From a virus, in IMG/VR virus record IMGVR_UViG_3300042356_000098, positions 1 to 29,920 of that record: a DNA stretch of 29,920 nt. One strand, 5' to 3'. The position numbers and the translations under genes were made by a program. How positions within the stretch are numbered: the first letter of the stretch is position 1; each line of letters begins with the position of its first letter. Positions 1 through 29,920 of the stretch are shown in pieces. The notes under the pieces were generated by a model. The model worked only from the letters and a program-made list of their open reading frames with translations. It was not told the DNA's origin and searched no databases.

Positions 1-244
1 ACTTCTTCTTCGACTGGCTCATCAGTTGACTCAACAACTTCTTCCGCCATTTCAACATCTTTCACTTCGATAATTTCTCCGTCTTTTACAACGTAGATTT
101 TACCTTCGATTAAATGTTCTCCGTCTGGTAGATTCATACTATATTTGTTTTGTGATTGCTTTTTTGTATCTTCCAACTTCATACCTAAAAACCCCTCAAT
201 AGAGAAACCAACTTGACCGCTTTCAACTAACTTAGTATAATACG
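1..244. repeat. Left copy of the terminal overlap (matches 29677-29920)
   Basis: Bases 1-244 align without gaps to 29677-29920. There are 15 mismatches, all between positions 32 and 117; positions 118-244 are identical. Because the protease gene closes in frame across the overlap, this looks like a circular genome whose assembly ends overlap, with two sequence variants in the mismatched part. Confidence 0.85.
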
Positions 245-704
245 CTTTGTCAGTAATTTGAGCAGTAAGCATCAATGTTCCTTTTGGTACACTAATACCA
301 TAAGAAGAAAGTGATTTATCTTCCATTGGGTTTTCTACTATCCACGCTTCAAGAATATACGCTGGTACATCTTGGCTTTTATCGTGTTCTAAATTGAAAA
401 GATTTTTGTTGTTTAAATTCAACATAAAGTCAGAAAAGATATTCTCAATTTCTTGTTCTGTAAATTCAACAAAGTACTCCTCTCCATCGTCATTTCTGTA
501 AATCTCCATTGGAATCATAGCAGGTGCAACAATTCTCATTTTAGGCTCATCTGCAAAATGAAATACTTGGTTTGAGTTAAATGCCATTCCTTTAATTTTA
601 ACGGCTGGTTTTGAAGTGAAAGCAACTTGCTCAATTCCTAACTCGTTCCCCTCTGAATATTCAGGGTCAATAGTTATTTTATAAATTGGTAAATTCTCTT
701 TCAT
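1..704 (-). CDS. Prohead protease (XkdF-like), N-terminal 234 residues; continues at 29676-29418
   Basis: Runs off the left edge. Across the circular junction (position 1 to 29676) the frame stays open and gives a 320-residue protein of 963 nt. Residues 1-175 resemble XkdF-type prohead serine proteases: a candidate catalytic His107 in NLEHD and Ser168 in VGFSIEGF. Family role: cleaves scaffold and capsid during prohead maturation. From about residue 185 the protein becomes very acidic, which suggests a fused scaffolding domain (inference). The ATG at 704 is chosen because it gives the full protease domain and follows a candidate late promoter by 7 nt; the Met at 182 is internal. First gene of the capsid operon. 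Confidence 0.8.
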   Translation of the reverse strand, partial: MKENLPIYKITIDPEYSEGNELGIEQVAFTSKPAVKIKGMAFNSNQVFHFADEPKMRIVAPAMIPMEIYRNDDGEEYFVEFTEQEIENIFSDFMLNLNNKNLFNLEHDKSQDVPAYILEAWIVENPMEDKSLSSYGISVPKGTLMLTAQITDKAYYTKLVESGQVGFSIEGFLGMKLEDTKKQSQNKYSMNLPDGEHLIEGKIYVVKDGEIIEVKDVEMAEEVVESTDEPVEEE

Positions 705-711
705 ACAATTA

Positions 712-741
712 ATATTGTACATTTATTATAAAGTGTTTAAA
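712..741 (-). promoter_or_regulatory. Candidate late promoter of the protease/capsid operon
   Basis: On the minus strand TTTAAAC (741-735), 16 nt, then ACAATAT (718-712), 7 nt before the ATG at 704. The same arrangement occurs at 4911, 10233, 12401 and 27834. The -10-like box lies within the palindrome TACAAT-TAAT-ATTGTA (704-719). Confidence 0.6.
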
Positions 742-747
742 AATTTG

Positions 748-755
748 TATATTTG
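748..755 (+). promoter_or_regulatory. Host-type -7 box (TATATTTG) for the plus-strand operon
   Basis: TATATTTG matches the Bacteroidota TAnnTTTG box and ends 13 nt before the ATG at 769. No clear -33 TTG is seen at the right distance. It lies back to back with the candidate late promoter of the opposite strand. Confidence 0.5.
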
Positions 756-768
756 CTAAAAAAACGTT

Positions 769-1317
769 ATGGTAAAAATTAAAGAATTTGATGTTAAGAA
801 TGAAATCAATGAGTTCACAATTGAGGAGTTCGAGAATGTTTCTCGCATTTTAAATGATGAGGATGTAGAAAAGTTTGAACGATGGGCTAACCTTTTAATT
901 TATTTAGGAGTGCCAGAGTCAGAAGTTTACGACTTAGACTTTACAGAATTTGTAAAATATATTGGTATATTTTCAGACACTAAAGTTAAACCGTCAAGCG
1001 AGTTTTGTAAATCAATTAAGTTAGATGGTTATACTTACACATCGCACGAAGATGAGTTGAAGATTTCAGTACGTGAAATGAAAATGATTGAAAAGCAAGT
1101 ATCAAACAATCCACATAATTACATTAGTTATTTGATGTCGGTATTATTTAAGCGTAACGACTTGACAAAAGTAGAACACTATACAGATGCACATATCAAA
1201 CAAAAAGCAAAGTTGTTTAGTTCTTTGTCTGCTGAACTTGCTATTCCATACGCTACATTTATTGGTTTAAAATTATCTAACAGAATTGAAAATGCACCTG
1301 CCGAAATCGTGGAGTAA
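769..1317 (+). CDS. Possible tail-assembly chaperone, upstream member
   Basis: 182 residues, acidic and helical, with no motif I can name. It resembles the next gene in layout: an N-terminal helical block with a DLDF-xEF segment (residues about 55-62), then a short strand-rich stretch, then helices. The pair may be paralogues. In siphophages two overlapping genes near the tape measure gene commonly encode the tail-assembly chaperones, so this is proposed from position and gene arrangement only. It is on the plus strand, unlike all other genes here except its partner. The start follows an A-rich leader without a Shine-Dalgarno sequence. It could instead be an unrelated accessory protein. Confidence 0.4.
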   Translation: MVKIKEFDVKNEINEFTIEEFENVSRILNDEDVEKFERWANLLIYLGVPESEVYDLDFTEFVKYIGIFSDTKVKPSSEFCKSIKLDGYTYTSHEDELKISVREMKMIEKQVSNNPHNYISYLMSVLFKRNDLTKVEHYTDAHIKQKAKLFSSLSAELAIPYATFIGLKLSNRIENAPAEIVE

Positions 1318-2023
1318 TATCTCGGTAAGTCAATATGCAGAATTAAAAGGACTTGATGCGAGTTCTTTTGATTCTGTATTTGATTATAACCTTGAAATGC
1401 TTTCTATAATTACGGATACTGACATAAACGAGATTGAAGACTTAGACTTTGATGAGATGACTGCTATCTTATTGCAGTTAAATTGGATTAATCGTGAACC
1501 AAATAAGCCCATTAATCGGAATATATCCGATTTACACTACATAGGATTACAACATTTGAAAGTTGGGGAGTTTATAGACTTAGAATATTACTTTACTAAT
1601 AACTATTACACGCACTTAACAGAAATTTGCGGTGTCCTTTATCGTAAATCTAAACTTGACGAATGGAACAATGTAGTATATGAGCCATATACATACGATT
1701 TAAACGAACGAAAACAACTATTTAACCAAATACCTTGCACAGATGTTTATGGTATCTTAAAAGATTACATTTTGTTTAGAGATAATTTTATGGAATCGTA
1801 TATAAATCTATTTCAAGAACCAGTAACCGATGAAATCGAAGACGATTTAACAGATGAGGAAGCGGAAGAAATCGCAAAAGAAGATAATCTAAACAAATGG
1901 TCGTGGGAAAAAACGCTTTACATCTTAGCAAATGAGGACATAACCAGAATTGACGATGTCCTTAAAATGAATTTGATATTCGCTTTTAATATGCTATCAA
2001 TGAAAACCGATTTACAACTTTAA
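1292..2023 (+). CDS. Possible tail-assembly chaperone, downstream member
   Basis: 243 residues from the ATG at 1292; a TTG at 1286 would add two residues. It overlaps the previous gene by 26 nt in the +1 frame. It begins LPKSWSNISVSQYAEL, a W..I.V.QY pattern I associate with phage tail-assembly proteins, though loosely. Residues about 185-200 are very acidic. Expression could be by termination-reinitiation or by a +1/-2 frameshift, because this frame is open back to 1271. Its stop overlaps the stop of the convergent gene at 2020-2448, and I see no hairpin terminator between them. Confidence 0.4.
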   Translation: MHLPKSWSNISVSQYAELKGLDASSFDSVFDYNLEMLSIITDTDINEIEDLDFDEMTAILLQLNWINREPNKPINRNISDLHYIGLQHLKVGEFIDLEYYFTNNYYTHLTEICGVLYRKSKLDEWNNVVYEPYTYDLNERKQLFNQIPCTDVYGILKDYILFRDNFMESYINLFQEPVTDEIEDDLTDEEAEEIAKEDNLNKWSWEKTLYILANEDITRIDDVLKMNLIFAFNMLSMKTDLQL

Positions 2024-2448
2024 AAGAATGCCGTTGTCGGTGCGTTTGGTAGATTAGGATAAGGACTATCAATCCAATTAAACTTGATTGAAACAATAGG
2101 GTTATTTAGTATTCGAGCCATATCCAATAAAGGATAGTTTTGAAACTGCCAAGCGATGTAATCCTGAGTAACCTCTGCGAGTATATCTTTAACGTCTCCA
2201 CGTTTTAACCATTTATCAGTAATTGAATAAGGTGGTATTCCTCTACTTGTACCCTCATCTAAAAACAAATAGTAAAACATTGCATTGATAGTAATATTAA
2301 TTTTATTTAGTTCATCGCCAGTCATTGCAGATATTCGAATTGAATCGTATAACGTACCAAAATCAATTAACCCCAAATCTCTAATTTCTTTCTGTAAAGA
2401 CTTAGCCAATTTATTACGTGTAGCATATTTTACTTTAAATGTTGCCAT
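2020..2448 (-). CDS. Tail completion / head-tail connector protein, HK97 gp10-like
   Basis: 142 residues. Residues about 58-80 carry an F/Y-LFLDEGTSRGIPPYS segment, similar to the YVDEGT...P pattern of HK97 gp10-type proteins, which finish the tail or the neck. The N-terminus is basic and helical. It is the last gene of the tape-measure transcript, overlaps the stop of the 147-residue neighbour, and runs into the convergent plus-strand operon. The family assignment rests on this pattern and on position; other neck proteins of similar size are possible. Confidence 0.55.
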   Translation of the reverse strand: MATFKVKYATRNKLAKSLQKEIRDLGLIDFGTLYDSIRISAMTGDELNKINITINAMFYYLFLDEGTSRGIPPYSITDKWLKRGDVKDILAEVTQDYIAWQFQNYPLLDMARILNNPIVSIKFNWIDSPYPNLPNAPTTAFF

Positions 2449-2891
2449 TAGTTCGGTATTTCAATTGGTATAACACACTCAGGTAGATTTGCAACTTCAA
2501 ACGTAATAGTCATAACCCAACCAGCACAATAGTCTAAATCAAAGTTGTTTAATGGCGATGTGTTCATTGGGCTAATTACGTCAATGCTTAAATCTTGACC
2601 ATCGTAAAAGTACAAATAAAAATCGTTTAATATCAACTCAGTATCTGATAAAATTACGTTTATATTTTGTCGGTCTTTTTGAATTATATCCAAGCAATAA
2701 ATATCAAAGTTAAATTGTCTTGTATTAAGTCCAGCACTTGTTGAAGTTGGAACGGCATAAACAATTGGATATTTTTCATCTTTAGTAGCAAAGTTTGGCA
2801 TCTGTTCTTTGAAGTCCGAACCGAACTTTTTAACTTGTAGATGTGCGTTACAAAACGCAGTCATTTTATTAATTATAACTTGGTAACTCAT
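2448..2891 (-). CDS. Probable tail terminator / neck protein
   Basis: 147 residues, mixed alpha/beta. An N-terminal helix is followed by strands around YPIVYAVP and FNFDIYCLD, a helix (about 78-93) and closing strands. This layout and size fit phage tail terminator proteins, which cap the tail tube and join it to the head. It lies between the tape measure gene (4-nt overlap, ATGA) and the gp10-like gene. No catalytic motif is seen. The assignment comes mainly from fold-like pattern and context. Confidence 0.45.
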   Translation of the reverse strand: MSYQVIINKMTAFCNAHLQVKKFGSDFKEQMPNFATKDEKYPIVYAVPTSTSAGLNTRQFNFDIYCLDIIQKDRQNINVILSDTELILNDFYLYFYDGQDLSIDVISPMNTSPLNNFDLDYCAGWVMTITFEVANLPECVIPIEIPN

Positions 2892-4906
2892 AGCGTTGCA
2901 GATTCTTTAATTTTATTCATTTTGTTTTGTGATGCCGTTATTTCAGATTCAACAACAACCGCCTTAATAACTGGTTGATTTTGTAAACCATTATTTGCAG
3001 AACTTAGATTATTAGCTTGTCCATTGCCAGATGCAAACATTTGAGTTTGTGGATTCATTGATGGAATAGATGCAGGAGCAGAAGAACCACCACCACCAGA
3101 CGCACCCGCTCCACCCTCGAATGTTGTAGATGAAATCTTTTTAATGTTAATCAAACCAGCAGCAACCGCAATCGCAGCCATAACCGCACCGAGTATAGGG
3201 TTACCAGCAGATGCAAACGCAGAAGTAGCACTTTTATAAGTGTCAATTGTAGCACTTGCAATATTCGCAGCCTTTTGTACTTGAAACGCTTTCTTTTGTG
3301 ATGCCTTAGATTTTCCAGCGAATGCTTCAGCTAAATTTCCAATCGTTTGTAAACCACTTTGTACTGCTTCAATCTTTTGAGCGTTAAGTTTTGCTTCGTC
3401 TTCTTCTTCTTTCTTTCTGTACTTGTCGTTTGTTTCTGTAAGTTTGTTTTTTTCTTCTTCGTTTAAAGCTAATAACAAAGCACTATCTTCTCCAGCTATT
3501 GCACGTTTTAAAGCAAAGTCCTCACGTATCTTTTGAAGTTCAAGTTCTTGTGCAGTTTTACCAGTTTCAGCTTTTAATTTAGCTACCGATTCAAGACGTG
3601 TTTTTTCCTCTCCTTCTAATTTTATTTTTTCATCTGTCTTTGCCTTTTCTGAAAGTATTAATGCTTGCTTTAATTCCTCGTCATACTTTGCATTGATTGC
3701 TTTAGCTTCGTTAAATTCTTGTTCTTTAAGTTGAGCGTCAATTATCTTTTTTTCTTCTGATGTTAACTTTGAGTTTTTAGCATTATCTTCAATTAGTCGA
3801 TTATACTTTACGTCATTTGCTTTTAATTCTTTTGCAATACCCTCATCCATCAATGCGATGTTGGTGTCTTCTATTTGCCTTGCCGTTTCAATACGAGTTT
3901 TAGCGTATTCTTTTTGTTGCTCTTTTTTCTTATTGTTTGCTTCTTGGTTATTTTTTACGCTTTCCTCGTTTGCTTTCTTATCGTCTGCTACCGATTGAGT
4001 TTTAATCTTCTTTACATTGTATGTACTTTCGTCAATCAAAGTTTTAGTTTCTGCCAAACCATCTTTAATCTTTTGAATCTGGTCTTTGTCCAAACTATTA
4101 CTAACCGCATTGTCTTTAAGTTGTTGTTGTAATGCTTTTTGTCTTAATTGAGCCGTTTGTATAATAGCTTTTTGTTTGGCTATTTCTAATTGAGTTGTGT
4201 CCTTTCCTTCAATTTTTGCAATCTCAATCTGTCTGTCGTATGTTTTTACGATTCTGTCGCCTTTATCTTTGTAAGAATCTGCAATCTTTTTGTTTGTTTG
4301 AATAGATTTCTTTGCTTTGTCTTCCTCTGCAAAGTTTGTAAGCCCTAACCAATCCGCAAAATCTTTCAACTTTTGAATAACAAACCCTATCGCCTTACCT
4401 ATTGCATCAAATATAGGCTTAATTAAACCCAATTTATTTAAGAACAAACCAATTGCAACAACGATAGCAATAATCGCAGCGACTAATAAGAAAATTGGAT
4501 TTGCTAATAGTTGAAGTCCAAACGTAACGAATGCTTTACCTAAAGAACCAACCGTGCTAATTAACCCTTTTATTGACGCTCCAACGTCAGATGGTTTTAA
4601 ACCTGTTAAAGATTTTCCGAATACTTTTGCCTTGTCGGATGCTTCCTCAAAGTCTAAACTAAACAAAGAATCTTTTAATGAGCTGAATTGATTACCTATT
4701 GATTCAAACTTCGAACCAGTAGCAAAATTCTTAACGTTCTCATTTGCATCTTTTAACTTGTCAGATAGTTGACCAGCACGTTCAGCAAGTTGTTGCATCT
4801 GTTCTGGGTCGGTAGCATTTGCTAACTCCCCTTTAAGTTCTCTTAACTCGCTTTTAATTTGTGCTAATCCGTTTAGCTTAATTGGTATCTCAATGCTTTC
4901 TGCCAT
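2888..4906 (-). CDS. Tail tape measure protein
   Basis: 672 residues, the typical long tape measure architecture: an N-terminal coiled coil (about 5-80), a hydrophobic segment (about 130-165) with several membrane-like helices, a very long charged Lys/Glu coiled coil (about 200-520), an Ala-rich hydrophobic region (about 535-590), a Gly/Ser-rich linker and a short C-terminal end. In siphophages this protein sets tail length. At the usual rough 0.15 nm per residue it would predict a tail near 100 nm. A candidate late promoter ends 4 nt before the ATG, giving an almost leaderless transcript. Confidence 0.85.
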   Translation of the reverse strand: MAESIEIPIKLNGLAQIKSELRELKGELANATDPEQMQQLAERAGQLSDKLKDANENVKNFATGSKFESIGNQFSSLKDSLFSLDFEEASDKAKVFGKSLTGLKPSDVGASIKGLISTVGSLGKAFVTFGLQLLANPIFLLVAAIIAIVVAIGLFLNKLGLIKPIFDAIGKAIGFVIQKLKDFADWLGLTNFAEEDKAKKSIQTNKKIADSYKDKGDRIVKTYDRQIEIAKIEGKDTTQLEIAKQKAIIQTAQLRQKALQQQLKDNAVSNSLDKDQIQKIKDGLAETKTLIDESTYNVKKIKTQSVADDKKANEESVKNNQEANNKKKEQQKEYAKTRIETARQIEDTNIALMDEGIAKELKANDVKYNRLIEDNAKNSKLTSEEKKIIDAQLKEQEFNEAKAINAKYDEELKQALILSEKAKTDEKIKLEGEEKTRLESVAKLKAETGKTAQELELQKIREDFALKRAIAGEDSALLLALNEEEKNKLTETNDKYRKKEEEDEAKLNAQKIEAVQSGLQTIGNLAEAFAGKSKASQKKAFQVQKAANIASATIDTYKSATSAFASAGNPILGAVMAAIAVAAGLINIKKISSTTFEGGAGASGGGGSSAPASIPSMNPQTQMFASGNGQANNLSSANNGLQNQPVIKAVVVESEITASQNKMNKIKESATL

Positions 4907-4910
4907 AACT

Positions 4911-4939
4911 ATATTGTCAGTCTTTTAAATTTCGTTTTA
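4911..4939 (-). promoter_or_regulatory. Candidate late promoter of the tape measure operon
   Basis: TAAAAC (4939-4934), 16 nt, then ACAATAT (4917-4911) on the minus strand, followed by AGTT and the ATG at 4906. The 14 bases ACAATATAGTTATG are shared exactly with the site at 27834. Confidence 0.6.
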
Positions 4940-7486
4940 TAGAGTTACTATGTTTAACGTTCCATTTGAGTGAACATACATATCCCCAGCAGTAAGACCT
5001 GAATCTATTGCTTCTCTTTCATTTTGGAATACTGGAATATTTGCCAATCTAACAACTCCAAATTCTGCGTTTGATGCTTTCACACTTGGCACAATTATAC
5101 CATCGTCTGTTGGTGTTAAGTTGTCGCCTATCCACATTCCTTTTAAACCGCTTCCAATTACGTTACCGCTACCCATTACAATAGCTTGTGAAGATGAGTC
5201 TATTGCATTAATGTTATTATTTACTGCTTCGCTAATTGCTTGAAAGATTGACTTATTTTCTGACTGCGTAACCATCTTTGGTGTACTCGTTTTAAACGCT
5301 ACCAAATCAATATCAGTATCAATACTCATCAACTCTACTTTGGTAAGTAACTTTTGGTTAACTGAATAATCAATTATTTTATTTATAGTCCACCAACTAT
5401 TGTCAATTCGTATTTTGTCGTTAAGTTTTAATGTCTGAATATCCAACTCATCCAAATCAAAGTAAGCGATTAACATTTTACCGCTATTAATTTGTGATAT
5501 TGTGCGTCTCCAATATTGGTTATATAAATTGTTGTTTGTAATTTGAAAGCCAGTATAATAGTAGAAATCACACAAACCAAAGTTAATATCAAAACTTGGA
5601 TTTAATGGGTCATCCCAATGTCCAGCATACGGATATGAAGTTAAGTTGTTTTGTCCAGTAGTTCCAAAATCGTATAACTTAAACGTGTTGCACGCTTTCA
5701 ATCCACCATCGTACAAAATTCTCAAATTAACTTTAGGTTCTGCAAAGCTAAACGATGGAACGTAAGCATTGAATGGAGTTTGTAATAATGGCGTTGGACT
5801 AAAGATTAATTCTTTTTTGTCAACTCCTTTGATATATTCGTTATCGAATGTGAACTCTATTTGTCCAAATACTTCACGTGTTGTGTCAAAGTATTTTTTA
5901 TTCGCTTCATCTGAATCTTGTTTGTATGTAAGTTGTATTTTCTTACCAGTCAATTCAGGTAAAAATTGCAATGTTTGCTCGCTATCTTTTGCGAGTTTGT
6001 AAGTCCAATCTTTCTCCGTTCCACTATCAACAAAATTATCACGTGTTGTTAAATTCAATATGTTTGGATTGTTTTTGTCTGATTCTATATACAAATTGTA
6101 CATTTGAAAAATAGACTTTAAGAAATCCTTTTGCTTTATCTTTGCAGGAATGAATCCACCTAAACTAATATTTGCTCCACTTATTACCGTTGTTGAAGAT
6201 GGTAGTACTTTTATTTTAACTGAATTGGCTACCATTTGAGAATTGATAAAAACCGCAGAACCCCAAGGAGAACTATTTGCACTTCTCCAATTCATAGCAT
6301 TAGGACTGAAATTGGCATTAGGTGCTATTGATATGTGAATCCCTATTGCAACTCTCAAATCATCTCCAGCAACAATTCCAGAAACTGGTATGTTAAAACT
6401 TTTAAGTTTGTTATCTATATTTGTACTTGGTGCAGAACTTAATGTTAAAGGCACACTAATAGGGTCTGAATAAGTTACTGAAATCTCCGCACCATTTTTA
6501 TATATAGCTATAAATGGTCGAATATACATTGCTGAAAAATTGGCAGTACCACTAAGAATAAGCCAATTATCAATTAAGTATGCAATTGCACCACTTGAAT
6601 TAAGTAAGTTAATTGAGTAGTCAATATCCACTTGGAAATTATAAGCATCTCCAGTACTTAATGTAAATGGTGTGTCGTATGTTCCGGTCGTTGGATTAAA
6701 TAAGTTTAATTCATCTACTAACTCAGTGTAATTTGTAACAAATGTACTTGCTGGGGTATTGAATAAAGTACTAAATGATTTTGTTGCCGTTGCCTCTACT
6801 AAATAATTATTATAAATATCCCTTTTTACATCTCCAACAAATGGAATAAGTAACTTGTCAAACCTATCAACTTCTAAAGAATCCCAATTGTAAGAGAATC
6901 CTTGTGATGAAAATATCTTATCGAAGTAAGTCTTTGCATATATTGCTGGCTTTGCTTCTTTGATTGTGTATGTATTTGTATTCTGGTAGCCTAATAAATA
7001 TTTGTAACCATCGTTTACATCGTGCGACCAGCTATCTACAATGTTAGCCGAACTAATAACGTGGTCTAAGTCGCTAAAGTCTAAATCTGTTAACTCGCTA
7101 TTATCTAACTTAACAAAGAAATCTGATGCATCGTCTTTTACTAATACTTCATATTCAATAGAATCTTCATAGTTAGCCGTTTCTTGCTTTTTGTTTACAG
7201 ATAACAATTGTAATACTGCATTTTCCAAAATAGGTATTCCATTCTGAATGATGCTACATCTTGTTAATGTGTCTATGTTAAAGTTTCCAGTTTGAATATT
7301 AACATCGTAATAGTGATTTAAAAGATTATGATTGTTCTTTGTGCCACTTAAAATTATAGACTTTGAAAACGCACCGCTTCGTTTTGACACATCTCGAATA
7401 TCTGCAACTCCAAAATTCAAAGGAAAAGCAGTTCCCTCTTTTACATCTAAATAACCACTTTCTAATTGAATCTGTACGTTAAACAT
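4937..7486 (-). CDS. Large tail tip / baseplate protein
   Basis: 849 residues, the largest gene of the window. It is beta-rich with many Asn, Ser and Thr. Residues about 480-560 (around KDFLKSIFQMYNLYIE) look like the baseplate-hub region found in Bacteroidota siphophage tail proteins. The last 80 residues hold a Gly/Val-rich part and an EAIDSGLTAGDMYVHSNGTL segment, a motif that often ends phage tail-tip or fibre proteins. Its place after the distal-tail-like gene (8-nt overlap) and before the tape measure gene in transcription order fits a tail tip role. I see no enzymatic motif. Confidence 0.6.
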   Translation of the reverse strand: MFNVQIQLESGYLDVKEGTAFPLNFGVADIRDVSKRSGAFSKSIILSGTKNNHNLLNHYYDVNIQTGNFNIDTLTRCSIIQNGIPILENAVLQLLSVNKKQETANYEDSIEYEVLVKDDASDFFVKLDNSELTDLDFSDLDHVISSANIVDSWSHDVNDGYKYLLGYQNTNTYTIKEAKPAIYAKTYFDKIFSSQGFSYNWDSLEVDRFDKLLIPFVGDVKRDIYNNYLVEATATKSFSTLFNTPASTFVTNYTELVDELNLFNPTTGTYDTPFTLSTGDAYNFQVDIDYSINLLNSSGAIAYLIDNWLILSGTANFSAMYIRPFIAIYKNGAEISVTYSDPISVPLTLSSAPSTNIDNKLKSFNIPVSGIVAGDDLRVAIGIHISIAPNANFSPNAMNWRSANSSPWGSAVFINSQMVANSVKIKVLPSSTTVISGANISLGGFIPAKIKQKDFLKSIFQMYNLYIESDKNNPNILNLTTRDNFVDSGTEKDWTYKLAKDSEQTLQFLPELTGKKIQLTYKQDSDEANKKYFDTTREVFGQIEFTFDNEYIKGVDKKELIFSPTPLLQTPFNAYVPSFSFAEPKVNLRILYDGGLKACNTFKLYDFGTTGQNNLTSYPYAGHWDDPLNPSFDINFGLCDFYYYTGFQITNNNLYNQYWRRTISQINSGKMLIAYFDLDELDIQTLKLNDKIRIDNSWWTINKIIDYSVNQKLLTKVELMSIDTDIDLVAFKTSTPKMVTQSENKSIFQAISEAVNNNINAIDSSSQAIVMGSGNVIGSGLKGMWIGDNLTPTDDGIIVPSVKASNAEFGVVRLANIPVFQNEREAIDSGLTAGDMYVHSNGTLNIVTL

Positions 7487-8888
7487 TTATTGTGTTTTGG
7501 TTTGCTAATTTAATTGTGATTGTTTTACGAATCAAGTTTTTGTTACGTCTTCTATTAACCTCAAAAGATGAATCTGTTACCTGACACGAAATGTATTCAT
7601 CCCCAAACTTTACAAACGTCAAAGGAGAAGTAAGTAATTGCTCAAAGTACACATTACTTTCTTCACTCATCCAATCGGTGTTTAATTCAAAAGTCTTGTC
7701 TAATTGAATTGAGTATGCCGTTTGTCCAAATTCAGTTGTTGCATAGTTCCACATTTGGGAACTTACAAAACCCTCATTTACTTTGTTGTATGTTTGACGT
7801 GCGATAGTTCCATTCTCGTATGATTTAAGACTAAAACCAAATGATGCAATGCTTCCCATTCTGTCCATAAAATAAACATCGTACTCGTTTATTCTGCATC
7901 GTTGGTCTATATCAATATTATAATATTGCGAGAACTCATCAAAGCCATCGTTAACCAATTGAAAAGAAATTGAAGTAGTATTTTCGTCAACCATAGGCAA
8001 AGCACCAGCATCTATAATATCAGGGTTTCCATCTACTCCAATGCATACCTGAGTCATTATATTTGCATTTGTTATGCTATATCTGAATTGTCCTGTATTG
8101 GTGTAAATAACACAATACAAATCTGACGTTTCAAAGTTGTTTGCTACGTTTAACCACAAGTTTTGTGTCGGTGTAATTGAAAATCCAGTAGTTGGTAAGT
8201 CTGTTACAAATAATTTTGTATTACTAAAAGTATCAATTAAGTATTGATTTTCATTGTATGTAGTGTAATCTACCCACGAACGAACCCCATTAAACACATA
8301 CTTATCAGATTCTGTAATTATGGCTAAAGTTTGAGTCTTTCTATTGTCTGCAAAGTAAACGTTTCCATCTATTGTTGCGTTGTTTACGTTTGACCATAAA
8401 GCACTAATAGTAAACTGAGTTGAAGACTGCACCGACTTGACAACGAATAAGCCCTCAATAAGTGGATTTGCCAAACCATCATCAGCTTGCTTGATACTTA
8501 CTTGGTCGCCTACAACAAACGTATGTGTCGCACTTGTAATCTTTACAAAGCCAGCATTGTTAGTTAATGAACTTGAATAAGCAACCCCTTGAATATATTC
8601 CTCTCCAATTTTGACATCGTAGTTATAATAGCAGTCGCTTGGATTTGTTACGTTAATATTGAATGTGACTTTTGATTGCAGAAGTTTAGATAAGTCTATT
8701 TGTCCGTATCCATCGCTGAATCTTGGTAGAACTTTATACTCTCCTATTTTTGTAGCCGTGCCACTTGCATACACTTGAAAGATATATTTAAAACCCAACT
8801 TGTTTTTATTCGTTGAGTTGTATATAAACATCAAAGGGTTATACGCTGGTGCGAAGTCGTAAACTTCTGCAATCTTAGTCATCGCCAT
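7479..8888 (-). CDS. Tail protein, possibly distal tail component
   Basis: 469 residues, beta-rich throughout, with no signal peptide or membrane segment. The N-terminal part (about 1-100) and the last 130 residues look like one conserved tail protein split by a more variable middle (about 105-190). The C-terminal end has a DWMSEESNVYFEQLL stretch and a basic segment NRRRNKNL. It overlaps its neighbours by 1 and 8 nt, so it is translated with the tail tip gene. Distal tail (Dit) is a guess from position beside the largest tail gene. Confidence 0.5.
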   Translation of the reverse strand: MAMTKIAEVYDFAPAYNPLMFIYNSTNKNKLGFKYIFQVYASGTATKIGEYKVLPRFSDGYGQIDLSKLLQSKVTFNINVTNPSDCYYNYDVKIGEEYIQGVAYSSSLTNNAGFVKITSATHTFVVGDQVSIKQADDGLANPLIEGLFVVKSVQSSTQFTISALWSNVNNATIDGNVYFADNRKTQTLAIITESDKYVFNGVRSWVDYTTYNENQYLIDTFSNTKLFVTDLPTTGFSITPTQNLWLNVANNFETSDLYCVIYTNTGQFRYSITNANIMTQVCIGVDGNPDIIDAGALPMVDENTTSISFQLVNDGFDEFSQYYNIDIDQRCRINEYDVYFMDRMGSIASFGFSLKSYENGTIARQTYNKVNEGFVSSQMWNYATTEFGQTAYSIQLDKTFELNTDWMSEESNVYFEQLLTSPLTFVKFGDEYISCQVTDSSFEVNRRRNKNLIRKTITIKLANQNTINV

Positions 8889-9136
8889 TATACTATCGGT
8901 GTTACTTCTTTTGGTACGTATTCAATCAATTCTAATTCTTTAACCCACATAAACTTTTCGTTTGTGCAGTTTATCATTTCTTCCGTTGAGATTATCCAAT
9001 TATCATCAGCGTCTTGAATTGGGTTAAAGTAAGAATCATCTGTATACAATTGTCCAGTTAATAAATCTTTTTGTTCTTTGTTTAATAGACCTACTAAGGT
9101 GTTTAAGTCTTCGGTTGTAATTTGGTTTAGTCTCAT
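8888..9136 (-). CDS. Small protein of the tail operon, function unknown
   Basis: 82 residues, mostly helical in the first 30 residues (QITTEDLNTLVGLLNKEQKDLL) and acidic in the middle. It overlaps the adhesin gene by 4 nt and the 469-residue tail gene by 1 nt, so it is clearly part of the tail operon. A role as a small tail chaperone or accessory is possible but not shown. Confidence 0.6.
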   Translation of the reverse strand: MRLNQITTEDLNTLVGLLNKEQKDLLTGQLYTDDSYFNPIQDADDNWIISTEEMINCTNEKFMWVKELELIEYVPKEVTPIV

Positions 9137-9939
9137 ACTTGTCTACTTAAAGTAGTTTGGAATTTTTGAACGGCTAAATATAGGTTTGATGCTTCTGTTG
9201 GTGTTAGTCCATCTCCAATAGATGTAAAAGCAAATTGCTTATTTGAAAACTCTCCACTATTAGCTCCAAGTAGATATAAATTACCACTTGGTAACGCTAC
9301 ACTATTTTTTGTCATAGTGTGTATTTCAGTACCATTTTTATATAAATTTTGAGTAGTTGAAGATTTTCTATTATATGTAAATAAACCTAAACTTGCATTT
9401 GTTGTGCTTGTAATACCATAAGGTGGTGCTGAATTCATAAGATAATATTGTTTACTATCAGTAAACTTCAAGTAGCCTATATAAAAAGAAGAAACTGGAG
9501 AAAATTGTGTGACTCCAAAATCTGCTTTTGTATTTGTTGCATCTGTTCTTGAATATATAGATACAGAAGTATCATTTAAACTTAACTTAGCTAATGGAGA
9601 TATAAAGGTATCCGCATACCCATTAAAATTATTACCTAAAACACCATTACTTGAATGAGTTAACCCACCAAAAAAAGCTAATCTAAATGCAGCGTCTAAA
9701 TCTCTTGGGTCTTTCAAGTTGAATTTATGAGTTGTAGCAGTACCACCAACAAATGGATATATTGCTTTCATCTTTGACCAAATGTTATAAGTCTTTAATT
9801 CAATACATAAAGTGTTTATTGCAGTAGTTATAGTTGAATCAGTTATTCCAGTGGCAGTCAAAAAAGCTTCTGCTTCTGGGTCTAATGGTTGACTCAAAAA
9901 AGCCAAACGATTATAAAGCGAATATCCGTATCCGTACAT
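9133..9939 (-). CDS. Probable tail fibre / receptor-binding protein with LamG-like beta sandwich
   Basis: 268 residues. Residues about 20-45 form a helical segment (DPEAEAFLTATGITDSTI) and residues about 55-85 contain the YPFVGGTATTHKFNL and DPRDLDAAFRL blocks that I recognise as recurrent in Bacteroidota phage adhesin-like proteins. The remainder is beta-rich and resembles a concanavalin/LamG-like lectin fold. It probably helps bind the host surface (inference). It lies at the start of the tail operon after the 90-residue gene. Confidence 0.55.
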   Translation of the reverse strand: MYGYGYSLYNRLAFLSQPLDPEAEAFLTATGITDSTITTAINTLCIELKTYNIWSKMKAIYPFVGGTATTHKFNLKDPRDLDAAFRLAFFGGLTHSSNGVLGNNFNGYADTFISPLAKLSLNDTSVSIYSRTDATNTKADFGVTQFSPVSSFYIGYLKFTDSKQYYLMNSAPPYGITSTTNASLGLFTYNRKSSTTQNLYKNGTEIHTMTKNSVALPSGNLYLLGANSGEFSNKQFAFTSIGDGLTPTEASNLYLAVQKFQTTLSRQV

Positions 9940-9940
9940 C

Positions 9941-10213
9941 TTAACCTAATACTAAAGCGATTGAACCACTTGTTAAAGTCACTCCGCTAAATTGCACATC
10001 GTTAATTGGTGTGATGATTGCACCAGCTTTAATTGCTTTTGTTGCGTCTGCTAAGTACGTACTCTTTACATCCGAACCAGCAACACGAATAGAACTAAAG
10101 ATAGTATCTTCAAGTACTACAATTGCATCAATCGTCTTGTTTGTTGCAGTTGTGTTGTTTAAAATATAACTCCCATTGTTAGCGACCAATTCGCCCATTA
10201 AATTTGTTCCCAT
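9941..10213 (-). CDS. Small structural-type protein of unknown function
   Basis: 90 residues, rich in Ala, Thr, Val and Ile, with almost no charged residues, and predicted as beta strands. Similar short proteins often sit beside tail or adhesin genes in Bacteroidota phages, perhaps as a decoration or fibre-attachment subunit; I cannot be more specific. It is the first gene behind the candidate late promoter at 10233-10261 and so heads the tail operon. There is a 1-nt gap to the adhesin gene. Confidence 0.6.
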   Translation of the reverse strand: MGTNLMGELVANNGSYILNNTTATNKTIDAIVVLEDTIFSSIRVAGSDVKSTYLADATKAIKAGAIITPINDVQFSGVTLTSGSIALVLG

Positions 10214-10232
10214 CTTATTTGTTTTTTATTTA

Positions 10233-10261
10233 TATTGTTTAAAATTTCAATTGTGTTTTAG
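10233..10261 (-). promoter_or_regulatory. Candidate late promoter of the tail operon
   Basis: CTAAAC (10261-10256), 16 nt, then ACAATAT (10239-10233), 19 nt before the ATG at 10213. The -35-like part overlaps the TerL stop codon. The 16 bases starting at ACAATAT are identical to those at the 12401 site. Confidence 0.6.
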
Positions 10262-11409
10262 AATGCCATATACGCATCGTCTGAATAATACATCTCTCGT
10301 ATGTAAGTTGTAGCGTATCGAACCGCATCCATAGCATCGTCAAATAGTTTTACTGGCTCATCTGTTATAATATCTCCGACTTTCTTCCATTTGTAATTAT
10401 CGTATTCTTTTTTCAATGGTGGATAGTCCTCAGCAAATACTCCGAACGTCTTAACATTATCAATTCCTTTTTTAACTACCTTATTAGCATTGCCTACATT
10501 GTACCCAGCCGTTTGTAATTCTGCAATAATTTCTGGTCGTGAGTAATCAGCTAAGATGTCAGCGTACTTGTCAATTCCTAATTGGTCAAACCTTTCAATT
10601 AATTGTGTGGTTGTCAAGTATGATTCGTATATAATTGGTTCAATGTAGATGTCTTTGTCGCAATAGTAAACTTTAACCAATGCCGTAGGGTGGTTGTAAC
10701 CAAAATCCAAACCATAAACAAAATTAACAAATCGTGGTTCTCTATGTTTTACAAATGTCCAATTCGAGTATATATTTAATTTACTTACTGCTTTCTCTCC
10801 AAGTGCGTAAATCTGATACAACGCTTCGTCTGTTCTTTGCAAGTCTTCAATCTGACGTTTGATTGATTCTGGCAAGAATGGATTGTCTTTGTATGTTGAT
10901 TTAATTAAGATGCTTTCACTTTCAGGCAAGTCATACAACCAAGAAGCGGATTCAGATGGATTGTAATCGAATATAAGTTTTGATTCCGTTCTCATATTCA
11001 ATTGTTGAAAATCCTCAAACCATAATTCATTCGCTTCATTGCACCATCCTATATCACGTTTCCGACCTCGTATCTTTTGCTCATCGTCAACACTAAAGAA
11101 CTCTACAATTGAACCATTTGCGAATCGGTAGATATTCTCACTCATATTGTGGTTGCTCTTTTCGTACAAGTCTAAGTCTTTAAGCACCTCAAAGAAATCT
11201 CGCATCACGGTTGCACGTAACGCTGGAAACGTTTTACGAACTATTGACACCACTTTGTTGCTATGTGATAAGCAATATACAATTAACAACTGACAAAGCG
11301 AATAAGTCTTGCTTGAACGTGAACCGCCTTGATTAATTAAAAAGCGAATAGAATTGTCTTCTAAGGCTTTATAGTTCTTTTCAAATACTTTCGTTGCCTT
11401 GATATTCAT
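10258..11409 (-). CDS. terL: Terminase large subunit
   Basis: 383 residues. It is the ATP-driven motor and nuclease that packages DNA into proheads. ATPase domain: Walker A GGSRSSKT (28-35), and a Walker B-like segment ending in WCNEANEL with candidate catalytic Glu125. The RNase H-like nuclease domain has acidic residues in YGLDFGYN (Asp235), ILADYSR (Asp288) and FDDAMDAVRY (Asp361). The overall type matches the PBSX/Terminase_3 family. It overlaps the 57-residue gene by 29 nt and follows TerS. No intein or frameshift is seen. Confidence 0.93.
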   Translation of the reverse strand: MNIKATKVFEKNYKALEDNSIRFLINQGGSRSSKTYSLCQLLIVYCLSHSNKVVSIVRKTFPALRATVMRDFFEVLKDLDLYEKSNHNMSENIYRFANGSIVEFFSVDDEQKIRGRKRDIGWCNEANELWFEDFQQLNMRTESKLIFDYNPSESASWLYDLPESESILIKSTYKDNPFLPESIKRQIEDLQRTDEALYQIYALGEKAVSKLNIYSNWTFVKHREPRFVNFVYGLDFGYNHPTALVKVYYCDKDIYIEPIIYESYLTTTQLIERFDQLGIDKYADILADYSRPEIIAELQTAGYNVGNANKVVKKGIDNVKTFGVFAEDYPPLKKEYDNYKWKKVGDIITDEPVKLFDDAMDAVRYATTYIREMYYSDDAYMAF

Positions 11410-11554
11410 TTGCAGTTTGAAACGCTATATGCAGTTTTAAAAGTTGTTGAGGGTCGTTTACTATGTTCTTGTCAATTGTAACTTGTTTGCCAGTTCTTTT
11501 GTAAATATAATCTTCTACAACTGCTATCATATAAATTGGATTATGATGCTTCAT
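11381..11554 (-). CDS. Small protein between TerS and TerL
   Basis: 57 residues from the ATG at 11554 (MKHHNPIYM); an ATG at 11566 would add four residues but overlaps TerS more. It overlaps TerS by 14 nt and TerL by 29 nt. It is helical with the segment VVEDYIYKRTGKQVTIDKN. The compact coupling suggests it is translated, but I recognise no family. Confidence 0.5.
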   Translation of the reverse strand: MKHHNPIYMIAVVEDYIYKRTGKQVTIDKNIVNDPQQLLKLHIAFQTANEYQGNESI

Positions 11555-11954
11555 TTGAACCCACAATAGTTATTTTAATATCGTTCACTTGTTGTCCTTG
11601 TGTGGTTACGTCTGTACGTTCAGTTAAGTTGTTTAGTCGTTGTGTAATTGATGGATTGAATTGTCCAACCATACCGCCCTCGATTTGGTCTGTTCTGATT
11701 TCATCCTCTATATGCGTACAGATTGTACGATACTCAATATATGAATTATCGGTATTTGAAAAATAATGAATTATAGTAAACCCTTTCTTATGGCAAAATG
11801 TTCTAAAACCAGACATTGTTAAAGGTGGTAAATGAAATTCAGACACTACTCCTTTTGGTGTTGCCTTTTGTATTTCTCTTGGTGTTAGACTTACTTTGTA
11901 CTCCTCGAATAGTTGGTACATTGCTTCTGGTGTCTTTATGTACTTTGGTTTCAT
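11541..11954 (-). CDS. terS: Terminase small subunit / DNA packaging protein
   Basis: 137 residues. It should bind phage DNA and load TerL. Recognisable blocks: KTPEAMYQLFEEYK near the N-terminus, HLPPLTMSGFRTFCHKKG (about 42-59), ICTHIEDEIRTDQIEGGMVG (about 79-98) and FNPSITQRLNNL, in the order seen in the gp3-like DNA packaging family common in Bacteroidota phages. It starts by ATGA overlap with the 58-residue gene upstream. Confidence 0.85.
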   Translation of the reverse strand: MKPKYIKTPEAMYQLFEEYKVSLTPREIQKATPKGVVSEFHLPPLTMSGFRTFCHKKGFTIIHYFSNTDNSYIEYRTICTHIEDEIRTDQIEGGMVGQFNPSITQRLNNLTERTDVTTQGQQVNDIKITIVGSNEAS

Positions 11955-12127
11955 TTGTAATGTTTTAGAAATTCGTCTTCACTTACCATATTGATTAATA
12001 CTTCGTGCGGTTCGTCAGATGTATATTCGTAAAAACAAACGTGTGAGTCTTCATCTACTATTGCATTGACCATTCTTTGCATTCTTTCGTACATTGAACG
12101 TGAATAGTGTATAATAAAGTATCTCAT
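11951..12127 (-). CDS. 58-residue protein of the packaging operon
   Basis: Short gene of 177 nt. The start ATG (12127) overlaps the stop of the upstream gene as ATGA, and its own TGA overlaps the TerS ATG in the same way, which is strong evidence that it is translated. The protein begins MRYFIIHYSRSMYERMQRM and has an acidic C-terminal half. Function unknown; by position it may assist packaging or its expression. Confidence 0.7.
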   Translation of the reverse strand: MRYFIIHYSRSMYERMQRMVNAIVDEDSHVCFYEYTSDEPHEVLINMVSEDEFLKHYK

Positions 12128-12387
12128 TGTACTTTCTTTTTACGTGTTGTTTTCTTTACTGGTGCTTCAATAATTTCAGTAATTGCATCTATTACCTCTT
12201 GTGAAGTTGGTTTAAATTCTGGTTCGTGCGATTCGACCTTTTCGTCTTCAAATAAATGCGTGTAACCTAAAGCAATAAGTCTTCTTTGTTGCATTGGTTT
12301 TATAGTGTTTAAGTCTATTTTAATCATACCCAAAATTCCATCGTTAATAGTTATTACTTTGCCTTTGTATTCTTCTTTAACTTTCAT
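12124..12387 (-). CDS. 87-residue protein heading the packaging operon
   Basis: The start MKVKEEY at 12387 is preferred over one at 12420: it follows the stop of the sigma-like gene, and the candidate late promoter at 12401-12429 would place its transcript start downstream of 12401. The N-terminal part (GKVITINDGILG, then IKPMQQRRLIALGYTHLF) is a recurrent pattern in Bacteroidota phage genomes. The tail is Lys/Arg-rich (KKTTRKKK). Function unknown. Confidence 0.65.
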   Translation of the reverse strand: MKVKEEYKGKVITINDGILGMIKIDLNTIKPMQQRRLIALGYTHLFEDEKVESHEPEFKPTSQEVIDAITEIIEAPVKKTTRKKKVQ

Positions 12388-12394
12388 ATCGTTT

Positions 12395-12910
12395 TTATTT
12401 ATATTGTCCGTACTTTTCAAAATGTTTTATTGATTCCAGCATCTCGTTAATCATAAAATGTGCTGATGTGTGACTGATTCCAAAATGCTTAGCAATCGTG
12501 CGACCAGTAGAAATCTGCTTATCGTAATACGTCTCAAAGAATATCAGCTTAATTTTATCGGTTATTTGTCCTCTATAATTTTCTAATATCTCTAATCTGT
12601 CACTAAACTTAATTTCGTCTTCAAGTGAATCGTCAATTGAATCTGGTATATATTCGTTCTCAACTGAATTTATTATCTCTTTCTTTGAATCTGACTGCCA
12701 TAATAACTCACATTTGATTAAATGCAAAAACATTGCCTTTGCTTCGTGTTCTTCTTTGTACTGGTATTTAGATTCACTTGCTTTGATGTAAGCGTTGTTT
12801 ATAATCGTATCAATGTCAAGTTGTGAATTTAATCTGCTGACAAAATACCTTGTATAACGATTTATTTCATCGTAGTTTTTGGTAATATAGTTATTTAGTA
12901 ATGCTATCAT
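12395..12910 (-). CDS. ECF-type sigma-factor-like transcription regulator
   Basis: 171 residues. The N-terminal half (about 5-75) has the pattern of sigma region 2: a helix around LNNYITKNYDEINRYTRYF, then DIDTIINNAYIKASES, then AMFLHLIKCELLWQSDSKK. After an acidic linker (about 80-105), the C-terminal part (115-165) fits region 4, with a helix-turn-helix in TIAKHFGISHTSAHFMINEM. Known role of the family: redirects RNA polymerase to its own promoters. Inferred role: switch to late transcription, because five late operons share an unusual promoter-like motif. An RinA-like regulator is the alternative. One late motif lies inside the last codons of this gene. Confidence 0.6.
   Translation of the reverse strand: MIALLNNYITKNYDEINRYTRYFVSRLNSQLDIDTIINNAYIKASESKYQYKEEHEAKAMFLHLIKCELLWQSDSKKEIINSVENEYIPDSIDDSLEDEIKFSDRLEILENYRGQITDKIKLIFFETYYDKQISTGRTIAKHFGISHTSAHFMINEMLESIKHFEKYGQYK
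12401..12429 (-). promoter_or_regulatory. Candidate late promoter of the packaging operon
   Basis: TAAAAC (12429-12424), 16 nt, then ACAATAT (12407-12401) inside the 3' end of the sigma-like gene, 13 nt before the ATG at 12387. Identical spacing to the four other sites. Confidence 0.6.
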
Positions 12911-13097
12911 ACCAATTGTAAAAGTCTTTTATCCAAATTCTGCGTCTTACTTGACTGCAAAAGCATTCTTTCTCTTTCTCTCCAGTTACTCGAATACGAA
13001 TAACAGATAGTTTTATGCAACTTGTTTTCGCTGACTTTATAATTGGGTCAGCATCTCGCAACTTTTCGATTAGTTCTATTTCAGTTTCTGTAAACAT
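12891..13097 (-). CDS. 68-residue Cys-containing protein of the sigma operon
   Basis: The start MFTETEIEL at 13097 is preferred; the longer frame to 13193 would mostly overlap the membrane-protein gene. It begins with a helix (TEIELIEKLRDADPIIKSAKTSC), then a basic strand region and a CFCSQVRRRIWIKDFYNW segment. It overlaps the gene before it by 22 nt and the sigma-like gene by 20 nt. It could be a small regulator of its sigma neighbour; there is no direct evidence. Confidence 0.55.
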   Translation of the reverse strand: MFTETEIELIEKLRDADPIIKSAKTSCIKLSVIRIRVTGEKEKECFCSQVRRRIWIKDFYNWYDSITK

Positions 13098-13324
13098 AGT
13101 TGAGTAGTGTATCCGATTAATGAAACAAAACAAGCCATAAAAAAGTCTTGAAAATAAAAAAGTGCAAACCAAAAAGATAAGCACTTCATACAACTAACTG
13201 CGGAATATATCGCATCGGTGTATTTATTGACCTCAATCTGTAAAAATAACCTATCAAATTGACGTTGTAATGGCTCAAAATTAGCAAACCACCACGAAAA
13301 AGAAATTAAAAATAGTACTTCCAT
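13076..13324 (-). CDS. Small membrane protein, first gene of the sigma operon
   Basis: 82 residues. Hydrophobic segments lie at about 2-15 (LFLISFSWWF) and 47-75 (CLSFWFALFYF...FMACFVSLIGY), with a CMKC pair at the second. A KCLSFW motif recurs in small membrane proteins of flavobacterial phages. Function unknown; superinfection control or a holin-like role are options. The -7 box at 13330-13337 ends 5 nt before the ATG, so the transcript may be nearly leaderless. Confidence 0.65.
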   Translation of the reverse strand: MEVLFLISFSWWFANFEPLQRQFDRLFLQIEVNKYTDAIYSAVSCMKCLSFWFALFYFQDFFMACFVSLIGYTTQLCLQKLK

Positions 13325-13329
13325 ATTTG

Positions 13330-13337
13330 CAAATATA
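13330..13337 (-). promoter_or_regulatory. Host-type -7 box of the sigma operon
   Basis: TATATTTG on the minus strand, 5 nt before the ATG at 13324. The expected -33 TTG is not present at 19-20 nt, so extra activation may be needed. Two tandem palindromic repeats lie just upstream. Confidence 0.55.
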
Positions 13338-13362
13338 AAATATTGTATTATAGACGAAACAT

Positions 13363-13437
13363 TTTGTTAATAAGTTATACTATATAAGGTATAAAATCAA
13401 TACTTTGTTAATAAATTATATCAATTATGGTATAAAA
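13363..13437. repeat. Two tandem 41-bp-spaced repeats, each with a palindrome
   Basis: TTTGTTAATAA-rich units start at 13363 and 13404 and match at about 28 of 34 positions. Each contains a TTATA(C/T)-N8-GTATAA dyad (13375-13394 and 13416-13435). Spacing of 41 bp is close to four helical turns. They lie between the tRNA-like gene and the promoter of the sigma operon, as operators or origin iterons might. Confidence 0.55.
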
Positions 13438-13441
13438 AAGT

Positions 13442-13571
13442 AGTCAGGACAGGACTCGAACCTGTATGATATTTAGCATTTCGGAAAAATATCTATCTTC
13501 TATAAGCACCATATGTTAGATGTATCGGAGTTTAACCAATAAACGGCGTCTACCAATTCCGCCACCTGACT
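13442..13571 (-). tRNA. Atypical tRNA, Leu-like, 130 nt; anticodon not assignable
   Basis: Seen: a perfect 7-bp acceptor stem (AGTCAGG with CCTGACT), followed by A at the discriminator position, no encoded CCA, a T-arm ACAGG-TTCGAGT-CCTGT with a 5-bp stem, and a D-arm GCGGAATTGGTAGACGC that is standard for tRNA-Leu. Between D-arm and T-arm lie 80 nt instead of about 33. One possible anticodon arm is TATTGG-TTAAACT-CCGATA, which would read AAA; another fold pairs GTTTA with a TAAAT near the T-arm and implies an insertion in the anticodon loop. A 7-bp hairpin GATATTT/AAATATC lies in the extra region. A run of T follows the 3' end. Host tRNA decay, an intron, or a tRNA mimic are all possible. 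Confidence 0.6.
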
Positions 13572-13579
13572 ATTTATTT

Positions 13580-13587
13580 CAAATATA
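13580..13587 (-). promoter_or_regulatory. Host-type -7 box of the tRNA-like gene
   Basis: TATATTTG on the minus strand, 8 nt upstream of the tRNA 5' end, so the primary transcript would start almost at the mature end. It lies just after the NinG stop codon. Confidence 0.5.
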
Positions 13588-13592
13588 ATAAT

Positions 13593-14126
13593 TTAATTTA
13601 ATTCCTTACATTTTCTTTTATAATATTCTGCAAGTTCTTTTAACTCGTCTTTTGTGTACTTTCTTGTTATGTAAGCACGTTCACGTAACATAGTAAATTC
13701 ATCCGCTCCTATCTTGTTTTCTAAGTGTATTCCGTATTCAATTAGATTTCCAGATAATTGTACATTACACTTGTAGCAACTTGAATGAACGTTGTTTTCG
13801 TCAAATCTGACGTTGGTATGCGTACCAGCAGAATAGTAATGCGATGCGTGTGTTACTCCGTTTATTCTTTTTTGGCAAGATATACATACTTTTCCCTTAT
13901 CTCTTAAGTTAATATATCGGTTGAAGTGTTGTTGAGCTATCTTAAAGTAGTCTTGTAACGTCATAATACTATCTTTTAACGCTTTCTTACGCACTTTCTT
14001 TATCTTTTCAAGGTTCTTTATTGCTTGACGTGTTTTAGTGCATACGTAACACAAAGAATCTGTACTCCTATATGGTATAAAAATAGTGCTACACTCTTTG
14101 CATTTCTTTTCAAAAATATTTTTCAT
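13593..14126 (-). CDS. ninG: NinG/Rap-like recombination nuclease
   Basis: 177 residues. A zinc-binding N-terminus (KCKECSTIF, then LCYVCTK) is followed by a basic coiled helix, then an HNH-like core with CISCQK, HASHYYSAG, NVHSSCYKCN. This order of Cys and His motifs is that of lambda NinG (Rap), which cleaves recombination intermediates such as Holliday junctions. It overlaps the HNH gene as ATGA, and the operon ends here before the tRNA-like gene. Confidence 0.85.
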   Translation of the reverse strand: MKNIFEKKCKECSTIFIPYRSTDSLCYVCTKTRQAIKNLEKIKKVRKKALKDSIMTLQDYFKIAQQHFNRYINLRDKGKVCISCQKRINGVTHASHYYSAGTHTNVRFDENNVHSSCYKCNVQLSGNLIEYGIHLENKIGADEFTMLRERAYITRKYTKDELKELAEYYKRKCKELN

Positions 14127-14815
14127 AATAAATTTAATTGTTTTGTAATTATTTTAGCACCTTTCATTTGATTATCTTCTGCCCATAATGGTTGAAAGTT
14201 TGTATAGTGATTTAATCTTATTACATCTTCTTCTGTTTTTGCAGTTGCTATTGGTACAATGTGGTCAAGATGCCATTCTCCATAATTTTCTAAAGTCATA
14301 CCTTTTGTAAATTGTGATTTAATATAATCTTTAAACTCTAAAAAATTACATCCAAGTATTTCTTCACTTTTTAATGTTTTACTAAACTTTGAATTTGTTT
14401 TTTTAAAACTTCTATATACAATATTTCTTACATTGCATTTAAATTTAAACATTGAATCTTCTTTTCTTTTTTGTTTATAATAAATTTTAAAGTATTCTCT
14501 TTTTTTATCTTTATTCTCTAATCTATATTTTTTATGATATTCTTTTAACTTATCTTTATTTAAGATATTATAATTTTTAGAATATATACTTTTTTCTTGT
14601 TTTCTATTATTATGGTATTCTTTAATTTTTTCTTTATTTTTTATATTATATAATTTATGCCTTTCATTTATTGCTTCTCTATTATTTAAATAATGTTTTT
14701 TACTTATTTCGTTTTTGCATTTTTTACAAGCATAAAATAATCCATCTAAAGTTCTTTTGTCTTTACTAAAATCAATTAAATCTTTTGATTCTTTACATTT
14801 TCCACAAGTCTTCAT
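14123..14815 (-). CDS. HNH endonuclease, probably selfish
   Basis: 230 residues. N-terminal zinc finger Cys4, Cys7, Cys30, Cys33; then a long Lys/Tyr/Asn-rich helical array (about 40-125) with repeats such as NKEKIKEYH, and a C-terminal HNH domain around WHLDHIVPIA and NFQPLWAEDNQMKG. Free-standing HNH genes of this kind are common homing endonucleases in phages. The extreme Lys/Asn and AT bias differs from its neighbours. ATGA overlaps on both sides keep it translationally coupled to the operon. Confidence 0.8.
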   Translation of the reverse strand: MKTCGKCKESKDLIDFSKDKRTLDGLFYACKKCKNEISKKHYLNNREAINERHKLYNIKNKEKIKEYHNNRKQEKSIYSKNYNILNKDKLKEYHKKYRLENKDKKREYFKIYYKQKRKEDSMFKFKCNVRNIVYRSFKKTNSKFSKTLKSEEILGCNFLEFKDYIKSQFTKGMTLENYGEWHLDHIVPIATAKTEEDVIRLNHYTNFQPLWAEDNQMKGAKIITKQLNLL

Positions 14816-15105
14816 ATTCCATTCGTTAAATTTTCGTTTATCTTTTTCAACTGCTCTACTTCTCTTGTCAACTCCATTACTTTTTTATGTTCTGCATATA
14901 GTAATGTTTGATATTGTTTGTTTTCGTCTACTAAAATGTTAAAAGTAGTTCGTGCGTCTTGCAGAAAATCAAAATGTTTTTGCATAGATTCAATTAAATC
15001 TGTACGATGTGCGTTCTTTTTTTTAATGTCGTCTATTGAAATCTGTAAAGACTGCGTTAACGATTCAAAAGTTATTGATGCTTCTATGATTGCTATCTGT
15101 TTCAA
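14812..15105 (-). CDS. Coiled-coil protein, function unknown
   Basis: 97 residues, almost entirely helical with heptad-like spacing (SLTQSLQISIDDI, then VMELTREVEQLKKINENL). No enzymatic motif. ATGA overlaps tie it to the HNH gene and to the cytosine methyltransferase gene. It might be a partner or adaptor for a replication or modification protein. Confidence 0.65.
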   Translation of the reverse strand: MKQIAIIEASITFESLTQSLQISIDDIKKKNAHRTDLIESMQKHFDFLQDARTTFNILVDENKQYQTLLYAEHKKVMELTREVEQLKKINENLTNGI

Positions 15106-15770
15106 AATAATTCCATTTGATTTGTGTTACTTTTGTTTACTATATTTAATGCAGTTTCAAATATAGTCTTTCCTGCTTCATAATCTACCAGGTTACGTGC
15201 CATTTTTACAATTGATTGACTGCCATTGTATTTTTTAAAATCATAATCGTGAAATTTACACAAAGATTCTAACTCATTTTTTTCTTGTGATATTTTAAAA
15301 CCTCTGTCATTTACTTCATTAGGTAAAATAAAGTTTGTCCAATATAAATGTCTACCTCTTTTTTGTGCTTGAATTAATGGTTCATAGTATGGTATTACAT
15401 TTTCAACTACAAATTTTCCACTTTTATAATAATGTTGTAAAAACAAAATTTCTTCATATAATTTTAAATCAGCATATATTGGTTGTGTTGTTGTTTCATA
15501 GTTTGAGCTATTCCAATACCTTGCTCTACTATGACTCGGACAAGGTGGCGAACTCCATATAAAATCAAACTCTTTAAAATGGTCTAACAAGTATTGGTGC
15601 GCATCTGCAACTATTACTTTATCATTTGGGAATCTTTCTTGATATAATTTAGCAGCAATCTCATCTAATTCTACTGCGGTTACTTCTATTTCGATACCTG
15701 CTTGTATTGCTACTTCATCCCACTTGTATCTGTTTCCGCCTAAACAAGCGTATAAGTTTAAAATTTTCAT
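15102..15770 (-). CDS. DNA cytosine-5 methyltransferase, compact
   Basis: 222 residues. Motif I-like LYACLGGNRYKW (6-17), motif IV with the catalytic Cys77 in SSPPCPSHS, motif VI ENV (123-125), motif VIII-like QKRGR (136-140), and a C-terminal motif around SQSIVKMARNL (184-194). Family reaction: C5 methylation of cytosine in DNA with S-adenosylmethionine. The target recognition region between VIII and IX is only about 40 residues, much shorter than in M.HhaI. The last residues are QMELF, a QxxLF clamp-binding pattern. Likely protects phage DNA from restriction (inference). Confidence 0.8.
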   Translation of the reverse strand: MKILNLYACLGGNRYKWDEVAIQAGIEIEVTAVELDEIAAKLYQERFPNDKVIVADAHQYLLDHFKEFDFIWSSPPCPSHSRARYWNSSNYETTTQPIYADLKLYEEILFLQHYYKSGKFVVENVIPYYEPLIQAQKRGRHLYWTNFILPNEVNDRGFKISQEKNELESLCKFHDYDFKKYNGSQSIVKMARNLVDYEAGKTIFETALNIVNKSNTNQMELF

Positions 15771-15780
15771 ATTTTATTAT

Positions 15781-16689
15781 TTAAAATGGTAAATTATCAA
15801 ATGAATTATTCGGTTGTATTGCTTTTGTACTTGGCAAAGTTAATCTTTTTATCACATCTTTACCACGAACTTTGAAACCTAAGCCAAAATTGTAGTCCAT
15901 CATCATTGGTTCGTTTAATAGCGTTGGCTTCCCTCCAGTATCTGTGTCTTTAATCTTTACTACTTCAACCATTGTGTAGTTCCATAAATCTGGGTGTTGT
16001 GTTAACCTGTGAACTACTAAAAAATCGTCTGCTTTATTTGCGAATGCTTTACCGCCCTCAATGTCTGACTTTAATGGTGGCATAACGTGTCCAGACCATC
16101 CGTGTTTTTCTGGATATACTGCCGAGCGTCTTCCACTTGCTGAACTTGGATGAGCATTTATGTAGATTGTTTTACCATTCTTTGTAAAGTGCTTTAAATC
16201 GTTTAATACATCGTAGTTTGAACTATAACTCATTGGTGTTTTTAAACCATTAAACGGGTCAATCAAATGTACATCGCATTCTGCTTTGTCGAATATGTTT
16301 AATAATTCGTCTGGAGTGTATCGTTTAGTATTATCTACAAACTTAAACGAATTTTCTAAAATTGTTTCATATCTTCTAACTTCGTTGTATGTTAAATCCA
16401 TAAACTTTTTACCAGCATACATTTGTATTAAATCACGCATTACTTTACCTTGATAGTTTTCATCCATAAACAAACAAAACTTTAAATTGTGATTTGTTGC
16501 TAAAGCTAAAAAATACCATTCTAAAAAATATGTCTTACCTACGTTGTCGTGTCCTAAAATTATATTAAGTTGTCCTTGCTTATGTACAAAGAAGTCGTCT
16601 AAGTCACAACCTAATTTTAAACCAGTTGGTATCTTACCATCTAAATAGTCGTTTAAGTATTGAGTGCTATGTCCGTTGTTTAAAATCAT
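15781..16689 (-). CDS. RecA/DnaB-like ATPase, probable replicative helicase or loader
   Basis: 302 residues. Walker A GHDNVGKT (46-53), Walker B-like DVHLIDP with Asp144, then INAHPSS (about 173) as sensor-like segment and an ADDFLVVHR block. This is the RecA-fold of the DnaB C-terminal/AAA_25 type, without a primase or an N-terminal helicase domain. Family role: DNA unwinding or loading at the fork. The C-terminus SFDNLPF resembles the acidic tip of SSB. It shares one base of its start with the stop of the adenine methyltransferase gene (TAATG). Confidence 0.75.
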   Translation of the reverse strand: MILNNGHSTQYLNDYLDGKIPTGLKLGCDLDDFFVHKQGQLNIILGHDNVGKTYFLEWYFLALATNHNLKFCLFMDENYQGKVMRDLIQMYAGKKFMDLTYNEVRRYETILENSFKFVDNTKRYTPDELLNIFDKAECDVHLIDPFNGLKTPMSYSSNYDVLNDLKHFTKNGKTIYINAHPSSASGRRSAVYPEKHGWSGHVMPPLKSDIEGGKAFANKADDFLVVHRLTQHPDLWNYTMVEVVKIKDTDTGGKPTLLNEPMMMDYNFGLGFKVRGKDVIKRLTLPSTKAIQPNNSFDNLPF

Positions 16690-17327
16690 TAAAATAGTTT
16701 TTGTTGGTTTGTATGGTTCTTAATACGTTGAATAGCTTTATCGTAATACTCACTATCTAATTCACACGCTGTTAATTCAAATCCGTAATCGTGGCACGCT
16801 ATTGCTATTGAACCTGAACCTAAATGTGTGTCAAGTATTTTGTCATTTTCTTTTGCGTATTTGTCTAATAGCCATTTGTATAATGGTATTGGTTTTTGTG
16901 TAGCGTGTATTTTATCTTCGGATGCATTATGTTTATGTATTCCGTAATCAAACATTTTAGCAGGTGATTTTAAACCCATACTTACCCAAGCATACTCAGC
17001 AGTGGCAAAATTATCAACTGTTTGTTTTTTATTCCAAATACAAAAGTATTCACTTGGTGGCATAATAAAATTATTTGCTCCCCATACTATTTGATTTTTA
17101 GAAACTCTAAATAATTCTGTAAAATATTCATCTGTTGGCTTTAAGTTATTAAAAGATAAATTTCCGTTTTTATGTTTATCAAAACGAGTGCCTCCAAGTC
17201 CTTTTTTAAACGCACCAATTCCATAAGGCGGGTCAACAATAGCCAAGTCAAAATAGTTATCAGGATAACGTGCCATCAATAACATATTGTCTTCGTTTGT
17301 TATTGTTATTTTTTCTGTTACTTTCAT
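16689..17327 (-). CDS. DNA methyltransferase, N6-adenine/N4-cytosine type
   Basis: 212 residues. Catalytic motif IV DPPYGIG (32-38) near the N-terminus and the S-adenosylmethionine motif LDTHLGSGSIAIAC (165-178) near the C-terminus, the order of beta-class enzymes; the HATQKPIPLYKWLL segment (141-154) precedes it. Reaction: methyl transfer to an exocyclic amine of A or C in DNA. It ends in QQKLF, a QxxLF clamp-binding pattern shared with the cytosine methyltransferase. 4-nt overlap with the initiator gene. Confidence 0.85.
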   Translation of the reverse strand: MKVTEKITITNEDNMLLMARYPDNYFDLAIVDPPYGIGAFKKGLGGTRFDKHKNGNLSFNNLKPTDEYFTELFRVSKNQIVWGANNFIMPPSEYFCIWNKKQTVDNFATAEYAWVSMGLKSPAKMFDYGIHKHNASEDKIHATQKPIPLYKWLLDKYAKENDKILDTHLGSGSIAIACHDYGFELTACELDSEYYDKAIQRIKNHTNQQKLF

Positions 17328-17968
17328 TTGTTTAAGTTTATTTGTTTCATTACGTGATTCATATATTTATCTTCAATTGGTTCTTGTTGTTTAATTTGTC
17401 CAAGACTACTTTTTTCCCAAGTACGTACACAAGCCTTCCAATCTTTCATTTTGTTTCTACCAACCATCCAACCTTTTGATTCGTAAAAGTCTATAAAAGT
17501 TTCCGCATTAACAAAGTTTTTTCTTTCTATACAATAATCTAAAACTTCAATAGCCGAAGGCGGTGTAAATGTATTATTTTCATTCTTTTCTTTCTTTACA
17601 TTCTTGTTAGTTGTTACTTGTTTGTTATTGGTTTGTTGCTCATCTGTTATTTGGTTTGTTACTATCTGATATTTTTTGTAGTTAACTACCTGAATAATAG
17701 TACCTTTCGAGCTTGTTTTGATTGTTATTTCGTTTGTTGATTTTAGCTTACTTAAAGACGTTCTTATTTGTTGAATTGTCAAACCAACCTCTTTGCTTAA
17801 TAAATCCAAACCAGTTAAAGTCTGACCAACTTCAATCAATTTTCCTCTGTAATTTCTTTCTTTGTGATTAACTTTTAAAAGTAAATACATAAATAATCTA
17901 AACGTATTTTTATCGTCAAACCATTCCCACTCTAAAATCTGTCTGTGTAATTTTATCCATCCACTCAT
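17324..17968 (-). CDS. Phage replisome organizer / replication initiator
   Basis: 214 residues. Residues about 1-100 match the N-terminal winged helix of phage replisome organizers (GWIKLHRQILEWEWFDD, FRLFMYLLLKVNH, then LSKEVGLTIQQIRTSLSKL). A Gln/Asn/Lys-rich linker follows, and a C-terminal domain (about 140-195) with FIDFYESKGWMVGRNKMKDWKACVRTW, typical of the end of such initiators. Role: binds the origin and recruits helicase. Its transcript carries a structured leader (17983-18068), so expression may be attenuated. Confidence 0.75.
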   Translation of the reverse strand: MSGWIKLHRQILEWEWFDDKNTFRLFMYLLLKVNHKERNYRGKLIEVGQTLTGLDLLSKEVGLTIQQIRTSLSKLKSTNEITIKTSSKGTIIQVVNYKKYQIVTNQITDEQQTNNKQVTTNKNVKKEKNENNTFTPPSAIEVLDYCIERKNFVNAETFIDFYESKGWMVGRNKMKDWKACVRTWEKSSLGQIKQQEPIEDKYMNHVMKQINLNK

Positions 17969-17982
17969 AATATTTTTTTAAT

Positions 17983-18068
17983 AAAAAACCCCTATAAATC
18001 CGTAGAGTCTCAAGCTACTTCATTATAAGGGTTAATTAAAATTCCTTCTGTTGCCTATGTTTGAGACT
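17983..18068 (-). promoter_or_regulatory. Structured leader / attenuator-like element before the initiator gene
   Basis: On the minus strand an 11-bp hairpin (arms 18033-18023 and 17997-17987, one G-T pair) encloses a 4-bp hairpin GTAG/CTAC (18018-18015 and 18005-18002). The inner loop holds TTGAGACT (18013-18006), perfectly complementary to AGTCTCAA at 18068-18061 upstream, so a pseudoknot or alternative pairing is possible. A run of six T follows (17988-17983). The ATG is at 17968. Confidence 0.55.
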
Positions 18069-18077
18069 GCAACTCTG

Positions 18078-18085
18078 CAAATATA
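18078..18085 (-). promoter_or_regulatory. Host-type -7 box of the replication operon
   Basis: TATATTTG on the minus strand in the gap between the 90-residue gene and the initiator gene. It places transcript start near 18071 and gives a leader of about 100 nt that contains the structured element. The -33 region is weak. Confidence 0.5.
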
Positions 18086-18096
18086 CAATATACTAA

Positions 18097-18369
18097 CTAC
18101 TTTTCATCTTCAAACAATTTAATCTTTTGAACAATTTTGTCTATTTCATTAACAATATCTGCCCATTTATATCTTCCATCATCTGGTAATGTTTTTGTCG
18201 TAGGCTCAACAATCTTTTCAACCCACGTATAAAAGTTTTCGCATCGTTGTTTAAATTCACGTTTGTAGCTTACTTCGTGAGATAGTTCGTCTAATGTGTG
18301 AAGTATTGACTGCATCTGTAAAGTTAACGCTAAAGTCAAGTCTAAGTCTTTTCGTTGTTTAGTGTTCAT
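18097..18369 (-). CDS. 90-residue helical protein, function unknown
   Basis: Mostly helical (LDLTLALTLQMQSILHTLDELSHEV; then FKQRCENFYTWVEKIVEP; then WADIVNEIDKIVQKIKLFEDEK). No known motif. It lies between early-type small genes and the replication operon and ends just before the promoter of the latter. Confidence 0.65.
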   Translation of the reverse strand: MNTKQRKDLDLTLALTLQMQSILHTLDELSHEVSYKREFKQRCENFYTWVEKIVEPTTKTLPDDGRYKWADIVNEIDKIVQKIKLFEDEK

Positions 18370-18378
18370 AGCCTAATA

Positions 18379-18552
18379 TTAAAATGGTTTTTCTTCAATA
18401 ATATTTTTCAATCCTTCAATGATATTATCTTTGTGGAATCCAGCAGTTAACATCAAGTTGTAAATGTTACGTGTAAATTCAAACACATCTTCATCATCGC
18501 AATCTGTTTCTATTGAGTGTTTAACTCCGTATTTTTCAATGTATGCTTTCAT
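18379..18552 (-). CDS. 57-residue protein, function unknown
   Basis: 174-nt gene with ATG at 18552 and TAA at 18379-18381, in the same strand and spacing as its neighbours. Sequence begins MKAYIEKYGVKHSIETD, then an acidic DDEDVFEF and two helices (TRNIYNLMLTAGF, IIEGLKNIIEE). Regular composition and tight packing support it as a gene; the function is unknown. Confidence 0.6.
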   Translation of the reverse strand: MKAYIEKYGVKHSIETDCDDEDVFEFTRNIYNLMLTAGFHKDNIIEGLKNIIEEKPF

Positions 18553-18593
18553 AGTTACCTTGTTTTTATGTTTAATTTTTTAAGGTTTTACCC

Positions 18594-18776
18594 TTATTTA
18601 TAATTCCCTCTCCTATCTTCGCAGAACTGAATCCAGTTGTCCATCGTATCACAATAGTATATAATGCTTGGATGCTTATCCGCTTCTTTCAATGCTTCTG
18701 CTTTGCTTTCTGCACTTACTATCATTCTATCTGGTTTTCCGTTTGATAGCCAATAAAGTATAACGTACTGCTCCAT
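18594..18776 (-). CDS. 60-residue protein, function unknown
   Basis: Begins MEQYVILYWLSNGKPDRMIV, followed by a helix (SAESKAEALKEADKH) and a short C-terminal part with CDTMDNWIQFCEDRR. The strand-helix order resembles small stand-alone domains often seen in phage early regions. It starts 2 nt after the HNH gene's stop. Confidence 0.6.
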   Translation of the reverse strand: MEQYVILYWLSNGKPDRMIVSAESKAEALKEADKHPSIIYYCDTMDNWIQFCEDRRGNYK

Positions 18777-18778
18777 AG

Positions 18779-19303
18779 TTAATTGTTTTTTAATAATTCA
18801 AAATACTGAATATGTTTTTCTTTTGAGTCTAATAAAATACCATCTAATCCTCTGTACATCATTCTTTCTTGGTCATAAATAATATGTCTATGCAAAAAAT
18901 AATGGTCTTGTATTTTTAACTCAATAACATCTAAAGCATAATTTATATTATAATTCCAATGATGTAAATGATAACCTTCTTTTGCTTTTAATTTACGACC
19001 AATTTTAATTTTACATTTATACTTTTCAGGATATTTAAGTCTATATAAATTTATATGTAACTTTTTGTTTTCAGGTGTTGGTTTATGTTTGTCTTTATAA
19101 TTAAGTCTATGGTACTTTTCACGGTTTCTATCCTTTTCTTTTTGTACATAGTCTTTATCTAATTTTAAAACATTTTCCCTTTGCCTTACATCTTTCTTTG
19201 TGCAATCTTTACATTTATTTAAATAACCATCACCCATTCCAGAGTGCTTGTAAAATTCAGATACTCCCTTCTCAATATTACATTTAAAACATATTTTTTT
19301 CAT
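18779..19303 (-). CDS. HNH endonuclease, probably selfish
   Basis: 174 residues. N-terminal zinc finger Cys5, Cys8, Cys31, Cys34 with the same layout as in the 230-residue HNH protein at 14123-14815. A Lys/Arg/Tyr-rich middle (about 45-105) is followed by an HNH-like core YHLHHWNYN (about 111-119) and DHYFLHRH (about 133-140). Probably a homing endonuclease. It has its own promoter-like sequence, which places its start almost at the ATG. Confidence 0.75.
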
Positions 19304-19307
19304 ATTT

Positions 19308-19339
19308 CAAAGATAACTATTAAAAAGGTAGTATCCAAA
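19308..19339 (-). promoter_or_regulatory. Host-type promoter of the HNH gene
   Basis: TTTG (19339-19336), 20 nt, TATCTTTG (19315-19308), then 4 nt to the ATG at 19303, on the minus strand. This matches the Bacteroidota -33/-7 pattern. The transcript would be leaderless or nearly so. Confidence 0.6.
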
Positions 19340-19376
19340 TTTAAAAAGGTAATTTTTAGTTTTTATTTACGAGATA

Positions 19377-19694
19377 CTATAACTCTACATTAAAAGGTAA
19401 ATCACTTTCCTCTTGTTGTGCGAACTTCTGCGATGCAGTTTGAAGTGGTTTTTCTTGCTTTTCAGCAACTTTCACATCTCCATTGGTATAAACTACTTTG
19501 CCATTACCTAAATAACGCTTAGAAGTCTTTAAATCACGTTCTTCTTTTGTTTGCGATTCTGTTAACCCTACGTTGTTACCATACGTATCTGTTGAATCAT
19601 TGATTGAAATTGTCAAGTTCAAATACTTTCCATTGTATAACTTGCTTTTGTCGATTTTTGTTACATCAATTGATGCGTTGATAAGTGTACTCAT
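19377..19694 (-). CDS. Probable single-stranded DNA-binding protein
   Basis: 105 residues. N-terminal strands (STLINASIDVTKI, KYLNLTISIND), then QTKEERDLKTSKRYLGNGKVVYTNGD, then a Gln/Glu-rich linker and an acidic ESDLPFNVEL end. The pattern recurs in Bacteroidota phages next to recombination genes, and a small beta-barrel with an acidic DLPF near the end suits an SSB. It is expressed with the YqaJ and ERF genes. The assignment rests on context and pattern. Confidence 0.5.
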   Translation of the reverse strand: MSTLINASIDVTKIDKSKLYNGKYLNLTISINDSTDTYGNNVGLTESQTKEERDLKTSKRYLGNGKVVYTNGDVKVAEKQEKPLQTASQKFAQQEESDLPFNVEL

Positions 19695-19704
19695 TTTACT
19701 TTGT

Positions 19705-19890
19705 TTAATCGATTAAAATTTGACTTTGTCTATATGTGAAATTATCACTTAAAAAGTTAATTAACTCATTAAATGTTTGGAAAACATATCTTTCTTGTCC
19801 TTCACAAGAGCTTCCTAAAATAACAATAAATCCATTAGATTCTTGTTCAATTCTTACTGGAGCGCAAAACTCCTTTTTTTGATTTCTCAT
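19705..19890 (-). CDS. 61-residue protein, function unknown
   Basis: Alternating strands (APVRIEQESNGFIVILGSS, ERYVFQT) and a helix (FNELINFLSDNF), like a tiny alpha/beta domain. It lies between the exonuclease and the SSB-like gene in one transcription unit. No recognisable family. Confidence 0.6.
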   Translation of the reverse strand: MRNQKKEFCAPVRIEQESNGFIVILGSSCEGQERYVFQTFNELINFLSDNFTYRQSQILID

Positions 19891-19902
19891 TTTACTTTGT
19901 TT

Positions 19903-20586
19903 TTATTTGTTTAAAATTAATAATAATTCTTTATAATACTCTCGTGCAACTTCGATTCTTTGCTTTAATTTTTCAATGTCAGCTTCGTTGTATTCAACTA
20001 TAAATCTTTTTACACGTAGTTCGTTTGGTATGTGGTCGAAATTATGCAAACTTTGCACCGCTTCACGCACCAGTAAATCTTCTTCAATTAGGTTCAACTT
20101 CCAATGCTCTTTACGTACTTCGCTTTCTACAATGTCAAATGGTGTATTTGTAAGACAATATACTAATTCAGCTTGTTTGTGTCCAGTCAACATCATATAG
20201 CCTTGTAACTGCCAGTAGTAAGCCTTATTTTTAAGTTCTTTGTCAAACATTGGGAACGTAGCACCACTCCAAGAACATTTAATATCAGCTAATAAAGTGT
20301 CATTTACTAAATCTGGTGTACCTACAACATAATCATTCTTAAACTTGTCTTCGTTTTTTAGAATCCAATTCCAGTCTAATACTTCAGATGCCAACTCAAT
20401 AGCTATATCTTCGTTTTGATTTCCTTTGTCTGTATAGCGTGAACTAAATTCTTTGTAGATACCTAATTCCTTTTCACGAAACATATCTTCGATAAGCGTC
20501 TTTGCAGTAGCAGACAAAACCTCGCTTTTTGTACGAGATTCTGTCATTAAATTGCCTAACTGCGAACATCTAAATAGTAAACTCAT
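19903..20586 (-). CDS. YqaJ-type recombination exonuclease (PD-(D/E)XK)
   Basis: 227 residues. Metal-binding core: Glu59 in KGNQNEDIAIE, Asp92 in GTPDLV and Asp101-Ile-Lys103 in LLADIKCSW, followed by YYWQLQGYMML (about 123-133), the pattern of YqaJ/lambda exonuclease. It resects double-stranded ends for its annealing partner. The partner ERF gene overlaps it by 4 nt, so both form a two-protein recombinase, and annealing-based recombination is likely the phage's main pathway. Confidence 0.82.
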   Translation of the reverse strand: MSLLFRCSQLGNLMTESRTKSEVLSATAKTLIEDMFREKELGIYKEFSSRYTDKGNQNEDIAIELASEVLDWNWILKNEDKFKNDYVVGTPDLVNDTLLADIKCSWSGATFPMFDKELKNKAYYWQLQGYMMLTGHKQAELVYCLTNTPFDIVESEVRKEHWKLNLIEEDLLVREAVQSLHNFDHIPNELRVKRFIVEYNEADIEKLKQRIEVAREYYKELLLILNK

Positions 20587-21089
20587 AGCGTTGCGAATGT
20601 TAATTTTTGTGATTCTGTTAACTCAAACTGCAATAAGTCTTCTTTTTTAGCAAGTCCTTTTCCTATTGCTTCAATTGCTTTGTTAAAACGTTCATCTGTA
20701 ATTGTTTTAACTTTCTTTACTTGTTCTCCACCAGCATCCGTATCTTTGTCTGTAACGATACCTAAAATAGAACTCAAAGCGTAACGTCTAAAGTAAGTTA
20801 GTTGCGAACCATAGACTTGAAACTCATTCATTCCTTTAAGCGATACATCTTTTAACAATGCCATTTTACTTTCAATCGTTTCTCCACTTTCAACGTGAAA
20901 CAAAATAGTTGTTAAATTCTCGTTTTCGATTAATTGAGTGAATCCCAATCCGTGCTTTTTTAATAGTGGGTTAATTACGCTAAAGATTTTAGGCAAATCT
21001 GCAAAGGTATAACCATAACCTTGTGTTGCTTTGTGAATCACTGGAACTTCTTGTTGAAATTCTGCTAATGCTTTAAATAAATTTTTCAT
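20583..21089 (-). CDS. erf: ERF-family single-strand annealing protein
   Basis: 168 residues. Recognisable blocks: KATQGYGYTFADLPKIFSVINPLLKKHGL (about 20-48), ESGETIESKMAL (about 67-78) and VYGSQLTYFRRYALSSILGIVTDKDTDA (about 92-119), the signature of ERF proteins from phage P22 and others. Anneals complementary single strands during recombination and replication restart. First gene of a recombination operon behind a TATATTTG box. Confidence 0.85.
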   Translation of the reverse strand: MKNLFKALAEFQQEVPVIHKATQGYGYTFADLPKIFSVINPLLKKHGLGFTQLIENENLTTILFHVESGETIESKMALLKDVSLKGMNEFQVYGSQLTYFRRYALSSILGIVTDKDTDAGGEQVKKVKTITDERFNKAIEAIGKGLAKKEDLLQFELTESQKLTFATL

Positions 21090-21120
21090 TTTATTAGTTT
21101 TAAATTGTTAATAACGTATG

Positions 21121-21128
21121 CAAATATA
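21121..21128 (-). promoter_or_regulatory. Host-type -7 box of the recombination operon
   Basis: TATATTTG on the minus strand in the gap before the ERF gene, about 31 nt from its ATG. No clear -33 TTG at 19-20 nt. Confidence 0.5.
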
Positions 21129-21132
21129 AACA

Positions 21133-21522
21133 TTATTCTTTAAATGATAACTTTTTTATTAATTTATTTTTCACTTCCCAAAATTGGTGTATGTTATTAG
21201 CGTCTAAAATATCAAGTTCAATATCTGTTAACTGCAATTTTGACTCTGGCTCAATATCACAAATAGCTAAATTTAACTCTTGCTCAATTCGTGTGTTTAG
21301 TTCTTTAAAGTCATCGTATTTAATATTCAAAGTGTAACATCTTAAACCGTGTAATATAGTTGCGTGGTTCTTGTTAAATAGTTTTCCTATTTGTGCTAAA
21401 GTCCATTTGTCATTACGCAATTGCGTGTACATTATCGAACGAATATAAACTAATACTCTTGCTCTGTTTGGTGTTGCTAATTGGTATCTTTCAATTACTT
21501 CTTTTACGTTTTCTATTTTCAT
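21133..21522 (-). CDS. DnaA domain IV-like DNA-binding protein
   Basis: 129 residues from MKIENVKEV at 21522; a start at 21543 would overlap the previous gene. Residues about 15-62 resemble the DnaA C-terminal DNA-binding domain (ARVLVYIRSIMYTQL, then TLAQIGKLFNKNHATILHGLR, where DnaA has IG-x-x-F-x-x-x-(H)-(S)TV). No ATPase domain is present. The rest is an acidic helical tail. It could bind DnaA-box-like sites as an origin or transcription factor. Confidence 0.65.
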   Translation of the reverse strand: MKIENVKEVIERYQLATPNRARVLVYIRSIMYTQLRNDKWTLAQIGKLFNKNHATILHGLRCYTLNIKYDDFKELNTRIEQELNLAICDIEPESKLQLTDIELDILDANNIHQFWEVKNKLIKKLSFKE

Positions 21523-21523
21523 T

Positions 21524-21706
21524 TTATTGATTATATGTTTCATTGTAATATTGTTCTGCCGTCATCATTGATATATGGCTTGTTTGATAAGCATCTTTAA
21601 TTTGTTGCTTTTCCATTTCTATGGCTTGTTTTAATACATTTTCAAAGTTAAATATTTTATCACTTTGTATTCTTTCTGCAAACCATTCTACTGCTGTTTG
21701 TTTCAT
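21524..21706 (-). CDS. 60-residue helical protein, function unknown
   Basis: Begins MKQTAVEWFAERIQSDKIF, then a helix with QAIEMEKQQIKDAYQ and the end YYNETYNQ. This pattern recurs in flavobacterial phages as a small protein of unknown role. It overlaps its upstream neighbour as ATGA, and the DnaA-like ATG at 21522 follows one base after its stop. Confidence 0.65.
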   Translation of the reverse strand: MKQTAVEWFAERIQSDKIFNFENVLKQAIEMEKQQIKDAYQTSHISMMTAEQYYNETYNQ

Positions 21707-21891
21707 TTTAAATCTTGTTTTAATCGTTCCAAATAAAGTATACCATCCATTAACTCATCTTGTGCGTGTTCAATCCAATCAAGCGTGCTTAAATCTGTTC
21801 TTTCGAGTGTTACTCCGTACTTCTTTAATCCATCGTCTGCACGTTTCTCAAATTTCTTAATTACGTTTAATACTATTCTATCTATTTCCAT
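21703..21891 (-). CDS. 62-residue protein, resembles small MazG-like pyrophosphohydrolase
   Basis: Helical, with R...G..KYGVTLERTD (about 17-32) and WIEHAQDELMDGILYLERL (about 39-57), a pattern like the E-x-x-D helices of small phage nucleotide pyrophosphohydrolases. It is shorter than a full MazG domain. If active it would hydrolyse a nucleoside triphosphate; only the resemblance is seen. Confidence 0.5.
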   Translation of the reverse strand: MEIDRIVLNVIKKFEKRADDGLKKYGVTLERTDLSTLDWIEHAQDELMDGILYLERLKQDLK

Positions 21892-21902
21892 TTTATTTAT
21901 TT

Positions 21903-22064
21903 TTAAATTTCTTCTTCTATTTCTATTTCTCCGCTACCTTCGCATTCTGGGCATTCAACAATTTCTGTACATCCACCGCAACAATTCCAAGCTGGTTGAA
22001 AGCAATCTTTGTCTACTTCTATTCTGCCTTTGCCTTCGCATTGTTTACATTCTATTTCTATCAT
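21903..22064 (-). CDS. 53-residue DnaJ-like zinc-finger protein
   Basis: 162-nt gene whose ATG (22064) overlaps the stop of its neighbour as ATGA. It has CKQCEGKG (6-13) and CPECEGSG (38-45), two CxxCxGxG motifs as in the zinc-binding region of DnaJ, plus a CCGGC cluster between them. Probably binds zinc and a protein partner; the function is unknown. It is acidic at the C-terminus. Confidence 0.7.
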   Translation of the reverse strand: MIEIECKQCEGKGRIEVDKDCFQPAWNCCGGCTEIVECPECEGSGEIEIEEEI

Positions 22065-22276
22065 ACTGCTAATATTTCTGTTAATACTTTGATATACGCT
22101 TGTTCAATTCTTTCAAGTCCACGCTTGCAAGTGTCTATTCTGTTTAAGTGCTTTTCAATTATGTTTGGGAATTGAGTGTAATATTCTGTATCTGCTTTAA
22201 TCCAGTCAATTCTTGCTTTCATATCTTGGTGCATCTGCATCAAATTACTTGCTTTGTTGTGTAGTTTATAGTTCAT
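22061..22276 (-). CDS. 71-residue helical protein, function unknown
   Basis: Almost fully helical (LHNKASNLMQMHQDMKARIDWIK..., then IIEKHLNRIDTCKRGLERIEQAYIKV) with coiled-coil character. ATGA overlaps on both sides join it to a small operon. No family recognised. Confidence 0.6.
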   Translation of the reverse strand: MNYKLHNKASNLMQMHQDMKARIDWIKADTEYYTQFPNIIEKHLNRIDTCKRGLERIEQAYIKVLTEILAV

Positions 22277-22455
22277 CGTTTTTCGTTTAAATTGTTTAAC
22301 TTAATTTCTCTAATTCTGTTTAATCTTTGCACATCAAACGTTGTGAAAAATTGCTTTCTGATAGCATCGTTAATGTGGTTACCTTTTGGTACGTACTCAT
22401 TCTCAATTGTAGTTGGTACATAGTTAGGATTAAATGTGTTGTGTAATGTTTTCAT
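22273..22455 (-). CDS. 60-residue protein, first gene of an early-type operon
   Basis: The start MKTLHNTFNP at 22455 is preferred: the longer frame to 22521 would lie over the promoter at 22479-22508. The protein ends in a basic helix (RLNRIREIKLNNLNEKR). No motif is recognised. It is overlapped by the next gene as ATGA. Confidence 0.6.
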   Translation of the reverse strand: MKTLHNTFNPNYVPTTIENEYVPKGNHINDAIRKQFFTTFDVQRLNRIREIKLNNLNEKR

Positions 22456-22478
22456 ATTATAAAGTTTAAATGTTTCAG

Positions 22479-22508
22479 CAAATATAATAATAATGTTTAT
22501 AACTGCAA
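22479..22508 (-). promoter_or_regulatory. Host-type promoter of a small-gene operon
   Basis: TTG (22508-22506), 19 nt, TATATTTG (22486-22479) on the minus strand, a good Bacteroidota -33/-7 pair. The upstream flank is part of a 36-bp repeat shared with the promoter at 23368-23397. Confidence 0.65.
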
Positions 22509-22530
22509 TACTTTTTAACAATTATTTTTA
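22495..22530. repeat. 36-bp repeat, copy 1 (promoter region)
   Basis: Matches 23384-23419 with one mismatch (position 22505). It covers the -33 element, part of the spacer and an upstream AT-rich block. Confidence 0.75.
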
Positions 22531-22655
22531 TAAGTTATTAATTTTATTTTTTTAAATAGTTTTCTATAATCTCCTTGTTTTCTTCCAAAAATTAAAATAC
22601 ATAAATTAATTTTATTTGAGTTAAAATATGGTATTTTATATAATACTATTTTCAT
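22515..22655 (-). CDS. 46-residue basic protein, function unknown
   Basis: 141-nt gene whose ATG (22655) overlaps the stop of the membrane microprotein as ATGA. Begins MKIVLYKIPYFNSNKINLC and ends in a Lys-rich helix (RKLFKKIKLITYK). Its 3' end overlaps the repeated promoter region. Very AT-rich, so confidence is moderate. Confidence 0.4.
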   Translation of the reverse strand: MKIVLYKIPYFNSNKINLCILIFGRKQGDYRKLFKKIKLITYKNNC

Positions 22656-22801
22656 TTGTTACTCGTTAAAAATTTAATAAAAGGATAGCTTAAATACCCT
22701 GTAAAAAATATATGTGGAATTTCTTTTAAAAAAAAGATACAAAAATATTGAAATACAATTAGTGATATAAATATTATTATTAATTCTTTTATCTCTCTCA
22801 T
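22652..22801 (-). CDS. 49-residue membrane microprotein
   Basis: 150-nt gene. A hydrophobic segment at about 7-25 (LIIIFISLIVFQYFCIFF) suggests one membrane helix, followed by a short polar end. It is coupled to the next small gene by ATGA. Function unknown. The composition is extremely AT-rich. Confidence 0.45.
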   Translation of the reverse strand: MREIKELIIIFISLIVFQYFCIFFLKEIPHIFFTGYLSYPFIKFLTSNK

Positions 22802-22811
22802 AATATTATTT

Positions 22812-23162
22812 TTAAAATTTAAAATATTCTTTTACCTCTAATAATTCAATCCATTCTTGATGAAGCTCTTTTGATAATGTAGCTAAACTTATTCCTTTAT
22901 GTTTTAACTCATCCATTAAAGGCATTAAGTATTCTATACGTTCATTTATTCTTTTTTTCCAGTAATCGTATTGGTCACCATTATTTACTAAACATCCTTT
23001 GTGATGTAAAACTTTATTTAAATGATAAAAATTTTCAGGCTCCATTTGTTTTCTTTCTTTTAATTTGCATTTATGCGTAAAACTTGGGTGTTTTTGGTTG
23101 CTTGTATAAATTATTTGCTTTTCGCAATATTTACATTTATAAATATGTGTTGTATATCCCAT
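22812..23162 (-). CDS. 116-residue protein with a zinc-finger-like N-terminus
   Basis: CKYCEKQI (10-17) and HPSFTHKC (about 25-32) could form a CxxC...HxxxC zinc site. The C-terminal half is helical and charged (YWKKRINERIEYLMPLMDEL). It follows a terminator, so its transcription may need read-through. Function unknown. Confidence 0.6.
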   Translation of the reverse strand: MGYTTHIYKCKYCEKQIIYTSNQKHPSFTHKCKLKERKQMEPENFYHLNKVLHHKGCLVNNGDQYDYWKKRINERIEYLMPLMDELKHKGISLATLSKELHQEWIELLEVKEYFKF

Positions 23163-23173
23163 AACTAAAATTT

Positions 23174-23195
23174 AAAAAGGGCTAATTAAAGCCCT
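23174..23195 (-). terminator. Intrinsic terminator after the 50-residue gene
   Basis: Minus strand AGGGCT (23195-23190), loop TTAATT, AGCCCT (23183-23178), then a run of T. The stem overlaps the stop codon of the 50-residue gene. Confidence 0.7.
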
Positions 23196-23338
23196 AAGTT
23201 TTTTCTAAATGTTTCTTGTACTAATTGTTTTGCTTCTTGTTCTGTAAATCCAAAACTTCTTGCTTCGTTTACTTTTTGAATGTAGAATGATTTTAATTCT
23301 TCTGTTGTCATTCCGATTAATTTTGCTACCATTTCCAT
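23186..23338 (-). CDS. 50-residue protein in its own transcription unit
   Basis: 153-nt gene. Begins MEMVAKLIGMTTEELKSFYI; helical with a final QEAKQLVQETFRKNL. It is preceded by a good host-type promoter (23368-23397) and followed by an intrinsic terminator overlapping its stop, so it is likely an abundantly made early protein, perhaps acting on the host. No known family. Confidence 0.6.
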   Translation of the reverse strand: MEMVAKLIGMTTEELKSFYIQKVNEARSFGFTEQEAKQLVQETFRKNLGL

Positions 23339-23367
23339 AATTTCTATTTTTTAATTGTTTTGTGATA

Positions 23368-23397
23368 CAAATATAAGTACTTTGTTTATAACTACAA
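23368..23397 (-). promoter_or_regulatory. Host-type promoter of the 50-residue gene
   Basis: TTG (23397-23395), 19 nt, TATATTTG (23375-23368) on the minus strand, about 30 nt before the ATG at 23338. The flank is repeated at 22495-22530. Confidence 0.65.
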
Positions 23398-23419
23398 TAC
23401 TTTTTAACAATTATTTTTA
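23384..23419. repeat. 36-bp repeat, copy 2 (promoter region)
   Basis: Matches 22495-22530 at 35 of 36 positions. It holds the -33 element and an upstream AAAAAGTATTG block of another host-type promoter. Confidence 0.75.
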
Positions 23420-23462
23420 AATTATTTTTAGTTTTTCAATGTTTATGCGGGTTTCAGAGCAT

Positions 23463-23488
23463 AAAAAAAGTGGAGATTTCTCCCCACT
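23463..23488 (-). terminator. Intrinsic terminator after the exonuclease gene
   Basis: Minus strand 8-bp stem (23488-23481 and 23476-23469, one G-T pair) closed by a GAAA tetraloop and followed by seven T. Very strong form. Confidence 0.8.
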
Positions 23489-23545
23489 TCTAACAATTAA
23501 ACTAAAAAACTATGAAAATCAGCAAACAGAAAAGCAGATTTCGTG

Positions 23546-23553
23546 CAAATATA
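23546..23553 (-). promoter_or_regulatory. Host-type -7 box between the exonuclease stop and its terminator
   Basis: TATATTTG on the minus strand 1 nt after the exonuclease stop codon. A transcript from here would end at the terminator about 75-80 nt later without a minus-strand gene, so it may make a small RNA. No -33 at the usual distance. Confidence 0.35.
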
Positions 23554-23554
23554 A

Positions 23555-24331
23555 CTATTTTAAATTGTTACGCATCTTAAATTGAATAAAATCCATATAA
23601 GTTTTGTTGTTAAACTTAAATTTTCGATTACATTCTTTTCGGTCTGAACATTGCATATGGTGTTGAATAGTTCCTGCTGCGGTTGTGTACATATATTTAT
23701 AGTGTGGTAACTTGCCACAATTCGGACATTCGAACTTTTCGCCACCTCTTAAAACTGCATAATTAACTTTGTGTTTGGTGTACGGTGCTAATCTTTCGTA
23801 AACTTTCTCCAAGACTACAACATCCATATCGCAATACTCAACCATTCGTTTAAGTGCTTCAGCATCTTTGTTGAAAATGATTGCTTTCCACATATCCATT
23901 CCCTCGTGTTTCAACTTTGCACCAACTCCAAGAAATTTAGCAATGTAATCTAACTTATTTGAATTAAAATTAAACTGGCTTTTAGCGTGTTTAAGCGTGT
24001 CAATAGTTTGGTATTGTGGAAACATATCTAATTGATGAAACAAGCAACGTGTACGCAACCATTTAATATCGAATCTATCGCCATTGTGAGCAACTATTTC
24101 ATCCGCTTTGTTTAGTTCTTTTATAAACGCTTTTAAAAGTTTCTTATCGCATTGGTTTTCATCCCAAGTTAAGTTGTGAACTTCGTCTTTACCTTCCCAT
24201 TTCCAACTTACACAAATTATTGCACGTTCTTTAATGATGTCGTCTGGTTGTATGTTTAAGTTGTAACCACTTCGCCAAAATATACCAATATTAAATGATG
24301 TTTCGATGTCAAAAAACAATCTCTTTCTCAT
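23555..24331 (-). CDS. DnaQ-like 3'-5' exonuclease with C-terminal zinc ribbon
   Basis: 258 residues. Exo I motif FDIET (Asp8, Glu10), Exo II HNGDRFD (Asp85, Asp88), Exo III YCDMD (Tyr166, Asp170), the DEDD nuclease set. The C-terminal 60 residues add a zinc ribbon (Cys202, Cys205, Cys228, Cys234). Family reaction: hydrolysis from 3' ends of DNA or RNA. No polymerase domain is attached and I see no phage DNA polymerase elsewhere, so it may edit for the host polymerase or act in recombination. It lies between two terminators and has no clear promoter of its own. Confidence 0.8.
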   Translation of the reverse strand: MRKRLFFDIETSFNIGIFWRSGYNLNIQPDDIIKERAIICVSWKWEGKDEVHNLTWDENQCDKKLLKAFIKELNKADEIVAHNGDRFDIKWLRTRCLFHQLDMFPQYQTIDTLKHAKSQFNFNSNKLDYIAKFLGVGAKLKHEGMDMWKAIIFNKDAEALKRMVEYCDMDVVVLEKVYERLAPYTKHKVNYAVLRGGEKFECPNCGKLPHYKYMYTTAAGTIQHHMQCSDRKECNRKFKFNNKTYMDFIQFKMRNNLK

Positions 24332-24350
24332 AAATTAAATTTAAGTAAAT

Positions 24351-24372
24351 AAAAAAACCACTATCAAAGTGG
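24351..24372 (-). terminator. Intrinsic terminator after the endolysin gene
   Basis: Minus strand CCACT (24372-24368), loop TTGAT, AGTGG (24362-24358), then seven T. The endolysin stop codon overlaps the loop. Confidence 0.65.
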
Positions 24373-24816
24373 CTTGTAAGGAATGTATTGCGTTTTTCCA
24401 CCAATTTTAATTGCTCTTAACGCTTGTTTTCTGTTGTTACCTTTACGATACGATATGTGAAACCAATTAGCGTGTGCATCGTTTCCAAACTCATAGATTG
24501 CTTGGTCAAATTCTACGTTCTTAATTATCCAGTCGAATAACTTTCTATCTGTTAATTCCAAATCGAATGCTTCGCCTTTTGTGTGTTGGCTACCAGACGC
24601 ACCGCCTATTAATTTGTTAAGTTGCTCGCATCTAAATCCACTACTTATTTTAATTGGTGCGTTTAAATGCTTTCTAAGTGGCTCAAATACATTCTCGCAT
24701 AGTTGCATAGCTTTGTCAATTGCTATTAAACCCATTGAATTATTAATTCCTTTTTTAATTGCAGTTGGAGAATAGCAAAATTTTTCCATTGTTACGTGTT
24801 TACTTAAAGTTTTCAT
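24364..24816 (-). CDS. Endolysin, M15 D-Ala-D-Ala carboxypeptidase type
   Basis: 150 residues. Zinc-binding pattern of peptidase M15: His78 and Asp85 in SQHTKGEAFD, and His120 in WFHISY; SSGFRC (58-63) precedes as in the family. It cuts peptidoglycan cross-links at the end of infection. There is no signal peptide, so it needs a holin to reach the wall, and the holin gene is in the same operon. ATGA overlap with the spanin-like gene. Confidence 0.85.
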   Translation of the reverse strand: MKTLSKHVTMEKFCYSPTAIKKGINNSMGLIAIDKAMQLCENVFEPLRKHLNAPIKISSGFRCEQLNKLIGGASGSQHTKGEAFDLELTDRKLFDWIIKNVEFDQAIYEFGNDAHANWFHISYRKGNNRKQALRAIKIGGKTQYIPYKPL

Positions 24817-25262
24817 AGTATTTTTGGCTTAAAGATAAACGAAATTATCGTAATGCAAATTAAACCGATTACAATTAATAAAAGTGTATAAGGAAAAGGC
24901 TTTGTTTTAGTTCTATATTCTTTGCGTATTTTAACCTTTTCAAGTCTTAACGTATCTCGCTTAAGTTTATATTCAATTCGTGTTTCAAAGCGTGTTTTAG
25001 GTACATATAAACGCTTGTATTGAATGATAGTGTCTTTAGTGGTTAAATACTTCTCAAAGTAAAAAGTATCGTTTAAAACGACCTTAAATGAATCAATTGA
25101 AGTAATGCGGATTGTGTCGCTTGTTTGCTCTAACTTTGCACCTTTTTTGTATGCTCTGTTTATGTGCCATTTTGCCGAACACGATGTAAAATAAAATACT
25201 AAATAAATTGAAATTAACCAAAGTATAAGCATTGAGAATAAGTGTTTGAAATCTATTTTCAT
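24813..25262 (-). CDS. Candidate unimolecular spanin
   Basis: 149 residues. Hydrophobic N-terminus (8-25) followed by FTSC with Cys28, a lipobox-like site; the middle (about 40-115) is charged and beta-rich; a C-terminal hydrophobic segment (about 122-143, YTLLLIVIGLICITIISFIF) ends the protein. Outer-membrane lipoprotein plus inner-membrane helix in one chain is the architecture of unimolecular spanins such as T1 gp11, which fuse the two membranes in the last step of lysis. It lies between holin and endolysin genes, where spanins belong. It could be another bitopic lysis protein. Confidence 0.55.
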   Translation of the reverse strand: MKIDFKHLFSMLILWLISIYLVFYFTSCSAKWHINRAYKKGAKLEQTSDTIRITSIDSFKVVLNDTFYFEKYLTTKDTIIQYKRLYVPKTRFETRIEYKLKRDTLRLEKVKIRKEYRTKTKPFPYTLLLIVIGLICITIISFIFKPKIL

Positions 25263-25696
25263 TCTGTTATTTTTTTCTTTACATTCTTTGCTTGTATAAT
25301 TAGCTTTACAATCTTACTAATAAACGAATATCCTTTTACTTTCTCAAATGATTCATCCATACTTTTTACCTCAATACTAATTAACATTAAAGCAATTACT
25401 TTAGTCGCTAAATAGTCAACACTAATAACTTCTTTTGTCAAGTAGTTAATGATAAAAAAGTCAGAAGCGTAAACTAACATAATCGCACCAACGTAGCTAA
25501 ATAGTTTAGGAACAAATCCAAATCTAAAAGTTTTACTATTTACTTTTTCTTTTAACTTTGTAGCTTTCCAGATTCCAAAACAAGTGTCTAAAATAGTAGA
25601 TAAGGCAACCAAAATAATAATGCCTTTTATCGGAGCAAAAAATAAAATTAAAACCTTTAAAAGTATAGCAGAATTTGAAGTAATCAATCGAATCAT
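25259..25696 (-). CDS. Holin
   Basis: 145 residues. Hydrophobic segments at about 8-36 (SAILLKVLILFFAPIKGIIILVALSTILD), 68-85 and 95-110, with a basic C-terminal tail (KNVKKKITE). The order and the motif FGIWKATKLKEKVNSKTFR match phage holins of the toxin-secretion/holin family. It makes holes in the inner membrane to release the endolysin. ATGA overlaps with both neighbours. Confidence 0.7.
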   Translation of the reverse strand: MIRLITSNSAILLKVLILFFAPIKGIIILVALSTILDTCFGIWKATKLKEKVNSKTFRFGFVPKLFSYVGAIMLVYASDFFIINYLTKEVISVDYLATKVIALMLISIEVKSMDESFEKVKGYSFISKIVKLIIQAKNVKKKITE

Positions 25697-26202
25697 ATAA
25701 CCATTATTGAATCGGTGTAACCATTATCTGCGTTTCTTGTTGGTCGAATATCGCTATCTCTATTCAATACGCTTGTAAAGTTTGGAAATAAATCTCGTTC
25801 AGTATGCAAATAGTTAACCAAGCGTGCCTCGTAAAAAGAAGCCTTTTGTCCGTAGTGGTCTTGTGCAAATGCAACCTCATTTTGACTAACTGAATTTGAA
25901 TAGTCGCCACTTTGAGATTGAAGACCTTTATTTTTTAACTGATAAGACAAGCCAAAAACTGCATCCTCAGCACTTCGCCACGCTACAATTGGTTGTATGT
26001 ATGTTACAAGAATCTCCTCGTTTGCTGACAATGTTTGTGCGTTGTACTTTGCTAAAATATCATTATAAAAATACGTACCTAATATTGGTTGTATTCTCAA
26101 ATCTGATTGAGTACGAATGTATGGCACAATATCGTTAACATCACAATTTGCCGTAATTGGTGTTTGTGTTTTTAAATAGTTCTCTGTAATAAAATATATC
26201 AT
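25693..26202 (-). CDS. Head-tail connector protein
   Basis: 169 residues. The N-terminal YFITENYLKTQTPITANCDVNDIVPYI and QSDLRIQPILGTYFYNDI blocks, then a helical bundle (VAWRSAEDAVFGLSYQL), fit connector-type proteins common after the portal gene in Bacteroidota phages. It should join the portal ring to the neck. ATGA-coupled to portal and holin genes. Confidence 0.6.
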   Translation of the reverse strand: MIYFITENYLKTQTPITANCDVNDIVPYIRTQSDLRIQPILGTYFYNDILAKYNAQTLSANEEILVTYIQPIVAWRSAEDAVFGLSYQLKNKGLQSQSGDYSNSVSQNEVAFAQDHYGQKASFYEARLVNYLHTERDLFPNFTSVLNRDSDIRPTRNADNGYTDSIMVI

Positions 26203-27497
26203 AATTCAGTAGTTGTATCAGTTGATGGTTTTAAGCCTATTAAATCTCTTAATTCGTCTGTTGTCATTGCTTCAATTATTTTAGTAGCTAAAGCTGGATT
26301 AACTGAATTAATAATGTTTGAGATGTTTGAGATTTTCTCGTCAATTTCAACGATAGCCTCATTAACTATTTGATAGTTATTTATTACAAGTTCAGCTTTA
26401 ACTTTTGCAATAGTTAAAATTTCATTTACAATATCCTCAATCACTTGACGCATTGGAATAATAGTATTCTTTTCAAAGATTACATACGCTTGTTTAATAT
26501 CAGAACCAGAACCTAATTTTCCACTTACTCTAATACCCATTAATATAGGGTCGATTGTATGAGCTTGGCAAATTTTACTATCAATGCTTTCAGTAGTTAC
26601 TTGGAAGACGTTATCTAAGTTGTTTGTTGGTATGCTTTCAATCGTTGGTAGTTGGTCTTTATTGTTGGCAAAAAATGCAACCGCTTTTCCAGCATTTTGA
26701 GCACCTTTAGCACGTTCAATAGTATCTTTAATAGCTTTCTTTTCTTCTTCTCCTTGTGGTTTCTTTGGAAACATCATAGCAAATGAAGGAAAGATTGAGT
26801 TTAAAATGTTTGACTTTTGCAAATAACTCATTTCGCCATCTAAAAAAGCCCAATTAAAAGCACTTGTATAGCTTGGTAATGGGTAGATGTCTTGACCTAC
26901 TTGCAAATTCTCGTAAACGTATAACTGCTCTACGTCTGTACATTCTTTATGGTAGCGTTTAATTTGTCTAATATCAATTTGAGAACTCCAGTCATCACAA
27001 ATAGAGTAATAAACTCCATCTTTATCACGTCTTACTTTCTCCGCACCAATTGATTTAATACCAACCAAGTCGCCAAGTGTATTGAAACGCAAAATAAAGT
27101 ATTTTCTATTGTGTAAAAGAACGTCTTTAGTAATTGAAGACAATGATTTTCTCAAATTCAAACGTCTTTCAATTGCATAAACATCTACTTTATCCATCGC
27201 AGTAGCTTTCTCATCAATCTTTAATTCGTAACCGCCACCAATAATTGCGTTGGTTTTGAAATCCACAATTGACGAATGCAAAGGACTTGTATAATAAAGT
27301 TGATTAATTAGTTGAGGATATAAATTGTCGTCTCCGAATCTAATATATCCATTAGTTTGTTGCCTTGCGTTTACATAAGGCAAACTTAAATTACCACCCC
27401 TAACTTTTAAGAATGGTGTTGAGAAAGATTGATAGCTTGACGTTTCAGTCATTTCTACGCTTGTACTCTTTCCAATGTTAAAACCAAATAATTTCAT
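26199..27497 (-). CDS. Portal protein
   Basis: 432 residues. The dodecameric ring through which DNA enters the head. Recognisable pattern: IRFGDDNLYPQLINQLYYTSPLHSSIVDFKTNAIIGGG (about 50-90), a central basic part, then a helical segment with GKLGSGSDIKQAYVIFEKNTIIPMRQVIEDIVNEIL (about 325-360), which is typical of phage portals. Length is normal for the type. Transcribed with the connector and lysis genes. Confidence 0.8.
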   Translation of the reverse strand: MKLFGFNIGKSTSVEMTETSSYQSFSTPFLKVRGGNLSLPYVNARQQTNGYIRFGDDNLYPQLINQLYYTSPLHSSIVDFKTNAIIGGGYELKIDEKATAMDKVDVYAIERRLNLRKSLSSITKDVLLHNRKYFILRFNTLGDLVGIKSIGAEKVRRDKDGVYYSICDDWSSQIDIRQIKRYHKECTDVEQLYVYENLQVGQDIYPLPSYTSAFNWAFLDGEMSYLQKSNILNSIFPSFAMMFPKKPQGEEEKKAIKDTIERAKGAQNAGKAVAFFANNKDQLPTIESIPTNNLDNVFQVTTESIDSKICQAHTIDPILMGIRVSGKLGSGSDIKQAYVIFEKNTIIPMRQVIEDIVNEILTIAKVKAELVINNYQIVNEAIVEIDEKISNISNIINSVNPALATKIIEAMTTDELRDLIGLKPSTDTTTEL

Positions 27498-27829
27498 TCG
27501 TAAATTGAATTAATAACTACTCCACTGACAACCATACGCCCTTCTTCAACCGCTATCAAGCCAGTTTCATCGTCAGGTAAGGTTTCACTTTCGTAGATTG
27601 TATATGTATATTGCCCAATGTTAAACGAATCGCTTGTCGTTTCATCCATTAGGAATAAATTGTATCGGTCTGTATGCAAAGAAGTATCTGTTCCAACCCA
27701 CAAAATAGGGTCACTTGCTTTGTTAAATTCGTTTTGAAACACGAATAAATAATATGGGTTTGTAATACTTGACGATTCTGTCAAAGTCAAACAAATTTTA
27801 TTCTCTTGATTTTGTTCTATATAAATCAT
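27494..27829 (-). CDS. Beta-rich protein at the head of the portal operon
   Basis: 111 residues with alternating strands; YNLFLMDETTSDSFNIGQYTYTIYESETLPDD and VEEGRMVVSG blocks recur beside structural genes in flavobacterial phages. Probably a minor structural protein. It is the first gene after the candidate late promoter at 27834 and after the terminator at 27866. Confidence 0.55.
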   Translation of the reverse strand: MIYIEQNQENKICLTLTESSSITNPYYLFVFQNEFNKASDPILWVGTDTSLHTDRYNLFLMDETTSDSFNIGQYTYTIYESETLPDDETGLIAVEEGRMVVSGVVINSIYE

Positions 27830-27833
27830 AACT

Positions 27834-27863
27834 ATATTGTTGTAAATTATAAAAATGTTTAAA
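27834..27863 (-). promoter_or_regulatory. Candidate late promoter of the portal/lysis operon
   Basis: TTTAAAC (27863-27857), 16 nt, ACAATAT (27840-27834), then AGTT and the ATG at 27829, on the minus strand. It starts directly after the T-run of the terminator upstream. Confidence 0.6.
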
Positions 27864-27865
27864 AC

Positions 27866-27894
27866 AAAAAAACCCCCACCAATTAAGATGAGGG
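27866..27894 (-). terminator. Intrinsic terminator after the tail-tube gene
   Basis: Minus strand CCCTCATC (27894-27887), loop TTAATT, GGTGGGGG (27880-27873) with two G-T pairs, then seven T. Confidence 0.7.
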
Positions 27895-27918
27895 AATTTT
27901 GAAAAGTGCTAAAAGAAA

Positions 27919-28431
27919 TTAGTCAATTAAACCAGCGATAATGTCCGCATCTACTTCTTTTGCTAAGTATAAATTTTCCGCAAGTAATACTACTGAGTAA
28001 GATGAACCATCTGCCTTAGCAGTTCCAGAACCCTCAGTTACCGCAGACAATTGAGCATTTGGAAAATACCAATACTTCTCGTTTGCGTCTTTAATGATAA
28101 CCGCTAAGTCTCTTTGTCCTTCTCCTAAGATTTTCAATGCACGTGATTTTGTAGCCTCACGTCTTGAGAACATTAATGTAATTGTTGCAGTAACAAACTG
28201 AGAACCTTTTACCAAGTCGTTTGCTTCTTCTTCTGTATAGTTACCAGAATTTCTTCTGATTTCAAAAGGAATAAATCCACCACCAGTAGTAGTGATAGCA
28301 TCAATTGTCCAAGTTGCATCTGTTTCTGTAATTGCAGTAATGTTTGCTTGGTCATTAATTAATACTTGTGTAATTCCTCCGATGTTTCCATCGCATCCTT
28401 TTGTGATTGATGTAAGTGTTGTACAAGCCAT
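27919..28431 (-). CDS. Probable major tail tube protein
   Basis: 170 residues, beta-rich and low in charge. The middle segment FSRREATKSRALKILGEGQRDLAVIIKDANEKYWYFPNAQLSA (in the form helix, strand, hairpin) resembles siphophage tail tube subunits. It follows the capsid gene across a strong terminator and is closed by another, so its dose may be set separately. A head decoration protein is the alternative. Confidence 0.45.
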   Translation of the reverse strand: MACTTLTSITKGCDGNIGGITQVLINDQANITAITETDATWTIDAITTTGGGFIPFEIRRNSGNYTEEEANDLVKGSQFVTATITLMFSRREATKSRALKILGEGQRDLAVIIKDANEKYWYFPNAQLSAVTEGSGTAKADGSSYSVVLLAENLYLAKEVDADIIAGLID

Positions 28432-28444
28432 ATTTTTTGTGTAT

Positions 28445-28475
28445 AAAAAAAGGGTGGTGTATATTGCACCACCCT
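28445..28475 (-). terminator. Strong intrinsic terminator after the capsid gene
   Basis: Minus strand AGGGTGGTG (28475-28467), loop CAATATA, CACCACCCT (28459-28451), then seven T. It lies 21 nt after the capsid stop codon. Confidence 0.8.
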
Positions 28476-28495
28476 CTTTAGTTAGTAATTAATTC

Positions 28496-29413
28496 TTATG
28501 AGTAAAGAACGATTTCTGTTGGGTTAACATAAGCGAAACCAACTTTCAAATTCGCACGTGTACGCAAGTAAGGCTCAGCAACCGTATCATTCAAGTTAAC
28601 TGCTTTTAATGCTTTTCCGTCTCCCTCTCCGTCAAATGCGTAGATTAAGTTAGATTTCAAAGTCAATACCATATGATTGTTTGGCATACCTTCAGCAACT
28701 ACAACTTTAATTCCTAAGAAAGTTAAAGCTAATGGAGTTGTGATATATGTTTGAGTGTTACCAGATGCAGAAGCAAGTTCTAAAGCGTTAGCGATGTTAG
28801 ATGAAACATATAATCTTAAGTCTGCTTTTTTACGGCTGATTGTTGCTGGTGCAGCGTTCAATACTTTTACGATTTCAGTAATAACATTTGCAGATGTGAT
28901 TGTCGCTTTAGCAACGTCAACTACTCCACCATCAGCTTTCAATTTTTTGATGTAACCATCACACAAAGCTAAAGTTTCATTTGCACTTGTAGTGTCACCT
29001 TGCCAACGAATGTACTCAACTGATTCTGCAATTTGCATAGCCATTTCATTCCAGTAGTAAGACATAAAAGATGCAACCGTGAAATCTCCGTTAGAACCTT
29101 GTGCCATTTGTAAAGCTAAGAATGATTGCTCTAAGTCAAACTGGCATAATTGAGCCATTGCAGATAAAGCACAAACGTCAATATCAACTGCATCTAAAGA
29201 ATCAGATGGTGCAGTAAAGTTACAATTTGATGCTTGTAAGATATTACCGAAAGTAACAGATGCTAATTTTGTAGCACTTTTAATTCCTGGCAATGTACGA
29301 TAGTTGTCTACGATATCCTCAGCGATGTAAGAACGACCATAGAACTCATTAGGATTAGGACACAACAAAGCGTTTGTTTCGATGTCCAAGTCAAATTTAA
29401 GATTTCTTTCCAT
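28496..29413 (-). CDS. Major capsid protein
   Basis: 305 residues. The C-terminal half contains LRLYVSSNIANALELAS (about 200-216), a TPLALTFLGIKVVVAEGMPNNHMVLT segment (about 225-250), and FDGEGDGKALKAVNLNDTVAEPYLRTRANLKVGF (about 259-292), a pattern I recognise in HK97-type capsid proteins of Bacteroidota phages. It is the gene directly after the protease, in the usual order, and is followed by a strong terminator. No N-terminal delta domain is evident; the acidic tail of the protease may serve as scaffold. Confidence 0.8.
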   Translation of the reverse strand: MERNLKFDLDIETNALLCPNPNEFYGRSYIAEDIVDNYRTLPGIKSATKLASVTFGNILQASNCNFTAPSDSLDAVDIDVCALSAMAQLCQFDLEQSFLALQMAQGSNGDFTVASFMSYYWNEMAMQIAESVEYIRWQGDTTSANETLALCDGYIKKLKADGGVVDVAKATITSANVITEIVKVLNAAPATISRKKADLRLYVSSNIANALELASASGNTQTYITTPLALTFLGIKVVVAEGMPNNHMVLTLKSNLIYAFDGEGDGKALKAVNLNDTVAEPYLRTRANLKVGFAYVNPTEIVLYS

Positions 29414-29417
29414 TTTA

Positions 29418-29920
29418 TTATTTGTTTGTAAATGCGTGTCGATACGCAGTAAAATTTTGTTGAGCAGTTAATTTAGTAGCGATTACTTCTTCCGTTGGCT
29501 CAACTTCAACTTCTAAAGAATTTTTTAATTCTGCGATTAATTGCAGAACTTCGTTAATTTTTTCGTCAATTAAAGGCATAACAATAGATGTGATTGCTTC
29601 TGTGTCCATAGCTGGGTCGATTGCCATTGCAACTTCTTCCTCAATTACTTCTTCTTCTACAACTTCTTCTAAAGCTACTTCTTCTTCGACTGGCTCATCA
29701 GTTGACTTAACAACTTCTTCCGCCATTTCAACATCTTTAATCTCAACAACTTCTCCGTCTTTTACAACATAGATTTTGTTTTCAATTTGATGCTCTCCGT
29801 CTGGTAGATTCATACTATATTTGTTTTGTGATTGCTTTTTTGTATCTTCCAACTTCATACCTAAAAACCCCTCAATAGAGAAACCAACTTGACCGCTTTC
29901 AACTAACTTAGTATAATACG
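29418..29920 (-). CDS. Prohead protease (XkdF-like) with acidic C-terminal scaffold-like tail; 3' part
   Basis: The reading frame enters from the right edge in the same frame as the left-edge part (residues about 155-320 of the full protein). It contains the catalytic-type VGFSIEGF region, then a long Glu/Val-rich stretch (for example EEEVALEEVVEEEV) and a helical segment (AITSIVMPLIDEKINEVLQLIAELKNSLE) that could be a coiled coil. The acidic, helical C-terminus suits a fused scaffolding domain, which is cleaved during maturation in related systems. Ends 4 nt before the capsid ATG. Confidence 0.8.
   Translation of the reverse strand, partial: YYTKLVESGQVGFSIEGFLGMKLEDTKKQSQNKYSMNLPDGEHQIENKIYVVKDGEVVEIKDVEMAEEVVKSTDEPVEEEVALEEVVEEEVIEEEVAMAIDPAMDTEAITSIVMPLIDEKINEVLQLIAELKNSLEVEVEPTEEVIATKLTAQQNFTAYRHAFTNK
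29677..29920. repeat. Right copy of the terminal overlap (matches 1-244)
   Basis: Partner of 1-244. The mismatches change six residues in the encoded acidic linker, for example Leu/Gln, Gly/Asn and Glu/Lys, while the rest are silent. This copy is continuous with the rest of the gene to its stop at 29418. Confidence 0.85.

Follow-up and report, generated by a model that had tools for sequence, protein, structure and literature searches.

The window, by which we mean the whole stretch of 29,920 nucleotides analyzed here, contains a 130-nt tRNA-like gene in which the D- and T-arms lie 80 nt apart. Is this gene a tRNA-Leu carrying an intron in the anticodon loop, a decaying tRNA, a decoy for host defences that target tRNA, or an RNA of another kind? 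The first three readings had been raised in a first-pass annotation made from the letters alone, which had also proposed an anticodon AAA.

The anatomy was read directly from the sequence. On the minus strand, from 13571 to 13442, the order is AGTCAGG-TG-GCGGAATTGGTAGACGC-(80 nt)-ACAGGTTCGAGTCCTGT-CCTGACT, followed by the discriminator A at 13441 and by a T-run. CCA is not encoded. The perfect acceptor stem, Leu-type D-arm, T-arm and gap of 80 nt in the first-pass annotation, and also its -7 box and T-run, were all borne out. The features are as follows.

13441..13571, minus: whole element, a tRNA-Leu-like shell with an 80-nt core (sequence; Rfam tRNA; identical core in the viral contigs L239 and L240)
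13565..13571, minus: acceptor stem, 5' strand AGTCAGG (7/7 pairs with 13442-13448)
13442..13448, minus: acceptor stem, 3' strand CCTGACT (sequence)
13546..13562, minus: D-arm GCGGAATTGGTAGACGC, tRNA-Leu type with A14, A15, G18 and G19 (sequence)
13449..13465, minus: T-arm ACAGGTTCGAGTCCTGT (sequence; 5/5 T-stem pairs)
13466..13545, minus: variable core of 80 nt in place of the anticodon arm and the variable arm; its last base is U48
13487..13493, minus: core helix S2, 5' strand GATATTT (pairs over 7 bp with 13468-13474; part of the MFE fold and recovered by the 3'-anchored helix search)
13468..13474, minus: core helix S2, 3' strand AAATATC; 2 nt separate it from the T-stem, as is most usual for these elements
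13536..13539, minus: possible crossing helix S1, 5' strand TTGG, pairing with CCGA at 13481-13484 (by analogy with the family)
13481..13484, minus: possible crossing helix S1, 3' strand CCGA, in the S2 loop (weak by itself)
13580..13587, minus: TATATTTG, a -7 promoter box of the Bacteroidetes type (TAnnTTTG), with 8 nt between it and base 1 of the downstream element
13434..13439, minus: T6 run, a possible terminator, 2 nt downstream of the acceptor stem
13593..14126, minus: NinG gene (PF05766; Pfam E 4.2e-34), the upstream neighbour, outside the element
13437..13599, minus: 163-bp segment absent from L003 and L011; it includes the -7 box and the element and extends to the first bases of the T-run

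ARAGORN reported neither a tRNA nor a tmRNA in the window, and Rfam, run over the whole window with its default filters, gave zero matches. On the element itself, the Rfam tRNA model scored 39.7 bits (gathering threshold 29; E 2.6e-7) and required a 61-nt insert in the anticodon loop, where GUUUA/UAAAU was taken by Infernal as the anticodon stem around the insert. The normal tRNA-Leu fold that the first-pass annotation had named as the opposite outcome was not obtained. An E-value scan of 13380-13630 returned tRNA and one chance match, and no known intron family. The acceptor and T-stem pairing of the element is 7/5, not the 8/4 or 9/3 of allo-tRNAs, which have a 12-bp acceptor domain. The D-arm GCGGAATTGGTAGACGC is also present in ordinary tRNA-Leu genes of Bacteroidota. 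The window RNA is unlikely to work as an ordinary tRNA.

Comparison with related phages gave no normal tRNA-Leu among the terminase relatives searched. The window phage terminase shows approximately 34% identity to the terminases of Flavobacterium and Parabacteroides phages, which are distant. A near relative of the window phage (L008) possesses a different shell element with a 37-nt core at another genome position (3612-3697).

Viral contigs were scanned for the D-arm and the T-loop placed 65-95 nt apart, with the acceptor stem and the free T-stem pairs left outside the pattern. At least 120 viral stretches contained a Leu-type shell with a core of this length. Among the matches listed, the 7-bp acceptor stem was perfect in 101/120 and all three free T-stem pairs were present in 114/120. 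These listed matches included 80 distinct cores with at least six acceptor pairs and two free T-stem pairs; the acceptor was AGTCAGG for 40 of them and a different one for the other 40, and 79 of the 80 ended in U48. A second scan, in which the AGTCAGG acceptor and the T-arm were fixed and shorter cores were accepted, likewise gave at least 120 matches. Since both scans returned at least that number, such elements seem to be common among viruses, for the most part environmental viruses. Together, the matches listed amount to 274 elements, whose cores fall into 179 unrelated clusters and range from 33 to 133 nt in length; one set, with a core of 54 nt, has 13 members.

Several different cores can be present in one contig region: five in L171, four each in L115 and L175, and three each in L137, L155 and L176. 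The elements of L115 and L175 sit within arrays of ordinary tRNA genes. Neither a shared neighbour gene nor an accompanying gene family was found across the elements. The cores are not tandem repeats, and no common sequence motif above the level of shuffles was detected in them. In an Rfam scan of 15 loci, only tRNA was detected. The cores of L239 (at about 12360-12670, the third shell in a row), L100, L201 and L115 (at 9025) contain an inner hairpin resembling a T-arm, with a GGTTCGA-type loop.

A conservation profile was prepared from 136 independent AGTCAGG-type cores. The last six bases of the D-arm carry 1.4-2.6 bits, core bases 1 and 2 carry 0.45 and 0.14 bits, and the information content is at most 0.06 bits over the next 12 core bases and ahead of the last three. 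Traces are found at the third-last and second-last core bases (0.40 and 0.17 bits), and the last core base, position 48, reaches 1.57 bits, with T in 129/136 cores. The conservation of the D-arm stops after base 25 and is back at base 48. The discriminator is A in 121/136 of these elements; among the matches listed with other acceptors, U48 is present in 40/40 and A73 in 28/40. The search patterns themselves account for part of the conservation of the D-arm and T-loop, but not for that of the acceptor and base 48 (first scan) or of the discriminator, nor for the lack of core conservation. By analogy with tRNA-Leu, base 48 and A15 of the D-loop would form the A-U Levitt pair.

An anticodon arm of 5 bp with a 7-nt loop is in place in 2.9% of the 136 elements, compared with 2.1% of shuffled cores and 93% of 27 ordinary tRNA-Leu genes from the same contig set. 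The absence of a clear anticodon, as first described for the window, stands as a reading. Since there is no conserved exon anticodon arm, support for an intron is removed and decoding by these elements is implausible. The proposed anticodon AAA depends on a single possible hairpin (UAUUGG/CCGAUA with a loop of 7 nt), and the family does not share this anticodon. The proposed decoy has to be divided: one aimed at anticodon nucleases is disfavoured by the missing anticodon arm of the family, whereas a decoy for some other host protein, or an inhibitor of it, is possible.

The cores were then treated as folded RNAs. We searched for a helix with its 3' strand ending next to the T-stem and a second helix crossing it (H-type pseudoknot), and compared nearest-neighbour stacking with that of dinucleotide shuffles. 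In 97 cores, the H-type pseudoknot was enriched with a combined p of 1.5e-12. In the 136 AGTCAGG-type cores, 33% reached p<=0.05 and the combined p was 1.3e-23, the usual spacing to the T-stem being 2 nt; about two thirds of the cores have no significant H-type pseudoknot by this simple energy model. A clear pseudoknot is found in L181, where GGTTCCC/GGGAACC crosses GATGCCGG/TCGGCATC, and further clear cases are L199, L257, L270 and L344.

Covariation was analyzed by predicting the structure from one member of each multi-member cluster and reading it on the remaining members. Compensatory double changes were seen 28 times, single changes that were tolerated also 28 times, and broken changes 24 times, whereas controls with the partners slid by 1-3 bases gave 2-6 compensatory, 21-42 tolerated single and 47-74 broken changes. 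Helix S2 covaries in the two largest sets (alignments of 12 and 5 sequences). Because the cores show covarying pseudoknots, these results suggest that selection acts on the core fold and not on a pairing seed.

The window core by itself is less clear-cut. Its fold has a z-score of -1.86, the crossing helix S1 and the resulting pseudoknot are not significant against shuffles in two analyses (p 0.41 and 0.49), and a rival hairpin, TATTGG/CCGATA, competes with S1.

Based on these results, we conclude that the elements are a class of at least 100 unrelated phage RNAs, which share the outer shell of tRNA-Leu and in which the decoding part is swapped for an ever-changing RNA, in many cases a pseudoknot. 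We hold with high confidence that their anatomy is a non-decoding shell with an independently folding core.

The window core is identical at 80/80 positions in L239 and L240, viral contigs whose 150-bp flanks are dissimilar. The L240 copy has a one-base insertion in the acceptor stem, and in L239 the shared core is followed by two more shell-like sequences. Window positions 13436 and 13600 directly adjoin each other in L003 (2369/2370) and L011 (8126/8127). The same core with unrelated flanks in two contigs and the clean empty site in two relatives mark the window element as a mobile 163-bp cassette. Many further cores recur with unrelated flanks. At the same place as the window element, L002, L005, L006, L009 and L010 possess other sequence of about 200 bp, and L008 (7390-8070) possesses a gene that we read from its sequence as GIY-YIG-like; the site is a spot of frequent gene exchange in the relatives.

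The window element lies directly downstream of the NinG gene. Across 198 elements, TAnnTTTG was present within 25 nt upstream in 12%, compared with 1.3% in shuffled sequence and about 1% in neighbouring stretches. T-runs after the elements showed no family-wide enrichment. The earlier judgement that the window gene is likely transcribed stands as a reading, in which we infer transcription from the -7 box; elements without this box may be co-transcribed with the arrays in which they lie. Between the T-run and the next genes, at 13350-13440, there are two imperfect TTTGTTAATAA...GGTATAAAA units, possibly tandem promoters or operators.

In genomes of 84,980 bacterial and archaeal species (one genome each), a nearly identical pattern gave 29 matches only, many of which are fused tandem tRNA genes or N stretches. 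Most of the bacterial-genome matches were rejected as class members, being fused or truncated ordinary tRNA genes. About ten of the 29 look class-like; such elements lie beside a tail tape-measure gene in Sphingobacterium cellulitidis and near a terminase gene in Riemerella anatipestifer. The region around the S. cellulitidis element (strain R-53603; L224) resembles a prophage. The 25-mer consisting of GTCAGG and the D-arm was found in 0/395 genomes sampled from the phylum of Flagellimonas, and because of this absence the AGTCAGG shell appears virus-specific. Among cultured phages (50,697 phage records), neither a complete shell nor any of the cores tried was detected.

Two cellular arrangements were observed alongside. 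In several Bacteroidota chromosomes (L202, L204, L220, L223, L228, L229 and L230; Aquimarina, Cellulophaga, Flagellimonas, Tamlana and others), a truncated tRNA-Leu lies directly upstream of a full tRNA-Leu(CAA). The truncated gene has the acceptor 5' strand, the D-arm and the anticodon arm without a T-arm, and the arrangement is kept across genera. Two cyanobacterial chromosomes (L208 and L211; Paraprochloron and Nostoc) possess a long-core Leu-shell element with cores that are alike, possibly a separate cellular RNA.

A description of such RNAs was not found in the full-text literature, a scope that leaves aside bioRxiv preprints and most subscription papers. As a class of RNA it appears to be new, though earlier work that is unpublished or lies outside the searchable literature may exist.

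What could the class do? The acceptor stem, D-arm and T-arm of tRNA-Leu would provide a stable, processable scaffold. In place of the anticodon and variable arms there would be a core that folds by itself. Typically this would be an H-type pseudoknot, with about 2 nt between the end of its second helix and the T-stem. The transcript would be trimmed at its ends by host RNase P and RNase Z and receive CCA. An L-shaped elbow, made by A15-U48 and by G18/G19 with the T-loop, would shield the RNA. The core would bind a protein of the host, either as a decoy for it or to inhibit it, and this target would probably be a defence or toxin factor. The combined statement, a non-decoding phage RNA with a tRNA-Leu scaffold that presents a variable pseudoknot and acts as a decoy or inhibitor, is our main reading, with a probability of about 0.4.

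That the core inhibits a host factor or serves as a decoy for it is a tentative proposal. An arms race would account for the diversity of the cores, the presence of several in one phage, their exchange between unrelated phages and the absence of a partner gene. No link between the cores and any defence system was found. Since diverse cores, several to a genome and frequently exchanged, resemble counter-defence genes, and since pseudo-ToxI is a precedent, the decoy or inhibitor is favoured over the three functional alternatives below. In a wider version, slightly more tentative again, the elements would be a large viral RNA class that has not been described before, with the virus-specific tRNA-Leu shell as an exchangeable chassis for a huge repertoire of pseudoknots. 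Each pseudoknot would be directed at its own host factor, and phages would carry several together and exchange them as cassettes, an RNA counter-defence arsenal.

The alternative that survives best, though it is unlikely, is a small regulatory RNA, the core of which would base-pair with host (or phage) mRNAs while the shell only supplies stable ends. An engineered tRNA scaffold can carry an embedded RNA (PMC3753655), many cores have single-stranded linkers, and a subset of elements has its own promoter box. However, the longest match of the cores to their own contigs, by complementarity or identity, showed no excess (mean 9.9 against 10.0 for shuffled cores), and the covarying pseudoknots point to the fold rather than to a seed.

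Somewhat less likely still is a carrier that is leucylated or binds EF-Tu, with a leucine charge that matters outside decoding. The shell would keep what LeuRS needs, namely A73, A15-U48 and the elbow, and the frequencies of A73 and U48 are those given above for both acceptor types. Bacterial LeuRS is not known to depend on the anticodon, which also counts for this reading. In addition, tRNAOther of Bacillus cereus, a non-translating pseudo-tRNA, is weakly charged (PMC3399842). But the L-shape alone needs the same bases, and the diversity of the cores is left unexplained.

A decoy that is recognized by tRNA-targeting defence nucleases or toxins through the shell itself, and not through the core, we consider doubtful. 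The uniform shell and an acceptor that appears virus-specific agree with it, and Septu is reported to cleave a tRNA variable loop (PMC13096335). Covarying, conserved cores would be needless if the shell alone mattered, and no anticodon loop is presented.

A tRNA-Leu with an intron in the anticodon loop is very improbable. The insert placed by Infernal in the anticodon loop, with its GUUUA/UAAAU stem, fits this reading, but across the 136 independent elements there is no conserved anticodon stem or loop for splicing to restore, and a common intron motif is absent. No self-splicing intron is known that would fit into the shorter cores, of 33-50 nt. Separately, theta ribozymes near phage tRNAs (PMC10879173) were considered and rejected: the cores lack the common motif expected of one ribozyme class, and a search of that paper for these terms gave neither introns nor tRNA-like RNAs.

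Decay of a tRNA or chance likeness, with which the silence of ARAGORN and the acceptor insertion in L240 would agree, is the least probable reading and is refuted for the family by an 80-nt core that is identical in three contigs with different flanks, by near-invariant shells with mostly perfect acceptor pairing, and by compensatory changes in the core helices.

These elements are easily overlooked or misnamed: ARAGORN misses many such genes or assigns doubtful isotypes, and Rfam shows them only as poor tRNA matches. Unusual phage tRNA genes should not be read as codon supply, introns or pseudogenes without caution. If the counter-defence reading is true, every core could be used directly to probe for a host target yet to be discovered, in the way that anti-CRISPR proteins were. 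With a different function, the class would remain the natural equivalent of the tRNA scaffold, and viral tRNA arrays would still include non-decoding RNAs.

Compared with canonical type II tRNA-Leu, the elements have the same acceptor, D- and T-arms, A14, A15, G18-G19, U48 and discriminator A. They differ in that the anticodon arm is missing, the core is variable in sequence and length, and the AGTCAGG acceptor with the D-arm of the element does not occur in the 395 genomes sampled from the phylum. With tmRNA they share a tRNA-like end domain and pseudoknots, whereas tmRNA is a longer RNA of the Ala type, with a tag frame and no D-stem.

Among phage RNAs, ROOL and GOLLD are also structured, of unknown function and often near tRNA islands (PMC12286853), but they are large and conserved in sequence, form their own Rfam families and have no enclosing tRNA shell. 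Irregular tRNAs in allo-tRNA-like polycistrons were described from metatranscriptomes of soil (Mukai et al. 2017; review in PMC7609411). They are reported not to be charged by E. coli enzymes, and some allo-tRNAs were suggested to accompany transposons or toxin-antitoxin systems. Arrays of irregular tRNA-like sequences with extra structure are common to both; the allo-tRNA-like RNAs differ by an 8/4 or 9/3 shell, by SerRS identity elements and by anomalies elsewhere in the molecule, and they are not described as viral. B. cereus tRNAOther is likewise a tRNA-like RNA outside translation, beside a genomic island (PMC3399842), but it is a single bacterial RNA with a Trp anticodon and no variable pseudoknot core.

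A precedent for the proposed mechanism is pseudo-ToxI, a phage non-coding RNA that mimics a pseudoknot type III antitoxin (PMC3475682). It differs in being a repeat array without a tRNA shell and in matching one known antitoxin, whereas the cores have no known counterpart. Of the type III antitoxin traits, the H-type pseudoknot is seen for the family as a set but is not significant for the window core by itself; no shared adjacent ToxN-like gene, no repeat array and, in the 15 loci scanned, no Rfam antitoxin match was found. In architecture, the elements agree with the engineered tRNA scaffold (PMC3753655), in which an RNA of interest is placed in a stabilizing tRNA shell, the difference being that the scaffold is a laboratory design.
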